A stretch of 64,000 bases of DNA from Natronorubrum bangense. GTDB lineage: Archaea > Halobacteriota > Halobacteria > Halobacteriales > Natrialbaceae. Both the position numbers and the translations under genes were made by a program. The notes beneath the pieces are model-generated. The model was not told the origin of the DNA and ran no database searches. It saw only the letters and a list, made by a program, of their open reading frames with translations. This document shows, in pieces, positions 1 to 64,000 of the stretch. Numbering within the stretch: position 1 is the first letter of the stretch; each line of letters starts with the position of its first letter. The stretch covers positions 1,426,001-1,490,000 of the forward strand of contig NZ_CP031305.1 in NCBI RefSeq assembly GCF_004799645.1, given 5' to 3'.

Positions 1-489
1 GCACTCGTCGAAGACGACCGCAAGGGCCGGTTCGACCGCGAACACGCCGAGGAACTCGGTGTCCCTGTCGGGCCGAAGTTCTCGAAACTCCACGCGGGCG
101 AGTCGGTCGAACTCGAGGACGGGACCGTCGTCGCCCCCGAAGAGGTCGTTGGCGAGCCACGCCCCGGTCGCTCGCTCGTCTACACCGGTGATACGCGGCC
201 GACGACGACGACGATTGAAGTCGCCGACGAACCCGACTTGCTGATCCACGACGCGACCTTCGCTGACGATCGCGCTGATCGCGCTGCGGCGACAGCCCAC
301 TCGACGGCGCGACAGGCGGCTGAGATTGCAAACAGAGCCGGCGCGGATCGGCTCGCCTTGATGCATCTCTCCTCGCGGTATGCGGGCCACACCGATGACC
401 ATCTCACACAGGCTCGAGCGATCTTCGACGGCGAGGTGTTCGTCCCCGAGGACGGGCAGAAACTCGGGATTCCGTATCCAGACGACTGA
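1..489 (+). CDS. rnz: Ribonuclease Z (tRNase Z), C-terminal part
   Basis: Only the last 162 codons lie in the window; the frame is open from base 1. RNase Z cuts the 3-prime trailer from tRNA precursors in the cytoplasm using two zinc ions in a metallo-beta-lactamase fold. The segment shows YTGDTRP, whose Asp is a family metal ligand, HDATF, and near the end LMHLSSRY, which matches the family HFSSRY motif whose His also binds metal. The N-terminal HxHxDH site is outside the window. The gene ends with GIPYPDD. The next 210 bases have no gene but hold one copy of a dispersed 50-base repeat. Identity is well supported by motif order. Confidence 0.9.
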   Translation, partial: ALVEDDRKGRFDREHAEELGVPVGPKFSKLHAGESVELEDGTVVAPEEVVGEPRPGRSLVYTGDTRPTTTTIEVADEPDLLIHDATFADDRADRAAATAHSTARQAAEIANRAGADRLALMHLSSRYAGHTDDHLTQARAIFDGEVFVPEDGQKLGIPYPDD

Positions 490-512
490 TACGGGCTGCT
501 ATCTGTCAGTTC

Positions 513-562
513 CGGCGCGACCTCGAGCTGTCCTGTGGTTACGCCGGTACATCGGTACAGCA
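513..562 (+). repeat. Dispersed 50-base repeat, copy A
   Basis: This 50-base stretch shares roughly 40 of 50 positions, without gaps, with 3572-3621. Shared blocks are CGGCGCGACC at the start, TCCTGTGGT in the middle, and TCGGTACAGCA at the end. Both copies are on the same strand and lie just after the stop codon of a plus-strand gene (24 bases after here). Function is unknown; it could be a processed 3-prime UTR element or a small mobile repeat. Confidence 0.6.
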
Positions 563-701
563 AACCGTATGCGGTAGACTGACCGAAATGTGCTCGGTCT
601 GTTTCGCTGACTGCTGTTCGGCTTGAACGGCGACTTTACGGGTCAGCTGTCGGACACACGCAGCTTCCGACCCAGGTATTTTCGCTTCCGGACACGACCC
701 T

Positions 702-2018
702 GTGACAGTGCGCCACATTCAGGTCACAGTACCGATCGGCAAACGGGAGACTGTCCTCGAGTTGCTCGATGAGGAGGGAGTCGACTACGTCGTTACTGAT
801 GAAACCAGTAGCCGAGAGTACGACACAGTCGTCTACTTTCCGCTCCCGACGAACGCCGTCGAGCCGATTCTCGATTCGCTCCAGAATGTGGGCGTCGATC
901 AGGAGTCCTATACCGTCGTCATGGACGCTGAGACGGTTGTCTCGACGAAGTTCGACGAACTTCAGGAAGCGTACGCGACAGAAAGTGTCGAAGAAGAACA
1001 GATCTCCAGACAGGAACTGCTCACCCAGGCAAACGAACTGACGCCGACGTTCAGCGTGTTCTTTACGATGACGCTGATCAGCGCCGTCGTCGCAACCGTT
1101 GGGCTCCTGTTAGACTCGCCGGCTGTCGTTGTCGGCTCGATGGTGATCGCCCCGCTGATCGGGCCCGCCTTGAGCGCATCCATCGGTACCGTCGTCAACG
1201 ATCGAGAGGTGTTTTTTACGGGGATGCGCTATCAGTTTGCGGGCGTCGCTGGAGGCATTGTCGCTGCGGCGATCTTCGCGTGGCTGTTCCAGACACTGTT
1301 TCTCGTACCACCCGGAGCCGAGATTACCGAAATCGACGAAGTTGCGGAGCGTATCGCGCCGGAGCTGCTCTTGTTGCCTGTGGCACTCGGGGCCGGCGCC
1401 GCAGGCATCCTCAGCCTCGCAACCGGCTTTTCGGTGGCGATCGTCGGTGTGATGATCGCTGCGGCGCTGGTTCCTCCGATGGCTGCCGCCGGAATCGCGC
1501 TCGCGTGGGGGCTCCCCGTTGCGGCGCTGGGTTCGACAGTACTCGTCCTGGTGAACCTCCTTGGGGTCAATCTCGCCGGACTCCTGACGCTCTGGTATAT
1601 CGGCTATCGTCCGGAAAACTGGTTCGAGACGTCGATCGCACAACGCAAGCTACTCAAACAGATCGGCGTCTTCGTCGTTGTCATCGCCGTTCTCTCGCTG
1701 TTTCTGGCTGGGATAACGTACACGTCCTATCAGGTTTCGGCGTTCGAAGAGACGGCGTCTCAGGAAGCGGAAGACGTGCTGGCCGAGCACGACGCGTTAA
1801 CACTCCTCGAGCTCTCGGTCGAGGTCCACGAAGATGGAGCGCCGTTTGGGTCCTCGCTCGATGCAACCGAGCAGGTTGATGTCGTCATCATCGAGGTTGG
1901 TGGGCCGCCGGAGACGTACGATTCTGCCGTGATCGAGCAACTCGACGAGCGGATCAACCAGCATACGGCCGACGAGACGACGGTCCAGGTCAGGTTTGTC
2001 ACGACTGGCTCGGGATGA
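702..2018 (+). CDS. DUF389 / TIGR00341 family membrane protein
   Basis: A 438-residue protein starting at GTG. Residues 1-80 form a soluble N-terminal domain (VTVPIGKRETVLELLDEEGV). From about residue 115 there are several hydrophobic helices, beginning with the family signature around DSPAVVVGSMVIAPLIGP, and a C-terminal soluble tail follows. This layout and length match the DUF389 (TIGR00341) family of archaeal and bacterial membrane proteins, whose biochemical role is not established. It is monocistronic here, with a converging zinc-ribbon gene 8 bases downstream. The ATG codons inside the frame are too far in and would remove the soluble domain, so the GTG is preferred. Confidence 0.85.
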   Translation: MTVRHIQVTVPIGKRETVLELLDEEGVDYVVTDETSSREYDTVVYFPLPTNAVEPILDSLQNVGVDQESYTVVMDAETVVSTKFDELQEAYATESVEEEQISRQELLTQANELTPTFSVFFTMTLISAVVATVGLLLDSPAVVVGSMVIAPLIGPALSASIGTVVNDREVFFTGMRYQFAGVAGGIVAAAIFAWLFQTLFLVPPGAEITEIDEVAERIAPELLLLPVALGAGAAGILSLATGFSVAIVGVMIAAALVPPMAAAGIALAWGLPVAALGSTVLVLVNLLGVNLAGLLTLWYIGYRPENWFETSIAQRKLLKQIGVFVVVIAVLSLFLAGITYTSYQVSAFEETASQEAEDVLAEHDALTLLELSVEVHEDGAPFGSSLDATEQVDVVIIEVGGPPETYDSAVIEQLDERINQHTADETTVQVRFVTTGSG

Positions 2019-2026
2019 CCGTTCCG

Positions 2027-2224
2027 TCAGTCTCTGGCGACGCGTTCGATGCTGGCCGAGCCACATCGTGGACACTGCTGAAAGGGTGACTCATCGAAGC
2101 TCGTGCCGCAACTCGGGCACGTCTCACGATCCGTCTCGATACCGCTCGTGCCACAGACCCCACACTGTTTTCGTGACGCCCTGAAGTGAGCCGTGCAGGA
2201 ATCGCATCTGTATACCCCCGGCAT
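2027..2224 (-). CDS. Small double zinc-ribbon protein
   Basis: A 65-residue protein with four CxxC pairs in order: CDSC, CGVC, CPSC and CPRC. This predicts two zinc ribbons. Short haloarchaeal proteins of this kind are common and often bind nucleic acid or partner proteins, but no specific function can be read here. The start is an ATG (MPGVYRCDSC) directly before the first knuckle. The gene converges with the DUF389 gene, leaving 8 bases between stop codons. The regular knuckle spacing, not length, is what makes it a real gene. Confidence 0.75.
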   Translation of the reverse strand: MPGVYRCDSCTAHFRASRKQCGVCGTSGIETDRETCPSCGTSFDESPFQQCPRCGSASIERVARD

Positions 2225-2435
2225 AGTCGTCCGACATTCGGGGCGGTCAAATGTGTTGGGCCGTCAGCTGGCTCGGCGTTTAGCGTGCGTGTTCTATCGC
2301 GGCCTGCTCTCGTGGCCGACGCACGGACAGTTCCCTCGTCATCGCGTTGTTTGCCGGCCACCCGACGCAGTTTCGCTGCGGTATCAAAAGTACCATACCA
2401 CCCCACGACTCAGTAGACCGTATCAGGTGGTTTCC

Positions 2436-3548
2436 GTGACCGAAAAACGCGAATACAAAGACGACTATCCAAACAAGACGCTGTATATTCCGGGTCCGAC
2501 CGAGGTACGCGAGGACGTTATCGAGGCGATGTGCGAGCCGATGTTCGGCCACCGCATGGACCAGATGACCGACCTCTATACGACTATCGTCGAGGACACG
2601 AAGGAGTTCCTCGGCACCGACAACGAGGTCGTCATCCTCACGGGCTCGGGAACGGAGTTCTGGGAGGCGTCGACGCTCAACCTCGTCGACGAGAACATCC
2701 TCGTCCCGACCTGTGGCAGTTTCAGCGAGCGCCACGCCAACGTCGCCGAGCGACTGGGCAAGAATGTCGACCGCCTCGAGTACGAGTGGGGCCAAGCCAT
2801 CAAGCCCGAGGACATCCGCGCGGAACTCGAGGAAAGCGACACCGACTACGACGTGGTCGCGACCGTGATGAACGAGAGTTCGACCGGCGTCCGCAACCCC
2901 ATCGAGGAGATCGGTGACGTCGTCGCCGAGTATCCGGACACCTACTTCGTCGTCGACGCCGTCTCCTCGCTTGGCGGCGACTACGTCGACATCGACGAGC
3001 ACAACATCGACGTCATCTTCGCCTCGAGCCAGAAGGCCTTCGCCATGCCACCGGGGCTGGCGATCTGTGTCGTCAGCGACGATGCCTACGAGCGTGAACT
3101 CGAGAAAGGCTCCGCCTCGTGGTACGGCGGCTTCCAGCGCACGATCGACTACTACGAGCGCAAAGGGCAGACCCACTCGACGCCGGCGATCCCGATCATG
3201 CTCGCCTACCGCAAGCAGATGAAGTACATGCTCGAGGAGGGCCACGAGGCACGGAGCGAGCGCCACCGCGAGATGGCCGAGTACGTCCGTGAGTGGGCCG
3301 ACGAACACTTCGAGATGTTCCCCGAGGAGGGCTACGAGTCCCAGACTGTGGCCTGTATCGAGAACACACAGGGAATCGACGTCGCCGAAACCATCGAAAC
3401 CGTCAACGAGGAGTACGACATGGCGTTTTCGAACGGCTACGGCTCCCAACTCGGCGAGAAGACGTTCCGCATCGGTCACATGGGCGAACACGACCTCGAG
3501 TCGATCACAGAACTGACCGACGCCATCGAAGACGTCGCTGACCTCTGA
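2436..3548 (+). CDS. Class V aminotransferase, alanine-glyoxylate/serine-pyruvate type
   Basis: A PLP-dependent aminotransferase of about 370 residues. The open frame reaches back to 2193, but family similarity begins at YKDDYPNKTLYIPGPTEV, so the GTG at 2436 is chosen; a GTG at 2427 is also possible. Visible marks are PGPTEVREDV near the N-terminus, the TGSGTEFWEA cofactor loop, DAVSSLGG with the PLP-ring Asp, and SSQKAFAMPPG with the Schiff-base Lys. The family includes alanine-glyoxylate, serine-glyoxylate and serine-pyruvate enzymes; the substrate cannot be decided from sequence. It stands alone. A second copy of the dispersed repeat follows its stop. Confidence 0.85.
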   Translation: MTEKREYKDDYPNKTLYIPGPTEVREDVIEAMCEPMFGHRMDQMTDLYTTIVEDTKEFLGTDNEVVILTGSGTEFWEASTLNLVDENILVPTCGSFSERHANVAERLGKNVDRLEYEWGQAIKPEDIRAELEESDTDYDVVATVMNESSTGVRNPIEEIGDVVAEYPDTYFVVDAVSSLGGDYVDIDEHNIDVIFASSQKAFAMPPGLAICVVSDDAYERELEKGSASWYGGFQRTIDYYERKGQTHSTPAIPIMLAYRKQMKYMLEEGHEARSERHREMAEYVREWADEHFEMFPEEGYESQTVACIENTQGIDVAETIETVNEEYDMAFSNGYGSQLGEKTFRIGHMGEHDLESITELTDAIEDVADL

Positions 3549-3571
3549 GACGGACCGCTGTAAGCCTTTTT

Positions 3572-3621
3572 CGGCGCGACCGCGCCCCATCCTGTGGTCG
3601 TGCCGGTCTATCGGTACAGCA
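3572..3621 (+). repeat. Dispersed 50-base repeat, copy B
   Basis: Partner of the element at 513-562, same orientation and same length, beginning 23 bases after the aminotransferase stop codon. A short T-run (CCTTTTT) lies immediately before it, so it could sit just beyond or within a transcription end. The equal distance from the upstream stop in both copies (23-24 bases) is notable. No protein frame is shared between the copies. Confidence 0.6.
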
Positions 3622-3692
3622 TTCTATCTCGTGTGCTGAACCAACTGCTCTGTAGATGTTTTCCCATATGGGGTTAACCATCTCCGGAGCGA

Positions 3693-4130
3693 ATGAGTGG
3701 TATGATTGATCAACCAGTAGAAGATGTGATGACACGCTCGGTGCACACCATCAGTAGAGAGACAACGGCGTGTGAGGTTGCCGTCCTCTTCGCAGAGCAT
3801 ACCATCGGTTCTACGGTGGTGGTTGCGCCCGAGACGGGCGAGGTCACTGGTATCGTGACCGAATCAGATATCATGCAGCAAGTTGCAGCAGGCGCTGATA
3901 TCGAATCCGTTCGTGTCGACTCGTTTCTGTCTGCGCCGGTCATCACGATCGACAGTTCGGAAAATATCCACACAGCAGCCGACGTGATGAAAGACCACTC
4001 AATCCGGCGGCTCCCTGTCGTTGACGATGGTGATCTCGTCGGCATCCTCACAACGACTAATCTCACTCATTATCTGCCCCGCTTACGCAAAACGATCCTT
4101 CGTGAGCGGAACGAACGGTCCGGGCAGTGA
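3693..4130 (+). CDS. Two-CBS-domain protein
   Basis: A 145-residue protein made almost entirely of two CBS motifs, at about residues 7-65 and 72-132. Typical features are PVEDVMTRSVHTI, TGIVTESDIMQQV, and, in the second unit, SIRRLPVVDDGDLVGILTTTNL. CBS pairs bind adenine nucleotides or related ligands and act as regulatory modules; the partner is not shown by the context because the gene stands alone. The start ATG at 3693 is preceded by GGAG about six bases upstream; an internal ATG three codons later is also possible. Confidence 0.85.
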   Translation: MSGMIDQPVEDVMTRSVHTISRETTACEVAVLFAEHTIGSTVVVAPETGEVTGIVTESDIMQQVAAGADIESVRVDSFLSAPVITIDSSENIHTAADVMKDHSIRRLPVVDDGDLVGILTTTNLTHYLPRLRKTILRERNERSGQ

Positions 4131-4267
4131 TGGTTCTTTTCGCAGTGACTGTCATCGCTCGCTGACTGTCAAAGCGTGCTGAAGACGCGCTCTGTACCTT
4201 GTACAGCCGCGAGAGCAGATATTGCAACCGATGCTAGCCACCGAAAGCCGACGAGAACCCGCGTCGG

Positions 4268-4275
4268 ATTTATAC
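4268..4275 (+). promoter_or_regulatory. TATA-like box for the DUF460 gene
   Basis: The bases TTTATA at 4269-4274 lie about 27 bases before the GTG at 4299. This is the expected archaeal TATA-to-start spacing for a leaderless mRNA and supports 4299 over the upstream in-frame start at 4176. Confidence 0.5.
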
Positions 4276-4298
4276 GCTACTCGCCCCTAGGGCCGCCT

Positions 4299-6272
4299 GT
4301 GAGCACGCGAACGAGTGCCCTCGATGCAGTCGTCTTCGGGGTCGATATTCAAAGCGGTGACGTGCGGGGCGATGCGCCGTCGTACGCGCTCGTGGTCTAT
4401 GACGGCGACAACCTCACACGGGACGTCGTCACCCACCGCAAACTCCGGCGGCTGATCGACGACGAGGAGCCGGCGATCATCGCGACGGACAACATGTACG
4501 AGCTGGCGGCCGACAAGGACCAGCTGATTCATTTCCTTGGCTCGCTGCCCTCCGGGACGATGCTCGTCCAGGTAACGGGGGCCGAACAGCCCGAGCCGCT
4601 CTCTCGAGTCGCGAAACGCCACGGGATTCCCTACGGCAAACAGCCGATGCAAGAGGCCGAAGCCGCCGCGCGGCTGGCCGCCCACAACGTCGGCCACGAG
4701 GTCTCTGCGTTTACGGATACGACCGAAGTCAAGGTCTCGAGAGGCCGATCGACCGGCAGCGGTGGCTGGAGCGAGGATCGCTATACGCGTCGCATCCACG
4801 GCTCGGTTCGGAAGCGGACGCGAGAGGTCGAGTCCGAACTCGAGAACGAAAACCTCGAGTACGACAGGGAGATCCGGGAGGCTTACGGCGGCTACGCGAA
4901 CGCCGTCTTCACCGTCTCCGCCCGCCCCAGCGACATCCCCGTCTCGCGCAACCGGTCGGGTGACGTCCGCGTCGAGATCGAACGCGAGCGCCGCGATGGC
5001 ATCGAGTTCCGTCCGCTCGCCAAACGTCGGGATCACGTCATCGTCGGCATCGATCCCGGCACGACAACCGCGGCTGCGATCGTCTCTCTCGAGGGCGAGG
5101 TGCTCGACGTCTGGAGTTCGCGGACCAGCGACACCGCCGACGTGATCGAGTGGATCGTCGAGCGCGGCCGTCCGATCATCGTTGCAGCGGACGTGACGCC
5201 GATCCCCGAGACGGTCGAGAAATTCCGCCGGAGCTTCGATGCGGCGGGCTGGACGCCGACGAGCGATCTCCCGATCGACGAGAAACAACACCGGACGCGT
5301 CACGACCCCTACGACGATGACCACCAGCGCGACGCGATGGCCGCGGCGCTGTATGCCTTCGACGCCCACGAAGACCAGTTCGAGCGGATCGCCACCAAAC
5401 TCCCGCCGGGGCTCGACCGTGGCGAGGTGACGGCGCGTGTCGTCGCTGGCGAGGAAAGCGTCGAAGCCGTGCTCAGGGAGCTGGACGACGACGAAGAGCC
5501 AGAGTCGGAGTCGACTGAACACGAACCGCGTGAGCTGACGCCCGAAGAACGTCGAATCAAGGACCTCGAGCGACAGGTCGAGCGCCTTCAATCACACGTC
5601 GGGACCCTCGAGGGTCGCCTTGAGGACCGCGAGGATCGTATCGACGACCTCGAGACCGAACTCAGCGTCGCCCGACGTGAGGAGCGAACGAAGGTGCGAA
5701 AGGACCGGGAGGTCTCCCGACTCGAGCGAAAGGCCAACCGCTTGGAACGCGAACGAGATGCGGCCCGCGAGGAGGTCGACGGCCTCGAGCGGAAAGTCGA
5801 CCGGATGAAAGCACTCTGGAAGCTCGACCATTCGAACTTCAGCGACGTCTCGGCGGAAAAAGAGGGACTGGTGCCGGTCAAGGTTGCAGAGAAGTTTACG
5901 AAAGGCTCAATTCGCGAGGCTAACGAACAGTACGGCATCGCGCCCGGCGACATCGTTTTCCTCCGGGATGCAAGCGGGGCGGGCCGCTCGACGGCCGAAC
6001 TGCTCGCTGACTTCGAGCCACGGGTCGTCCTGAAACAGGGCGGGCTCTCAGAGATCGCCGACGAGATCCTCTTCGACGCCGACATTCCAGTCGGTCCCGC
6101 TGACGACGTTGCGATGCAGGAAGTCGACGAACTCGCTGTTGCCCGTGAGGACGATGTCGAAGCCGTCATCGACGACTGGCACGAACGTGCCGAAGAACGT
6201 AAACGAGACCGCAAGGCGGCGATGGTCGATCAACTCATCAGCGAGCATCGAGCGGGCGACAATCAGGCGTGA
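4299..6272 (+). CDS. DUF460 protein with RNase H-like domain and coiled coil (COG2433)
   Basis: A 657-residue protein. The frame is open from 4176, but the leaderless TATA box and the MSTRTSALDAVVFGVDIQSG start favour GTG 4299. The N-terminal half holds a domain starting VFGVDIQSGD; a second RNase H/RuvC-like fold begins at about residue 248 (HVIVGIDPGTTTAAAIVSLE) and includes a later DPYDDDHQRDA segment. A charged coiled coil covers about residues 410-545, then a conserved C-terminal domain of about 110 residues. The architecture fits archaeal DUF460/COG2433, probably a nucleic-acid-related protein of unknown activity. It stands alone. Confidence 0.85.
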   Translation: MSTRTSALDAVVFGVDIQSGDVRGDAPSYALVVYDGDNLTRDVVTHRKLRRLIDDEEPAIIATDNMYELAADKDQLIHFLGSLPSGTMLVQVTGAEQPEPLSRVAKRHGIPYGKQPMQEAEAAARLAAHNVGHEVSAFTDTTEVKVSRGRSTGSGGWSEDRYTRRIHGSVRKRTREVESELENENLEYDREIREAYGGYANAVFTVSARPSDIPVSRNRSGDVRVEIERERRDGIEFRPLAKRRDHVIVGIDPGTTTAAAIVSLEGEVLDVWSSRTSDTADVIEWIVERGRPIIVAADVTPIPETVEKFRRSFDAAGWTPTSDLPIDEKQHRTRHDPYDDDHQRDAMAAALYAFDAHEDQFERIATKLPPGLDRGEVTARVVAGEESVEAVLRELDDDEEPESESTEHEPRELTPEERRIKDLERQVERLQSHVGTLEGRLEDREDRIDDLETELSVARREERTKVRKDREVSRLERKANRLERERDAAREEVDGLERKVDRMKALWKLDHSNFSDVSAEKEGLVPVKVAEKFTKGSIREANEQYGIAPGDIVFLRDASGAGRSTAELLADFEPRVVLKQGGLSEIADEILFDADIPVGPADDVAMQEVDELAVAREDDVEAVIDDWHERAEERKRDRKAAMVDQLISEHRAGDNQA

Positions 6273-6299
6273 GCTGTGCTCGCGGGCCGGCTCGGAGTC

Positions 6300-6451
6300 T
6301 CACTCCGGCGGCCCCCTCGGCAACAGCAGCTGTGGAATCGCTTCGATCTCGAGTTCGTCGACGGGCCGGTGACGAACAGCGCGTGCCCGAGACAGCCGAT
6401 CGCGACGAGACTGAAGACGGCGACTGCGGCCTCGAGGGAACGAAGCGACAA
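6300..6451 (-). pseudogene. Possible frameshifted small membrane protein
   Basis: Reading the minus strand from a TTG at 6451 gives LRSLEAAVAVFSLVAIGCLGHA followed by LFVTGP, a convincing membrane helix. The same frame then turns into poor Ser/Arg-rich sequence. Shifting by one base near VTGP restores haloarchaeal codon use (VDELEIEAIPQLLLPRGPPE) and a stop at 6300. This suggests a one-base deletion, a sequencing error, or chance. There is no good start codon. It directly follows the small membrane protein gene at 6468-6647 on the same strand. Confidence 0.25.
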
Positions 6452-6467
6452 AATCTTTCGCTGTCTG

Positions 6468-6647
6468 TCAGAACATCCCGAAACTCTGGAGCATGCCCGA
6501 AACCAGCGCCTTGACGATGATGCCAAGGCCGGCGAGGACGAGTGCGATACCGGCGGCGATCAGGAGGTTCTGAGAGGCGATGAGTGCGATGCCGGCGAGA
6601 AGAATCAACAGGCCGGCGATACCCTGCGGACCGAGATTTTTCAGCAT
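6468..6647 (-). CDS. 59-residue two-helix membrane protein
   Basis: A short frame of 60 codons starting at ATG 6647, reading MLKNLGPQGIAGLLILLAGI and ending LQSFGMF. It has two hydrophobic helices, about residues 9-24 and 28-46, rich in Gly, Ala, Leu and Ile, with no charged residue inside them. Codon use is typical for the replicon. It resembles short haloarchaeal membrane proteins of the DUF7470 type, a name I recall but cannot verify. Function is unknown. The intergenic space to the divergent aIF-1A gene at 6772 is 124 bases, enough for two promoters. Confidence 0.65.
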   Translation of the reverse strand: MLKNLGPQGIAGLLILLAGIALIASQNLLIAAGIALVLAGLGIIVKALVSGMLQSFGMF

Positions 6648-6771
6648 ACGAAGGGCTGGCCAGCCAAGGGAAATAAACGGCCTGGTTTTTCGGCCTCGAG
6701 GGCGATGTTGCCGGATAGACTGTCAACTGAATCGATAAAGGGTTAAACCGATCGAATGTGAACTATGGGCC

Positions 6772-7062
6772 ATGAGTGACGACGGTGAGGGCGGTCGGAA
6801 GAACCTCCGGATGCCTGAGGACGATGAGGTCTTTGCGACCGTCACTAACATGCTCGGGGCGAACCGTGTAAAAGTACGCTGTGCAGACGGACAAGAGCGC
6901 ACTGCACGTATTCCTGGGAAGATGCAAAAGCGCATCTGGATTCGCGAAGACGACGTCGTTCTCGTCGAGCCGTGGGACTGGCAAGACGAGAAAGCAGATA
7001 TCACCTGGCGCTACGAAAAAAGCGAAGCCGACCAGCTCCGACGCGAAGGCCATATTCAGTAG
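6772..7062 (+). CDS. eif1A: Translation initiation factor aIF-1A
   Basis: A 96-residue factor that binds the A site of the small ribosomal subunit and helps place initiator tRNA on the start codon. The single S1/IF1-type OB fold spans about residues 20-85: [32 protein letters not shown] and [17 protein letters not shown] all match the archaeal/eukaryotic eIF1A family, and the length is normal. The N-terminal tail is short and Gly/Asp-rich. It is monocistronic, with a possible TATA region (ATAAAGGGTTAAA) about 30 bases before the ATG. Confidence 0.95.
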
Positions 7063-7223
7063 CGGCACACGGTTTTGCTGTCGTTCGATGCTACGGACTC
7101 GAGTCAGTAGCGACTCGGTAGGGACTCGAGTGGAACGGTTTTGATACAGAAAGAAGAGCCGAGCGACACCAGCGTCAGTGTTCGATCGGTTCGGTAAGCC
7201 GCAATAAAAACGCTACCGGGTCG

Positions 7224-7727
7224 TTATTCTTCGTCGCCGTTTTCTTCGTCGCCGTTGTCAGCTGCCTCGACCTCGATCGAACCACGCATTGCGGTGGAGT
7301 GAGGCAGACAGACGTAGTCGACCATCTCCTCGCTGGCTTCGAACTCGAGGAACTGGTCGTCGGGTTCGGTGTCGTTGGTCTCATCGGTTGCGTAGTCGTC
7401 GATGACCTGGTCGTCTGCGTCTCGGATTTCGATGTTGTGGGACTGACCGTCGCCTTCTTCCCAGCCGATCTCGTACTCTTCGCCCTCTTCGAGGACGAGC
7501 GTTGGGTTCTGGACGCCGTCGATCTCCGACGGTTCGACGCCTTCCCAGCCAGCCGTGTCGCCGTAAAGGACGATTCTCTCGCCCGCCTCCATCTCGAAGC
7601 TTTCCTCTTCCTCGTCACCATTCCCGTTGTCGTCGTCGTCGGAACAACCGGCGACGAGTGCGGTTGCCGCTGCTGCGCCCGTGACCTTCAGCGCTGTCCG
7701 CCGCGAAATTGGGTTGTCTCGTGCCAT
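7224..7727 (-). CDS. Tat-exported cupredoxin lipoprotein (halocyanin-like)
   Basis: A 167-residue secreted blue-copper-type protein. The ATG at 7727 (MARDNPISRRTALKVTGA) is chosen over an upstream start at 7796 because it places a twin-arginine motif near the N-terminus; a lipobox LVAGC follows. After a Gly/Glu/Asp linker comes one cupredoxin domain. Copper ligands are visible: His in SHNIEI, then Cys, His and Met in YVCLPHSTAM. The protein should sit on the outer face of the membrane and carry electrons, but its partner is unknown. The C-terminus is acidic (NGDEENGDEE). Confidence 0.85.
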   Translation of the reverse strand: MARDNPISRRTALKVTGAAAATALVAGCSDDDDNGNGDEEEESFEMEAGERIVLYGDTAGWEGVEPSEIDGVQNPTLVLEEGEEYEIGWEEGDGQSHNIEIRDADDQVIDDYATDETNDTEPDDQFLEFEASEEMVDYVCLPHSTAMRGSIEVEAADNGDEENGDEE

Positions 7728-7855
7728 CACCGACGGATAAGGGTTGAGTACATAAAAATTGATACCCTCCACCGCGACGCTGTCATGCGTTTCCATACCA
7801 TATCAGTTACTGGTAGTTCTCACCGAGAAGCTAGTTGGAATCTACAAGACAGCGA

Positions 7856-9088
7856 TCAGATCTCTCCGTGATCGTCGCTTGGCTGCCGTCCACGACGGCC
7901 AATCGAGAGCCGGAGAAACGCTGGGACGGCAATCAGGGCGATCATGATCTCGAGGCTCCCGACGGTGAGAAACGCGAGATCGTAGCCGTAGCTGCCGGCG
8001 ATGGTGCCGCCGACGAGAAAGCCACCGAGAAAGCCCAGGCTGCCGGCGATGTTGAAGCCGGCCATCGCAACGCCGCGTTCGTTTTTATCGGCGATGTCCG
8101 TGACGAGTGCCATCGTCGCAGGTGAGACGAGTGCCCCGAGAACGCCGACGGCGACCATCGCAACCGCAGCCGTGGTGACCGACGGCGCAGCGCCGACGGC
8201 GAGAATGCCGAGGCCGTAACACACCGACCCGACGACGATCGGGATCGTTCGACCGATTCGGTCCGAAAGCGCGCCCATGGGGTACTGTAGCAGGGCAAAC
8301 GGGGCGAAAAAGCACGCCAGCAACAGTCCCGTCGTGGCAGGCCCAAGCCCGAACGTCTCCTGGAAGTACAGTGTCCCAACGAGGGCGAAAAAGCCGGCTG
8401 TCATCCGATCAACGAAGCCGAAAGCGTAGGGAACCGACAGCGTTGGCCGTTGCTTGACACCCTCGAGGAGCGCTCGAGCGCTCCGGCGACTGTTCGGCGT
8501 GCGGTCGTCGACCTGCGAGACGAGCGTACCAACGCCGACGAGCAAGACGGCGGCACCGACCAGCGGCGCGAGCGGATCGAGTTCGGTGAGTTGGCCGCCG
8601 ATGGGGGCGCCGAGGGCTGCTCCGAGCCCGATTGCGATCCCTGCAGCACCCATGTTTCGGCCGTGACCACCCTCTAAATCCATTAACATGGTCATCGTCA
8701 GCGAGAACGCGCCGACGGTCATCGCGCCCTGCACGACCCGCAAGAGGAGGACGCCCTCGAACGAAATCGACCCCACTGCGGGGACGACAGCGAGCATGGC
8801 GTAGCCGACGGCTCCAGCGAGTGCGCCGGCGACAATAAACGGCGTCCGCCGCCCTGTCACGTCGCTTGCGAGCCCCCAGACGCCGACGAAGGCGATGTAG
8901 GCGGCGAACTCGGCGACGAGAAACCACATGCTCGCATCGAGTGCCGTCGACGCAAACGGCGATGCCGTCGCGTCGGCCCCAAGCGTCTCCACGAGCGTTG
9001 CAACACCAGGATAGAGCAACAGCTGTGAGAACAACACCGCGAAAACGACGGCCGCGAGCACGACCCGATCACGGTCACTCGAGTGCAC
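7856..9088 (-). CDS. MFS transporter
   Basis: A 410-residue membrane protein with about 12 hydrophobic segments. The loop between helices 2 and 3 has LASDVTGRRTPFIV, close to the MFS GxxxDRxGRR signature, and the second half repeats it as LSDRIGRTIPIVV. The length and two-fold repeat are typical of the major facilitator superfamily. The substrate is not indicated; related haloarchaeal proteins are annotated as drug or metabolite exporters. It is downstream, on the minus strand, of a 210-base gap that contains no recognised gene. The start MHSSDRDRVVLAAV is placed just before helix 1. Confidence 0.85.
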   Translation of the reverse strand: MHSSDRDRVVLAAVVFAVLFSQLLLYPGVATLVETLGADATASPFASTALDASMWFLVAEFAAYIAFVGVWGLASDVTGRRTPFIVAGALAGAVGYAMLAVVPAVGSISFEGVLLLRVVQGAMTVGAFSLTMTMLMDLEGGHGRNMGAAGIAIGLGAALGAPIGGQLTELDPLAPLVGAAVLLVGVGTLVSQVDDRTPNSRRSARALLEGVKQRPTLSVPYAFGFVDRMTAGFFALVGTLYFQETFGLGPATTGLLLACFFAPFALLQYPMGALSDRIGRTIPIVVGSVCYGLGILAVGAAPSVTTAAVAMVAVGVLGALVSPATMALVTDIADKNERGVAMAGFNIAGSLGFLGGFLVGGTIAGSYGYDLAFLTVGSLEIMIALIAVPAFLRLSIGRRGRQPSDDHGEI

Positions 9089-9298
9089 GACCGATACGTT
9101 GCCACCCGAGGACTATCAACCCGTCCGTCTCGAAAGCGCTGCTTGGGTCGATCTCTCCGATCTCTCGTCGCCACTGCCGTCATGCACACTGCACTGCACG
9201 ACAGCTCGGCGAGGGGTGTGTCCACTTTTTAATTATGACGCCAATCGAATGTGGCCCGAATCGATATCCTTTCGGCTCTCGGTCCCCTGTTTCTGTCG

Positions 9299-9955
9299 AT
9301 GACACTCACGCGCAGACACGTCCTTACGGCAGGTGTGACGGCCGGGATCGGACTCCTCGCCGGCTGTACCGATGTCGCTCGCGACTCGCTTGCCGCGTCT
9401 CCGGCCACCGTCTCTCCGGCGGCTCTCGCCGAAACCGGTTACGGCGAACACACGGTCGAGGAGCTGCGCATCGAGCGAACCGTCGGCCGGTTCGGAATCG
9501 AGCGGACGATCTCGGTTCAAAACTGGAACGCCGAGTACGACCGGGCGCTCGCACTTGACGCACTCGGCCTTGGACGTGTCCAGACCGCGGTCGTCTCCGT
9601 GCTCGCTACACCACAGATCTCCGTACTCGGCCGCACACTCAACCCCGTCGGCGACTATTCGACGGACGAACTCGTCGCCCTGATCCAGGACCGCTACGAC
9701 GAACTCGAGGACGTCCAGTACGTCGATGAGGAACCCGTCTCGGTGCTTGGCAGCGAGACGACGCTCGCTCGCTATCGCGGACGCGCCCGACTGGTTCCGG
9801 TCGAAACCACGATCGACGTCACCGTTCGGGTGAGCGAAGCCGTCGCCAACGGTGACGACTTCGTCATCTGTGTCGCGGTCTACCCACAGGCGGTGAACGC
9901 CGAATCCGAGTCGACCGCTGTTCGAACGCTGCTCGAGGGACTCGAGCACGAATAA
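9299..9955 (+). CDS. DUF6517 family lipoprotein
   Basis: A 218-residue protein starting MTLTRRHVLTAG. The twin Arg, hydrophobic stretch and LLAGC lipobox indicate Tat export and lipid anchoring outside the cell. The remainder (ETGYGEHTVEELRIERTV, VVSVLATPQISVLGRTLNPV, DFVICVAVYP) matches what I recall of the haloarchaeal DUF6517 family, which has no known function. The ATG at 9299 is preferred to an in-frame start 48 bases earlier because it yields a normal signal. The gene precedes metY by 150 bases, in the same direction. Confidence 0.75.
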   Translation: MTLTRRHVLTAGVTAGIGLLAGCTDVARDSLAASPATVSPAALAETGYGEHTVEELRIERTVGRFGIERTISVQNWNAEYDRALALDALGLGRVQTAVVSVLATPQISVLGRTLNPVGDYSTDELVALIQDRYDELEDVQYVDEEPVSVLGSETTLARYRGRARLVPVETTIDVTVRVSEAVANGDDFVICVAVYPQAVNAESESTAVRTLLEGLEHE

Positions 9956-10089
9956 GCTACGTGCTGCCCCTGTCCAGCCACGAGCGTCTCACGCCGGCGG
10001 CACACCCGTACGGACCCGAGGGATGTATGTGAATGCGACCGAATCGACTACGGTTTTTGCCGTTACTGCGACGCATATGAGTCTGTAGA

Positions 10090-10101
10090 AGTATGCATAC
10101 T
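10090..10101. promoter_or_regulatory. Perfect 12-base palindrome before metY
   Basis: The bases AGTATGCATACT are a perfect dyad ending four bases before the metY ATG. If the mRNA is leaderless or nearly so, a protein bound here would cover the transcription start. It is a candidate operator for a sulfur- or methionine-responsive regulator; chance occurrence cannot be excluded. Confidence 0.35.
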
Positions 10102-10105
10102 AAAC

Positions 10106-11446
10106 ATGAGCGACGACGCGAGCGACGGGACGAACACAGGCTGTCCCGAGCGCGGTCTCGGGACACGAAGCGTCCACGCCGGACAGTCCCCCGACCCGGA
10201 GACGGGGGCGATGGCACCGCCGATCTACCAGACGACATCCTACGTCTTCGACGACGCCGACACCGCCGCTGAACGCTACGCCTTGGAGGACGACGGTTAC
10301 ATTTACTCTCGGATCGCCAACCCGACCGTCACGGTCCTCGAGGATCGACTCGCCTCGCTCGAGGGCGGGGCTGGTGCGGTTGCGACGGGCAGCGGCATGG
10401 CGGCACTCGACTCTGCGGTTCTCATCCTTGCACAGGCGGGCGACAACGTCGTCTGTTCGACGGACACCTACGGCGGGACGACTGCCTACTTCTCGAAGAC
10501 GGCAAGCCGCCGGAACATCGAACCACGATTCGTTCCCACCCTCGAGTACGACGCCTACGAGGAGGCGATCGACGAAAACACCGCCTTCGTCCACGTCGAG
10601 ACGATCGGCAACCCCTCGCTTGTCACCCCTGACTTCGAGCGCGTCGCCGAGATTGCCCACGACAACGGTGTCCCCCTCGTTGTCGACAACACCTTCGCGA
10701 CCCCAGCGCTCTGTCGACCGCTCGAACACGGTGCGGACGTCGTCTGGGAGTCGACGACGAAATGGCTCCACGGCTCGGGCACGACGGTCGGCGGCGTCCT
10801 CGTCGACGGCGGCTCGTTCCCGTGGGGCGAACACGGCTACGACGAGATCGCTGGCCAGAACCACGCCTACCACGACGTCGACTTCTCGCGGGATTTCCCC
10901 GAGGCCCCCTTCGCCGCGACGGCTCGATTCCGGTCGCTGCGCAGTCTGGGTAACCAGCAGTCACCCTTCGATGCCTGGCAGACTTTACAGGGCCTCGAGT
11001 CGCTTCCCCTCCGGGTCGAAAAACACTGCGAGAACGCCGCCATCGTCGCCGAGTACCTCGCCGACCACGACGACGTCGCCTGGGTTACCCACCCCGGCCT
11101 CGAGGAGCATCCGACCCACGACAATGCCACGAACTACCTCAACGACTTCGGCGGCATGGTCGCGTTCGGCCTCGAGGCAGGGTACCAGGCGGGCAAGGTC
11201 TTCTGTGAGAGCGTCGAGGTCGCCTCGTTCCTCGCGAACATCGGCGACGCGAAGACGCTCGTCATCCACCCTGCGAGTACGACCCACGGGCAGTTGACTC
11301 CCGCGGAGCGCGAAGAAGCGGGCGTGACGGACGATCTGGTCCGGATGTCCGTCGGCATCGAGGACCCCGAAGACATCCTGGCCGACCTCGAGCAGGCAAT
11401 CGAGACGGCGACACGAGCCGCGACCGTCACGACGAGCGAGGACTGA
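10106..11446 (+). CDS. metY: O-acetylhomoserine sulfhydrylase/aminocarboxypropyltransferase
   Basis: A 446-residue PLP enzyme of the Cys/Met metabolism family. It is expected to join sulfide to O-acetylhomoserine, giving homocysteine. Seen are [48 protein letters not shown] for cofactor phosphate binding, VVDNTFATP with the ring-binding Asp, and [11 protein letters not shown] with the Schiff-base Lys. The long form with a Trp/Gly-rich insert near residues 230-250 fits MetY more than cystathionine gamma-synthase. metX begins five bases after its stop, so the two are surely one operon. A palindrome lies just before the start. Confidence 0.9.
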
Positions 11447-11451
11447 TATCC

Positions 11452-12663
11452 ATGACAACCAGAGATTCCGCAACTCTCGGCGAGTTCCAGTTCTGTTCCG
11501 GTGAGTCGATCCCCAACCTCGAGGTCGCCTACGAGACCTACGGCGAGTTTACCGGCGACAACGCGGTGCTGGTCTGTCACGCACTGACCGGCAGCCCCCA
11601 CGTCGCCCGTCGGCCTGACGCTGGCGGCAACACGGCCGGCCAAGCGCGGGCCTGGTGGGGCGACGTCGTCGGCCCCGGGAAGGCAATCGACACCACCGAG
11701 TACTACGTCGTCTGTGCGAACGCGCCGGGCTCGTGTTATGGCACGACGGGGCCAGCAAGCGAAAACCCCGAAACTGGTGAGCCCTACGGCACCGACTTCC
11801 CACCCGTCACCGTCGGCGACTGGACGCGCTCCCAGCGTCGACTGCTCGATGAACTCGGCGTCGGTCGACTCCACGCCGTCATCGGCGGCAGCGTCGGCGG
11901 CATGAACGTCCTCGATTGGCTGCGACGCTTCCCCGACGACGTCGACCGGGCGGGTGCCGTCGCCACCGCCGCCCGACTCGACCCGCAGTGTCTCGCGCTC
12001 GATACGGTCGCCCGCCGGGCGATCACCAGCGACCCCAACTGGAACGGTGGCCACTACTACGGCGGTCCCGAACCCGAGGACGGCCTCGCACGCGCGCGCC
12101 AGATTGGCCACATCATGTATCTCTCGAAGGCCTCGATGGGCCGGAAGTTCGGCCGCCGCTCCGCAGGCCGAGAGACGGTTCGAGAGGAGCCGCCGGACCC
12201 AGCGGCCGCCTTTTTCCCCTACCGGGAGGTCGAGTCCTACCTCGATTATCAGGCCGACAAGTTCACCGAACGCTTCGACGCGAACAGCTATCTCTACATG
12301 ACCCGTGCGATGGACGACTTCGACCTCTCGGCGGGGTATGAGTCCGATGCTGACGCACTGGCTGCGTTCGAGGGCGAACTGCTGTTGCTCTCGTTTACCG
12401 GCGACTGGCATTTCACCGTCGAGCAGTCAGAATCGCTGGCCGAAGCCTGCCGCAAGGCGGACGTCGACGTCGCCCACCACGTCGTCGAATCCGATCACGG
12501 CCACGACGCGTTCCTCGTCGAACCCGAAAAAGTCGGGCCGCCGCTTGACGAACTACTCGAGGACGGCCTCGCCGGGCGGACGATTACTGATACGGCACCC
12601 GAACCCGACCTCGAGCCCGAGTCGTCGTTCGCCCCTGTGCATACGAGTCTGTTTTCGGAATAA
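11452..12663 (+). CDS. metX: Homoserine O-acetyltransferase
   Basis: A 403-residue alpha/beta-hydrolase-fold enzyme that transfers acetyl from acetyl-CoA to homoserine, supplying the MetY substrate. Marks include [44 protein letters not shown], the nucleophile elbow [12 protein letters not shown], and the late [14 protein letters not shown] with the catalytic His. Length is somewhat above the bacterial form because of a tail of about 35 residues ([20 protein letters not shown]). It follows metY after five bases. Some family members use succinyl-CoA; the neighbour MetY makes acetyl more likely. Confidence 0.92.
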
Positions 12664-12805
12664 CGGTCGCTCACTGACACGACCGGCTTCGTTATCGATC
12701 TTAATACTGACGAGTCACGCTTCTGTCACACGATAATACGATGAAAAGTATAGCTCAACAGAATATATAGAAATATATAATATCCACTCATTTGATGTAT
12801 CATTG

Positions 12806-13582
12806 ATGGCAGATAATAGCCAACTCGAGTACGACGACGACGAACAGGCAGACGAACAGCCGACACAGCGCGTGGCGACCGGACAGGACGCAGATCTACC
12901 GTTCAAGCAGGGTGCAGTATTCGGTGCGATCGCGGTCGTTCTCTCGTATTTCGCACACCTCTTCTCGACGATCGTTTCGACCGCACAGACGACTCCAGCG
13001 ACGTACACCGATGATGGGTCGCTGGTCGTCACGGAGATGGTTGCCTCCTGGGAAGCCGCTGGCTGGAGCTACCTCGCTGCGTTCGGGACTGGATTCGAGG
13101 CAGAGGGCGAACCCGCAACGCTCGGCGATGCGCCGAACCACGCCGCTGCGGCCGCGTCCCCACCGTTCTTTCTGATCGACACGGCGCTGTTCCTGCTCAC
13201 TGCCGGTCTGGTGGTCGGGGCCGGATATGCGATCGCCACGTACGTCGACGCCGACGACGCTGTTGGGGCAGTGAAAGCCAGCGTGACGGTCGTTCCAGTG
13301 TATCTGGTGTTTGCGGTGCTTGCCGCGTTCCTGATGACGACCACCTACAGTGATCCGGCACTCGTCAGCAGCGTCTTCGACAGTGTCGGTGCACTCGAGG
13401 CTGAGTCATTCCTAAACGATTCGGGTGAGGTCACGGGCGAGATTACGTTCGGTCCGGCGACCATGAGCGCGATTCTCCTTGCTGGACTCGTCGTTCCTGC
13501 CGTCCTCGCGGCTATCGGTGGCGTGTTGACCCAGCGTCAGGACGCCCTCGAGACGCTGATGACGAAAGCCACCGACCGCTAA
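12806..13582 (+). CDS. Haloarchaeal multi-pass membrane protein, unknown function
   Basis: A 258-residue protein starting MADNSQLEYDDDEQADEQ. An acidic soluble N-terminus of about 35 residues is followed by hydrophobic segments at about residues 34-58, 115-140, 152-176 and 215-240, with outside loops rich in Thr, Gly and Glu. No catalytic motif or known family is recognised. The upstream 120 bases are AT-rich (for example TATATAGAAATATATAATAT) and likely carry the promoter. It stands alone. The TTG one codon before the ATG is ignored. Confidence 0.7.
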   Translation: MADNSQLEYDDDEQADEQPTQRVATGQDADLPFKQGAVFGAIAVVLSYFAHLFSTIVSTAQTTPATYTDDGSLVVTEMVASWEAAGWSYLAAFGTGFEAEGEPATLGDAPNHAAAAASPPFFLIDTALFLLTAGLVVGAGYAIATYVDADDAVGAVKASVTVVPVYLVFAVLAAFLMTTTYSDPALVSSVFDSVGALEAESFLNDSGEVTGEITFGPATMSAILLAGLVVPAVLAAIGGVLTQRQDALETLMTKATDR

Positions 13583-13822
13583 CGTCATCGATCACGAACT
13601 GCCGAACCAGCCAGCGACGGTTCGGTTTGTACGGATTGTCCACCGCCGCGTTTCGTGATGGCGGCTAGCAACTCACCGCACAGCGGTACAGCGCGGACCC
13701 ACGTGGCTTCCGTCTGGGTCGCTGGCGGCCAACTGGTGTGGCTCTGGCCGGCCGTGAGTCCACCCGTCTCGTGTTGCCGACCGGTCCGATGCAGTTTTGC
13801 CGTCGAAAACGCCCGATAGAAC

Positions 13823-14236
13823 TCAGTCTGCAGGTGTTTCCGTCGTGTGTCGATAGCCGTGTTGCTGGTCGTATGCGACGTCAGCGGTGACGTACTGTTC
13901 GACAGGCGACGACGAGCGGAAACTGGCGAGCCAGCGTCGCAGATCGGCGATAAACAGGGAGACACTTTCAACCCGGAACAGTCGCAGTGAAAGGCCGATG
14001 CCGCCCGGCGACCGGATCAGGGCGATCAGCGACCACATCATTCCGGCTGCGAACGCACCAACAGCGGAAAAGGTCATGCCGAGCGTCGCGAACGTCACCC
14101 CGTAGACGAAGCCGATCCCCATCGAGGGAAGGCTCGTCCCGAGCGGGACGCGCGCACTGGCGTCGCGAAGCGTCGGTGCGAGAAAGATAATCGAAAGGCC
14201 ACTGCCGAGCATGAACACGAGGTCTTGCCACATCAT
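13823..14236 (-). CDS. Small membrane protein, unknown function
   Basis: A 137-residue protein beginning with a double ATG (MMWQDLVFMLGSGL). Two or three membrane helices occupy about residues 4-20, 38-60 and 62-80; the rest is a soluble tail with SLFIADLRRWLASFR and a Tyr/His/Gln-rich end. Similar proteins are widespread in haloarchaea with no known role. The open frame reaches 14281, but the double ATG lies right before helix 1 and is preferred. The 240 bases between this gene and the gene ending at 13582 contain no convincing coding frame. Confidence 0.65.
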   Translation of the reverse strand: MMWQDLVFMLGSGLSIIFLAPTLRDASARVPLGTSLPSMGIGFVYGVTFATLGMTFSAVGAFAAGMMWSLIALIRSPGGIGLSLRLFRVESVSLFIADLRRWLASFRSSSPVEQYVTADVAYDQQHGYRHTTETPAD

Positions 14237-14344
14237 ACAACTTCTTACTCGCCCTCGAGTTAATAGGTCTCTCGGTATCAAAAACGGCTCTCGAGCCCGA
14301 TTTTCGCCGAGAGAAGACGTTCGTCCGAACTGAGAAACGAGCCG

Positions 14345-15001
14345 TTACCGGTCGGCGGCTGGAAGGACGTCGGCCTCGAGCAGCTCCGTTCGGGCCTCGT
14401 CCATCGAGGTGACGACGACATCACAGTGGGGTTCGACCGCCGGTTTGGGGACGAAGCCGACCGCGAGGCCAGCGACGTTCAACATCGGGAGATCGTTTGC
14501 GCCGTCACCGACGGCGACGGTGTCTTCCATGTCGACACCGACGTCCTCGGCGAGGCTCTCGAGGGCGTCGTCTTTGGTGCCCTCGATGAGCGGGCCCTCG
14601 ACGTCGCCAGTCAGTTCGGTTTCGTCGTCGGTCATCGGGAGTCGGTTCGAGACGATGTGATCGACGGTGGCTCCCTCGCGCTCGAGAGCGGCCGCGACGC
14701 CGCGTTCGAAGCCGCCGGTGAGGATCGCGGTCGTCACGCCGGCGTCGTTTAGCTCCTCGATCAGCTCGGCTGCACCTTCACGGAGTTCGACCTGGTCGTA
14801 GGCGGCCTGTGCGTCTTCGGCTGGCAGCCCCTCGAGGAGGGCGGCTCGCTTGCGAAGGCTCTCGGCGTAATCGATCTCATCGTTCATCGATTGCTCAGTG
14901 ATTTCGGCCATCTCGTCGGCGACACCGCAGCGATCGCCGAGCAGCACGGTCATCTCGGAGTCTGAAAGCGTCCCGTCGAAGTCGAAAGCGACGACTGTCA
15001 T
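14345..15001 (-). CDS. serB: Phosphoserine phosphatase-like HAD hydrolase
   Basis: A 218-residue HAD-family protein. The N-terminal VVAFDFDGTLSDSEM carries the nucleophile Asp and the acid/base Asp of motif I; AILTGGFERGV is motif II; KDDALESLAEDVGV gives the motif III Lys; VGDGANDLPMLNVAG is motif IV. This set and the helical cap are those of phosphoserine phosphatases, which release serine from phosphoserine. SerA lies 4 kb away, not in the same operon. Related HAD enzymes of other specificity cannot be excluded. ATG 15001 is chosen because MTVVAFDFDG is the family start; the longer frame to 15070 adds a non-conserved Arg-rich leader. Confidence 0.8.
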   Translation of the reverse strand: MTVVAFDFDGTLSDSEMTVLLGDRCGVADEMAEITEQSMNDEIDYAESLRKRAALLEGLPAEDAQAAYDQVELREGAAELIEELNDAGVTTAILTGGFERGVAAALEREGATVDHIVSNRLPMTDDETELTGDVEGPLIEGTKDDALESLAEDVGVDMEDTVAVGDGANDLPMLNVAGLAVGFVPKPAVEPHCDVVVTSMDEARTELLEADVLPAADR

Positions 15002-15098
15002 CGGGCGCTGCTTGTAGCGCCCCGGATAAACCAGTTCAGGTTTCCGTCTCGACGAGTGTCGGCTTCCCAACCACTGTGTGTTGTCCTCGATCGACTGC

Positions 15099-15554
15099 TC
15101 ACTCTCCGTCTTCGACCGGCGTCTTGACGATCGTCACTGGTCGCGAGGCCAGTCGTGCGACGCGGTCGGTGACGCTGCCCAGTAGCCGGCGGTACTCGCC
15201 CGAGCGGGCTTTCGACCCCAGTACGAGCAGGTCGACGTCTTCGTCCTCAGCATGCGCGAGAATCTCCTCGTGTGGCGTGCCGTGTCGGACGGCCGTCGTC
15301 GGCTCGAGGCCGGCCTCCCGTGCTGCCTCGGCGGCCGACTCGAGGGCTTCCTCGCCTTCTTGCTCGAGGGCGGCCTCGAGGCCCTCGAACTCGTGGACGT
15401 ACTCGTCGCCGGTGTAGGAGCTGTAGACGTCACTGTCGACGACGTACAGCAGGTGGAGCTCGGCACCGGTCGACTCAGCGACGGCGATCGCGTGTTCGGT
15501 TGCCAGTTCGGCTCCCTTTTCGGCGTCCGTCGGAAGGAGAATGCGGTCGTACAT
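15099..15554 (-). CDS. Universal stress protein (UspA family)
   Basis: A 151-residue single-domain Usp protein, beginning YDRILLPTDAEKGAELATEHA as the family does. The C-terminal nucleotide-binding region is visible as LLVLGSKARSGEYRRLLGSV followed by ASRPVTIVKTP, a variant of the ATP-binding GxxGx9GS/T signature. A helical acidic insert (HEFEGLEAALEQEGEEALES) is typical of haloarchaeal members. Such proteins are many per genome and usually stress-induced; a specific role cannot be assigned. The gene is 97 bases downstream of nothing in its own direction and is likely monocistronic. Confidence 0.88.
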   Translation of the reverse strand: MYDRILLPTDAEKGAELATEHAIAVAESTGAELHLLYVVDSDVYSSYTGDEYVHEFEGLEAALEQEGEEALESAAEAAREAGLEPTTAVRHGTPHEEILAHAEDEDVDLLVLGSKARSGEYRRLLGSVTDRVARLASRPVTIVKTPVEDGE

Positions 15555-15669
15555 CGACAGTTCCTACGTGACCAATCAAAATAAGGCTCGGTGTCGGTTC
15601 AGATCGTGATAGACGGCCGATTCCGGGATCGATCCCGAGAGGCCGTCTGCGACTCCCGCCGACAGGCGA

Positions 15670-16860
15670 TCAGTCGCGATCGGGTGCCGGCTCGTCCGCA
15701 GCCAGTCGTTCGTCGAACTCGTGGCTGGTGTCCGATGGCTGCTCGAGAAAGCTGAGTTCCCGCTGTGGGAACGGGATCGTGATGTCAGCCTCATCGAAGG
15801 CGTCGTAGACGCCTCGATTGATGCTGTCGAGCGCGCGTTTTTCGACCAGCGGATGGTTGATATAGACCCGGAGCTCGAAGCCAAGCGCGGAGTCGCCGAA
15901 CTCCGCGAAGATCACTTTCGGTGTCGGCGTGTCGCGGACGAACTGACACTCCTCACAGACCTCAAGCACGAGTTTCTCGACCGTCTCGTAGTCAGTCCCG
16001 TAGGCGGCCGTGATCGGCACTCGAAGTCGCATGTGGCGCTGTGGTGCGCTTTCGTTGACCACCTGTGAGGAGTTCAGGATCGCGTTTGGCACCGTGACAA
16101 GCAGGTTATCCTCGGTCAGAACGGTCGTACTCCGAATGCCGACGTCGGTGACCGTCCCGCGCATGTCGTCTTCGACTCGGATCACGTCGCCGACTTTGTA
16201 CGTGTTGTCGAAGTACAGCGCGACGCCGCCGATCAGGTTGCCGATCGCATCCTGAGCGGCAAAGCCGAGGACGATCCCGAGAATGCCGGCCGAGGCGAGA
16301 AAGGGGGTGAGATCGAGATTCCAGATCGAGAGCAACAACAGGACAGCACCGCCGACAACGGTGATCGTCCAGAGGTTCCCGAACATCGGCGCGAACTCGT
16401 ACCCGGTCTGGCCTTCCTGAAGCACTTCGATCCAGCGGCGACCGATCCGGATCGACGCTCGAGCCCAGAGGACGACCAACACCGTGGCGATCCCGCCGAC
16501 GATCAGCGTCGTCGACTCGAGGAGATCGAGCACGACCAGGCTGAGATACACCCCGAGCAGGGCGGTCGAGATCGCAAGCGGGGTGTGAAGTTCGGCGAAC
16601 GCCGCGCGACCAAACGTCGTCTCGGCGGTCTCGCCGTCCAGATACCGACGGCTCCCCCACTGGATGAACCGTGCCAGCAGGACCGACCCGATCAGGATGA
16701 GCGCGACCAGCAGCCAGGATCGATCGATGCTCCCGAATCCAGTCCCGAACAGGTCCGGGCGCGTCGCCGTCCAGACGAGTAGTGCTCCGTAACCCGTCGG
16801 CTCGAGCAACGCCGGAACGGCGTCGGCGAGAGGCCACGTGCCGACGGACGGAGAGAACAT
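15670..16860 (-). CDS. mscS: MscS-type mechanosensitive channel
   Basis: A 396-residue membrane protein. Several N-terminal helices cover about residues 10-170, then comes the MscS pore helix and beta domain: FLASAGILGIVLGFAAQDAI, IGGVALYFDNTYKVGDVI and VTDVGIRSTTVLTEDNLLV. The soluble C-terminal alpha/beta part includes FELRVYINHPLVEKRALDSI and ITIPFPQREL, both characteristic. These channels open under membrane tension and protect cells against hypo-osmotic shock, which is relevant for a halophile. ATG 16860 is chosen over an in-frame upstream start at 16941. It is divergent from the EamA gene across 147 bases. Confidence 0.88.
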   Translation of the reverse strand: MFSPSVGTWPLADAVPALLEPTGYGALLVWTATRPDLFGTGFGSIDRSWLLVALILIGSVLLARFIQWGSRRYLDGETAETTFGRAAFAELHTPLAISTALLGVYLSLVVLDLLESTTLIVGGIATVLVVLWARASIRIGRRWIEVLQEGQTGYEFAPMFGNLWTITVVGGAVLLLLSIWNLDLTPFLASAGILGIVLGFAAQDAIGNLIGGVALYFDNTYKVGDVIRVEDDMRGTVTDVGIRSTTVLTEDNLLVTVPNAILNSSQVVNESAPQRHMRLRVPITAAYGTDYETVEKLVLEVCEECQFVRDTPTPKVIFAEFGDSALGFELRVYINHPLVEKRALDSINRGVYDAFDEADITIPFPQRELSFLEQPSDTSHEFDERLAADEPAPDRD

Positions 16861-17007
16861 CAGTGTCGGTAACGCATAGTTAACCGAGTGGTAAATACTG
16901 TCTGATGTCCGCGCTGGCTGCACCTGTCGGCTGTATACCACAACGTTGACCCATCAGCCGACCCCAGTGTCGCCGATGGCAGTCTCGTCGGCCTCGGAGG
17001 TGCTGTG

Positions 17008-17904
17008 ATGGCGAGCGCCACGCTCGAGGTGCTGGTCCTCGCCCTGATTCCAGCAATTTTCTGGGGATTTACGCCGATTTTCGACAAGCGCGGGATGGCC
17101 GCGGGCGGTGGCTCCGTGCAGGCGTCGCTGGTCGTCGTGGTCGTCGACTCGACAATCTACTGGCTGCTCATCGCTGTCCTCTACGGCCGGTCGGCGTTTT
17201 CGGGACTCACGCACGAGGTCCTGGTTGTGTTCGTCTTCGCAGGCGTTGTCGGTACTGCACTCGGCCGAATCACGATCTTCGTCGGCGTCGACAAGGTGGG
17301 TGCGAGTCTCAACAGTACGATTCTCAGCACGCGGCCGCTGTTTGCGACGCTGATCGCACTCGCCGTCCTCGGCGAGCCACTGGGGCCAGTGACTGGCGTC
17401 GGCATCGTCATCCTCGTCGCTGGGCTTGCCGTGTTGACGGCCTCGAAAGGCGGCGACCTCGCGGGCTGGCAGCCCCGTGATCTGTTGTGGCCGATCGCCG
17501 CTGCGGCCACCTTCGCCGTCGCGAACGTCTCTCGGCGGTACGGGATGCTCGAGACGCCGATTTCAGCGCTCGAGGCCGTCGCGATAAACGAGACGGCCGG
17601 CTTGGTCGCGCTGCTCGCCTACGTGGCTGCCGTCGGCGGGCGCGACGTCCTCGAGCGTCCACGCGCGTCATACACGTATTTCGCCGGCAGCGGTCTTCTG
17701 ACGACTGTTGCGATGCTTTCGCTGATGGCTGCGCTGGGGCTCGAGGAAGGGCGGATCGCCATCGTCGATCCGCTGGTCGCGACCGCGCCGCTGTTTACGC
17801 TGCTGTTTGCCGCCGTCCTCTTGCGCGACCTCGAGCGCGTAACGAAAGGCGTCATCGTCGGGGCGACGCTGGTGGTCGTCGGTGCGGTGTTGATCACGCT
17901 CTGA
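17008..17904 (+). CDS. EamA/DMT family transporter
   Basis: A 298-residue protein with about ten membrane helices in two EamA repeats (about residues 6-140 and 155-295). The start region LALIPAIFWGFTPIFDKRGM is typical, and PLFATLIALAVLGEPLGPVTGVGIVILVAG and its later counterpart PLFTLLFAAVLLRDLERVTK match the repeat ends, although each is only quoted in part. DMT transporters export amino acids, nucleosides or other metabolites; the substrate is unknown. A GTG lies directly before the ATG and could be used instead. Confidence 0.82.
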   Translation: MASATLEVLVLALIPAIFWGFTPIFDKRGMAAGGGSVQASLVVVVVDSTIYWLLIAVLYGRSAFSGLTHEVLVVFVFAGVVGTALGRITIFVGVDKVGASLNSTILSTRPLFATLIALAVLGEPLGPVTGVGIVILVAGLAVLTASKGGDLAGWQPRDLLWPIAAAATFAVANVSRRYGMLETPISALEAVAINETAGLVALLAYVAAVGGRDVLERPRASYTYFAGSGLLTTVAMLSLMAALGLEEGRIAIVDPLVATAPLFTLLFAAVLLRDLERVTKGVIVGATLVVVGAVLITL

Positions 17905-18003
17905 TCGCTCGACAGCCGTTTACGACTTCGACGCCGTCGTGGATCACTCGTTTTCGACGTTCTTACCAGACTACTTTTGTTCGACCCTGCAGACGCCACA
18001 GTT

Positions 18004-18411
18004 ATGTGCGCAAATCCCACAACTGAGGCGAACCAACGATTCGTTCGCCCGTCGAATCCGATCGGATACGTTGCCATCGTCATGGCACTCGTGACGGGTG
18101 TGTTACACTTGCTGGCCACGATGAACGCGATTCAGTTCAGCGAGGTGCTCGCTGCTCTGTTTGTCCTCAACGGACTCGGGTTCATCGGCGGCACGATCCT
18201 GTATCTGACGCCATACTGGCAGCGCTCGCTGTTTCTCGTCGCAGCCGCGTACTCGATCATCACCATCCTCGCGCTCTTTCCGGTCCAGGGCTGGGGCGTT
18301 GAGGCGTTCTACATGGAGGGCAATCTCAACCCGATTGCGGTCATCACCAAAGCCGCTGAGGCTGTTCTCGCGGTCTGTGCCGTCTATCTGTACGCCGATA
18401 CGGAGGCGTAA
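18004..18411 (+). CDS. Four-helix haloarchaeal membrane protein
   Basis: A 135-residue protein with four hydrophobic segments: about residues 25-45, 50-70, 78-97 and 112-130. The N-terminal 22 residues are soluble. The motif NGLGFIGGTILYLTPYWQ and the end LAVCAVYLYADTEA resemble other short haloarchaeal membrane proteins of unknown function. ATG 18004 is preferred to the TTG at 17977. It lies 99 bases after the EamA gene and may or may not be co-transcribed. Confidence 0.7.
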   Translation: MCANPTTEANQRFVRPSNPIGYVAIVMALVTGVLHLLATMNAIQFSEVLAALFVLNGLGFIGGTILYLTPYWQRSLFLVAAAYSIITILALFPVQGWGVEAFYMEGNLNPIAVITKAAEAVLAVCAVYLYADTEA

Positions 18412-18911
18412 ACTCTGACCGGAGCGCGCTCGAGGCTGGTTATCGAACGCAGATTCTTTCTCCGACGCGAGCAGGACGGAACGATACTGAGCAGTGTCGA
18501 TAGCGGCTGTTGTAGTAGCCACTGAAACTCACTGCATACCGCATCGCACGACTGCTGTGCGATGCATGTGTCAATCGGTTCAGTTGTTACTATAGACTGC
18601 AAGCGAGGCAGTGACCAAACTCGTCGCCGTCGTCGAACTCCTGTTTCTCCTGCCGTGTTGACCACCGTTCTTCGCATCTCGAGGCTCTGTGGGTTGTCCC
18701 GTGGACGCCGTGGGAGCGGGCCTGCTTCAACGATGAATGAATGTCAGTTGACACCCCATCTCGAATTCCCGGGAGTAACTACCGTTCAGGGCCACTGCAC
18801 CGGATGGAAATTCATCGATAAACGACCATGTTCGGTCAAACCGAGGTGGTAGATTTTGCCACCGGCGACGACAACGGAAGGGTTTACCTGCTCCACACGA
18901 TTGTCTCGCGC
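18412..18911. other. 500-base intergenic region without a supported gene
   Basis: No frame here has haloarchaeal codon use or a recognisable product. Its main feature is the large palindrome at 18513-18592, described separately. The last 40 bases hold the presumed serA promoter: GGTTTACC about 28 bases before the serA ATG. The middle part (18600-18820) shows nothing I can name and could be a decayed gene. Confidence 0.6.
18513..18592. repeat. 80-base nested palindrome
   Basis: An outer inverted repeat pairs TAGTAGCCACTGAA (18513-18526) with TTCAGTTGTTACTA (18579-18592), 12 of 14 bases complementary. At the centre a perfect 9-base stem, GCATCGCAC and GTGCGATGC, encloses a 7-base loop (18541-18565). 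As RNA or cruciform DNA it would form a long interrupted hairpin. It codes for nothing. It may be a MITE-like remnant or an RNA element. It is not a terminator in the usual haloarchaeal sense because no T-run follows. Confidence 0.55.
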
Positions 18912-20498
18912 ATGAAAGTACTGGTCACGGATCCCATCGCGGATGCGGGTCTTGACGTACTCAGAGACGCCGGCCACGAGGTCGAGACGGGCTATGAACT
19001 CGAGGGCGAGGACCTCCTCGAGGCGGTTTCGGACGCACAGGGACTGATCGTCCGCTCGGGAACCGAGGTCACCGACGAGGTGCTCGAAGCGGCCGAGGAA
19101 CTCGTCATTGTCGGCCGAGCGGGCATCGGCGTCGACAATATCGACATCGAGGCGGCGACGGATGAGGGTGTCATCGTCGCCAACGCACCGGAAGGGAACG
19201 TTCGCGCCGCAGCCGAACACACCGTCGCGATGACGTTCGCGACCGCGCGCTCGATCCCGCAGGCACACATCCGCCTGAAAAACGGCGAGTGGGCCAAAAG
19301 CGAATACCTCGGCACCGAACTCGACAGCAAGACGCTCGGCGTCGTCGGCCTCGGCCGCGTCGGCCAGGAAGTCGCCAAGAAGCTCAACTCGCTGGGGATG
19401 GACCTCGTCGCGTTCGACCCCTACATCTCCGAGGAACGCGCCGACCGCCTCGGTGCTGAACTCGTCGACTTCGAGGACTGTATCGAGGCCGCTGACTTCC
19501 TGACCATCCACACGCCGCTGACCCCCGAAACCGAGGGCATGATTGGCGCGGACGAACTCGACCTTCTCGAGGACGGCTACATCGTCAACGTCGGCCGCGG
19601 TGGCATTATTCAGGAAGATGCTCTCGCCGCGAAAGTCGAAGACGGCACCCTCGCCGGGGCCGCACTCGACGTCTTCGCCGAGGAACCCCTGTCGGCCGAC
19701 TCGCCGCTGCTCGAGCACGACGACATCATCGTCACGCCTCACCTCGGTGCGTCGACCGAAGCCGCACAGGAGAACGTCGCGACCTCGACGGCCGAGCAGA
19801 TCAACGCCGCGATCGCAGGCGAGCCAGTCGCCAACGCGCTCAACGCACCCTCGATCGACGAGAGCGCGTTCCCACGCCTCGAGCCGTACATCGACATCGC
19901 CGAAACCGGTGGCAAGGTCGCCGCACAACTGCTCGACGGTCGTGTCGAGTCCATCGAGATCACCTACGAAGGCGAGATCGCAGACGAAGACGTCGAGTTC
20001 GTCACCGCGAGCGCGCTGAAAGGCGTCTTCGAACCGCTCGAGTGGCAGGTCAACGCCGTCAACGCGCCACAGATCGCCGAGGACCGCGGCGTCGACGTTA
20101 CCGAATCGAAGACTCGACAGGCCGAGGACTTCCAGAGTCTGATCTCGGTGACCGTCAGCAACGGTGACGACGAGGTTTCCGTCGACGGTACTCTCTTCGC
20201 CGGCGACGACCCACGGATCGTCCGTGTCGACGGCTACCGTGTCGACGCCATCCCCCACGGCAAGATGGTCGTCACGCGAAACACCGACGAACCCGGCGTC
20301 ATCGGTCTCATCGGCTCCGTTATGGGCAAACACGGCGTCAACATCGCTGGTATGTTCAACGCCCGCGAGACCATCGGCGGCGAGGCGCTGACCGTCTACA
20401 ACGTCGACAGCGAGGTTCCCGAGGACGCGAAGGCGGAACTCGAGGGCGACGACCGGATCATCGGGATCAACTACATCACGCTGAACGGTCAGAACTGA
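18912..20498 (+). CDS. serA: D-3-phosphoglycerate dehydrogenase
   Basis: A 528-residue enzyme, the normal length for the long SerA form, oxidising 3-phosphoglycerate to phosphohydroxypyruvate, the first step of serine synthesis. In order: substrate part with GRAGIGVDNIDIEAAT, the Rossmann loop VVGLGRVGQEVAKKL, TIHTPLTPETEGMIG, NVGRGGIIQEDAL, the catalytic His region IIVTPHLGASTEAA, an intervening domain (about 320-450), and a C-terminal ACT domain starting VTRNTDEPGVIGLIGS. The ACT domain suggests serine feedback or ligand control. Start ATG 18912 gives MKVLVTDPIADAG, the family start. A T-rich terminator follows the stop. Confidence 0.95.
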   Translation: MKVLVTDPIADAGLDVLRDAGHEVETGYELEGEDLLEAVSDAQGLIVRSGTEVTDEVLEAAEELVIVGRAGIGVDNIDIEAATDEGVIVANAPEGNVRAAAEHTVAMTFATARSIPQAHIRLKNGEWAKSEYLGTELDSKTLGVVGLGRVGQEVAKKLNSLGMDLVAFDPYISEERADRLGAELVDFEDCIEAADFLTIHTPLTPETEGMIGADELDLLEDGYIVNVGRGGIIQEDALAAKVEDGTLAGAALDVFAEEPLSADSPLLEHDDIIVTPHLGASTEAAQENVATSTAEQINAAIAGEPVANALNAPSIDESAFPRLEPYIDIAETGGKVAAQLLDGRVESIEITYEGEIADEDVEFVTASALKGVFEPLEWQVNAVNAPQIAEDRGVDVTESKTRQAEDFQSLISVTVSNGDDEVSVDGTLFAGDDPRIVRVDGYRVDAIPHGKMVVTRNTDEPGVIGLIGSVMGKHGVNIAGMFNARETIGGEALTVYNVDSEVPEDAKAELEGDDRIIGINYITLNGQN

Positions 20499-20513
20499 GC
20501 GCCTCGTTCGGCT

Positions 20514-20531
20514 CGTTTTTGCCGTTTTTCT
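20514..20531 (+). terminator. T-rich terminator after serA
   Basis: Two runs of five T separated by GCCG (CGTTTTTGCCGTTTTTCT) begin about 16 bases after the serA stop codon. Haloarchaeal transcripts commonly end in such T-runs without needing a hairpin. Confidence 0.5.
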
Positions 20532-20576
20532 GAAACTGGTCCTGTGTGCGTCCGCGGGTTACCGTCGGGACTGTGC

Positions 20577-21089
20577 TCAGTACTGGAAGACCGCGGTCGC
20601 GATGCCAATCGTCTGCCCGACGTTCACCAGGCTGAGTCCCGCGACCAACACGCCGGTATCGCCCCCGGCCAGCGAGGAGCTGGCGTAGACGAGCAAGCCG
20701 AGGACGCTGAGGACGGCCCCGAGGAGGTAGCGCCGCGGTGTCTCGGCGACGTGTTGACTCGTGTAGGCAAGCCCCGCTGCCGGGATGAGCATCCAGCCAG
20801 CGAGACTGAGCGTAAAGAGTGGCGTCGCCACGGCCGGGACCAGAAAGCCGACACCCCCAGCCAAGGTGACGACGAGGCCGGCGAGCAGCACGCGCCGCCA
20901 CGCAAGCAAGACGCCGTGATCCATCGCCGACCACGAGAGGGCGGTGAAGACGACGATGATCACCGCCATCACCAGATGGGCGACGAACAGGGCGTGCTCG
21001 CTCGCGAGGTCGAGGTGGACGGCGGTGACGAACGTCCACGCGAGCGGAACGAGGATGATAGGGCCGTTTTCCCGAAGCCGACGGAGCAT
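20577..21089 (-). CDS. Six-helix haloarchaeal membrane protein
   Basis: A 170-residue, nearly all-hydrophobic protein with about six helices, starting MLRRLRENGPIILVPLAWTF. Charged residues are few and fall in short loops (DLASEHA, RRVLLA, ETPRRY). No conserved catalytic residues stand out and no family is recognised. It converges with serA, with a terminator between. The minus-strand start is a clean ATG preceded by positively charged residues, which fits an inside N-terminus. Confidence 0.65.
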   Translation of the reverse strand: MLRRLRENGPIILVPLAWTFVTAVHLDLASEHALFVAHLVMAVIIVVFTALSWSAMDHGVLLAWRRVLLAGLVVTLAGGVGFLVPAVATPLFTLSLAGWMLIPAAGLAYTSQHVAETPRRYLLGAVLSVLGLLVYASSSLAGGDTGVLVAGLSLVNVGQTIGIATAVFQY

Positions 21090-21210
21090 GCATCACTCTA
21101 TGGACTGGCCCGCCACAGTTGTTGTGCCGATCGCACGCCGCTCCGGCACTCGGCCAGTATGCCCACGGAACTGCAACACGGCCGTTTGATCGTCGCCGAC
21201 CGCTGGTCGT

Positions 21211-22014
21211 TCAGGCGATTCCCAACCCGCCGAGGACGAGTCGACCGCCGATGAGTGCGAGGAGCGCGAGCACGCCCTGTCGCTGGATTCGTTCTGAGAG
21301 CTGCGGTCGGACGCGTCGGCCAGCGAGGACACCAGCGAGAGCCGGAATCGCAAGCGCCACCGAAAGCACGCCAACCGCCAGCGATGGATACAGGCCGAAA
21401 ACCACCGCGGCACCCACTCGAACGGCGTTGATACCGACGAACACGAGTGCGAGGACGCCGACGAACAGCCCGGCCTCGAGGTCACGACTTCGGATGTAGG
21501 CGACGACCTGCACGCCGACGTTCGTCGCGCCGAAGACGACCCCCGAGATGGTGCCGAGGCCGACCATCATCCCCCGCCGTTCGACGAAACAGCGATCCTC
21601 GAGCGCGGCGCGTCCGGGGATCGGAACAGCCCGCTGTGTCGCCCCGACGTACGCGAGCGTGACAACCCCGAGTGCGATCGTCAGCGGATCAGCCGGGATT
21701 GACTCGAGTGCGGCCATGCCGACGAGCGTGCCGACGAGGGTCGCCAGCACGTAGGGCCAGAAGCGCCGACTGCACGAGCGGACGGCGTCGGCGTCGAGTT
21801 CGCCCAGTAGCGAGACGTTCGTTGCGAGAATCGGGACGATCATCAGCACGACCGCGACCGAAGGATCAACGACGGTCGCCAACGCCATCGTCCCGACGAG
21901 GGCAAAGCCGAAGCCGGCGATGCCGGTAACGACGCCGGCCAGGAGAAGTGTTACGAGGACGAATGCGGCGGTCGTCGGATCGACGGCTCCGATAACCGCG
22001 TGCTGTGAGAACAC
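21211..22014 (-). CDS. TauE/SafE family (sulfite exporter-like) membrane protein
   Basis: A 267-residue membrane protein if started at GTG 22014 (FSQHAVIGAVDPTT). About eight helices form two repeats. Characteristic stretches are AGVVTGIAGFGFALVGTMAL near the N-terminus and GLGTISGVVFGATNVGVQVV in the second repeat, which match the Gly-rich TauE/SafE (DUF81) motifs. Members move sulfur-containing organic anions or other anions; the substrate is not shown by the neighbourhood. The frame is open to 22095, so a longer start is possible, but the leader there is not membrane-like or conserved-looking. Confidence 0.8.
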   Translation of the reverse strand: MFSQHAVIGAVDPTTAAFVLVTLLLAGVVTGIAGFGFALVGTMALATVVDPSVAVVLMIVPILATNVSLLGELDADAVRSCSRRFWPYVLATLVGTLVGMAALESIPADPLTIALGVVTLAYVGATQRAVPIPGRAALEDRCFVERRGMMVGLGTISGVVFGATNVGVQVVAYIRSRDLEAGLFVGVLALVFVGINAVRVGAAVVFGLYPSLAVGVLSVALAIPALAGVLAGRRVRPQLSERIQRQGVLALLALIGGRLVLGGLGIA

Positions 22015-22177
22015 GCTCGTCCGTCTCGTTCGCTCGCTTGATAGATAACCCTGTCCGGCTCTGCTGAAACCTGAAACAACTGATAAGCACTTCAAGCGGT
22101 AGAGTGGGACCTAGAATTTCGCGACACGTTCATTCTGTAAAATCTACTGGAAATCGGCCGCTCAGCGGTTCGAGGCA

Positions 22178-22186
22178 CTTATATAG
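22178..22186 (+). promoter_or_regulatory. TATA box for the SDR gene
   Basis: CTTATATAG lies with its centre about 28 bases before the ATG at 22210, a canonical archaeal TATA element at leaderless distance. It is one of the clearest promoters in the window. Confidence 0.6.
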
Positions 22187-22209
22187 CGCTTGGCGGCGTA
22201 CACCGTCTA

Positions 22210-23238
22210 ATGGAGTATTTTGTCACTGGCTCAACTGGATTGATCGGCTCGCACGTTGTAACGGAACTTCTCGCAACTGGTCACGATGTCGTTGCGCTGA
22301 CCCGTTCGCGCTCGAACGCGAGTCACCTGCCGGAGGCGGTCACGGTGGTCGAAGGCGACGTCACCGAGAAAGAGAGTATGCGGGAGGCGATGACAGGTGT
22401 GGACGGCGTGTTTCACCTTGCCGCATGGTTCTATCTCGGTCCGGGTCCTCGCGAGGCCGAAAACGCCGAACGGATCAACGTGGAGGGGACCCGAAACGTT
22501 CTCGAGTTGATGGCAGAACTGGATGTACCAAAAGGCGTCTACACCAGCACGCTCGGCGTGTATCCACTTCGATCGTTTGCGTACATCGACGAAACGATTG
22601 CGCCGGAGTGCCCGGAATCGGCCGTGTATTACCGGACGAAATGGGAGGCCCATTACGAAGTCGCCAAACCCATGATCGACGATGGACTGCCACTCGTCAT
22701 CGTCCAACCGGGCATCGTCTACGGCCCGGGAGACAAGTCGCACGGATCGATTCGAGGCCTGTTTCGGAGCTACCTTCAGGGCGAGCTTCCGATGATTCCG
22801 CGCGGCCACTACGTGCCCTGGGACCACGTCGGAGATATCGCTGACGGGCACCTCCGCGCGATGGGACAAGGCGCTCCTGGGGAAACGTACATCATTTCAG
22901 GGGCGCCTCGAGACGCTGTCGACGTCCTCGAGTGTGCAGAAGCGATAACAGGCGTTCCGGCCCCTCGTGCCGTCTCCCCGAAGGTGTTCGCAGGGTTCGC
23001 CAGCGTAATGGGGGCAGTAGAGCGGGTCATTACGCCGCCGGAAGGATTCGAATCCGAGGGGCTCCGGTTTTTCGCCGGCGGCCGATGGCCGGTCGATACC
23101 AGCAAGGCGACCGAGGAACTGGGAATCACTCATAGGCCTCTCGAGGAAGGCCTCCGAGACTATCTGGAGTGGGAGATGAAACAGCTGAAGATGCGGGGGG
23201 ACACGGGAGGCGAGGTCCAGGAAGTCACTCACCGCTAG
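22210..23238 (+). CDS. NAD-dependent epimerase/dehydratase (extended SDR)
   Basis: A 342-residue extended short-chain dehydrogenase. The nucleotide-binding start FVTGSTGLIGSHVVTELLAT gives the GxxGxxG loop; VEGDVTEKES is the Asp-containing loop after strand 3; YYRTKWEAH provides the active-site Tyr and Lys three residues apart; IVQPGIVYGPGDKS is the substrate-side motif after them. The C-terminal half carries DTSKATEELGITHRPLEEGL, common in nucleoside-diphosphate-sugar epimerase-like members. Substrate is unknown; dihydroflavonol-reductase-like SDRs are the closest general type. It converges with a methyltransferase gene. Confidence 0.85.
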   Translation: MEYFVTGSTGLIGSHVVTELLATGHDVVALTRSRSNASHLPEAVTVVEGDVTEKESMREAMTGVDGVFHLAAWFYLGPGPREAENAERINVEGTRNVLELMAELDVPKGVYTSTLGVYPLRSFAYIDETIAPECPESAVYYRTKWEAHYEVAKPMIDDGLPLVIVQPGIVYGPGDKSHGSIRGLFRSYLQGELPMIPRGHYVPWDHVGDIADGHLRAMGQGAPGETYIISGAPRDAVDVLECAEAITGVPAPRAVSPKVFAGFASVMGAVERVITPPEGFESEGLRFFAGGRWPVDTSKATEELGITHRPLEEGLRDYLEWEMKQLKMRGDTGGEVQEVTHR

Positions 23239-23314
23239 ATAGCCTCCATCAGTTGCGCTGGCAAGCCACAGACCACCGCGCCCGTGGCAGTTGACCGGAG
23301 CCCCTTGCCCTAGT

Positions 23315-23926
23315 TTACTGTCCCCGATATTCGGCCAGCACGAACGGCACCGAACTCCCCAGCGGATCGTCGACGACTCGCTCCCAGATGATTGCAAAGC
23401 CTGCCGCCTCGAGTGAGCTCCGAGTCCGACGGCGGCCGGGGGTGCTGAAGAACATCGACTGGCCGCTTCCGAGCCAGTCGTGTCGGGTCGTCTCGTAGCG
23501 ACTCGAGCCGACCGTCGCGAGGAGTCGCCCGCCCGGCCGGAGGACGCGAGCGAACTCGCCGTAGACGGCCGGATGCTCGGTTTGGGGGACATGAAAGACG
23601 GCGTGATACGCCGTGATCGCGTCGACAGCGTTCGCGGCCAGCGGGAGCCTCGTCATCTCACCCTGAATGAGGTGGGCTTCGGGAACGTTTTCGGCTGCCA
23701 ACTCGAGTTGGCGACTCGAGAGATCGAGCCCGATTCGATCGACGCCCGCGAGGTTTGCAAGCGTTCGCATCCCATCGCCACAGCCGACGTCGAGGACGGT
23801 TGCGGCTTCGGGGAGGCCCTCGAGTAGCTCATCGATTAGGGCGGCGTCCTCGCCGTCGGCGCGTCGGGTGCTGGCGTAATCGTCGGCGACGGCGTCCCAT
23901 GCCCGTCGAAGTTCCTGTCGATCCAT
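23315..23926 (-). CDS. Class I SAM-dependent methyltransferase
   Basis: A 203-residue protein with a Rossmann-type methyltransferase domain (Methyltransf_11 type). Motif I is ATVLDVGCGDGMRTLANLAG, followed by VDRIGLDLSSRQLELA with the acidic SAM-ribose residue, then LPLAANAVDAITAYHAVFHV and EFARVLRPGGRLLATVGSSR. The start MDRQELRRAWDAVADDYAST is typical for such enzymes. The substrate is unknown; small molecules and tRNA have both been found for near relatives. No operon partner. Confidence 0.85.
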   Translation of the reverse strand: MDRQELRRAWDAVADDYASTRRADGEDAALIDELLEGLPEAATVLDVGCGDGMRTLANLAGVDRIGLDLSSRQLELAAENVPEAHLIQGEMTRLPLAANAVDAITAYHAVFHVPQTEHPAVYGEFARVLRPGGRLLATVGSSRYETTRHDWLGSGQSMFFSTPGRRRTRSSLEAAGFAIIWERVVDDPLGSSVPFVLAEYRGQ

Positions 23927-24020
23927 GGCTGGGAGACGAAAGCAGACGGTATGGTGCTGGTGCCAAACGGGTATGGCCTGTGGTGGCTAGACGCTCTTAT
24001 CGCTCGGCGTCGTAGGGGTA

Positions 24021-24794
24021 GTGATGACATCCCACGAACCCTCGCGGCTCGCGGCCGTCGTTGCGGCACTCCGTGACCGGGGCTACCGCTGTCCAGATCC
24101 GCCCGAGGCCGATGGGCCGGTCGTGGCGACTGGTGGCGACCATCCAGCAGACGGTCCCGACGTACCGCTGTCGGTCGAGCGCCTCCGAGACGTCACGCCG
24201 TTGACCCTCGCCAGCAGCGTGGCGGCTGCCGCCCACGCCGGTCGGGCGCCGGTGCTCGTCGTCGACGAGTGGGGACTCGAGGCCGCACACACGATCCTCG
24301 GTGACCCGTTCTTGCTCCGTGGCCGTGTCGATGGCTGCCGTCAGTTCTACTCGATCCCGGATCGGATCGCGCTGACCGACGGGCGGTATGCCTGCGTCCG
24401 AACCGACGCGGAGCCACAGTGGCGAGAAGATTCGTCGACGACCACAGCCGATGACGACCGCGACAGGACGGGGACCGACGAGCCACGACTGTTGCTCGAG
24501 GCCGATGGCTCGGTCCTCGCCGTCCTCGCGGCCACCGAACTGACCTGCCCTGGCCCCGAACCGGACGCGTTCCCCTATCGATACGGCCGCGGCGCGGACA
24601 AGCGTATCCACGTCTTCGATCGAGATCGGGAGGTCGGCCGCTACGCCGGTATCGCTGCAATGCGGGAAAACGCCTACCGTCCAGTAGCGATGCCGTTGCT
24701 CCCCGAACACCACATCAGAACGGGTGGCCGTCTGGCTCGAGGCGTGACCCTCGCGGTCGCGACGGCCGACGGCATCGAGTTCCATCGGCCCTGA
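24021..24794 (+). CDS. Haloarchaeal conserved protein, unknown function
   Basis: A 257-residue soluble protein beginning MTSHEPSRLAAVVAALRDRG. I do not recognise a family. It has alternating strand/helix character, a stretch APVLVVDEWGLEAAHTILGD, then a variable acidic region near residues 135-160 (STTTADDDRDRTGTDEP) and a conserved-looking end with RIHVFDRDREVGRYAG and HHIRTGGRLARGVTLAVAT. No signal peptide or membrane helix. It is divergent from the methyltransferase across 94 bases. Codon use is normal for the replicon, so it is a real gene. Confidence 0.65.
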   Translation: MMTSHEPSRLAAVVAALRDRGYRCPDPPEADGPVVATGGDHPADGPDVPLSVERLRDVTPLTLASSVAAAAHAGRAPVLVVDEWGLEAAHTILGDPFLLRGRVDGCRQFYSIPDRIALTDGRYACVRTDAEPQWREDSSTTTADDDRDRTGTDEPRLLLEADGSVLAVLAATELTCPGPEPDAFPYRYGRGADKRIHVFDRDREVGRYAGIAAMRENAYRPVAMPLLPEHHIRTGGRLARGVTLAVATADGIEFHRP

Positions 24795-24887
24795 GACGGG
24801 CTGCCGGCCCGCGCTCTCGGTGGGAACGAAAGCGTCACGGGTGCACTGGCACTGACTGCAGGAGTCCGTCTGCGACGGCGGGCGCTC

Positions 24888-25208
24888 CTACGGTGCTCCC
24901 ATCAGCACGAACCGACTTTCGGTGTCGCCGTTGTGGATCTGGTGTGTCGCGTCCGGCGGAATTCGGATCGCGTCACCTTCGGCCATGTCGATCGATTCGT
25001 CGTTGACGGTGACCGTCGCTTCGCCTTCCATCAGCAGGTACACTTCTTCGTGGCCTTCCTCCTCGTGGTCGTGTTCTTTGCCTTCCCAGCCGGGCTCACA
25101 CTCCACGACGGTCACGCCCATGTGCTCGCAGTTCAACTCGTCACGTAGGAAGTGCATCCCGTTCTGATCGTCGACGTCGTGATAGTTGGTCTTCGTATAG
25201 TCGGCCAT
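24888..25208 (-). CDS. Cupin domain protein
   Basis: A single-domain cupin of 106 residues from ATG 25208 (MADYTKTNYHDV), or 122 from ATG 25256; the shorter start is the better match to my memory of relatives. Cupin motif 1 is seen as KEHDHEEEGHEEVYLLMEGE with His residues and a Glu as metal ligands, and motif 2 as GDAIRIPPDATHQIHNGD. Such small cupins bind a divalent metal; function ranges from isomerases to simple binding proteins and cannot be chosen here. It is divergent from hisI. Confidence 0.8.
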   Translation of the reverse strand: MADYTKTNYHDVDDQNGMHFLRDELNCEHMGVTVVECEPGWEGKEHDHEEEGHEEVYLLMEGEATVTVNDESIDMAEGDAIRIPPDATHQIHNGDTESRFVLMGAP

Positions 25209-25342
25209 CACGGTCTCCCGCCCACTCCACGCGTCATAAATGTTGGCGCTACTCATGATTGGGCCGATGGGTGACGGTTCGTCGTTGTCGAGGTGACCCT
25301 CTCGGCAAAAGACCTATCGCCCTGACGGTCATCCACCCAGCT

Positions 25343-25714
25343 ATGACCGACGAGATTGCAGTCGACTTCGGCGAGGACGGGCTCGTCCCCGCCGTTGCAC
25401 AGGACGCAGCGTCCGGTGAGGTGCTCATGCTCGCCTACGTCTCGCCGGAGGCACTCGAGCGCACGCGCGAGACAGGTGTCGCCCACTACTACTCCCGTAG
25501 CCGAGACGAACTCTGGGAGAAAGGTGCCACGAGCGGGCACACACAGGACGTTGCGGAGGTTCGGGTCGACTGTGACGCCGACACGCTGCTCTATCTGGTC
25601 GACCAGGAAGGCGGGGCGTGTCACACCGGCCACCAGTCGTGTTTCTACCGGACGATCGACGGGGAAAACGTCGGCAAGAAGGTGTTCGACCCCGACGCGA
25701 TCTACGACGACTGA
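25343..25714 (+). CDS. hisI: Phosphoribosyl-AMP cyclohydrolase
   Basis: A 123-residue stand-alone HisI that opens the purine ring of phosphoribosyl-AMP in histidine biosynthesis. Family signatures are [55 protein letters not shown] and the Cys/His-rich [10 protein letters not shown]. The DCDAD aspartates bind magnesium and the Cys residues bind zinc. No HisE (phosphoribosyl-ATP pyrophosphatase) domain is fused, as is usual in haloarchaea. The frame starts earlier at 25259, but the ATG at 25343 fits the family. The next gene begins six bases later. Confidence 0.93.
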
Positions 25715-25720
25715 TCTCGG

Positions 25721-26890
25721 ATGAGCGAACGCGTTCACCACCCCGATGCGGACGCCACTGCGGACGACCAGACACCACTCGAGACCCTCGAACGGGCTCG
25801 AGAGCGCTTCAAACAGGCCGAAAGCCGGGTCGAAGCCCACGGTGGTGGAGCGGTGACCGACGCAGCCGAGGCATACCGGAACGCGACGGAGTTACTCGAG
25901 AGCTACGTCGACCGAGCGACGGGAACCGGCCGGGAGAACTTCAAGGCCTACGTCGAACTCGAGGGGAAGTTCGACTCGCTGGTCACGAACCTTCCCGACG
26001 ATCTGAAGGGGCGTGAGGCGTTCGACGACGCCCTCGAGGCGATCGATAAACGCCGGCTCAGCGAGTCGGATTTCGAGCGCGCCCACGACGCCCTGGAGCC
26101 GGCGGCTCAGTATGCCGAGTTACTCGACGAGCGCGAAACGGCCCGCGAGGCCGTCGACGACGCTCGGACGTCTGCCGCGAAACGGCTCCGGGAACTCGAC
26201 GACGAGATCGCTGACCGCGAGCGCCTGCTCGAACTCGCAACCGCCGATCTCGACGCGCCCGTCGAGGCGCTTCGCGAACCGATCGAGGCGTACAACGACG
26301 CGATCGAGACGGCGTTCGAGGCGTTTCGACTCGAGGCGTCGGCCCGCGAGGTGTTCTCGCTGGTCGAGCGCAGCCGCTGGTATCCGTTTGTCCCCTACGA
26401 GCAGCCCCCGACTGAGCTGGCTGACTACGTTCAGGACGACCCTGCCGGCGAGTACACCATTCCGGAACTGCTCGAGTATGCGAACTACTCACATTCAAAA
26501 CTCTCCCATTACGTCGAGAGCGCGGACGAACTCAAACGCCGAGTCGCGACCCAGCAGACGTATCTCGATGGGATCGACGCCGAGCCACTGACGATTTCGT
26601 GGCCGCCGGGCGAAGCGGGGGTGCTTCGGCGAAAGATACGCGAGATCCGTCCGTTCGTCGCTCGTGTCGCCGACGAGGACGTCGTCGCCCAGCTGCGATC
26701 TCTCCGTCGGCTCACGACCGACCCCGAGTTCGACTACGATCGGCTGCAGACCGCCGCGCAGGCTGTCGTCCAGCTCACCCCCGACGAACGCAAGCGGCTT
26801 GCTGACGGCCAGATCGCGGACGAACTCGAGGCGTTGCGGGACGAACGGGAAGCGATCGAAGACGCACTCGAGGTTGACGATCCGATCTGA
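25721..26890 (+). CDS. Haloarchaeal coiled-coil protein, unknown function
   Basis: A 389-residue, highly charged protein with predicted long helices: about residues 20-70 (LERARERFKQAESRVEAHGG), 95-185 (ELLDERETAREAVDDARTSA) and 340-389. Between them is a less charged part with SLVERSRWYPFVPYEQPP and LTISWPPGEAGVLRRKIREI. No signal peptide or membrane segment. Proteins of this design are conserved next to hisI in some haloarchaea as far as I recall, and are called DUF7118, which I cannot verify. Because it lies six bases after hisI it is likely co-transcribed, but no link to histidine synthesis is evident. Confidence 0.65.
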   Translation: MSERVHHPDADATADDQTPLETLERARERFKQAESRVEAHGGGAVTDAAEAYRNATELLESYVDRATGTGRENFKAYVELEGKFDSLVTNLPDDLKGREAFDDALEAIDKRRLSESDFERAHDALEPAAQYAELLDERETAREAVDDARTSAAKRLRELDDEIADRERLLELATADLDAPVEALREPIEAYNDAIETAFEAFRLEASAREVFSLVERSRWYPFVPYEQPPTELADYVQDDPAGEYTIPELLEYANYSHSKLSHYVESADELKRRVATQQTYLDGIDAEPLTISWPPGEAGVLRRKIREIRPFVARVADEDVVAQLRSLRRLTTDPEFDYDRLQTAAQAVVQLTPDERKRLADGQIADELEALRDEREAIEDALEVDDPI

Positions 26891-27202
26891 ACGACCCGGG
26901 CTTCCGCGGAGTCTCGTGTTCTGGCTGCTATGCCCAGACAACTGCTCGTCCCGGTTGACCGTACTTTTGATACGATTCCGTTCCAATCACGAGCACACGA
27001 AGATGAACGAAGCGAGGGTTCGACGGCAGTTACTCTCACAGCGACCCGGTGAGTTCTGGGTTGACGGCCCACAGCCGACTGCTGACTGGAGCGTCGACGG
27101 TCAGAGACACGACACGGAGACTGACCGCCGTCTTTCGGGAGCCGACCTCGCTGTGGCGTGTCGGCGAAGCCACAACAATCAGACCTGCGAGCAGTGTTTG
27201 CT
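26891..27202. other. 312-base intergenic region
   Basis: This stretch separates two plus-strand genes. It contains CTTTTGATACG at about 26965, a possible TATA region, and a short frame from ATG 27003 listed separately. No RNA gene or repeat is recognised. Confidence 0.5.
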
Positions 27203-27209
27203 ATGCTGA
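27003..27209 (+). CDS. Doubtful 68-residue frame ending in a CxxC-x-x-C cluster
   Basis: The frame reads MNEARVRRQLLSQRPGEFWV and ends SHNNQTCEQCLLC. It starts about 35 bases after a TATA-like sequence and overlaps the start of the following protease gene by seven bases. Codon third positions are not as GC-biased as in clear genes here, and no family is recognised. The Cys cluster at the end is the only reason to list it. It could also be chance. Confidence 0.25.
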   Translation: MNEARVRRQLLSQRPGEFWVDGPQPTADWSVDGQRHDTETDRRLSGADLAVACRRSHNNQTCEQCLLC

Positions 27210-28993
27210 CGACTGCCCTCTGGATCGCTCTCGGGCTCGTGATCTATACGGCAATCGCAATGGGGCTTCGAGCTCGTGGCTCGCTGCCGCCGTGGATCAG
27301 CGTCTTCGGACCGCTGGTCACCTTCGAGACGCGAAACGGGCTCGAGCGGCTCGATTCGCTGGCACGCGGTCGCTCGCGCCGGCTCTGGCAGGCGGTGACG
27401 ACCGGTGGCGTAGCCGTTTCGGTGCTGTTGCTCGTCTGGACGTTCGTTCTCGTCCTGTTTGCGGCCTATGCCGCACTGACGACCGAGAGCGCAAGCGACG
27501 TCAACCAGCCACGAAACGCGCTGGCGATCCCGGGTGTCAACGATTTCTTGCCGCTGGCTGCGGCTCCAGAGATCGTCGTTGGCCTGTTCGTCGGCCTGTT
27601 CGTCCACGAGTTCGGCCATGGCTTGCTCGGCCGCATCGAGGACGTCGGCGTCGAGTCGGCGGGCGTGATCTTCCTCGCGATTGTTCCGTTCGGCGCGTTC
27701 GTCGGCCTCAACGAATCGGACGAGCGCGCCGCCTCGACGGTCAGCCGCGCCCGGATCTACGCTGCCGGGATCACGAACAACCTCGTGGTGGCACTGCTCG
27801 CTGTCGTCTTCTTGCTGGCACTCGTCTCGACGTCGATCGCCGCCGTGTCCGGTCTCGCCGTCTCCGGTGTGTACCCCGCGACGCCAGCCGACGAGGCGGG
27901 CCTCGAGCGCGGTGACGTGATCACGGCCGTCGACGGCGACCCGATCGCGGATGGCGACGAACTGCGTGCGGCGCTCGATGCGACTACCCAGCGCGTCACC
28001 CTCGCCGTCGACGGCGATCGGGACGGCACCGAGACGATATCGCTCGAGCGCTCCGTCGTCGTCACGAGCACGCTCGAGGGCGATCCGGACCGTCTCGACG
28101 AGACGCCCACGCTCGAGCCCGGCGACACGATCACGGCGGTCAACGACACGCCGGTCGACACCGAACGCGAGTTCGCCGACGCCCTCGAAAACGAGACAGT
28201 CGCCACCCTCGAGACCGACGAGGGCACGACGACGATCGTCGCTGGCGTTGCCGTCGCCGAGATCGACCCCGACGGGCCGCTCGCAGCAGCCGGTGTCACC
28301 GACGCCGACGCGCTCACCATCACCCACCTCGATGGCGAACGGGTCGTCGACGCTGAAGCGTTGCTCGAGGTGCTCGCGGACGCTCCGCCCGGCGAAACGG
28401 TCACGGTCGAGTTCGCTGTTGACGGCGAGCGCGAGACGACCGACGTCACGCTCGGCGACCACGATGGCGAGGCGATCCTCGGCATCACGCCAGTCGCGGG
28501 AACGAGCGGCGTGACAGTGACTGATCTCGGCGTCGATCCCCACCCGAGCGAGCAACATCTCGCCATCCTCCAGGGCCAGCCCGCGGCGGATGGGCTGGGC
28601 TCGTCCTCGCTCGAGCGGGCGCTGGCGGTGTTTACACTCCCCTTCGCCGGACTGATCGGCGGAATATCGACGGCCAACTTCGGTGGCTTCGTCGGCTCGG
28701 TCGCGAACTTCTACACCGTTACTGGGCCGCTGTCGATCTTCGGTGGCGGCGTCTTCCTCGCCGCGAACGTCCTGTTCTGGACGTGGTGGCTCAACCTGTT
28801 GCTGGGCGTGTTCAACTGCATTCCCTGCTATCCACTCGACGGTGCCAAACTACTCTCGACGACCGTCGAAGGCATCGGCTCGAGACTGTCACTCGACGAC
28901 CCTGACGGAGTCGCGACCGTGGCGATGGTAGCTGCGAGCGTGCTCACAGCGGGCGCAATCATGCTCGTACTCGTCAGTCCGGTACTGGGCTAG
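27203..28993 (+). CDS. Site-2 protease family (M50) metalloprotease with PDZ repeats
   Basis: A 596-residue membrane protein starting MLTTALWIALGLVIYTAIAM; the frame is open from 27158, but this ATG lies directly before helix 1. The zinc motif HEFGHGLLGR is at about residues 135-139. Three PDZ-like units follow (about 210-285, 285-345 and 360-450), each with G-D-x-I-T-A-V-type loops such as LERGDVITAVDGDPI and LEPGDTITAVNDTPV. The second metal motif, NCIPCYPLDGAKLL, lies near residue 540 between C-terminal helices. M50 proteases cut within membranes to release regulators or degrade signal remnants. No anti-sigma-like substrate is adjacent. Confidence 0.88.
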   Translation: MLTTALWIALGLVIYTAIAMGLRARGSLPPWISVFGPLVTFETRNGLERLDSLARGRSRRLWQAVTTGGVAVSVLLLVWTFVLVLFAAYAALTTESASDVNQPRNALAIPGVNDFLPLAAAPEIVVGLFVGLFVHEFGHGLLGRIEDVGVESAGVIFLAIVPFGAFVGLNESDERAASTVSRARIYAAGITNNLVVALLAVVFLLALVSTSIAAVSGLAVSGVYPATPADEAGLERGDVITAVDGDPIADGDELRAALDATTQRVTLAVDGDRDGTETISLERSVVVTSTLEGDPDRLDETPTLEPGDTITAVNDTPVDTEREFADALENETVATLETDEGTTTIVAGVAVAEIDPDGPLAAAGVTDADALTITHLDGERVVDAEALLEVLADAPPGETVTVEFAVDGERETTDVTLGDHDGEAILGITPVAGTSGVTVTDLGVDPHPSEQHLAILQGQPAADGLGSSSLERALAVFTLPFAGLIGGISTANFGGFVGSVANFYTVTGPLSIFGGGVFLAANVLFWTWWLNLLLGVFNCIPCYPLDGAKLLSTTVEGIGSRLSLDDPDGVATVAMVAASVLTAGAIMLVLVSPVLG

Positions 28994-29035
28994 CCGTGGT
29001 TCGGTGGGGTGGGCTCGTCCTCGAGAACGTCCTAC

Positions 29036-30400
29036 CTAAGCGTCAGTTTTCGCGTCGGAGAGCGTCTCGTACAGCTTATCGGCCAGTTCGCGTGCGCGCT
29101 CGGTGTCGCGGGCTTCGGCGTAGATTCGGACGAGTGGTTCGGTGCCGGAGGGGCGGGCAAGCACCCACGCGTCGCCGTGGTCGAGTCGGTAGCCATCGCG
29201 CGTGTTGAGGTCGGCGTCGGACGACTGGGCGTGGTTTGCGGCGGCATCCAACATCGCGTCGCGTTCAGCCGTCGATTCGTACTCGAGGTTGTGTCTGACG
29301 TTCGCGTAGCCGTCGTAGGGGGCGACGATCTCGCTGACCGGTTGTTCGGCGACGAGTTCGAGAAACCGGGCTGCGGTGAACGCACCGTCTCGGGTGAGTC
29401 GGAACGACGGGAAAAAGATCCCGCCGTTGCCTTCGCCGGCGATCGGCACGTGCTCGCCTTTCGCCTCGAGTTCCTCGATCCGGGTGATGATGTTCGTCGA
29501 GCCGATGGGCGTCAACTCGAGTTCGGCCCCGGCTTCGGTGACGACGTCGACCAGCCGCTGGGAGACGTTAACTGCCGAGACCGTCGTGTCGCCGGCCTCG
29601 AGTTCGGCGGCGGCGAGGGCAGCCAGCGTCGCGTCACCGTTGACATACGCACCGGTTTCGTCGAAGAAGATGGCGCGGTCGGCGTCGCCGTCGTGGGCAA
29701 TGCCGACGTCGGCGTCGGTCGCCCGGACCAGTTGACCGAGATTCTCGAGGTTGTCGGGGACGGGTTCGGGGTTCCGGCCAGGGAACTTGCCGTCGGGCTG
29801 GCCGTTGACGGTGACGACACGACAGCCGAGTTTCCGGAGGAACTCGGGGCTGGTGAGCGCGCCGGCACCGTGTCCGGGATCGAGTGCAACCGTCAGGTTG
29901 GCGTCGGCGATCGTTTCTCGGTCGGCTGCCGAAAGCAGTTCGTCGACGTACGTCTCTGTGACGCCGTCGATCGTTCGAGAGCGGCCGGTCTCGTCCCACG
30001 GGGCGACCGTGAACGTCTCTCCCAACAACACGTCTTCGATCTCCTCGAGTTCCGAAACGACGAGTTCGATCCCGTCGCTGCCGACGAGTTTGATCCCGTT
30101 GTACTGTGGCGGGTTGTGCGACGCCGTGATCATAATGACGGGGACGCCTTCCCGTTCGGCGTACGACTGTGCCCCCGGTGTCGGAACGATCCCGATCCGA
30201 TCGACATCGGTTCCGGTGCTCGCCAGTCCGCTTGCGGCCGCATCGGCGAGCATCCGTCCAGTGTATCGCGTATCGCGCGCGATGGCAACCCGATCGGCCC
30301 CCCAGGCCGTCCCCGCCGCTTTCGCGACGCGCAGGACGAACGCGGGTGTCAGCTCCTCGTTGGCGACGCCCCGTGTCCCGCTCGATCCGAACACTTGCAT
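29036..30400 (-). CDS. glmM: Phosphoglucosamine mutase / phosphomannomutase
   Basis: A 454-residue alpha-D-phosphohexomutase. Motifs in order: FGSSGTRGVANEELTP near the start, the phosphoserine loop ITASHNPPQYNGIKLVG, the metal-binding IAHDGDADRAIFFDETG, the sugar-binding AGEGNGGIFFPSFRLTRDG, and the phosphate-binding end RPSGTEPLVRIYAEA. The short N-terminus (MQVFGSSGTRG) and RecLength fit archaeal GlmM-like enzymes, which may interconvert glucosamine, glucose or mannose phosphates for cell-surface glycans. Substrate preference cannot be read. It is divergent, across 81 bases, from the HVO_0234-like gene. Confidence 0.88.
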   Translation of the reverse strand: MQVFGSSGTRGVANEELTPAFVLRVAKAAGTAWGADRVAIARDTRYTGRMLADAAASGLASTGTDVDRIGIVPTPGAQSYAEREGVPVIMITASHNPPQYNGIKLVGSDGIELVVSELEEIEDVLLGETFTVAPWDETGRSRTIDGVTETYVDELLSAADRETIADANLTVALDPGHGAGALTSPEFLRKLGCRVVTVNGQPDGKFPGRNPEPVPDNLENLGQLVRATDADVGIAHDGDADRAIFFDETGAYVNGDATLAALAAAELEAGDTTVSAVNVSQRLVDVVTEAGAELELTPIGSTNIITRIEELEAKGEHVPIAGEGNGGIFFPSFRLTRDGAFTAARFLELVAEQPVSEIVAPYDGYANVRHNLEYESTAERDAMLDAAANHAQSSDADLNTRDGYRLDHGDAWVLARPSGTEPLVRIYAEARDTERARELADKLYETLSDAKTDA

Positions 30401-30481
30401 TAGTCGCTAGTCCGCGGGGCCACCTCAAAGGGATTCCGGAGCAGACAGAACGCTTTCGGGGCGGGGACTCGACGTTTACGT

Positions 30482-31351
30482 ATGCACTCGATCGAAGAGA
30501 AACGCGTCTACGGCGATCGCGAGGGAGCCACCGAGGCCTACGTCTCGAGTTCGATCGGTGTCGTCCGTGTCCGCGTCGCCGACGACACTGTCGGCGAGTT
30601 CGGCCTCTGTGACCGCTGTACCGCACACGATGTTGCAGCGGCCGACGGGATCGTTGCGGTCGCAACCGACGAGGACGTCCGGCTCTTGGTGCCCCCAGCC
30701 GAGGGCGACGAGTCGGCAGCTGACGATCCGGCTCTCATCGAAACCGGCTTCGGTCCCGCAGTCGCCGTCGGCCTCGACGACGCGGGATTGCTCGCGGCCA
30801 GTCCCGACGGCGAGATTGCCCGACTGGCAGGAGACGTTCCGGCCGACGACGGCGACTGGGAGTCGATCGAGGCCGCCGGTATCGACACGGTTTGCGCCAT
30901 CGATGGCGACCTCATCGGCACCGATGACGGTGTCTACCGCGTTCACGACGGCACGCTCGACCACGCCGGACTCACGGCCGTCCGGGACGTCTCTGCGGCC
31001 GGCGTCCCGCTTGCCGCCACCGGCGACGGCCTTTATAAACTCGGCAATGGCTGGATGCAGGTCCTCGAGGGATCGTTCGAGGTCGTCGCCGCGGACCCCC
31101 GAAGCGATCGGGGGCGACTCGCACGGGCCCACGCCGTCTCCGGGGAGACGGTCTATGCCTACGGCGAGGACGACTGGCAGGAGTACGACCGTTCGGGGTC
31201 ATCCATCGTCGGCGTCGGGTACGGCGAGACGTGGTACGCCGTCACCGAACGGGGAACCTTCCTCTCGGCGACGCCGACGGACGCCAACGGTCCGTGGCGC
31301 TCGCGAACACTTGGCGTCGGAGACGTGACAGGACTCGCCGTCCTGCGATAA
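30482..31351 (+). CDS. HVO_0234-like beta-propeller protein
   Basis: A 289-residue soluble protein starting MHSIEEKRVYGDREGATEAY. It is built of short repeated strand units, with VRVRVADDTVGEFGL, IVAVATDEDVRLLV, GLLAASPDGEIARL and YAYGEDDWQEYDRSG giving a propeller-like rhythm. I recall this as the haloarchaeal HVO_0234 family, of unknown function, commonly beside glmM and prs. The glmM-HVO_0234-lipoprotein-prs neighbourhood here agrees. No signal peptide is present, so it should be cytoplasmic. Confidence 0.75.
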   Translation: MHSIEEKRVYGDREGATEAYVSSSIGVVRVRVADDTVGEFGLCDRCTAHDVAAADGIVAVATDEDVRLLVPPAEGDESAADDPALIETGFGPAVAVGLDDAGLLAASPDGEIARLAGDVPADDGDWESIEAAGIDTVCAIDGDLIGTDDGVYRVHDGTLDHAGLTAVRDVSAAGVPLAATGDGLYKLGNGWMQVLEGSFEVVAADPRSDRGRLARAHAVSGETVYAYGEDDWQEYDRSGSSIVGVGYGETWYAVTERGTFLSATPTDANGPWRSRTLGVGDVTGLAVLR

Positions 31352-31407
31352 CTGGCCGGCACAGTCCCGATCTGGCTATTGATTGATACTGTCGTCCCTG
31401 CCGGACT

Positions 31408-31417
31408 GTTTAACTAT
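31408..31417 (+). promoter_or_regulatory. TATA-like box before the lipoprotein gene
   Basis: GTTTAACTAT is centred about 28 bases before the ATG at 31440, suitable for a leaderless transcript and supporting that start. Confidence 0.45.
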
Positions 31418-31439
31418 CCTGAATTCGTTCGCTCCGAAC

Positions 31440-31970
31440 ATGAACGAACTTCCACGCCGCAAACTCCTCGCCGTCACCGGGACTGCCCTGACCGGCGCCG
31501 TCGCCGGCTGTTCCGGCAGCGACGACGACCCAGACGACTCCACCGAGGCCGACGAACCGGATACCGGTGACGAGGCCGACTCTCAACCGAGCGAAACGGA
31601 CAGTTCGACCAGCGTCGAGGGCACCGTGCTCGGCGATGTCATCGTCGACAACTCGGGCGAGACCGCACACACGGTTGACGTCCTCGTCGAGTTCGATCGC
31701 GAGATCGAAGCCTGGTCGACCGAGACCCTCGAGGCAAACGAGGACGTGACCCTCGATCGGAACTGGCCGACTGAGCCGGGTCAGTTTCGCGTGGTCGCCC
31801 GCCTCGATCAGGGCGAGCCCGTCGAGATTACGCCCGCCAGATGGAACGACCCCGACTGTCTCAATCTCTACGTTCGAATCGGCCGAGAGGGGACACTGAC
31901 GTTCCTGAGTGATACTAGCGGTGGCCCCTGTGGCGACGGCGACGCCGATATCGACGACGCCGAGTCGTAA
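31440..31970 (+). CDS. Small haloarchaeal lipoprotein
   Basis: A 176-residue protein starting MNELPRRKLLAVTGTALTGA with a twin-Arg signal and lipobox AVAGC. A long acidic linker (SGSDDDPDDSTEADEPDTGD) leads to one compact domain with DVIVDNSGETAHTVDVLVEF, a beta-sandwich-like pattern seen in many haloarchaeal surface lipoproteins. Two Cys residues near the end (DPDCLNLYV and GGPCGDGD) could form a disulfide outside the cell. Function is unknown. Confidence 0.75.
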   Translation: MNELPRRKLLAVTGTALTGAVAGCSGSDDDPDDSTEADEPDTGDEADSQPSETDSSTSVEGTVLGDVIVDNSGETAHTVDVLVEFDREIEAWSTETLEANEDVTLDRNWPTEPGQFRVVARLDQGEPVEITPARWNDPDCLNLYVRIGREGTLTFLSDTSGGPCGDGDADIDDAES

Positions 31971-32032
31971 TCGCTCGAGCCACCACCACGACACTGCGAG
32001 TCACTCACGGTGTACGCGAGAACGAAAACGGG

Positions 32033-32038
32033 TTTTAT
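32033..32038 (+). promoter_or_regulatory. TATA-like box before prs
   Basis: TTTTAT lies about 26 bases before the ATG at 32061 and supports that codon against the in-frame start at 32010. Confidence 0.5.
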
Positions 32039-32060
32039 GCTTCGTCCAGTCCACTCGAGT

Positions 32061-32915
32061 ATGACCACGATCGTCAGCGGTGCTGACTCGCAGACGCTTG
32101 CCGCTGCGCTTGCCCGTGAACTCGACGTCTCGCTCGCCACTGCCGAGTACAATCGGTTTCCCGACGGCGAACTGCTCGCTGCGGCGCCCGACTTCGACGA
32201 CGACCGCGCGATCGTCGTCGCCTCGACTGTCTCGAGTGACGCCCACATCGAACTGCTCCAGTTGCAGGATGCCGTCCGCGAAGCCGGCGCCGACGAGGTC
32301 GTTACCGTCCTGCCGTACATGGGCTACGGCCGCCAGGACAAGGCGTTCGAGGCGGGCCACCCGATCTCTGCCCGTGCGGTCGCCCGTGCCATCTCGACTG
32401 GCGCGGATCGCGTGCTGACCGTCACGCCTCACGAAGAAGCAGTGTGTGAGTTCTTCGAGCCGACGGCGACCGCTATCGACGCTGCCGGCCGACTCGCCGA
32501 ACCGCTTCCCGACGACCTCGAGGATCCGGTCTTCCTCTCGCCCGACGCGGGCGCGATCGAACTCGCCGAGACGGTTCGTGACGCCTACGGTGACGGCGAG
32601 ACGGACTACTTCGAGAAGAAACGCCACTCCGGCACCGACGTCGAGATCACCCCGAGCGATGTCGACGTGGCCGGCCGCGACGTCGTCGTTGCGGACGACA
32701 TCATCGCGACTGGGTCGACGATGAGCGAGTCCGTCTCCGTCCTGCAAGACCGTGGCGTTGGCCGCGTGTTCCTCACCTGCGTCCACCCGCTGCTCGCCGA
32801 TAACGCAGTGACGAAACTCTCTCGAGCCGGTGTCGAGGCGATCTACGGCACGGATACGATTGAACGACCGATGAGCGACGTCTCGGTCGCGCCGTCGCTC
32901 GCCGAACACCTCTAA
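32061..32915 (+). CDS. prs: Ribose-phosphate pyrophosphokinase
   Basis: A 284-residue PRPP synthetase, which transfers pyrophosphate from ATP to ribose 5-phosphate and feeds purine, pyrimidine, His and Trp synthesis. Seen are EYNRFPDGELLAA, the flexible loop MGYGRQDKAFEAGHPIS, DVEITPSDVDVAGRDVVVAD running into the PRPP-binding DDIIATGSTMSES, and FLTCVHPLLADNAVTKL. The short length is the archaeal form (about 285), which tends to lack the allosteric ADP site of bacterial enzymes. It stands alone with its own promoter. Confidence 0.92.
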   Translation: MTTIVSGADSQTLAAALARELDVSLATAEYNRFPDGELLAAAPDFDDDRAIVVASTVSSDAHIELLQLQDAVREAGADEVVTVLPYMGYGRQDKAFEAGHPISARAVARAISTGADRVLTVTPHEEAVCEFFEPTATAIDAAGRLAEPLPDDLEDPVFLSPDAGAIELAETVRDAYGDGETDYFEKKRHSGTDVEITPSDVDVAGRDVVVADDIIATGSTMSESVSVLQDRGVGRVFLTCVHPLLADNAVTKLSRAGVEAIYGTDTIERPMSDVSVAPSLAEHL

Positions 32916-33074
32916 GCGAGCGCGACGTGGCGGCGCTCGAGTGGGTGTTACTGTTAAGTCGCTTCACGTGACAGTCTCACGCAGAGACGATTCGGCCCGG
33001 GCCGATGGCTGCCTGTTGGTTGACTCGAGCAACTGGCCGTCACCCGTGGGGGCAACCGAAGGGAGTGAGACCTG

Positions 33075-33617
33075 ATGCACGGAATCATCCACAAAACACT
33101 CGAGGAGTACGTCATCGCAAAGACCGATGAGGAGACATGGGCCTCGATCGTCGACCGAGCTGGCATCGAGCCGACGTTGTATCTCCCTGTCTCGTCGTAC
33201 GACGATGCCGAAATCGAAGCCATCCTCGAGACGCTCTCGTCGCTGGCTGTCCAGGACCGCCGGCAGATCGAACGTGATTTCGGTCGAACGCTCGCTCCCG
33301 AACTCCTGTCGACGTTCGCCGCGCACGTTCGCGATGATGGGGACCTGTTCGCCGTCCTCGAGCGTCTCGAGTCGATCGTTGAGAGCGTCGACACGACGAC
33401 GAACGCGAACGCGGTGCCAGCCGTTTCGGGAACCCGCGAGTCGCCAGACTGCGTTCGTGTGACCTACCGAACCCACCGGGAGCCGTGTTACTGCGGGGTG
33501 GCACAGGGCGTTCTCGAGGGGATGGCCGATGCACTCGAGACGGACGCGACAGTCACCGAAACGTCGTGTACTGCTGACGGTGACCAGACGTGTGTGTTTC
33601 GGGTGGAACGCGTCTAA
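33075..33617 (+). CDS. H-NOX/V4R-like sensor protein lacking the proximal His
   Basis: A 180-residue protein starting MHGIIHKTLEEYVIAKTDEE, as heme-NO-binding (HNOB, H-NOX) domains do. A Y-x-T-x-R motif (YRTHR, residues 131-135) falls where the heme-propionate YxSxR motif sits in H-NOX proteins. But around residue 102, where the proximal His is expected, the sequence is LERLESIVESV with no His. The C-terminal part has C138, C140, C165 and C173 in the pattern E-x-x-C-x-x-x-G-D-x-x-C-x-F, a V4R-domain mark. So it probably binds a ligand other than heme, or a metal by cysteines. No kinase, cyclase or transducer is adjacent. Confidence 0.7.
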   Translation: MHGIIHKTLEEYVIAKTDEETWASIVDRAGIEPTLYLPVSSYDDAEIEAILETLSSLAVQDRRQIERDFGRTLAPELLSTFAAHVRDDGDLFAVLERLESIVESVDTTTNANAVPAVSGTRESPDCVRVTYRTHREPCYCGVAQGVLEGMADALETDATVTETSCTADGDQTCVFRVERV

Positions 33618-33672
33618 CGAGTGCACTGCCAGTGACGGACGGCTCGATGTGCTGCCGTGGGTGCTCGATCCG

Positions 33673-35838
33673 TTATCGTCGTCGACCGACCAGCACAACG
33701 GCGAGTGCCACTGCGAGCGCGACGACGCCGGCGATCCCGCCGAAGCCGGGCATCGACTCGATGCTCCCGAGCACGCCACCGACGGTGACCGTCGTCGACT
33801 GCCCGCCAGCGACGATCTCGTAGCGCCCATCCTCGTTGAACTGGAGGTCGACCTCGACAGTGCCGGTCTCGCCGGGTGCGAGGGCGATCGGCTGTCCGCT
33901 GACGGTCTCCGCGGCGGTTTGGAACTCGAGTGTGCCCGCGGCCGGCCGGTCGTCGCCGGCCGTGACCGTCGCCGTCGCCGTCACCGACTCGCCGGGGTCG
34001 ATACGCTCCGGACTCACCCGTAGGTCGGTCACGGTCAGACTCGTCGTCGAGCGAACGACCACCGTCAGTCGATCGTCTCCGACCAGAACGTCGTAGATGC
34101 CGGGATCTGTCGGGGTCCACGACAGCGTCTCGCTCGCGTGCTCGCCGCTTTCGAGGTGGTGTTGGCTCTCGGCGACGATCTCACCGCCGGCTTGCAGAAC
34201 CACATCAGCGGTACCGGCCCGCTCGCCGACGTTGCTGGCCGCGACCGGAACGGTGACGCGCTCGCCGGCCGGCACTGCGAGCACGCCGCGATCGGTCCCG
34301 CTGTCGGGACGCCATCGGTCATCGATGCCGTCGATATCCGTGCGATCCCAGCGCTCCCAGGGGTGATCGTCGACGCGGATCGGGTCCGTGCCGAGTCCGT
34401 ACTCGATGGTCGCCCGTGGCTGGTCGAACGCGTCACGGTGCTCGAATCGAGTCCACGGCTCCGGCGTCTCTGTGGTTCGGGTGTATCGTTCGGCACGCTC
34501 TCGAATCGCCGGGTTGCCGGCTCGCTCGAGGGCCTCGAGCACGTCGGCTTCGCGTATCTGCCCATCCTTGGCGTTCAGCGACCGGAAGACGTCGTCGAGA
34601 CTGCGGTCGCCATCGGTCGCGAGTCGCAGCTGTCGATCGAGATCACCGTACACCAGCGCTCCCTTGCGGTAGTTCGCATTGCTGTCTCCCCAGGTCGACG
34701 GCTCTACGAGGACGGCATCAGCGGCCGGCGACGCCGTGCCGCGCTCGAGTAACCGACTGAACTCGCGAAACGGGATCAACTCCTGTTCGTACGCGAGCAG
34801 GCCCGCGTAGTACTCCGCTTGGGCCTCGATGAGCCACTCGCTGTCGCTTGCCGTGCCGACACCGGGGTTGGCAAACCGCTGTCGGATATGGACGTATTCG
34901 TGGAGCCAGACGTTGGTTGCCTCCGCAAGCGGCGCGTCGGCGACGACCCACGCGTCACTGGGGCCGTACTGCAACCCTCGTGACCCCCAGTCAACGTCGG
35001 TCGGCACGGCGACGATGACGGCCTCGGTGGTGCTCGAGCCCACGTCGAGACGCTCGCTTGCGGCCTCGAGGCTGTCGAGGATCTCGGTCGGTCGTTCTCG
35101 AAGGTCGGCGGCCTCGAGCACGACCAGCCTGATCCGTTCTCCGTCGACGGTCCGTTCGTGTTCGGTCACCTCCCCAAAGACGGCCAGTTCCGTGCCGGCT
35201 GTGCCGGGGCCGTCGACGGTAACTGTTTCCTCGATACCGATCGGGTCGCTGGTCGCCGTTCGGTAGGAGAGGCCCACGGTGGGAACCCGGACGACGCCCC
35301 ACTCGCCAGTCTCGAGGAAGGTGTAGCCGTGCTCTCCGTCGCTCGTCGGTGCCATCGCCGCTGTCTCGGCGACGGGCTGGCTCGTGTGGCCGTCGACCGT
35401 CCCCGTTCGGTTCGCCGGCATCGTAAACCGAACGGTCGGTGACTCGGTCGTCTCATCCCACCGGTACGTTCCTCGATCGGTCGCCTCGAAACCCTCAGCA
35501 GTGTGCACCTCGGCTTCCGACTCGAGGTCGATCTCCAGGCCGGTCATAGGCTCCGGCACGTCGAACGTCATCGCCGTCTCGAACGTCCCTGGTTGTGCCG
35601 GGAGCTGTCGGAGCGTCGTCGTCCGCTCGAGGACGTCGCTCGTACTGGCTAGACGCGTTGCGTCGCGGTTCACGGTGGGCGTGGCTGCCGATTCGCCACC
35701 ATTGATTCCGGCGTCGAGTGTGTGTTGTGTGGCGGTTGTCTCGGGCGTCGGTGCTGTCGCCGAGCCACCGGCGACGCCCGCTGGAATCGCCCCGAGCAAC
35801 ACCACGACGACGAGACAGACGGCGACTCGAGTGATCAC
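33673..35838 (-). CDS. Cell-surface gluzincin-like metalloprotease with PGF-CTERM anchor
   Basis: A secreted protein of about 721 residues. GTG 35838 gives a Sec signal (ITRVAVCLVVVVLLGAIPAG); a TTG at 35862 is an alternative. After a Thr-rich N-terminal region, HEYVH at about residues 313-317 and WLIEAQAEYY some 20 residues later form an HExxH plus Glu zinc site of the gluzincin type. Two CARDB-like beta domains follow (about 495-585 and 590-680), for example GDDRLTVVV and SPERIDPGESVTATATV. The end, PGFGGIAGVVALAVAL followed by GRRR, is a PGF-CTERM signal for archaeosortase A, implying lipid-linked surface anchoring. Target proteins are unknown. Confidence 0.75.
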   Translation of the reverse strand: MITRVAVCLVVVVLLGAIPAGVAGGSATAPTPETTATQHTLDAGINGGESAATPTVNRDATRLASTSDVLERTTTLRQLPAQPGTFETAMTFDVPEPMTGLEIDLESEAEVHTAEGFEATDRGTYRWDETTESPTVRFTMPANRTGTVDGHTSQPVAETAAMAPTSDGEHGYTFLETGEWGVVRVPTVGLSYRTATSDPIGIEETVTVDGPGTAGTELAVFGEVTEHERTVDGERIRLVVLEAADLRERPTEILDSLEAASERLDVGSSTTEAVIVAVPTDVDWGSRGLQYGPSDAWVVADAPLAEATNVWLHEYVHIRQRFANPGVGTASDSEWLIEAQAEYYAGLLAYEQELIPFREFSRLLERGTASPAADAVLVEPSTWGDSNANYRKGALVYGDLDRQLRLATDGDRSLDDVFRSLNAKDGQIREADVLEALERAGNPAIRERAERYTRTTETPEPWTRFEHRDAFDQPRATIEYGLGTDPIRVDDHPWERWDRTDIDGIDDRWRPDSGTDRGVLAVPAGERVTVPVAASNVGERAGTADVVLQAGGEIVAESQHHLESGEHASETLSWTPTDPGIYDVLVGDDRLTVVVRSTTSLTVTDLRVSPERIDPGESVTATATVTAGDDRPAAGTLEFQTAAETVSGQPIALAPGETGTVEVDLQFNEDGRYEIVAGGQSTTVTVGGVLGSIESMPGFGGIAGVVALAVALAVVLVGRRR

Positions 35839-35926
35839 TACCCTGCTCTGTCGAGTCAGCAACCATGACTGTTACGACGTGACTATTTTCAGAAAATCTT
35901 GCACCACGAACCGAAACGCGCCGTCG

Positions 35927-36898
35927 TCAGAGCAGTCCAGCCAGCACCGTGTTGAACAGCACGCCGACGGCGACCCCGGTGGTCACGACGGTGCCCGCAT
36001 AGACGGCAAGCAGTCGCCGTTCGAAGAGCTTGTTCAACAGGATCAGGTTCGGAATGCTGATTCCAGCACCACCGATGACGAAGGCGATCACCGTCCCGAT
36101 CGGAATCCCCTGTTCGGCCAGCGAGTGAGCGATCGGCAACATGCCGCTAATGCTCACGTAGATCGGTGCGCCAGCCAGTGCGGCCATCGGCGTCGCGAGT
36201 GGGTTCGACGGGCCGGCGATTCGCTGGAGAAACGCCTCCGGGACTGCCCCGTGGATGAGCGCCCCTATCGTAATCCCGATGATGATGTAGGGAAGCGTAT
36301 CCCAGAAAAACGACAGCGCTCCGCGACCGGCCGCGGAAAACCGCTCTCGGTGTGATCGGGATGGTGAACCGCTACACGCACAGCTCGTGCCACCAGTTGT
36401 CGCTCCCCCGTCGGTCGTGATCTCGCGTCCGCCAGCAGTGATGCGAACGTCTTTGACGTAGTTCTCGAGGTTGAGCGTGCCGATGACGATGCCACCGACG
36501 ATCGCTGCGGACAGCGCCATCACGACGTAGGCGATCGTCACACTGGCCCCAAAGAGTCCGAACAGCAGGATGACAGCGATCCAGTTGACGATCGGCGAGG
36601 CAAGCAGAAACGAGAACGCGAGGCCGATCGGCGCACCGGCACCGAGCAAGCCCGCGAGAATGGGGACCGTCGAACACGAACAGAACGGCGTCACTGCGCC
36701 GAGTCCAGCAGCGAGGACGTTTCCGCTCCCGTGATCTCGAGACCGAAGCATCGCCTCGACTCGCTCCGGCGGCAGATACTCCTGTGCGAGACCGACGAGA
36801 AACGACGCCCCGACGAACAGCGGCGCGAGGACGAGCGCCAGATGGACGAAGTACTCGGCGGACTCGATCAGCGCCGTCTCGTAGCCGGCAGGAATCAC
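35927..36898 (-). CDS. YraQ/DUF318 (ArsP-like) permease
   Basis: A 323-residue membrane permease with about eight to ten helices and start GTG 36898. The family mark TPFCSCSTVPILAGLL (C73, C75) sits in helix 2, and its repeat SISGMLPIAHSLAEQGIPIG lies in the second half. A Cys-containing cytoplasmic loop (TSCACSGSPS, about residue 173) separates the halves. Relatives export organoarsenicals or metals, so efflux of a thiol-reactive metal or metalloid is likely. Its GTG overlaps the ArsR stop codon by four bases (GTGA), so the two are translationally coupled. Confidence 0.85.
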   Translation of the reverse strand: MIPAGYETALIESAEYFVHLALVLAPLFVGASFLVGLAQEYLPPERVEAMLRSRDHGSGNVLAAGLGAVTPFCSCSTVPILAGLLGAGAPIGLAFSFLLASPIVNWIAVILLFGLFGASVTIAYVVMALSAAIVGGIVIGTLNLENYVKDVRITAGGREITTDGGATTGGTSCACSGSPSRSHRERFSAAGRGALSFFWDTLPYIIIGITIGALIHGAVPEAFLQRIAGPSNPLATPMAALAGAPIYVSISGMLPIAHSLAEQGIPIGTVIAFVIGGAGISIPNLILLNKLFERRLLAVYAGTVVTTGVAVGVLFNTVLAGLL

Positions 36899-37296
36899 CG
36901 TTCGTACTCACCCAGTGCGGCGGCGAGGTCGAGCAGTTGGAGACTCGCCGTATCTGCGATTCGATAGTAGGTCCATTTCCCCTCTTTGCGGGTGCGTACG
37001 ATACCAGCCTCGCGGAGCTGTGAGAGGTGCGTGCCGACGGTCGACTGTGGTGCATCGAGGATCGTCTCGAGTTCGCAGGCACACAGCTCTCCATCCCGAA
37101 GTGCCTCGATGATCCGGAGCCGTTTTTCGTTTGCAAGCGCCTTGAAAACGCGCAGTTCGTCGTCGATCAGTTCGTCGCCTGCCATGCGGTTTGCAGGAAA
37201 TGCCCCTTCACAGCAAGCACCACCGCTCATCCGGCTGATCGTCCCGCTTGCCGATTCGCTCGGCCCGTCCGCGTCGAGCCCGTGCTGATCGGTCAT
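36895..37296 (-). CDS. ArsR-family metalloregulator
   Basis: A 133-residue winged-helix repressor. Helix-turn-helix region: STVGTHLSQLREAGIV followed by the wing RTRKEGKWTYYRI. The metal site is visible as ELCACEL (C72, C74), matching the ELCVCDL As/Sb/Cd sensing motif of ArsR/CadC proteins, plus an N-terminal pair C28-C29 (GGACCEGAFP) that could complete it. It most likely represses this operon until metal binds. It sits six bases after the Cys-rich microprotein gene and overlaps the permease gene by four bases. Confidence 0.88.
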   Translation of the reverse strand: MTDQHGLDADGPSESASGTISRMSGGACCEGAFPANRMAGDELIDDELRVFKALANEKRLRIIEALRDGELCACELETILDAPQSTVGTHLSQLREAGIVRTRKEGKWTYYRIADTASLQLLDLAAALGEYER

Positions 37297-37302
37297 TGTC
37301 GA

Positions 37303-37407
37303 TCAGTCCTCGTCGCTCGAGTCGATCTCTTCGATTTCCACACCACAGCAACAGTCATCATCCGTCTCGTCAGTATCGCGTCCAAGGAGGCGATCGAGTA
37401 GTCCCAT
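37303..37407 (-). CDS. 34-residue Cys-rich microprotein (CCC motif)
   Basis: A 35-codon gene starting at ATG 37407, reading MGLLDRLLGRDTDETDDDCC then CGVEIEEIDSSDED. It is an amphipathic helix followed by an acidic stretch, three consecutive cysteines and an acidic tail. It is the first gene of a probable operon with the ArsR regulator (six bases later) and the permease. The CCC cluster suggests binding of soft metal or As(III), perhaps as a carrier to the permease or a sensor partner. This is inference; no characterised family is known to me. Confidence 0.65.
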   Translation of the reverse strand: MGLLDRLLGRDTDETDDDCCCGVEIEEIDSSDED

Positions 37408-37704
37408 ACATATCGGGATAGTCCGATTCGACTTAACCGTTTTGCTCGAGCCGAGCTGATTCGAGACGGATTCTCCAGTGGGTGCACTGCCTGCGTTCTG
37501 GTACGTCCCTCGAAAACATCCGGTAGCGCGACTCTCCTCTCGAGTCGACTGCCACGCACAAATAGTCGACACACCGAACTCGTCTTGGAGCGCCTTTCGA
37601 ATCGAGAGTTTTCGATTCGAACATACTCGATGAGCGACGCTGGACGGCTGCTTTCGAGCACCGTCTCGATTCGAGTCGTCTCCGTTCAGAGACAAACGAG
37701 CGTC
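37408..37704. other. Intergenic region before the metalloid operon
   Basis: About 300 bases with no supported gene. The 45 bases before ATG 37407 should hold the operon promoter and operator; an imperfect dyad TCGGACTATCCCGA on the minus strand (37417-37430) lies about ten bases before the start. A strong hairpin occurs at 37596-37621. The rest shows nothing I recognise. Confidence 0.45.
37596..37621. repeat. Perfect 10-base inverted repeat
   Basis: TTCGAATCGA and TCGATTCGAA are perfect inverted copies around a 6-base loop, GAGTTT. It resembles neither a tRNA arm in context nor a T-run terminator. It could be a transcript-end hairpin for the ileS side or a protein-binding site. Confidence 0.4.
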
Positions 37705-37880
37705 CGCTTAGCCCGACGCTTCCGCAGCCGCAAGTGGCTCGTCTGCATCTACCGTTTTCCCGTCGGGTTCGCTAGCGCTCACCGCTCCTGGAAAAATCTG
37801 CCTGGCGAGAGCAAGCTCTCGCTGATCTTGCTTCGCTCACAAGAGAGCAAAAAGTCGCCTCGCTCGACTCGGCGCGCTTA
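37705..37880 (-). repeat. Diverged copy of the ileS-tail repeat
   Basis: On the minus strand this segment again encodes a tail ending EPLAAAEASG and a stop, preceded by SEPDGKTVDADEPLAAAEA, similar to the exact copies at 37881-38152. It also keeps the GGTGAGCGCTAGCGAACC block. An extra 34 bases, with the palindrome GCGAGAGCAAGCTCTCGC (37805-37822), make it longer: 170 rather than 136 bases. Confidence 0.6.
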
Positions 37881-38194
37881 GTCCGACGCTTCCGCAGCCG
37901 CCAGCGGCTCGAGTGCGATCTCGGCATCCACCTTTTTGTCGTCGGGTTCGCTAGCGCTCACCGCTCCTCCAAAAACCTGGACCAAAAAAATCGCCTCGCT
38001 CGACTCGGCGCGCTTAGTCCGACGCTTCCGCAGCCGCCAGCGGCTCGAGTGCGATCTCGGCATCCACCTTTTTGTCGTCGGGTTCGCTAGCGCTCACCGC
38101 TCCTCCAAAAACCTGGACCAAAAAAATCGCCTCGCTCGACTCGGCGCGCTTAGTCCGACGCTTCCGCAGCCGCCAGCGGCTCGAGTGCGATCTC
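37881..38194 (-). repeat. Tandem 136-base repeats carrying the 3-prime end of ileS
   Basis: Two copies, 37881-38016 and 38017-38152, appear identical over 136 bases. Each starts, in plus reading, with the 42 bases that also form the true ileS end at 38153-38194. On the minus strand each copy reads KKVDAEIALEPLAAAEASD and a TAA stop, while ileS itself ends EIALEPLAAAEASD. Between tails lie a seven-T run and the motif GGTGAGCGCTAGCGAACC. Exact identity implies a recent duplication by slippage or unequal exchange. The T-run after each stop may end ileS transcription. Confidence 0.8.
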
Positions 38195-41100
38195 CATCGT
38201 CACGCCTTCGACATCCCACTCCTTGCGGGCACCGTCGTCGATGTCGAGGTCGCCCAGTTCGTCGGCTCGAACCTCCTCGCGAATGAGGGTCTCGCGCTCC
38301 CTGATGAGGTCGGCAACGCGGTCGTCGTCGATTGCAAGCTCCAGTGCGATCCGCTCTTCGACGTCGAGATCGAGGTCTTTGCGCATCTCCTGAACACGGC
38401 GGATGACCTCGCGGGCGTAGCCTTCGCTTTCGATGTCTTCGGTCAGCGAGGCGTCGACGTAGACGACGCCGCGGTCGTCGCTGTTGAGGCCGAACGTGGT
38501 CCCGGCGACACCGTCAGGTGTCTCGGTGACGAACGACACCATCTCCTCGGTGATCGACTCGCCGTCTTCGAGCACGTCCCCAACGGCGTCCTCGAGTGCC
38601 TCGAGGGTCGTCTCCTCGATACGGGCCTCGTTGAGCGCGTTCATGACCTCGCCGGCGCGGCCACCGAAGGCCGGGCCGAGCTTACTCATGTCGGCTTCGG
38701 CGCTGTAGTCGAGTTCGCCCCACTGACTGTCAGGCGAGACGAGTTCGATCTCGCGGGCGTTGAGTCGCTCTTCGAGCAGCGTCGTGTGTCGCTCGACAGC
38801 TTCGACGACGCGCTGGTCGTCAGCCGCGACGACGACCCGCGGGACGGGCCATCGCAGCTTGCGCCCGGCCTGTTGGCGCGCGTTCGCGCCGGCTTCCTCA
38901 ATCGCTCGCAGCAGGGCAACGTCCTCCTCGAGCTGTTCGTCGACCCAGTACTCCTCGACGGCCGGCCAGTCTTCCATGTGGACGGTGTCGTGGTCGTTCT
39001 CGCCGGCGAGCGTGCCGTAGATCTCCTCGCTGACGAACGGCGCGAACGGGGCCAGCAGGGTGACGCTCTCACGGAGCACCCGGTAGATCGTCGCATAGGC
39101 GGCGTTCTTTGAGGCGCTGTCCTCTTCTTCCCACATCCGTTCGCGGACGGCTTGCACGTAGAAGCGGGAGACGTCCTCGACGACGAACTCGAGGAGCGAC
39201 TCGAGTGCGCGGTCCTGTCGGAACTCCTCTAAGTGCTCAGTCATCTCGGCCTTGGTGGCCTGCAGGCGGGCGAGGACCCACTCGTCGACCAGTTCGAGGT
39301 CCTCGTCGACTGCCTCGAGGTCAGTCTCGGACGGATCGAAGCCGTCTAAGCGCATATACGGCAGCGGGAAGCGGAAGACGTTCCACAGCGTCCGGAGGTG
39401 GTTCTCCATCGTCCCCATTTCGTCCCACGAGAAGCGCATGTCGTCGCCCTGTGGGTTCGCAGACAGGAGGAACATCCGCATCGCGTCGGAGCCATGGCGC
39501 TCGATCGCCGTGTCGGGCTCGACGACGTTGCCGACGGATTTGGACATCTTGCGGCCGTCTTCGTCCAGTGCGTGGCCGTGCATCAGAACCTTGTCGTAGG
39601 GAACCTCACCCATCGCGGCGGTACCCATCCCCAGCTGGGACCAGAACCAGCCACGGGTCTGGTCGTGGGCCTCGAGGATGAGGTCGGCAGGCCACAGCTC
39701 GTCGAAGCGGCTGTCGTCTTCGGGGTAATTGAGGGTGCCCCACGACGCCACGGAGGAGTCGAGCCAGACGTCGAAGACGTCAGGGATGCGGGAGTAGGTC
39801 GTTCCGTCCTCGGTGATCGTGAGGTCGTCGACGGTGTCTTTGTGGATGTCGACGGTCTCGGGGTCGACCGCCTGGTCGACGCGCTCTGCGAGCTCCTCGC
39901 GGTCGCCGATGACGATCACGTCGTCCATGTCGCCGTCCCAGCCTTCGGGCGTCCAGATTGGAATCGGGATCCCCCAGTAGCGCTGGCGGGAGACGTTCCA
40001 GTCGGGTGCGTCCTCGACGAAATCCCGGAAGCGGTTGTCACGGGCCCAGTCGGGGTACCACTCGCTGTCCTCGATGTTGTCGAGCAGTTCGTCTTTGACG
40101 TCCGTGATCGTGATGAACCACTGGTCAGTGACGACCTGGATGATACCCGTGTCACACCGCCAGCAGTGACCGTAGCTGTGGGTAGTGGTCACCGAGGCGA
40201 GCATCGCCCCTTCGTCCTCGAGGTCAGCGATGATCTCTTCGTCGGCGTCTTTGACGAACTGGCCTTCGTACTTGCCGCCCGCTTCGGTGTAGCTGCCGTC
40301 GTCGCCGACGGGACAGAACGCCTCGAAACCGAGCTCCTGGCCGCGGTAGAAGTCCTCCTCACCGTGGCCGGGCGCGGAGTGGACCAGCCCAGTCCCGTCG
40401 CCGTGGGTGTCGACGTAGTCGCCGGCGTAGACCTCGAGAGTGCCCTCGCCGTCGACGTGGTCGGGGACCTGTTCGGCGAGTGGGTGCTCGTAGGACCAGC
40501 CGATGAGCTCCTCGCCGGTCAGCTCTTCGACGATCTCGTAGTCGTCGTAGCGCCCTTCCTTGAGGACCGCCTCGTGTTTGGCTTCGGCGACGTACAGCAG
40601 TTCCTCGCTGCCGTCTTTCTGTGCGCGTACGCCGACGTACTCGCCGTCGGGATCGACGGCGACGAACGTGTTCGCGGGGATCGTCCACGGCGTGGTCGTC
40701 CAGATGACGATCGAACCCTCGCGCTCGGTGAGGTCGAACTTGACGTAGATCGAGGGGTCCTCGACGTCCTCGTACTCGACCTCGTTGTTCGCCAGCCCGG
40801 TTTCACACCGGGGACACCACGAGATCGACCGCTTGCCCTGCTCGACGAGGTCACGCTCGGCCGCCTTCGAAAAGCCCCACCAGGCCGCCTCCATGTACTC
40901 GGGATCGACCGTCTTGTAGGGGTCGTCCCAGTCCATCCAGACGCCAAAGGACTGGAAGTCCTCTTGAAGCCCCTCGAGTTGCTCGTCTGCGAAGGACTTA
41001 CACTCCTCGATGAAGGCGTCCTCGCCGAACTCCTCGATGTCTTTCTTGTTCTCGAAGCCGAGTCTCTCCTCGACTTTGGTCTCGATCGGGAGTCCGTGCA

Positions 41101-41365
41101 TGTCATAGCCCGGCCGGTCAGTGACGTCGTACCCCTGCATGCGCAGGAAACGGATGTAGACGTCTTTCAGGGACTTGTTCCAGGTCGTGCCCATGTGCGC
41201 CGATCCCGACGTGTACGGCGGGCCGTCGACGAAGAAGAACGATTCACCGTCGGAGCGATGCTCGACCGTCTGCTCGTAGGCGTCGACGTCGTCCCAGTAG
41301 TCGAACACCCGCTGTTCTAGGGCGTGGGGGTCGTACTGGTCGTCGACCTCGCCGAACCTGCTCAT
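38150..41365 (-). CDS. ileS: Isoleucyl-tRNA synthetase
   Basis: A 1071-residue class I aminoacyl-tRNA synthetase that charges tRNA-Ile. The HIGH-type motif is GSAHMGTTWNKSL near residue 60, an editing (CP1) domain with TTPWTIPANTFVAVDP covers about 190-400, and the KMSKS loop is DGRKMSKSVGNV near 600. The anticodon-binding domain follows, and the C-terminal region is the archaeal/eukaryal type. Length is normal. Its last 14 codons are copied in the downstream repeats. A TATA-like TTTACTATC lies about 30 bases before the ATG on the minus strand. Confidence 0.95.
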   Translation of the reverse strand: MSRFGEVDDQYDPHALEQRVFDYWDDVDAYEQTVEHRSDGESFFFVDGPPYTSGSAHMGTTWNKSLKDVYIRFLRMQGYDVTDRPGYDMHGLPIETKVEERLGFENKKDIEEFGEDAFIEECKSFADEQLEGLQEDFQSFGVWMDWDDPYKTVDPEYMEAAWWGFSKAAERDLVEQGKRSISWCPRCETGLANNEVEYEDVEDPSIYVKFDLTEREGSIVIWTTTPWTIPANTFVAVDPDGEYVGVRAQKDGSEELLYVAEAKHEAVLKEGRYDDYEIVEELTGEELIGWSYEHPLAEQVPDHVDGEGTLEVYAGDYVDTHGDGTGLVHSAPGHGEEDFYRGQELGFEAFCPVGDDGSYTEAGGKYEGQFVKDADEEIIADLEDEGAMLASVTTTHSYGHCWRCDTGIIQVVTDQWFITITDVKDELLDNIEDSEWYPDWARDNRFRDFVEDAPDWNVSRQRYWGIPIPIWTPEGWDGDMDDVIVIGDREELAERVDQAVDPETVDIHKDTVDDLTITEDGTTYSRIPDVFDVWLDSSVASWGTLNYPEDDSRFDELWPADLILEAHDQTRGWFWSQLGMGTAAMGEVPYDKVLMHGHALDEDGRKMSKSVGNVVEPDTAIERHGSDAMRMFLLSANPQGDDMRFSWDEMGTMENHLRTLWNVFRFPLPYMRLDGFDPSETDLEAVDEDLELVDEWVLARLQATKAEMTEHLEEFRQDRALESLLEFVVEDVSRFYVQAVRERMWEEEDSASKNAAYATIYRVLRESVTLLAPFAPFVSEEIYGTLAGENDHDTVHMEDWPAVEEYWVDEQLEEDVALLRAIEEAGANARQQAGRKLRWPVPRVVVAADDQRVVEAVERHTTLLEERLNAREIELVSPDSQWGELDYSAEADMSKLGPAFGGRAGEVMNALNEARIEETTLEALEDAVGDVLEDGESITEEMVSFVTETPDGVAGTTFGLNSDDRGVVYVDASLTEDIESEGYAREVIRRVQEMRKDLDLDVEERIALELAIDDDRVADLIRERETLIREEVRADELGDLDIDDGARKEWDVEGVTMEIALEPLAAAEASD

Positions 41366-41482
41366 ACGTGACCTAAGTTGCTGGGATAGTAAAGAGGAAT
41401 CGATATCGCAGGTCCGACTGCGGGTGACAGCCGGGACGATCGGTCGGTGTGTCTATGGGGAGGGACTCGAAACGGCCGACGT

Positions 41483-41737
41483 ATGGATGCACGTGACGCG
41501 ATTGCTGTCCTGTTCGATCAGGAGGTTCTGAAACTCATTACAATCGCCTTGGTTGGCTGGTGGTTACTTACCACGAGTGCAACGGGCTGGGGCGGCTACC
41601 CAGCGCCGCTGCAATTCCTCTATGACGGACTGGTCACACTCACGTGGCTTACGGGGACGGTCACCTACTACGGCGGCGTTCTCGCGTTGTTGGTCAAACT
41701 CGTGTACGAAGCGTCCCGCCGGGCCAACTCGAGTTAG
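41483..41737 (+). CDS. Small membrane protein, two to three helices
   Basis: An 84-residue protein starting MDARDAIAVLFDQEVLKLIT. Hydrophobic segments lie at about residues 15-33, 45-62 and 62-78, with LWWLLTTSATGWGGYPAPLQ-like loop composition between them. I do not recognise a family. It converges with the next gene, and their last four bases overlap (41734-41737). The ATG at 41483 is preferred to an upstream GTG-type start at 41447. Confidence 0.55.
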   Translation: MDARDAIAVLFDQEVLKLITIALVGWWLLTTSATGWGGYPAPLQFLYDGLVTLTWLTGTVTYYGGVLALLVKLVYEASRRANSS

Positions 41738-41970
41738 CTCGAGCGAACCGACGCGAAGAGCTTCTGGTAGCCGATTCCGTAGAGTCCTGCATAGAGCATG
41801 ACCATGCCGATCGCGGCGAGCCAGATGCCAACCATCGCCTCGCCCGAACCGAAGTGTTGGAGACTCGCGTACTCCACAGCGAGACCGCCTGCCGTCAACG
41901 CACCGCCGAGAATCGTATAGACGACAAGCGGGAGCAGTTCTGCGAGGATTTCTGGGGGAGCCGAGTCCAT
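41734..41970 (-). CDS. Small haloarchaeal membrane protein
   Basis: A 78-residue protein starting MDSAPPEILAELLPLVVYTI. Two helices cover about residues 12-32 and 45-65, and the end is YQKLFASVRSS. The conserved-looking core (GGLAVEYASLQHFGSGEAMV) resembles many short haloarchaeal membrane proteins with no known role. The stop overlaps that of the converging upstream gene, an unusual tail-to-tail arrangement but possible. Confidence 0.6.
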   Translation of the reverse strand: MDSAPPEILAELLPLVVYTILGGALTAGGLAVEYASLQHFGSGEAMVGIWLAAIGMVMLYAGLYGIGYQKLFASVRSS

Positions 41971-42100
41971 TGCTACTGAGAAGCCACCCAGTCAACGTAA
42001 ATCTGTCCCCTCAAAGAGGACTCGAGTGAGTCGACGGGGCAGGGCTCACGAAGCGAATCGGTCCGCGGTGACCGAGGAGATGGTTCGTAGTTCACCTTCG

Positions 42101-42466
42101 TCACGTGTCACTCGGTTCGAAGCGATAGCCATCCCAGTCTTGACTCTCGGGTTCCCGGATTCCGGCCCCGGGTTCGCGGAGTTCCTCGACGTGGACCGGT
42201 TCAACTTCGTCGCCGGTCTCGATGTCGTCGGTCGTCACCTGCCCGATCGCACGCACCGCCGTCCCTTCTACGTCGAACTCGACGATCGCGAGCGTGTTCG
42301 GCTCGCGGACGCCGGGCGGTGTGGCCATACTCGTCGTCCACGTGACGACCTCGGCGGTATACTCGCTGAGATCGATCGTACCCACTGGCTCCGAGCCGCC
42401 GGGACCACGCGGGTGCCCGGGGTAGCTGATCGAACCGTCCTCGTACTCGTAGGCGTCCATCGTCAT
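42101..42466 (-). CDS. DUF35 OB-fold protein, thiolase partner
   Basis: A 121-residue protein starting MTMDAYEYEDGSISYPGHPR. Its C-terminal OB-fold part has LSEYTAEVVTWTTSMATPPG, NTLAIVEFDVEGTAVRAIG and GDEVEPVHVEEL, which fit the acyl-CoA-associated DUF35 family. Unlike typical members it shows no CxxC zinc ribbon in the N-terminal half. DUF35 proteins form complexes with archaeal thiolases and pass acyl-CoA between enzymes. The gene overlaps the thiolase stop by four bases, so coupling is near certain. Confidence 0.8.
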   Translation of the reverse strand: MTMDAYEYEDGSISYPGHPRGPGGSEPVGTIDLSEYTAEVVTWTTSMATPPGVREPNTLAIVEFDVEGTAVRAIGQVTTDDIETGDEVEPVHVEELREPGAGIREPESQDWDGYRFEPSDT

Positions 42467-43641
42467 TGTGCTGCCTCCATGATCGTGGTAATCACGCAGT
42501 TGCCAAAGCCGCCGACGTTACAGGCCAGACCGATGTCGGCGTCGACCTGTCGTGGGCCAGCTTCGCCGATGAGTTGTTCGTAGATCTCGACACCCTGTGC
42601 GATACCGCTCGCCCCAAGCGGATGCCCCTTCGATTTGAGCCCACCGGAGGTGTTGACTGGCAACTCGCCGGTGTCGCGTTCGGTGTAACCCTCCTCGATC
42701 AGTTTCCAGGCTTCGCCTTGCTCGGCGAAGCCGAGCCCCTCCATCTGGAGGAACTCGAGGATGGTGAACATGTCGTGGAGTTCGGCAACATCGATGTCAT
42801 CGGGGCCGTAGCCACTCATCTCGTAGGCACCCTTGCCGCTCTCGACGACACCGCCCATCACGGTCGGGTCCTCGCGTTCGTGGACGACGTGAGTGTCGGT
42901 TGCACCGTCGACGCCGGCGATGATGACGTACTCATCCGTGTACTCTTTCGCGACCGACTCGGGACAGAACATGAGCGCGGCTGAGCCGTCCGTGATCGGA
43001 CAGAAGTCGTACAGTCGCAGCGGGTCGGCGACGATCGGTGACTCGAGGATCGTCTCTAAGTCGACTTCCTTCTGGAACTGGGCGTGAGGGTTGTCGACGC
43101 CGTTTTTGTGGTTCTTGACGGCGACTTTCCCGAGGCTCTCGCGCGGCGCGTCGAACCGCTCCAGATAGTGTCGAGCGGTCAGTCCTGCAAACGACGGCAG
43201 CGTCACGCCCGTCTTATACTCGACGGGATGCGTAACCGACGCGATGATGTCGGTTGTCTTGGGGGTTGATCGGTGACTCATCTTCTCGCCGCCGACGAGC
43301 AGCGTCATGTCACTGGCACCGCTGGCAATCGACTGCCAGGCCGCGTAGATTCCTGCCCCGCCGCTGGAACTCGTCTGGTCGACGCGCTGGGTGTACGCCG
43401 GCATCGCATCGAGATCGTGTACCAGCGCGTTCGGTACACCTGTCATCCCTTCGAACTCACCGCTTGCCATATTCGAGACGTACAGGTGCTCGACGTCCGA
43501 CGCATCGACACCGGCGTCCTCGAGACACTCGATCCCGGCCTCCGCGAGGAGATCCATGATCCAGCCCTCGCGTTGGCCGAACTGGGTCATCGAGGCTCCG
43601 ACGACCGCAACCCGTTCGGATGCTTGCTGTGGTTTCGGCAT
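42463..43641 (-). CDS. SCP-x-like thiolase family protein with Ser at the nucleophile position
   Basis: A 392-residue thiolase-fold protein starting MPKPQQASERVAVVGASMTQ. The second His motif HDMFT and the GGLKSKGHPLGASG signature with its catalytic His are present, and the end has ACNVGGFGNCVITTI. Where thiolases carry the acyl-accepting Cys (CASG/CSSG), this protein has TSSSGG (T90-S93), so Ser91 replaces Cys. It may be non-catalytic in the classical sense, or use another Cys. It is paired with a DUF35 gene, as in the archaeal mevalonate-route thiolase complex, but no HMG-CoA synthase is in the window. ATG 43641 is chosen over a longer frame to 43716. Confidence 0.85.
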   Translation of the reverse strand: MPKPQQASERVAVVGASMTQFGQREGWIMDLLAEAGIECLEDAGVDASDVEHLYVSNMASGEFEGMTGVPNALVHDLDAMPAYTQRVDQTSSSGGAGIYAAWQSIASGASDMTLLVGGEKMSHRSTPKTTDIIASVTHPVEYKTGVTLPSFAGLTARHYLERFDAPRESLGKVAVKNHKNGVDNPHAQFQKEVDLETILESPIVADPLRLYDFCPITDGSAALMFCPESVAKEYTDEYVIIAGVDGATDTHVVHEREDPTVMGGVVESGKGAYEMSGYGPDDIDVAELHDMFTILEFLQMEGLGFAEQGEAWKLIEEGYTERDTGELPVNTSGGLKSKGHPLGASGIAQGVEIYEQLIGEAGPRQVDADIGLACNVGGFGNCVITTIMEAAQ

Positions 43642-43714
43642 CAGGAACAGTGCCCACGAACACCGTGTTAAACCTACTAATCGGTCGCATCGTGTGAAAG
43701 TTCGAATCGTGCGC

Positions 43715-43724
43715 AATAAAATAT
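43715..43724 (+). promoter_or_regulatory. TATA box before the uracil-DNA glycosylase gene
   Basis: AATAAAATAT is centred about 26 bases before the GTG at 43746, a strong TATA element for a leaderless mRNA. Confidence 0.55.
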
Positions 43725-43745
43725 CTCCAGCGCCTCGAGTCGAGT

Positions 43746-44408
43746 GTGCCCGCCCCTAATCACGACCCGGCGTTTCCAACCACGCGAAACGTCATCGAAC
43801 CCGGCTGTGATCGCTGTCCAGCCCTCACCGAGAGCCGTGAGTGTATCTCGTGGGGGGCTGGACCACTCGACGCGAGTCTCGTGGTCGTCGGCGAAGCGCC
43901 CGGGTACGGCACCCCCGAGGCCGACCGCTGGCGAGGTGGTAACTGGACCGGGAAAGCCTACACCTCCCGCCACTCCGGTCGACGAATCCGGCGCATGATC
44001 GCCCAACTCGGCTACGACGAGACGACCTACTACACGAACGCCGTCAAATGCTTTCCGGCAAGCGAGGCGCCAACGACCAACCGTGAGCCAACGGCCGAGG
44101 AGCGCGCGACCTGCCGCGACCATCTACTTGCGGAACTCGAGGCCGTCGACCCCGACGTCGTGCTCGCGACCGGGAAACACGCGACGACAACGGTGCTCGC
44201 CGCCGAGGACCGCACGCTCGAGGGCTTTCTCGAGTGTGTCCTCGAGCCGATGTGGTGTGCCCGCCTCGATGTCTGGCTCGTCCCGATCCTGCATCCATCG
44301 TATCAAGACGTCTGGATCGGGCGTCTGGGGTACGAGCCGGAGGCGTATCTCGAGGCGATTGGGGAGACGATCGAGGACTGTCGCGGCACGACGGGCGAGC
44401 GCCACTGA
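43746..44408 (+). CDS. Uracil-DNA glycosylase, Fe-S (family 4/5) type
   Basis: A 220-residue enzyme expected to remove uracil from DNA. C21 and C24 (GCDRCPAL) with later cysteines in NAVKCFPAS and ERATCRDHLL fit the four ligands of the [4Fe-4S] cluster. Catalytic motif 1 is VVGEAPGYGTPEADR and motif 3 is LHPSYQDVW, as in the family 4/5 enzymes; the motif 1 residue after GEAPG decides between families and I cannot fix it. The start is GTG, with a good TATA box upstream. It stands alone, divergent from the thiolase. Confidence 0.85.
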   Translation: MPAPNHDPAFPTTRNVIEPGCDRCPALTESRECISWGAGPLDASLVVVGEAPGYGTPEADRWRGGNWTGKAYTSRHSGRRIRRMIAQLGYDETTYYTNAVKCFPASEAPTTNREPTAEERATCRDHLLAELEAVDPDVVLATGKHATTTVLAAEDRTLEGFLECVLEPMWCARLDVWLVPILHPSYQDVWIGRLGYEPEAYLEAIGETIEDCRGTTGERH

Positions 44409-44690
44409 CCGTCACCGCAGACAGCACGTGTCTCGAGGGATGACAGATTGCTCAAGGGAGCGATGATGGCCATCCACCCGCTGGACACGTCGCGTGGCGG
44501 GTCGAGATGTTGGTGGCCAGACAGGGTCTACTCGCCGTCTTCGAGTACACGAGACGGACGAATCGACCGACAGCTACCGTAAATCGCACCGCTGTCCCGC
44601 GACTGACGGCCACCGAGTAGGAGTCACATTGAGAGCTGTCGCCGCGTTGCCACCAGTAACCGTTTAGGGTTGTGTGTTGTGGTATCATAC

Positions 44691-45197
44691 ATGAGTCTCG
44701 AGCAACTGTTCGCTCAACTTCCCGACCCTGGCTCGCATGCGTTTCCCGACTACTCGCTTCCGCGCGGGGAGCCGGTGTTGCCGATCGCCGTTACGCACGA
44801 CGAACTCGCGACGGTGCTCGAACTGTACGAGACGTTCCAGCGCGTCGATCCGACCGGGCTGGACTCGAATCCGTATCTCGAGGCGGCGACGACGTACATG
44901 CAACAGACGTTCGGGATCCCACAGTACCGGCCGGACGAACAGCTTCAGGACGATATCGCAGCGCTGCTCAACGATTTTTCCGACGACCTCGGCGGGGACT
45001 CGATGGGTGTGGTCGACGCCACACCGGCCCACCACCGGACGCTGTACTTTTTCCTGATTAGCTGTCGCGGCTATCACGCCGCGCCACACATCCGATTCCA
45101 GCCCGACGAAGCGGCAGTCGAAACGCTGTACGAACTCTACCAGCGGGTGGTCGAGCAGGACGTCTATCTCAAACACCCGTCGTCGGTACTCGAGTGA
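44691..45197 (+). CDS. Haloarchaeal conserved protein, unknown function
   Basis: A 168-residue soluble protein starting MSLEQLFAQLPDPGSHAFPD. It looks mainly alpha-helical, with LELYETFQRVDPTGLDSNP, TTYMQQTFGIPQYRPDEQLQ and LYELYQRVVEQDVYLKHPSS. A His-rich central stretch (ATPAHHRTLYFFLISCRGYH) may be a binding site. I do not recognise a family. ATG 44691 is preferred to an upstream start at 44670 because a TATA-like GTTTAGGG lies about 28 bases before it. Monocistronic. Confidence 0.65.
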   Translation: MSLEQLFAQLPDPGSHAFPDYSLPRGEPVLPIAVTHDELATVLELYETFQRVDPTGLDSNPYLEAATTYMQQTFGIPQYRPDEQLQDDIAALLNDFSDDLGGDSMGVVDATPAHHRTLYFFLISCRGYHAAPHIRFQPDEAAVETLYELYQRVVEQDVYLKHPSSVLE

Positions 45198-45272
45198 AGT
45201 CGACCGGATCAAGAGCGATCAGAAGCGAAAAAAGCTGGACGGCTCTCGAGAGGTGGGCATGGAGTCACCTCC

Positions 45273-45431
45273 TTACCCGGTGAGGAAGCCACCCGGTGGG
45301 ATACGCGTCGTTGGGCGGCCATCCTCGTCCGTCGACTGGCCGTCGCCGAACTGTGGGGAGTGGGCGATCGTTCGTCGTGCCTTTGCGAGTCGCTGCGTTC
45401 CTGCCGTGACAGTTGCAATGATCTTACTCAT
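45273..45431 (-). CDS. 52-residue haloarchaeal microprotein
   Basis: A frame of 53 codons from ATG 45431: MSKIIATVTAGTQRLAKARR, then TIAHSPQFGDGQSTDEDGRP and TTRIPPGGFLTG. Codon use is typical and the frame is followed by a TAA. A minus-strand TATA-like ACTTATGTA lies about 29 bases before the ATG. The N-terminal half is a basic amphipathic helix and the rest is Gly/Pro/Asp-rich. No function can be given. It lies between a plus-strand gene and the peptide ABC operon. Confidence 0.5.
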   Translation of the reverse strand: MSKIIATVTAGTQRLAKARRTIAHSPQFGDGQSTDEDGRPTTRIPPGGFLTG

Positions 45432-45455
45432 ACATGAGTAAATAGAAACGGCGGG

Positions 45456-45465
45456 TACATAAGTA
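45456..45465 (-). promoter_or_regulatory. TATA-like box for the 52-residue microprotein
   Basis: On the minus strand TACTTATGTA lies about 29 bases before ATG 45431. The surrounding 40 bases are AT-rich, unlike the coding sequence on either side. Confidence 0.4.
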
Positions 45466-45645
45466 TTTTCGAGATGAAAGATCGTGTTGGTCAGCCGATG
45501 ACGACCACAGATCGTTCGATAGCGTAAACGAGCTCTTCAAACCCTCTTATCCCCATATACGGCCACGAAATCGATTTAGTTTCGTGGGACTAGCGTCCTA
45601 TTCACACATGTACTAAATCAGAGCGGTACCTCGATGCCGGGGCCG

Positions 45646-46986
45646 TCACCGGTGCATATGACACGCCGCGAAATGTTGTTCAGTCCCGTGTTCGGGTTCG
45701 ACGTCGTAGGCAGGCCGTTCGCGCGCACAGATGCTCTGTTCGGCAAACGACTCGAGCAGCAGGTCGGTTGCCATCTCCCAGCCGTCGCGTTCGTCGTCCG
45801 ACTCGTCCCCGCGACCGGTATCCGTCGCGACCGCGTCGATCGCGTCTTTGACGATCTCGCCCGCGTCCCCGCGCGGGAGGTCGCCGTCGAAGAACTCCCG
45901 GCGAATCTCGGCGGCTGCCATTGGCTCGAACGTGCGCCGTTTGACCGCCCGCATGAACGTCCGTGCGTGCGCCCACTCCTCGTCTGTGAACTCGTACGCC
46001 TCGGGCGCGATCAGCTGTGGACACCGCGTTCGGAACCGACAGCCGGACGGTGGATCCTGCGGGCTTGGCACTTCGCCCTCGAGCACGCCTCGAGCGTCTG
46101 ACTCCCGCGGGTCGGGGACGGGGATCGACTCGAGCAACGCTTTCGTGTACGGATGCTGCGGGTTCTCGAATAGTTCCTCTTTTTCCGCGATTTCGACGAT
46201 GTGGCCGAGATACATCACCGCGACGCGGTCGGAGATATGGCGGATCACGGAGAGGTCGTGGGCGATGAAGAGATAGGTGAGGCCGAACTCCGCCTGCAGT
46301 TCCTCCATCGTATTCATCACCTGTGCCTGAATCGAGACGTCGAGTGCGGAGACGGGTTCGTCACAGACGACGAAGTCGGGGTCGACCGACAGCGCTCGAG
46401 CGAGGTTGATCCGCTGGCGTTGCCCGCCGGAGAAGGCGTGGGGGTAGCGGTTGTAGTGTCGCGGATCGAGCCCGACTTTCTCGAGTAACTCCTTTGCCCG
46501 TGCCTCCCGGCCCTCGTCGTCGAACATGTCGTGGGCGCGCATCGGCTCCTCGATGATCTGTCCGACCTTCATGCGGGGATCGAGCGACGACTGGGGGTCC
46601 TGAAAGATCATCTGGATCTCCGAGCGCTTCTGCCGGAGTTCCTCGCCGCTTAGCTCGGCTAAGTCGTCGTTTTTGAACGTGATCGTCCCGTCGGTCGGAT
46701 CGAGCAGTCGGAGCAGCGTCCGCCCGAGCGTGCTCTTCCCACAGCCGGACTCGCCAACGAGCCCCAGCGTCTCGCCCATTGTGATCTCGAAGGAGACGTC
46801 GTCGACTGCTTTCACCTGGTCGACGCCAAAGCTCACTGGCGGGAACTGATCGGTCTCGAGGCTGATACCCGCGAGCAGTCCCGACTCGGACGCGAAATAT
46901 TTCGACAGCCCGTCGACCTCGAGCAACGTCTCCCCGTGGGGGATCTCGGTCTCGCCGAAGCCGATCGGATCGTCGGGTTTGCTCAT
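45646..46986 (-). CDS. dppF: Dipeptide/oligopeptide ABC transporter ATPase (DppF-like)
   Basis: A 446-residue ATPase, last gene of the operon. Walker A is [20 protein letters not shown], the signature is [17 protein letters not shown], and Walker B is [19 protein letters not shown]-terminal oligopeptide-transport segment with [17 protein letters not shown] follows. Usual members have 320-350 residues; this one has an insertion near residues 28-58 and about 95 extra C-terminal residues, acidic and ending [11 protein letters not shown]. Its ATG overlaps the dppD stop, and a full Shine-Dalgarno sequence lies inside dppD. Confidence 0.9.
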
Positions 46987-48149
46987 CGTGACTCACCTCC
47001 GTCCGTCGAGGCGTGTTCTCCCTCGGCGGCTGATCCCCGCTCAGCTTCCGTCTCTCCGCCGCTCGGCTTGGCGTCCGCGCCGTCCTCGAGGGGCGTGCTC
47101 TCGTCGTAGCCCACATCGAAGACGCCGTGTTTCACGCAGGCTGCTCGATGTGGGTAGCCGTCGGCACGATCGACCTCGAGTGGCTCCGGATGAACGCGGG
47201 TACAGACCTCGCGTGCGTCGGGGCAGCGAGGATGGAACCGACAGCCAGACGGCGGGTTGATTGCTTCGGGCATCACGCCTTCGATGGGCTCGAGTTCCTC
47301 GACGGTTCGATCGGGCCGGGGCATCGAGTTGAGTAGGGCCTTGGTGTACGGATGGTTCGTCTCGTAGAACAGCTCGTCGACGGGAGCCTGTTCGACGATC
47401 TCACCGAGGTACATCACGTTCACGCGGTCACAGATTTCGGCGACGACGCCCATATCGTGGGTGACCCAGATAAAACTCGTGTCGTAGCGATCCTGCAGGT
47501 CGTCGACGAGATCTAGAATCTGCCCTTCGACGGTGACGTCGAGTGCGGTCGTCGGCTCGTCGGCGATGATCAGGTTCGGCTCACAGGCCAGCGCCATCGC
47601 GATCAGCACGCGCTGGCGCATCCCGCCCGAGAACTGGTGTGGGTACTCCTCATAGCGCTCTTTAGGATCGGGAATGCCGACCTCACGGAGCATCCGGATC
47701 GCCTCGGCTTTTGCCTCTGCACTCGAGAGATCCCGGTTGAGTTCGATGAACTCCCGGAGCTGACCACCGACCGTGAACACGGGATTCAGCGACTCCATCG
47801 GGTCCTGAAAGATCACGGCGATCTCTCGGCCTCGAACCTGTTCACGCATTGCAGCCTCTGAGAGCATGTCGGGGTGTTCGTGACGGTCGCCGTCGGGACC
47901 GTCCTCGAGGTCGAATATCGTCTTCCCCTTGTACTCGATCGTGCCGCCGACGATCTTGCCGGGACTGTCGACGAGGCGCAACAGGCTCATCGAGGCGACT
48001 GATTTGCCGGCGCCCGACTCACCGACGAGGCCGACGATTTCGCCTTCGTAGACCTCGAAGGAGATGCCGTCGACGGCACGGACGGTGCCGGTTTCTGTGA
48101 AGAACTGTGTCTTGAGATTCTCGACGCGAAGGAGTGGATCGGTACTCAT
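46983..48149 (-). CDS. dppD: Dipeptide/oligopeptide ABC transporter ATPase (DppD-like)
   Basis: A 388-residue ATPase. Walker A is [20 protein letters not shown], the signature [18 protein letters not shown], and Walker [19 protein letters not shown]-terminal oligopeptide segment carries [15 protein letters not shown]. The last 45 residues are a variable Glu/Gly/Asp-rich tail. It starts three bases after the dppC stop and overlaps dppF by four bases (ATGA). It pairs with DppF to power uptake through DppB and DppC. Confidence 0.92.
46993..47000 (-). promoter_or_regulatory. Shine-Dalgarno for dppF
   Basis: GGAGGTGA lies six bases before the dppF ATG, inside the last codons of dppD. It is perfect to the 16S rRNA 3-prime end and fixes the dppF start. 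Confidence 0.7.
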
Positions 48150-48152
48150 GGG

Positions 48153-49178
48153 TTACTCTTTGATTCGTGGGTCCAGCGCGTCCTGTAGCCCGTCGCCGAA
48201 CAGGTTGAAGCCCATAATCGTCACGAGGATCGCCAGCCCGGGCCAGATCGACAGCCAGATGTTCGAGTGCATATACCGGCCGTGGGCGATTCGTAGCATC
48301 TCGCCCCAGTCGGGTGTCGGCGGCTGGGCACCGTAGCCCAGGAAGGAGAGGCCGGCGACGATCAGGATCGTCACGCCGATCTGTAACGTTGCATACACCA
48401 TCACGGGTGCGAAGCTGTTCGGGATAACGTGTCTGCGGATGATGTTGCGGTCTTTGACGCCGGCGGCGCGGGCCGCCTCGATGTAGTCCATCTCCCGGAC
48501 CGACAGCACGCGACTGCGGATAATTCGAGCGAAGACGGGGATGAAGGTCAGCCCGACTCCGACGACGGCAAAGCGGATGTCCGGACTGCCATCGCTGATG
48601 AAGACGATGAAGACGATGATCAGGACGAGCGGCGGAATCGCGTACAGCGTTTCGACGGCTCGCATCAACACGTCGTCGGTCCGCCCCCCGTAGTAGCCGG
48701 CGATGGAGCCAATGATCGTCCCGCCGATCAGCCCGATCGCGGTCGAGAAGATGCCGACGCTGACTGATACCTGCGAGCCGTAGATGATGCGGGTAAAGTA
48801 ATCACGACCCTGCGGGTCGGTTCCCAGCGGGTGTGAAAGCGTCCCCCCGTCGACGAACGCCGGCGGGACGTTTCGTTGGGCTTCGCCCGATTCAGGGAGT
48901 GCCGTCGGATGGTCGAAGATCGGCAGCGTCTGCGCGGCGGTGTAATCCGATATCGTCCCGAACGTGAGCCGCGAGAGGTTGCTGTCGATCGCCACGAACG
49001 TCGCGATAAACAGGACGGCTGCGACGATGTAGAACCCGAATCGAGCGGTCGTGTCGCGTTTGACCTTCGCCAGCGTGTACCGCCAACCAACGCGGGCTTC
49101 GATCTCTTCGTCTGCGGTCCCGCTTTCCGTCTGTCTGCCTGGCTCTTGGTCTTCGAGCTGTGATTCGGTCGTTGCCAT
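48153..49178 (-). CDS. dppC: Peptide ABC transporter permease (DppC-like)
   Basis: A 341-residue permease with about six helices. After a soluble N-terminus of about 45 residues comes the first helix (FYIVAAVLFIATFVAIDSN), a Thr/Pro-rich extracellular part, then the transport domain with the EAA-loop EMDYIEAARAAGVKDRNIIR that contacts the ATPases. The end GFNLFGDGLQDALDPRIKE is the usual DppC ending. A strong Shine-Dalgarno precedes the ATG. It follows dppB after 23 bases. Confidence 0.92.
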   Translation of the reverse strand: MATTESQLEDQEPGRQTESGTADEEIEARVGWRYTLAKVKRDTTARFGFYIVAAVLFIATFVAIDSNLSRLTFGTISDYTAAQTLPIFDHPTALPESGEAQRNVPPAFVDGGTLSHPLGTDPQGRDYFTRIIYGSQVSVSVGIFSTAIGLIGGTIIGSIAGYYGGRTDDVLMRAVETLYAIPPLVLIIVFIVFISDGSPDIRFAVVGVGLTFIPVFARIIRSRVLSVREMDYIEAARAAGVKDRNIIRRHVIPNSFAPVMVYATLQIGVTILIVAGLSFLGYGAQPPTPDWGEMLRIAHGRYMHSNIWLSIWPGLAILVTIMGFNLFGDGLQDALDPRIKE

Positions 49179-49185
49179 TCAGGGG

Positions 49186-49193
49186 TCACCTCC
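49186..49193 (-). promoter_or_regulatory. Shine-Dalgarno for dppC
   Basis: GGAGGTGA is seven bases before the dppC ATG in the dppB-dppC gap. It decides the dppC start and shows that internal operon genes use leadered initiation. Confidence 0.7.
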
Positions 49194-49201
49194 ACTCATC
49201 G

Positions 49202-50194
49202 TTACTCTCCGTAGGTTACGCGGGGATCGATGTACGCGTACGAGATGTCGGTGATGACGACGCCGATGACGAAGATGGCGCCGAGCACCATCGTGATCCC
49301 CATGATCAGCTGGTAGTCGAGTTGCTGTATCGCCTCGATGAACAGCCGGCCCATCCCGTTGATCGCGAAAACGGTCTCGATCAACACCGCGCCACCCAGC
49401 GCCGTCGAGAGGTTGAGTCCGACGATCGTAATGATCGGCAACTGTGCCGACCGGAACGCGTGCTTTTGGAGGATCGTCCGCTCGGGAACGCCATAGGCGC
49501 GGGCGAGTTTGACATAATCCTCCTGGAGCGATTCGATCATCTGGGTCCGCTCGACGCGCATCAGCGTCGCCATCTGTAGTGTACCCAGGGCGACCATCGG
49601 CAGAAGCAGATGTCTGATCGATTCGATCCAGTGTTCGATGTAGCTGTCGTGGCCCGCCGCCGCTGGCGGCTGCCACGGATAGACCAGCCCTGCAGACGGC
49701 AGGACACCGAGCCGAACCGCGAAGACGATGATCAGCATGATCCCGATCCAGAACGACGGCGTACTGACACCGATGAGCGCGATGATTCGTGAGATGTGGT
49801 CGGTCGGCTTGTTTCGTCGCTTCGCGGCGATGATGCCGAGTGGAATCGCCGTCACGAGCGCGAAGACGTACGCCGACAACACCAGCAACAGCGTCGGTCC
49901 GGCACGCTCGAGCATGAGCTCAGAGACCGGTCGCCGGCGATGGATACTGTAGCCCAGATCACCCTGGACGAGCCCGGTCATATAGTTCCAGTATCGGACG
50001 TGAACCGGCTGATCGAGTCCGTAGCGTGCCTCGATCGTCCTGACGAGTTCTTCGTCGGCCTGTTGGCCCTGCAGCATGAGCCGGACCGGATCACCCGGTG
50101 CCAGGTTCGCCAGTACGAACGTGATGATGGAGATCCCGATGAGAACCGGAATCGCCTGCAGTAGCCGGTAGACCGTATACTTGAGCAGTCCCAT
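49202..50194 (-). CDS. dppB: Peptide ABC transporter permease (DppB-like)
   Basis: A 330-residue permease with the DppB start MGLLKYTVYRLLQAIPVLIG and an N-terminal membrane helix followed by an extracellular part (PGDPVRLMLQGQQADEELV). The EAA loop is SLQEDYVKLARAYGVPERTI, and the end YAYIDPRVTYGE is typical. It is the first permease gene after the binding protein, 115 bases downstream of it, and precedes dppC. Confidence 0.92.
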   Translation of the reverse strand: MGLLKYTVYRLLQAIPVLIGISIITFVLANLAPGDPVRLMLQGQQADEELVRTIEARYGLDQPVHVRYWNYMTGLVQGDLGYSIHRRRPVSELMLERAGPTLLLVLSAYVFALVTAIPLGIIAAKRRNKPTDHISRIIALIGVSTPSFWIGIMLIIVFAVRLGVLPSAGLVYPWQPPAAAGHDSYIEHWIESIRHLLLPMVALGTLQMATLMRVERTQMIESLQEDYVKLARAYGVPERTILQKHAFRSAQLPIITIVGLNLSTALGGAVLIETVFAINGMGRLFIEAIQQLDYQLIMGITMVLGAIFVIGVVITDISYAYIDPRVTYGE

Positions 50195-50309
50195 ATCGTT
50201 CGATTTCGTTTAGATGGTCGTGTCGTCGTTTCGTGCGCTATCCGCCCGGTTCGGATCGGCCGTCTGTCGCTCTCTCACCTGTCGTACGGAAACGGCAGGC
50301 TCGAGTGGC

Positions 50310-51914
50310 TTACTCCTCGAGACTGACGTTGTTCTCGTCGGAGACGAGCTCCGGGTTGTACGAGACGTTCGGGTGGGGCTGTTTGCCCTGGACGTACTCC
50401 TGGGTCGCAATCGTGTTGTGTTCGGAGTACGCCGGCATGACGGGTACCTCCTCGATGATCTCGTTGATCACGTCGGTGTAGAGTTCGCGTCGATCGTCCT
50501 GATCGGCCGTCTCTCGTGCCTCGAGGATGTTGTCGTGGAAGTCGTCGCTGCCCTCGTAGAAGTGGCCCTGCGTGACGCCGGCGTTCTCCTCGTGAAAGAG
50601 GTTGTAGAAGTACACGTCGGGGTCGGGACCACCGGTCCAGCCGAGGATGTACATCTCGTAGTCCTCCGCGTCGCCCGAAATGTAGGTATCAGTCAGCGTC
50701 GCGAAATCCAGACTCTGAACCTCGGCATCGTATCCGAGTTCGTCCAGCCGGGAGACGATCACCTCACCTAACGCGATACGAACGTCGTCCGGCGGGACGA
50801 TAACCGTCGGGTTCCAGTCGTCGGGATCGTCGAGTCCCTCCTCGAGGAGCGCCGCAGCCTCGTCGGGATCGTAGCCCGGCGGCTCTTCCTCGATCGAGAA
50901 GTCCCAGCCGAGATCGTCGACGATCGGTGGGATCGGCGTCTCCATCGGCGTTGCGCTCTCGCCGAGGTTCGCATCGACGAACTCGGACATCGAGAACGCG
51001 TGGGCGATCCCTCGACGGACGTCTGGATCGGCCGTCTCGCCGTCGTTGCAGTTGAACGCAACGTACTGGTAGGAGGGGCTTTCGGTCCGGTGGACCTCGA
51101 TCCCCTCCTCGCCTTCGATCTGGTCCCAGTCTTCCGGCGGCACCGTCGCGATCGCGTCCGTGTCGCCTGCGAGGATCTGGGAGACCCGACCCGCGTCGTC
51201 TTCTGCGGCCTCGAATCGGACTGACTCGAGTTCGGGCTGGGGATCGCCCCAGTACTCGTCCCACCGCTCGAGTTCGACGTACTCATCTGAGGTCCAGTCT
51301 TCGAAGGTAAACGGGCCGCAGCCGACGGGATTCGTGTTGTATGCGTCGCGGTCGTCCGTCCGGACCGACTCGTTGACGATGTACGTCGCTACCGTGAGCG
51401 TCGTGAACGCACCATAGGGGTGCTCGAGGTCGATCTGAACGGTGTGCTCGTCGACGGGTTCGGTGCCGTCGACGTCGATGAAGTCGAACTCCGGGCGGTT
51501 GTCGGTGTCCTCCTCGATGGGCGCAGTAAACGAGTGGACGACGTCGTCGGCGGTGACAGGATCGCCGTTGTGGAACTCCGCGTCCTCGACGATCTCGATG
51601 ATGTATCGTTCTCCGTCCCGTTCTTCTTCGGGGTCGCCGGCAGCGATCTTCGGCTGGAGTTCGAGGTCGTAGTCGTACTCGTAGAGGCCGTCGTAGACCT
51701 GGTGGATGACCTGCGCGCTGTAGGCGTCGTTCGAGATGATCGGATCGAAGTCGCCTTCGGGATTCACCTCTTGGGTGTAGAGGAGCCCATCCTCAGGTCC
51801 TTCATCCCCACCGATACAGCCAGCAACCAGGGCTGTACCAACCGCTGCACCTGATGCAAGAACCCGCCGTCGCGTAGCGGTGAACTGATCGTATACCATC
51901 CTTTTGTCCAACAT
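50310..51914 (-). CDS. dppA: Peptide ABC transporter substrate-binding lipoprotein (DppA-like)
   Basis: A 534-residue SBP family 5 protein. From ATG 51914 (or ATG 51899) it has TATRRRVLASGAAVGTAL with a twin-Arg motif and lipobox LVAGC, so it is Tat-exported and lipid-anchored. Inside the mature protein, VTADDVVHSFTAPIEED, YNTNPVGCGPFTFEDW and VRRGIAHAFSMSEFVDANLG match the family. The length is normal. It binds peptides or similar solutes outside the cell and delivers them to DppB/DppC. First gene of the dppABCDF order on the minus strand. The ligand cannot be fixed by sequence. Confidence 0.92.
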   Translation of the reverse strand: MLDKRMVYDQFTATRRRVLASGAAVGTALVAGCIGGDEGPEDGLLYTQEVNPEGDFDPIISNDAYSAQVIHQVYDGLYEYDYDLELQPKIAAGDPEEERDGERYIIEIVEDAEFHNGDPVTADDVVHSFTAPIEEDTDNRPEFDFIDVDGTEPVDEHTVQIDLEHPYGAFTTLTVATYIVNESVRTDDRDAYNTNPVGCGPFTFEDWTSDEYVELERWDEYWGDPQPELESVRFEAAEDDAGRVSQILAGDTDAIATVPPEDWDQIEGEEGIEVHRTESPSYQYVAFNCNDGETADPDVRRGIAHAFSMSEFVDANLGESATPMETPIPPIVDDLGWDFSIEEEPPGYDPDEAAALLEEGLDDPDDWNPTVIVPPDDVRIALGEVIVSRLDELGYDAEVQSLDFATLTDTYISGDAEDYEMYILGWTGGPDPDVYFYNLFHEENAGVTQGHFYEGSDDFHDNILEARETADQDDRRELYTDVINEIIEEVPVMPAYSEHNTIATQEYVQGKQPHPNVSYNPELVSDENNVSLEE

Positions 51915-52095
51915 GATCCATGTATATTGGTAGCAGGGATCTAAAGCAGTCAAGAAGCTGTTACCGTAACCGTATCTGTACAGTCACCCTCATTTTTGTC
52001 CGTTGGTGTATACGACATCGACTGTGAAACGCGGTAGTGACTGAGACGGGCAACAGACCGGTGGCATTTTTGTTGTGGCACCAGTGAGAGTTCGT

Positions 52096-52515
52096 ATGAA
52101 CTACAGGGCGGTCGAGACGGACGCCGAATACATCGCCCGCCTCGAGACCGGTGCCGACTGGCGGGCCGAGATCGAGTCGCTCGCGAACGACGTCGACGCT
52201 GATGCGGCCTGGTTTAGCGCCCTCGGTGCGGTCCAGGACGCCGAATGCTGGTTTTACGACCAGGACGACTGCGAGTACTACCCACTCGAGTTCGACGAGC
52301 CACTCGAGGTCGCCAGTTGCGTGGGCAACGTCTCGTGGCTGGACGGAGAGCGCTTTGCACATACCCATGCGGTACTCTCGGACTCCGAGGGCAACGCCGT
52401 CGCGGGCCACCTCAACGAAGCGACGGTCTGGGCCGGCGAGGTCTACATGCGCGTTTTCGAGGATGAGCTAGTGCGCGAGTACGACGAGACCACCGACCTC
52501 GACCTCTGGCTCTGA
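52096..52515 (+). CDS. PPC/DUF296 domain protein
   Basis: A 139-residue protein starting MNYRAVETDAEYIARLETGA. It is a single PPC (DUF296) domain: strand-helix pattern with AAWFSALGAVQDAECWFYDQ, GNVSWLDGERFAHTHAVLSD, and GNAVAGHLNEATVWAGEVYM. The His residues in THAVLSD and GHLNEA are the conserved ones of the family. Plant relatives are AT-hook DNA-binding proteins; prokaryotic stand-alone forms have no certain function. It lies one base before polC and is likely co-transcribed with it. Confidence 0.82.
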   Translation: MNYRAVETDAEYIARLETGADWRAEIESLANDVDADAAWFSALGAVQDAECWFYDQDDCEYYPLEFDEPLEVASCVGNVSWLDGERFAHTHAVLSDSEGNAVAGHLNEATVWAGEVYMRVFEDELVREYDETTDLDLWL

Positions 52516-52516
52516 T

Positions 52517-55500
52517 ATGCGCGAGGAAGACACACGGTACTTCCAGCGCCTCGAGTCCCAGCTAGATGAGGCGTTCGACGTCGCCGAGCGGGCCAAAGCA
52601 CGCGGTGGAGATCCGAAACCCGAAGTCGAGATCCCGGTCGCCAAGGACATGGCCGACCGCGTCGAGAACATCCTCGGCATCGATGGCGTCGCCGAGCGAG
52701 TGCGTGAACTCGAGGGCCAGATGTCTCGTGAGGAGGCTGCCCTCGAACTCGCGAAAGACTTCGCGGAAGGCAGAGTCGGTGACTACGAGACGAAAGCAGG
52801 GAAGATCGAAGGCGCGGTTCGAACGGCAGTCGCGCTCCTGACCGAGGGTGTCGTTGCCGCCCCCATCGAGGGGATCGACCGGGTCGAACTCCTCCAGAAC
52901 GACGACGGCACCGAGTTCGTCAACGTCTACTACGCCGGCCCGATCCGTTCTGCGGGCGGGACGGCACAGGCACTTTCCGTGCTCGTGGCCGACTACACGC
53001 GCGCGCTCGTCGGTGTCGAACAGTACAACGCTCGACAGGACGAGATCGAACGCTACGCCGAGGAAATCGCCCTCTACGACAAGGAAACCGGGCTCCAGTA
53101 CACGCCGAAAGCGAAGGAGGCCAAATTCATCGCGAAGAACCTCCCAATCATGCTCGACGGGGAGGCCACCGGCGACGAAGAAGTCTCGGGCTTCCGTGAT
53201 TTAGAGCGCGTCGACACCAACAGCGCCCGTGGTGGGATGTGTCTCGTCCTCGGGGAAGGGATCGCGCTCAAGGCCCCGAAGATCCAGCGCTACACCCGGA
53301 ACCTCGACGAGGTCGACTGGCCGTGGCTCCAGGACCTGATCGACGGCAACTACGCTGCCGATGACGGCGCTGCAGACGGCGAGGACGCCGACGAAGACGA
53401 CGGCGACGACGAGTCGGACGAAAGCGACGCCGACGAGACCGAGTCGGCCGACGACGCTGCCGACGAATCCGACGGCCCGCCTCGAGCCGAGCCGTCGACG
53501 AAGTTCCTCCGGGATCTGATCGCCGGTCGGCCGGTGTTCTCCCATCCGAGCGCCAACGGTGGCTTTCGGCTCCGGTACGGCCGGGCGCGCAACCACGGCT
53601 TTGCGACGGGCGGCATCCACCCCGCGACGATGCATCTGGTCGATGACTTCCTCGCGACGGGAACCCAAATCAAGACCGAACGCCCCGGCAAAGCCCACGG
53701 GATCATCCCAGTCGACAGCATCGACGGCCCCACAGTCAAGCTGGCAAACGGCGACGTCCGCCGGATCGACGACCCCGAGGAGGCCCTCGAGATCAGAAAC
53801 GGCGTCGAGAAGATCCTAGACACCGGCGAGTATCTGGTCAACTATGGCGAGTTCGTCGAGAACAACCACCCGCTTGCCCCCGCCTCCTACGTCTCCGAGT
53901 GGTGGATTCAGGACATGGACGCCGCGGGTGCAGACATACAGGCACTCGAGGACGACCCCCGAGTCGACCTCGAGTTCCCTGACGCCGAGCAGGCCCTCGA
54001 GTGGGCCATGGCGTACGACGCTCCGCTCCATCCCCAGTACACCTATCTCTGGCACGATCTCTCGGTCGAACACTACTGCGACCTCGCAGCGGCCGTTGCC
54101 GACGGCCGAGTCGAGGACGATGCCGACGGCGACGGCACGCTCGTCCTCGAGTACACGGCGTCGACTCGAGACGCCCTCGAGGCGCTCATCATCGAACACC
54201 GCCAGCGCGAAGACGCGGGCCGGATCGAGATCGATGACTGGCGACCGTTCGCCCGCACGCTGGGGTGTGAGCCCCGACAAGCGGTCACTGACGGGGCGAC
54301 ACTCGACCCCGAGGGGCGCGAACAGGCGTCGACGATCGAACTCGAGCGCACCTGGAGCAGCGACGACCTCTCAGAGCGAGCGCGCACGTGGGGCCACGAG
54401 GCCGAGGGCGACAACGCCATCGAGGCGGCCAACGAAATTGCCCCCTTCCAGGTCCGCGAACGCGCGCCGACACGGATCGGCAACCGGATGGGTCGACCAG
54501 AAAAATCCGAACGGCGCGATCTGAGCCCGCCGGTCCACACGCTGTTTCCCATCGGCGAAGCCGGCGGCGCACAGCGCAACGTCGCTAACGCGGCCAAACA
54601 CACCGAGACGATGTCGGACACGCCCGGCGTCGTCGAGGTGCAGATCGGTCGCCAACGCTGTCCGAACTGCGAGACGGAGACGTTCAAGAACCGCTGTCCT
54701 GACTGTAACACCCGAACGGTCCCCGACTACCGCTGTCCCGACTGCGACCAGCGCATCGAACCCGACGAAGCCGGCCGCGTCGAGTGTGGCCACTGCGACC
54801 GCGAGGCCACCTGTGTCGAATCCCGCGAGGTCGATATCCACGAGGAGTATCGCGCCGCCCTCGAGTCAGTTGGCGAACGCGAGAACGCCTTCGAGATTCT
54901 CAAAGGCGTCAAAGGACTCTCCTCCGCAAACAAAATCCCCGAGCCCATCGAGAAAGGGGTCCTCCGCGCGAAACACGACGTGAGCTCGTTCAAAGACGGC
55001 ACTGTCCGCTACGACATGACCGACCTGCCCGTCACGTCGGTCCGAGCCAGCGAACTCGATATCGACGTCGGGCAACTCCAGGCGCTTGGCTACGAAGAAG
55101 ACATCCACGGCGACCCGCTCACCCACGAGGACCAGCTGGTCGAACTCAAAGTCCAGGATATCGTCCTCTCGGATGGTGCAGCCGAGCACATGCTCCAGAT
55201 CGCCGACTTCATCGACGACCTGCTCGAGCAGTACTACGGCCTCGAGCGGTTCTACGAGTTCGAGGACCGACAGGACCTCGTTGGCGAACTCGTTTTCGGG
55301 ATGGCACCGCACACGTCGGCGGCAACTGTCGGCCGAGTGATTGGTTTTACGACCGCAGCCGTCGGCTACGCACATCCGTACTTCCACGCCGCCAAGCGGC
55401 GCAACTGCTTCCATCCCGAGACAAAAGTCTGGTTTCAGGACGAAGCCGACGAGTGGCATCACGAACCGATCGAGACGCTCGTCGAAACCCGATTAACTGA

Positions 55501-57676
55501 TCCCGAACAGGACGACTTCGGAACGCTCGTTCAGGAACTCGATGGGACCGTCACCGTTCCGTCGATCGATGATACCGGAAGCCTTTCACAAAAGCCGGTC
55601 GAAGCGGTCTCAAAACACCCGGCACCGGACCATCTCGTTCGCTACGAGACGCGAAGTGGCCGTGAAATCACGCTCACTCCTGATCACGACGTCCACGTCT
55701 ACGAAGATGGAGAACTACGGTCGAAACGGGCGTCTGAACTCACGACGGCGGATCACGCGGTCGTCCCCGAACATCTCGACATTGTCGATACAGACACCGA
55801 ACCGCACACCTTTGACCTGCTCGAGGAATTCCTCGATATCGATACTGTCGACAGTTCTCGGCTGATGATCAAAGGACTCGAGAAGGACCGATTGTATGAA
55901 CGCTTCGAGGAGACGATCAGCCCCGAGTGGGACGGTGCGTTCTATCCGCTTACGAGCACGGCCGACTACTTCGGACTGAACAAGAAAACGTTCAGTCACT
56001 ATCTGTACCGGGACAGTTTCCCTGCTGATCTGCTGCTCGACCTGTTCGACTCTCGCGAGGAGTTCCTCGAGTTCGTTCCGGACGACGTCAGTCTCGGGAT
56101 GCGACACGACCGGACCGAAATCGATCGACACGTTACACTCAACGAACGCGTTGGAACGTTGCTGGGATACTACGCTGCCGAAGGATTCGCCCGAGCACAA
56201 GCGACGCCGAAAGGCACGATCCATCAAACGACGATCTGCGGCACTGAAGCCGAGGCTCGCGAGTTCTACGTCGACGTGCTTCGGGACGAGTTCGGTGTCG
56301 AACCGTACCACGAAAACGACGCAAAAGTAACCGCTTCGGGGCGACTGCTCCGTGCGTTCTTCGATTCGGTGCTCGAGGCGGGAATCTTTGCCGAGACAAA
56401 ACGCGTTCCACAGCCACTGTTCGATGCAGCCGACGGGATTATCGCTGCCTATCTTCGAGGCTATTTCAGCGGCGACGGCGGCGTCGATGCAAACGCGCTG
56501 TTGGTCTCAGCAACCACAGTCAGTAGCGAACTCAAAGAAGACCTCCTCGCATTACTGAGTCGGCTCGGAATCTGTGGCCGGGTTACGATCACCGACCCGG
56601 TTCCCCTCTGCGAGAAGTTCCCGGAATTCTACGAAATCGACGATCCGTCGATGACCGCGACGTCGTACGTCCTCGAGATATCGTCCGAGGACGCGATGCA
56701 GTTCGCTGAGACTGTGGGCTTCCATCTGTCTCGAAAGGACAGCCGATTGCAGTCACACGTCGAGAATACCGTGCCAACGGGCCGTCGCGTCTTCGACGGC
56801 GGTGACGACGCGTATCTCGTCGAATCGATTTCGTCGGTCGACTATGTCGAATCGACTGTCGACTCAGTGTACTGTCTCACTGTTTCCGAGACACACTCCC
56901 TCGTCGCGAACAACATGTCTCAAAAGCAATGTGACGGCGACGAAGACTGCGTCATGTTGCTGCTCGACGGATTGCTTAACTTTAGCAAATCGTTCCTCCC
57001 TGACCAGCGCGGCGGCAAGATGGACGCCCCCCTCGTCATGTCCTCGCGAATCGACCCCTCCGAGATCGACGACGAGGCCCACAACATGGACATCGTTTCC
57101 CAGTACCCTCGCGAGTTCTATCTCGCGACTCGCGAGCAAGCCGATCCCGAATCAGTCGAGATCCAGATCGGCGAGGACACGCTCGGCACCGACGGCGAGT
57201 ACACCGGCTTCGAGCACACTCACGACACCACCGACATCGCGATGGGACCCGACCTCTCGGCGTACAAGACGCTGGGTTCGATGATGGACAAGATGGATGC
57301 GCAACTCGAGCTCTCGCGCAAACTCGAGTCGGTCGACGAAACTGACGTCGCCGAACGGGTTATCGAAGGCCACTTCCTGCCGGATCTGATCGGCAACCTC
57401 CGTGCCTTTTCGCGACAGGAAACCCGCTGTCTCGACTGTGGCGAGAAGTTCCGGCGGATGCCGTTGACTGGTGATTGTCGCGAATGCGGTGGTCGGGTCA
57501 ACCTCACCGTCCACGAGGGTTCGGTGAACAAGTACATGCAGACGGCGATTCAGGTCGCCGAGGAGTACGACTGCCGCGATTACACGAAACAGCGCCTCGA
57601 GGTCTTAGAACAGTCGCTCGAGAGCATCTTCGAAAATGACAAGAACAAGCAGTCAGGTATCGAGGATTTCATGTAG
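52517..57676 (+). CDS. polC: DNA polymerase D large subunit (DP2) with intein
   Basis: A 1719-residue precursor. Without the intein (residues 964-1471) it gives a 1211-residue DP2, the catalytic subunit of the archaeal D-family replicative polymerase. Marks: N-terminal VYYAGPIRSAGGTAQALSVL, the acidic linker at about residues 283-320, a four-knuckle Cys region at about 715-767 (CPNCETETF, CPDCNTRTV), HPYFHAAKRRN joined after splicing to CDGDEDCVMLLLDGLLNFSK (the catalytic Asp loop), and a C-terminal zinc ribbon (CLDCGEKF, CRECGG) near 1639-1660. It follows the PPC gene after one base. Confidence 0.95.
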   Translation: MREEDTRYFQRLESQLDEAFDVAERAKARGGDPKPEVEIPVAKDMADRVENILGIDGVAERVRELEGQMSREEAALELAKDFAEGRVGDYETKAGKIEGAVRTAVALLTEGVVAAPIEGIDRVELLQNDDGTEFVNVYYAGPIRSAGGTAQALSVLVADYTRALVGVEQYNARQDEIERYAEEIALYDKETGLQYTPKAKEAKFIAKNLPIMLDGEATGDEEVSGFRDLERVDTNSARGGMCLVLGEGIALKAPKIQRYTRNLDEVDWPWLQDLIDGNYAADDGAADGEDADEDDGDDESDESDADETESADDAADESDGPPRAEPSTKFLRDLIAGRPVFSHPSANGGFRLRYGRARNHGFATGGIHPATMHLVDDFLATGTQIKTERPGKAHGIIPVDSIDGPTVKLANGDVRRIDDPEEALEIRNGVEKILDTGEYLVNYGEFVENNHPLAPASYVSEWWIQDMDAAGADIQALEDDPRVDLEFPDAEQALEWAMAYDAPLHPQYTYLWHDLSVEHYCDLAAAVADGRVEDDADGDGTLVLEYTASTRDALEALIIEHRQREDAGRIEIDDWRPFARTLGCEPRQAVTDGATLDPEGREQASTIELERTWSSDDLSERARTWGHEAEGDNAIEAANEIAPFQVRERAPTRIGNRMGRPEKSERRDLSPPVHTLFPIGEAGGAQRNVANAAKHTETMSDTPGVVEVQIGRQRCPNCETETFKNRCPDCNTRTVPDYRCPDCDQRIEPDEAGRVECGHCDREATCVESREVDIHEEYRAALESVGERENAFEILKGVKGLSSANKIPEPIEKGVLRAKHDVSSFKDGTVRYDMTDLPVTSVRASELDIDVGQLQALGYEEDIHGDPLTHEDQLVELKVQDIVLSDGAAEHMLQIADFIDDLLEQYYGLERFYEFEDRQDLVGELVFGMAPHTSAATVGRVIGFTTAAVGYAHPYFHAAKRRNCFHPETKVWFQDEADEWHHEPIETLVETRLTDPEQDDFGTLVQELDGTVTVPSIDDTGSLSQKPVEAVSKHPAPDHLVRYETRSGREITLTPDHDVHVYEDGELRSKRASELTTADHAVVPEHLDIVDTDTEPHTFDLLEEFLDIDTVDSSRLMIKGLEKDRLYERFEETISPEWDGAFYPLTSTADYFGLNKKTFSHYLYRDSFPADLLLDLFDSREEFLEFVPDDVSLGMRHDRTEIDRHVTLNERVGTLLGYYAAEGFARAQATPKGTIHQTTICGTEAEAREFYVDVLRDEFGVEPYHENDAKVTASGRLLRAFFDSVLEAGIFAETKRVPQPLFDAADGIIAAYLRGYFSGDGGVDANALLVSATTVSSELKEDLLALLSRLGICGRVTITDPVPLCEKFPEFYEIDDPSMTATSYVLEISSEDAMQFAETVGFHLSRKDSRLQSHVENTVPTGRRVFDGGDDAYLVESISSVDYVESTVDSVYCLTVSETHSLVANNMSQKQCDGDEDCVMLLLDGLLNFSKSFLPDQRGGKMDAPLVMSSRIDPSEIDDEAHNMDIVSQYPREFYLATREQADPESVEIQIGEDTLGTDGEYTGFEHTHDTTDIAMGPDLSAYKTLGSMMDKMDAQLELSRKLESVDETDVAERVIEGHFLPDLIGNLRAFSRQETRCLDCGEKFRRMPLTGDCRECGGRVNLTVHEGSVNKYMQTAIQVAEEYDCRDYTKQRLEVLEQSLESIFENDKNKQSGIEDFM
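55406..56929 (+). mobile_element. PolC intein with LAGLIDADG homing endonuclease
   Basis: A 508-residue intein starts at the Cys of NCFHPETKVW and ends before the Cys of CDGDED, exactly splitting the catalytic loop of PolC. Block A is CFHPETKVW; block B GREITLTPDHDVHVY has its Thr and His; two LAGLIDADG-type motifs are LGYYAAEG (near residue 1216 of the precursor) and LRGYFSGDG (near 1313). Blocks F and G are VYCLTVSETHSLVANNMSQKQ in order, shown here in part. The last two residues are Lys-Gln instead of the usual His-Asn; Cys is the +1 residue. The site matches the known archaeal pol-II intein position. Confidence 0.88.
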
Positions 57677-57894
57677 CTTGTCTCGAGGGCACGCCTTCGA
57701 GAGACTGCGGCGCTCGTGATCGGGCGACCCTTTCGACGCTGCGGCCCTCGTGCAGTTCGACAGCGTGTCCCTCCGGAGGGCCGTAAGAACCCCACGTTGG
57801 TCGACGCTCACCCCGGCCAGACGTCGATCTCCTGACCGGCCAGATGTCTGGACTCCGTTCGGTCAGTGTCGGAAACTCGGGACAGCAGCCCAGC

Positions 57895-58803
57895 TCAGTC
57901 GTTGGCTCGAGTCAACCCCGGAATCTGCCCTTTCGGATACTGTATCTGCGGAGTGTGTCGATGATCCGGGAGCCATTCGCGGAGACTCTGGTTGAACCGT
58001 TTTGGGCGTTCCCGTGGGGTCCAGTGGCCACAGTTGCCTACCAGATCCAGTTCGGCGTTGGGCAGTCGCTTCGCGGCGCGGATCGACCAGTCGACGGGGA
58101 CGAGCGGGTCGTCTCTGCCGTGGACGAGCAGCGTTGGGACAGTCAGTGACTCGAGGTCGTCGACGAAGTTCGTCGCGACGCGGCCGTTGAACGAGAGTTC
58201 GTTCCGCTGGAACTGCTTGAACGCCTGGATCGAACCCGGTTCCATGAGCTTTGTCCTGACGTCTTCGACGAACGGCTCGGGCAGTTCGCTGGCGTCGGCG
58301 ACGAGACTATCGAGGACCATGCGAACGCTCTCACTCGAGACGCTGCAGGCGATCTTTCCGAACTCCGTGATGCCGGGGATCTGTCCGAGCATCTTCCAGG
58401 GGAGCGCACTCGGAAGCCGGCCGCCGAGGCCGTAGCTATCCACGAGCGCCAACTGCTCGACGCGGTCGGGATGTCTGAGCGCGTAGCCGAGCGTTGCCCC
58501 GCCACCCATCGAGATGCCAGCCAACGAGACGCGCTCGTAGGGGAGCGTCTCGAGAAAGCCCTCGAGAACGTCGACGTACGTCTCGAGGGTGTGAGAGACA
58601 CTACCCGTGCTGTTGCCGTACTCCGGCCAGTCGATTCCGTATACCTGGTAGTCCTCGGCGAGAGCATCGATGGTGTGTCGCCACGAGACGGTTGCGTCGT
58701 CGATTCCGGCACCGTGACAGAGGACGACCGGCGGGCCGCTCGTTCCCGCCCGTCGGTAGGCGATCCGGCAGTTGCCGACGGTAGCGACACCGGTTCCGGT
58801 CAT
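57895..58803 (-). CDS. Alpha/beta hydrolase
   Basis: A 302-residue alpha/beta-hydrolase-fold protein. The oxyanion region is VVLCHGAGIDDATVSW, the nucleophile elbow VSLAGISMGGGATLGYAL, the acid part LVHGRDDPLVPVDWS, and the His part VGNCGHWTPRERPKRFN. The order Ser-Asp-His and the length fit esterases, lactonases and related enzymes; the natural substrate is unknown. The 217 bases between polC and this gene hold no gene. It is transcribed toward polC. Confidence 0.85.
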   Translation of the reverse strand: MTGTGVATVGNCRIAYRRAGTSGPPVVLCHGAGIDDATVSWRHTIDALAEDYQVYGIDWPEYGNSTGSVSHTLETYVDVLEGFLETLPYERVSLAGISMGGGATLGYALRHPDRVEQLALVDSYGLGGRLPSALPWKMLGQIPGITEFGKIACSVSSESVRMVLDSLVADASELPEPFVEDVRTKLMEPGSIQAFKQFQRNELSFNGRVATNFVDDLESLTVPTLLVHGRDDPLVPVDWSIRAAKRLPNAELDLVGNCGHWTPRERPKRFNQSLREWLPDHRHTPQIQYPKGQIPGLTRAND

Positions 58804-59312
58804 TCGTGGGACACGCCATCTCTGTGATGGCCAAGGGATACCGGTTCGTCGAGCTGCTTTTGACTGCTGTGACTATCCGTAGAGCGGGTTGAAGAACGCA
58901 GACGTGCCGATCGTCCGACACTGTCGTCGGCCATGCCATCGTCGGTGGCCGATCGGGTCCCCACTCGGACTGATTCGAGACAACGCGGTTCGACTGGAAG
59001 CGCCCCGACAGCCGCTCCAGTGGTGCGACCAACTATCACGACCACCTCTCTATAGCCATGATGTATATTGTTTTCTATTACCATGGGTAAGAATGTCATG
59101 TATTCGACGAAATTCCCCACTCGAGTCATGGTTGAGTTCATATTCTATATAGCGACTATCAATTTATTGGAACACGATTCAGATCAGTCTCGAAAAGCGT
59201 GCGTGGAGAGCTGGCGGTTGACTCGGTGCTCGCCACGGCTCATCGCCGAAACCAAGAGTGAATCTCACCGAAGACAAAACCCGTTTCTATCGCGCTCCCG
59301 TCGGTTTACGCC
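58804..59312. other. 509-base intergenic region with an AT-rich core
   Basis: No frame with haloarchaeal codon use occurs. Bases about 59040-59190 are clearly AT-rich compared with the surroundings and contain TTCTATATAGC and AATTTATTGG. The core could hold promoters for the divergent genes or be a decayed insertion. A TATA-like GTTTCTATCG at about 59280-59290 lies some 27 bases before the panE start. Confidence 0.5.
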
Positions 59313-60218
59313 ATGGAGATCGTCGTCTTTGGTGCTGGGAGTCTCGGGAGTCTCATCGGCGGCGCGCTCGCGTCCGTTCGGTCTAACGACGTCACGCTCG
59401 TCGCGCGTGATCCCCACGCCAGCGCCGTCCGTGAGTCGGGACTCGAACTGCGTGGCGAACTCGAGGCCACGACCACCCCGAACGTGACGACCGACGGGCG
59501 AGAGCTCGAGGCCGAGCTGGCGATCGTGACGGTCAAAGCGTTCGACACCGCTGTGGCCGCCGAGACGCTCGCGACAGGGTCGTACGACGTCGTCCTCTCC
59601 TTACAAAACGGGATGGGCAACGAGGAGACGCTCGCTGACGCGCTCGCGTGTCCAGTCCTCGCCGGAACCGCTTCTTACGGTGCGATCTTGCAAGAACCAG
59701 GCGCCGTCGAGTGTACTGGCATCGGTGATGTCGTGCTTGGTGCCCGGATGGGTGGTCGCTCGGAGCCTGCGGATCGGATCGGCGACCTGTTCGCTGCGGC
59801 CGGCCTCGAGACGACCATCGCCGAGGATATGCCCCGGCGGCTCTGGGAAAAACTCGCTGTCAACGCGGGGATCAACGCCATCACAGCGCTGACGAATATC
59901 GAAAACGGAGCCGTCCTCGAGCCGCCGGCAGACGCCCTCGCACGGGCGGCGGCCCGCGAGACCGCGCGGATCGCTCGCTCGTGTACCGTCTCGCTCTCGA
60001 ATCGAGCGGCTATCGCTAGCATGGAGTCCGTCGCGACCGATACGGCCGCGAACACGTCCTCGATGCGTCAGGACATCCTCACAGAGCGCCGCACCGAGAT
60101 CGACGCGATCAACGGCTACGTGGTCGACCGGGCCGCCCAGCAGGATCTCGAGGTTCCGACGAACCGGATCCTCACGACGCTGGTGCGGACGTGGGAACGT
60201 GGCGTTGGCGTGCGCTGA
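59313..60218 (+). CDS. panE: Ketopantoate reductase family (PanE-like)
   Basis: A 301-residue NADPH-dependent reductase beginning MEIVVFGAGSLGSLIGGALA, the nucleotide-binding loop. Also seen are SYDVVLSLQNGMGNEETLAD, with the family NxxG loop, and LWEKLAVNAGINAITALTNI, where Lys and Asn bind and reduce the substrate. The C-terminal helical half has TDTAANTSSMRQDILTERRTEIDAINGY shown only in part. It probably turns 2-dehydropantoate into pantoate for coenzyme A synthesis; other 2-keto acid reductase activities in the family cannot be excluded. Confidence 0.85.
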   Translation: MEIVVFGAGSLGSLIGGALASVRSNDVTLVARDPHASAVRESGLELRGELEATTTPNVTTDGRELEAELAIVTVKAFDTAVAAETLATGSYDVVLSLQNGMGNEETLADALACPVLAGTASYGAILQEPGAVECTGIGDVVLGARMGGRSEPADRIGDLFAAAGLETTIAEDMPRRLWEKLAVNAGINAITALTNIENGAVLEPPADALARAAARETARIARSCTVSLSNRAAIASMESVATDTAANTSSMRQDILTERRTEIDAINGYVVDRAAQQDLEVPTNRILTTLVRTWERGVGVR

Positions 60219-60299
60219 CTCGCTTTCGGACTCGCCGATGCAGCCGGGAGTGGCACTGCTGGCCGACGTACCAAACAACAGTATCAGTGCTCGAAAACG

Positions 60300-60662
60300 T
60301 TAGAACGGAGCTTCGGGGCCTTCGTCCGCTTCGCCGTCGTCGTCGACGGTTTCGCCGGGGAAGGATGGGCTCATACCACCCATGTCGTCGCCGCCACCCT
60401 CGCCGCCGGTGTGTGCGTGGACTTTTTCGATCTCGGGGATCTCTTTGACCATTCGGCTCTTGATCGCCTGAATCGTCATCGGCGAGATACCACAGCCACT
60501 GCAGGCGCCACCGAGTGCGATACTGACCTCACCGGACTCGCGGTCGAGATCCTGAATCGCCGCGCTGCCACCGTGCATCTGAATCTGCGGGAAGTTTCGC
60601 CGCAGGAAGTTCGCGACGCGCTCCTCGAGGTCGTCCCCGTCGTTTTGGGTCTCGGTACTCAT
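60300..60662 (-). CDS. NifU C-terminal domain Fe-S scaffold/carrier
   Basis: A 120-residue protein starting MSTETQNDGDDLEERVANFL. The NifU-C motif GGACSGCGISPMTIQAIKSR provides the CxxC that holds a transient Fe-S cluster, and VSIALGGACSG precedes it as usual. The C-terminus is a Gly/Asp/Met-rich tail (GGEGGGDDMGGMS) typical of haloarchaeal members. It likely carries clusters to target proteins; such proteins may also repair damaged clusters. A TATA-like GTTTAGGGG on the minus strand lies about 28 bases before the ATG. Confidence 0.9.
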   Translation of the reverse strand: MSTETQNDGDDLEERVANFLRRNFPQIQMHGGSAAIQDLDRESGEVSIALGGACSGCGISPMTIQAIKSRMVKEIPEIEKVHAHTGGEGGGDDMGGMSPSFPGETVDDDGEADEGPEAPF

Positions 60663-60748
60663 GGGCCACCCTTGGGTGTGCGCGCCCCTAAACCTTCCGT
60701 CATCCGCAGTCGCTCGCCGACAGTGATGGCGGCTTGTGCCGGCTGTCG

Positions 60749-61066
60749 TTAGTTAAATCCGAAGATCCGCTCGAGTTCGGTTTCAATCTCCACGACGTGG
60801 CGCTCGAGGACCTGCTCAAATCGCTCTTCTTCGACGACCACGCCCGAAAGCCGTCCGTACGGATCGTCGGGTAGTTCGATTCGGAACTCACCATCCCCCT
60901 CGTAGAAGGGTTCGCTCTCGTTGAGCACCTGCTGGTCGATCGCGTGGACGAGCTCGGAGTCGTAGTTGTCGTTCATGCAGTTGAACGCGTTCTTGTACGC
61001 CTGCTGGAGTTCGGGAAAGTAGTTGGCGTACTTGTCTTCGAATTTCTCGGGATCGAACTCTACCAT
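60749..61066 (-). CDS. DUF5783 family haloarchaeal protein
   Basis: A 105-residue soluble protein starting MVEFDPEKFEDKYANYFPEL. It has a helical N-terminal half (QQAYKNAFNCMNDNYDSELV, HAIDQQVLNESEPFYEGD), then a beta part with GEFRIELPDDPYGRLSG and a final helix ending LERIFGFN. I recall this pattern as DUF5783, found only in haloarchaea and of unknown function. ATG 61066 is preferred over an upstream start at 61093. Monocistronic. Confidence 0.75.
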   Translation of the reverse strand: MVEFDPEKFEDKYANYFPELQQAYKNAFNCMNDNYDSELVHAIDQQVLNESEPFYEGDGEFRIELPDDPYGRLSGVVVEEERFEQVLERHVVEIETELERIFGFN

Positions 61067-61229
61067 ACTCGAGCGGACGGCAAGCGACGACAAAAGTCGG
61101 ACGATCGGTTGCCCGTATTCCCCATTCCGTTGGTACTATCAGCCCGTTGACTCAGTATGGGCCACCTACATACGGACGATGCGTACGCAAGCGGAACCAA
61201 CACTCTGTCGACGCTCCTCAAGACGCTAC

Positions 61230-61619
61230 ATGTCCCCTGATTATCCCCCAATCCCACGTGACAAACTCCCTCCCGGATGGGGGCCTGCTAACTGCTGTGA
61301 CGGACAGTTTTCGTATCGTCACAGCCAGCCACCGCTCGAGCTCGTTGCGGATCGGACTGCTGCTGACCGATCACACCCCGGACTCGGCCTCAGCCGCTGT
61401 TGGGAACTTCGCTATCGGTACTTCCTTGCCGATCAGTCGGTCGCCGAAGCGATCGGCCGTGTCTCGACTCGCCAGGCCGCAATCAAGGGCATGCTCGAGT
61501 GTATGCACCACGTACACGAGCGTGTCGACGAGCCGGCCGGTCCCGGGGAGATACGGGATGTGCTCGAGCAGGTTCGGCTTTCAGATGTCGTTCCTGATAC
61601 CCTCTCACCGATAAGGTGA
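61230..61619 (+). CDS. Haloarchaeal conserved protein, unknown function
   Basis: A 129-residue protein starting MSPDYPPIPRDKLPPGWGPA. It has an N-terminal Pro-rich part with CCDGQFSYRHS, then GLGLSRCWELRYRYFLADQS and a helical C-terminus (AIGRVSTRQAAIKGMLECMH). I do not recognise a family. Codon use is normal. ATG 61230 is chosen because earlier codons in the frame are non-conserved-looking and cross a probable promoter region. It faces the palindrome-bearing remnant. Confidence 0.6.
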   Translation: MSPDYPPIPRDKLPPGWGPANCCDGQFSYRHSQPPLELVADRTAADRSHPGLGLSRCWELRYRYFLADQSVAEAIGRVSTRQAAIKGMLECMHHVHERVDEPAGPGEIRDVLEQVRLSDVVPDTLSPIR

Positions 61620-62188
61620 GTCGGGGCACACACGTAGTCGTCAACATGCTATTAGTGTAGCAAACAACTGATTACCGCCGTCAGAAGTTGCGTGCCAGCA
61701 TCGAAACACGAAGCTAATAAAGTGTATAATGCGATATTGAATTAGGGCTGTTCCCGGGCGACCACCAGCGGAGCGCTTATCCGAATTAGGCGGGAAAACC
61801 CACGACTTCAGTCGTGGGATGAATCGCCGCACGGTTCTCAAACGTTGAAACCGTAAAGTATGAGTGCCCAAACTACGTATTAGCGATTGTCGTTGCGATG
61901 ATAGCCCATCGCGATTAACTGTCCGAAAACTGGCAGTTGACTTGGTGTTTGCCTCATCAAAAAGTAAGCCTTCGGACAATCCAACCGATGTTAAACAATC
62001 AGATACCTCCGAGTCCTGTATAGGATAGGAGTAACGGGGACGTGGCACTCCCATCGGCGTGTCGGGTCGTAAACGTAAGTTCCTAAACCAGCGCAACGGG
62101 CGTGGGAAGCCCACGACGTTAGTCGTGGGAGGATGTCACACTTCCATCAGCGGAATGGATACTCACAGACGCCACCTGACATGGTCCT
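61620..62188. other. 569-base intergenic region dominated by a transposon remnant
   Basis: Contains two hairpins of the IS200/IS605 terminal type, listed below, and AT-richer sequence than the flanks. A 157-codon minus-strand frame exists at 61641-62114 but has poor codon use and begins inside a hairpin; I do not accept it. Bases 62140-62188 should hold the promoter of the PHP gene. Confidence 0.55.
61790..62139 (+). mobile_element. IS200/IS605-derived non-coding remnant (PATE-like)
   Basis: Two hairpins flank a 290-base non-coding core. The left one pairs CCCACGAC and GTCGTGGG around TTCA (61799-61818); the right one pairs the same 8-base arms around GTTA (62110-62129) and is followed by GGATGTCAC. 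These subterminal palindromes are typical of haloarchaeal IS200/IS605/IS1341-type ends, and palindrome-associated MITEs (PATEs) are known from Haloquadratum. Inside are TGTCCGAA (61920-61927) and its inverse TTCGGACA (61971-61978). No TnpA or TnpB is present. The outer limits are estimates. Confidence 0.6.
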
Positions 62189-62944
62189 ATGACATCTCAG
62201 ATCCCATTTGCTATCGACTTCCACGTCCACTCGGATGATTCATACGACGGTCACGAACCGATCGAACTCATCCTAGAGCACGCAGCCGATATCGGCCTCG
62301 ATGGAGTCGTTATCACTGACCACGACGAAATCGGCGAGTCACTTCGCGCCGCAGCACTCGCACCGGAGTACGGACTGGTGGGTATTCCTGGTGTCGAGGT
62401 CTCGACTCGACACGGCCATCTGCTGGCAATCGGTGTCGAACAACGACCGGATCCGGGTCAGCCGTTCATGCAAACCGTTGAAACCGTCCGTGAACTGGGC
62501 GGGATCGCTATCGTGCCACATCCATTCCAACGGAGCCGCCATGGCGTCCGCAAACGTCATATCAAAGATGCCGACGCGATCGAGACCTACAACTCGATGG
62601 TCTTTACTGGCTACCGAAACCGTCGGGCCCGGACGTTCGCCCGGCGACGTGACTATCCCGAGATCGGCGCGAGCGATGCCCACTACCTCCCAAACGTCGG
62701 TAAAGCCTACACCGAGATTCTCGTCAGTCCCAACGCTTCGAACCCGACGAAAGCAAATATCGATGGCGACGACCTCGTCGATGCCATTCTCGAGGGTCGC
62801 ACCCAGATCCGAGGAAAGCGAACCCCGATCCACAAGAGCACGGTCCAGTACGCCAAGGGGGCCGTTCGTAAATCCACGTACCTGCTGACCTCGCGGGCGC
62901 CCCTCATTCCGACAGTTCCGGCGTCGATGGACCGCTCGAGATAA
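62189..62944 (+). CDS. PHP-domain phosphoesterase
   Basis: A 251-residue protein with a trinuclear-metal PHP domain: FAIDFHVHSDDSYDG (HxH), ITDHDEIGESL (DH), IVPHPFQRSRHG (PHP) and IGASDAHYLPNVG (SDAH). These metal ligands are complete, so it should be active as a phosphatase or nuclease of small substrates. The C-terminal 70 residues (ILEGRTQIRGKRTP onward) are basic, and could bind nucleic acid. It starts just after the transposon remnant and converges with the DHH gene, leaving five bases between stops. Confidence 0.85.
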   Translation: MTSQIPFAIDFHVHSDDSYDGHEPIELILEHAADIGLDGVVITDHDEIGESLRAAALAPEYGLVGIPGVEVSTRHGHLLAIGVEQRPDPGQPFMQTVETVRELGGIAIVPHPFQRSRHGVRKRHIKDADAIETYNSMVFTGYRNRRARTFARRRDYPEIGASDAHYLPNVGKAYTEILVSPNASNPTKANIDGDDLVDAILEGRTQIRGKRTPIHKSTVQYAKGAVRKSTYLLTSRAPLIPTVPASMDRSR

Positions 62945-62949
62945 CCGGC

Positions 62950-64000
62950 TCAGGAGAGTTGCTCGGCGATGATTTCGTCGGCGCGTTCGATGAACTCTGC
63001 TTCGGCCCCCTTCGGAACCGTCGCACCGGCAGCGACGTCGTGACCGCCGCCGTCGCCGCCGACGGCGCGTGCGGCCTCGCCAACGACGATGGAGAGATCG
63101 AGCCCTTCTCGGACGAGACTGTGGGTGCCACGGGCCGAGACTTTGACGTGCTCATCATCCTTGTCAGCGAACGCGATGATCGGCTTCGATCGACTGATTC
63201 CCTGGTTTCCCATCGCCATCCCGGCGACGATGCCAACGATCGTCTCACGGATGCGATCGTCCGCGTGAAACCACTGGAAGGTATCCTCGTGCGTGACACC
63301 CTCTTGTGTGACCAGGTCGATCCCTTCCGAGAGGTTGCGCCGGTGATCGCGAAGGAGCTTTCGAGCCCGCTCGAGCGCGTCGCCCCGGTCCCCGAGGCAA
63401 ACCCCAAGACCAACGTCAGCGCGCTCGTAGCGGGCGGTCGCGTTGAGCAGTGTCGAGAACTCGCTTGCATCCCGTAACTCGGTGCCGACGGGTTCGTTGG
63501 GGAGGACATACGCCGTGCTGACGAGCCCGTCGATCTTTGTCGCGGGGACGCCACTCGAGACGGCCCGCTTGACGAGTGCGCTGGCGACGGTCTGTTTTTC
63601 GTCGTTTGTGAGGCCAGCCCACCGGCGCCACTCGCCGTCGCGTTTCAACTCGAGATCGAGTTCGTCCAGAAAGCGCAGCGCGCCGTTTTTATCGTTCGAG
63701 ATGCCGGGAATGTGGACGTCGGTTGCGTACTCGAGCAGTTTCGGCAGGGGGCGGGTCTGTTTGCCGTAGAGCGCGAGATCCTTGCCGGTCTCGAGAACGC
63801 CGGCATCGACGCCTTCGGCGACGATTTTTGCGTTCGCGCCGTGGAGTTCACCGCCAGAGGCCTGCATGTCGCCGACAGCGCCGACGACGGCGAGCGCGGC
63901 GAGATCACGGTTGTCCGAGCGGGCAGCAGTGGTTGTTCCGCCATCGGTCGCGACCGGCTGGTCCGGCTGCTGGTCTGCGACCGCGGCGAGTGCGCGTGCG
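62950..64000 (-). CDS. DHH-family phosphoesterase, RecJ-like, C-terminal part
   Basis: The frame continues off the window, so only the last 350 residues are present; the ATG at 63867 is internal (preceded by DLAALAVVGAVGDM, a conserved family stretch). The later part has SGVPATKIDGLVSTAYVLPN, AGMAMGNQGISRSKPIIAFA and the DHHA1 glycine motif GDGGGHDVAAGATVPKGAEAE. Archaeal RecJ-like proteins of this family digest single-stranded DNA or RNA and some associate with the replicative helicase through GINS. The N-terminal DHH motif lies outside, so catalysis cannot be confirmed. Confidence 0.82.
   Translation of the reverse strand, partial: ARALAAVADQQPDQPVATDGGTTTAARSDNRDLAALAVVGAVGDMQASGGELHGANAKIVAEGVDAGVLETGKDLALYGKQTRPLPKLLEYATDVHIPGISNDKNGALRFLDELDLELKRDGEWRRWAGLTNDEKQTVASALVKRAVSSGVPATKIDGLVSTAYVLPNEPVGTELRDASEFSTLLNATARYERADVGLGVCLGDRGDALERARKLLRDHRRNLSEGIDLVTQEGVTHEDTFQWFHADDRIRETIVGIVAGMAMGNQGISRSKPIIAFADKDDEHVKVSARGTHSLVREGLDLSIVVGEAARAVGGDGGGHDVAAGATVPKGAEAEFIERADEIIAEQLS

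Follow-up and report, generated by a model that had tools for sequence, protein, structure and literature searches.

Haloarchaea encode a clade-wide lineage of H-NOX proteins without the proximal heme histidine, and one member of this lineage (here, clade A) lies in the 64-kb stretch of the Natronorubrum bangense genome that was analyzed (the window). The gene occupies positions 33075..33617 on the forward strand and encodes a 180-amino-acid protein with the H-NOX fold. The open reading frame starts with ATG, 9 bp downstream of a Shine-Dalgarno-like GGGAG (33061..33065, forward strand) that is the same in the four closest sequences. The dN/dS of the gene is ∼0.1 to 0.2 against close relatives within the genus and 0.23 to 0.37 against two more distant Natronorubrum; therefore, 33075-33617 is a functional gene, and it evolves under purifying selection. 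No description of haloarchaeal H-NOX, including the lineage without the histidine, was found in the open-access papers searched.

Profile, fold, and phylogeny all identify the protein as a full-length H-NOX. The HNOB profile of Pfam (PF07700) matches residues 2 to 161 (E value of 2.3e-22; score of 80.1 bits, cut-off of 25.5), and phmmer matches the protein over its full length to the S. oneidensis H-NOX (2kii; E value of 4e-9). An AlphaFold2 model built from 26 clade A sequences reached a pLDDT of 83 and a pTM of 0.83. The top Foldseek match of this model was S. oneidensis H-NOX (E value of 3.8e-12, TM of 0.86 to 0.87), and alignment of the model to structure 4u99 of that protein with VIA-align yielded a Z of 21.2 and 2.3 Å over 177 residues, whereas TRAPP Bet3 and VirS, next in the fold comparison, reached a Z of ∼11. 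The original prediction had identified an H-NOX-like N terminus and a Y-x-T-x-R motif at residues 131 to 135, and both are borne out, the latter as Y131-R-T-H-R135.

The site of the canonical proximal heme ligand is codon 102 (33378..33380, forward strand), which reads GTT and encodes valine; its alignment column holds both His103 of S. oneidensis H-NOX and His102 of the canonical haloarchaeal paralog. No histidine is present among residues 92 to 111, as had been noticed from the sequence of this one protein, and the observation extends to the entire clade: the ligand column contains histidine in none of the 58 clade A members compared with all 11 canonical haloarchaeal paralogs (clade B). A shifted alignment that hides a histidine was ruled out, given that the column lacks it in 58/58 members, and helix F holds no other conserved histidine among these sequences. 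Residue 102 is instead variable, with tyrosine in 24 members, valine in 10, alanine in 10, threonine in 9, and arginine in 2, and also leucine, isoleucine, and phenylalanine. In the phylogenetic tree, clade A forms a single group (support 99/92), and the presence or absence of the histidine maps to a single change; the proximal histidine was thus lost once, early in haloarchaeal clade A. HNOB proteins of other Halobacteriota, where the sequence spans the ligand site, retain the histidine as judged by eye, and a published comparison of 598 H-NOX homologs reports this residue to be absolutely conserved (PMC7108781).

The loss of the ligand left most of the surrounding pocket in place. With 16 changes, position 102 is the 133rd most conserved of 180, whereas Y131, R135, P115, and G70 rank between 8th and 45th, and the glycines and pocket hydrophobic residues stay conserved despite the free drift at position 102. 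The proximal-pocket proline (codon 115, 33417..33419, forward strand) is kept in 54/58 members. The Y-R-T-H-R stretch (codons 131 to 135, 33465..33479, forward strand) aligns with the heme-propionate motif YxSxR of H-NOX with serine replaced by threonine; Y131 is present in 56 of the 58 members, serine or threonine at 133 in all 58, and R135 in 55. Mean entropy is 0.83 at the pocket-frame positions, a list drawn in part from the pocket of Tt H-NOX, versus 1.65 at random positions. Because any fold conserves its core positions, this is weak evidence of a function of the pocket. Nine residues are invariant in clade A across deep haloarchaeal splits. The first helix carries a hallmark of the clade, His6 (codon 6, 33090-33092; 54/58 members, leucine in clade B), which together with the invariant His2 forms H2-x3-H6, a possible metal-binding pair.

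The C-terminal region contains the cysteine pattern that had been pointed out at the outset, namely, C138-x-C140 and E162-x2-C165-x3-GD-x2-C173-x-F, but its elements differ in conservation. Three of the cysteines correspond to the published zinc ligands Cys139, Cys164, and Cys172 of S. oneidensis H-NOX (PMC7108781): codon 140 (33492..33494, 50/58 members), codon 165 (33567..33569, 49/58), and codon 173 (33591..33593, 54/58), all on the forward strand. All three are found together in 49/58 members. At least one is absent in the remaining 9/58, the site having been lost approximately four times inside clade A; for example, the protein of Natrarchaeobius chitinivorans (L157) has none. By contrast, the first cysteine of the CxC, codon 138 (33486..33488, forward strand), is a lineage-specific addition within a 2-residue insertion and is shared by only 4/58 members, all close relatives. 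A four-cysteine cluster was thus ruled out: conservation extends to three cysteines, whereas C138 and C126 were added locally. The histidine or glutamine that serves as the fourth ligand in zinc-bearing H-NOX (groups 2/3 of PMC7108781) is not kept, with Glu162 in the column of S. oneidensis His161 and mostly glutamate, lysine, or arginine across the clade; zinc binding by this protein is therefore a prediction.

The same pattern underlay the proposal that the protein merges H-NOX with V4R and is intermediate between the two folds, which we consider very improbable. The V4R profile (PF02830) does match the C-terminal part of the protein, but at 28 bits in one search and 29.6 bits in another, both under the cut-off of 31, and distant resemblance to MetOD1, MsvR, and TRAPPC3 was detected. 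However, the canonical, histidine-bearing paralog scores 41.8 bits against V4R, over the cut-off; therefore, the V4R-like pattern is a general trait of H-NOX. That HNOB, V4R, and MetOD1 are related and that V4R and MetOD1 have cysteines in common is already published (PMC5847659), the predicted structure is an H-NOX fold over its full length, and in the tree, the clade falls within the haloarchaeal H-NOX. A merger was thereby ruled out, and what survives of the original prediction is an H-NOX-like protein without the proximal histidine that is plausibly heme-free.

At the window locus, the gene is located between prs, encoding ribose-phosphate pyrophosphokinase (32010..32915, forward strand; PF13793/PF00156), and a gene for a CARDB-domain protein, with no kinase or cyclase gene adjacent. 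The prediction that no output partner sits nearby was accurate with respect to kinases and chemotaxis proteins but overlooked the strong conservation of prs as a neighbor. In 52/57 clade A loci, prs is directly upstream on the same strand, including deep branches with other neighbors, and in 15 loci it is kept in the absence of the usual downstream gene; the gaps between prs and the gene are mostly 21 to 231 bp. Conversely, each of the 26 genomes tested carries prs, with or without an intact copy of the gene behind it, and in several genomes without an intact copy, the next gene follows prs directly, a clean absence. Six aligned intergenic regions from Natrialbaceae share a footprint of 10 invariant bases, ACTGTTAAGT (32950..32959, forward strand). 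An exact TTAAGT occurs in 22/52 loci that carry the gene versus 0/19 prs-downstream regions of genomes without an intact copy, and only twice within the 64-kb window. From its conservation, ACTGTTAAGT is probably a promoter or operator element of the gene, and this conservation, along with the distribution of TTAAGT, implies that the gene probably has its own promoter. The idea of a prs operon was rejected despite the frequent adjacency, given that the gene has an upstream element of its own and that prs is present regardless of the gene; the link to prs may be positional only. A scan for sigma-70 promoters and terminators gave no hits, in line with the archaeal origin of the sequence. In one genome, an open reading frame for a PAS-histidine kinase adjoins the clade A gene (L037:5085-6236) and is a possible partner in that lineage. 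Elsewhere in the window, 30482-31351 is a gene for an HVO_0234-like beta-propeller, whose position upstream of prs is shared by many haloarchaea, and an ArsP-like permease is paired with an ArsR-type regulator at 35927-37296 on the minus strand.

The host genome, of 4.38 Mb and with N. thiooxidans (92%) among its nearest named relatives, contains two HNOB genes, the clade A copy in the window and a canonical clade B copy (L001; G000:C1:1902212-1902745) that keeps His102 and encodes a protein ∼32% identical to the window protein. An MCP-signal gene adjoins B-type loci, and in all four loci tested against Pfam, the host genome included, it was identified as MCPsignal; for instance, in L001 and L067, a canonical H-NOX with His102 is followed by an MCP transducer gene. 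From this arrangement, the canonical H-NOX and the MCP likely form a gas-sensing chemotaxis pair. With the canonical H-NOX retained in the same genome, a protein for the heme role is already present. No HNOBA partner domain was found in the host genome. Clade A itself is found across Natrialbaceae and in some other Halobacteria, with a patchy distribution: 62/149 relatives were matched in the H-NOX search, canonical paralogs included. One genome (G021; L134/L180) harbors a broken copy, split over several frames and still located beside prs.

The reading that we prefer, at slightly less than even confidence, is that the window protein is a stand-alone pseudo-H-NOX that uses no Fe-His heme for NO sensing and instead serves as a cysteine zinc-thiolate redox switch. 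In such a switch, no functional Fe-His heme would be present, and the zinc-thiolate cluster of Cys140, Cys165, and Cys173, located where the last helix begins, would respond to oxidation via disulfide formation and zinc rearrangement. Oxidation of the cluster would then shift the distal subdomain relative to the proximal one, as reported for C. crescentus H-NOX and for the heme-free form of V. cholerae H-NOX, and the shift would alter the interaction with a partner protein whose gene lies elsewhere in the genome. In V. cholerae H-NOX, the same cysteines are zinc ligands and drive the oxidative activation of the heme-free protein (PMC7108781), and C. crescentus H-NOX is activated by oxidation, not by NO (PMC12329717). 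The repeated loss of cysteines (9/58 members) excludes redox sensing as a function common to all clade A members. The main rival, which we regard as rather unlikely, accommodates those exceptions: the cysteines would be purely structural, and the emptied pocket would bind another hydrophobic carboxylate or tetrapyrrole, in the manner of the cinaciguat-type dicarboxylates that replace heme. The retention of YxSxR when heme propionates would no longer need it hints at a pocket that is still occupied; YxS/TxR also survives in the members without cysteines, the pocket frame has low entropy, and a complex of H-NOX with a heme-site drug (4iae, BAY 60-2770) is among the best fold matches of the model. 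However, the entropy argument is subject to the reservations given above on core positions and on the origin of the pocket list, and the genomic context points to no ligand.

Retention of YxSxR would also fit a heme sensor of an unusual kind, in which heme is held by Tyr102 or without any proximal protein ligand. Tyrosine is the commonest residue at position 102 (24/58), and the H103G mutant of S. oneidensis H-NOX was solved with heme-CO (2kil), so loss of the histidine, while it speaks against heme binding, does not by itself bar it. Nevertheless, we consider this reading improbable: the window protein has Val102 and other members have alanine, threonine, arginine, or leucine, so there is no conserved ligand at the site, and helix F supplies no conserved histidine in its stead. 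Marginally less probable still is a drifting, dispensable paralog that persists by inertia at a locus that rearranges slowly. The patchy distribution, the clean absences between prs and the next gene, the broken copy in G021, and the repeated cysteine loss would all fit such drift, but the within-genus dN/dS of 0.1 to 0.2, the nine residues invariant over deep haloarchaeal splits, and the conserved upstream element of the gene's own argue against it.

Returning to the zinc-thiolate switch and extending it to the clade, we suggest, somewhat more tentatively than for the single protein, that a free-standing prokaryotic clade abandoned heme and gave rise to dedicated zinc/thiol redox or alternative-ligand sensors that are vertically inherited, such that the redox function reported as secondary in heme-free V. 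cholerae H-NOX would now be the sole one. Heme-independent redox signaling as a real biological function was left open by the work on the latter protein (PMC7108781); a natural clade that lacks the heme ligand and mostly possesses the zinc thiolates is a clean test system for it.

The H-NOX of S. oneidensis, V. cholerae, and C. crescentus, which are zinc-bearing NO sensors (PMC7108781, PMC12329717), have in common with the window protein the whole fold, YxSxR, the proline, the three zinc-ligand cysteines, and the stand-alone architecture. In contrast to these proteins, the window protein (∼20% identical to S. oneidensis H-NOX) has no proximal histidine, its fourth ligand position is not histidine or glutamine, and no histidine kinase or cyclase is encoded next to it. 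The canonical haloarchaeal H-NOX (L001) belongs to the same family and shares the three cysteines, P115, and YxSxR, but keeps His102 and is followed by an MCP transducer gene, neither of which applies to the window gene. V4R and MetOD1 (PF02830, PF18546) resemble the window protein in a C-terminal alpha/beta element whose cysteines are spaced C-x7-C and are distant kin according to published work, but they lack the N-terminal distal subdomain of H-NOX, and the match to them is weaker than that given by an ordinary H-NOX. The known precedent for an H-NOX without the histidine is the pseudo-H-NOX of the sGC alpha subunit (PMC8196705), which likewise lacks the heme-ligating histidine and has been demonstrated to be heme-free, a state that is only predicted here. 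The sGC alpha protein is, however, a subunit of an animal multidomain enzyme with the pocket blocked by an N-terminal extension and with YxSxR lost in the moth alpha subunit, whereas the window protein is free-standing and archaeal, keeps YxS/TxR, and has no N-terminal extension. The likeness is thus a functional analogy, to the extent that the prediction of a heme-free state holds, rather than membership in the same subfamily; if our reading is correct, clade A would be the free-standing prokaryotic counterpart of the animal sGC-alpha pseudo-H-NOX.
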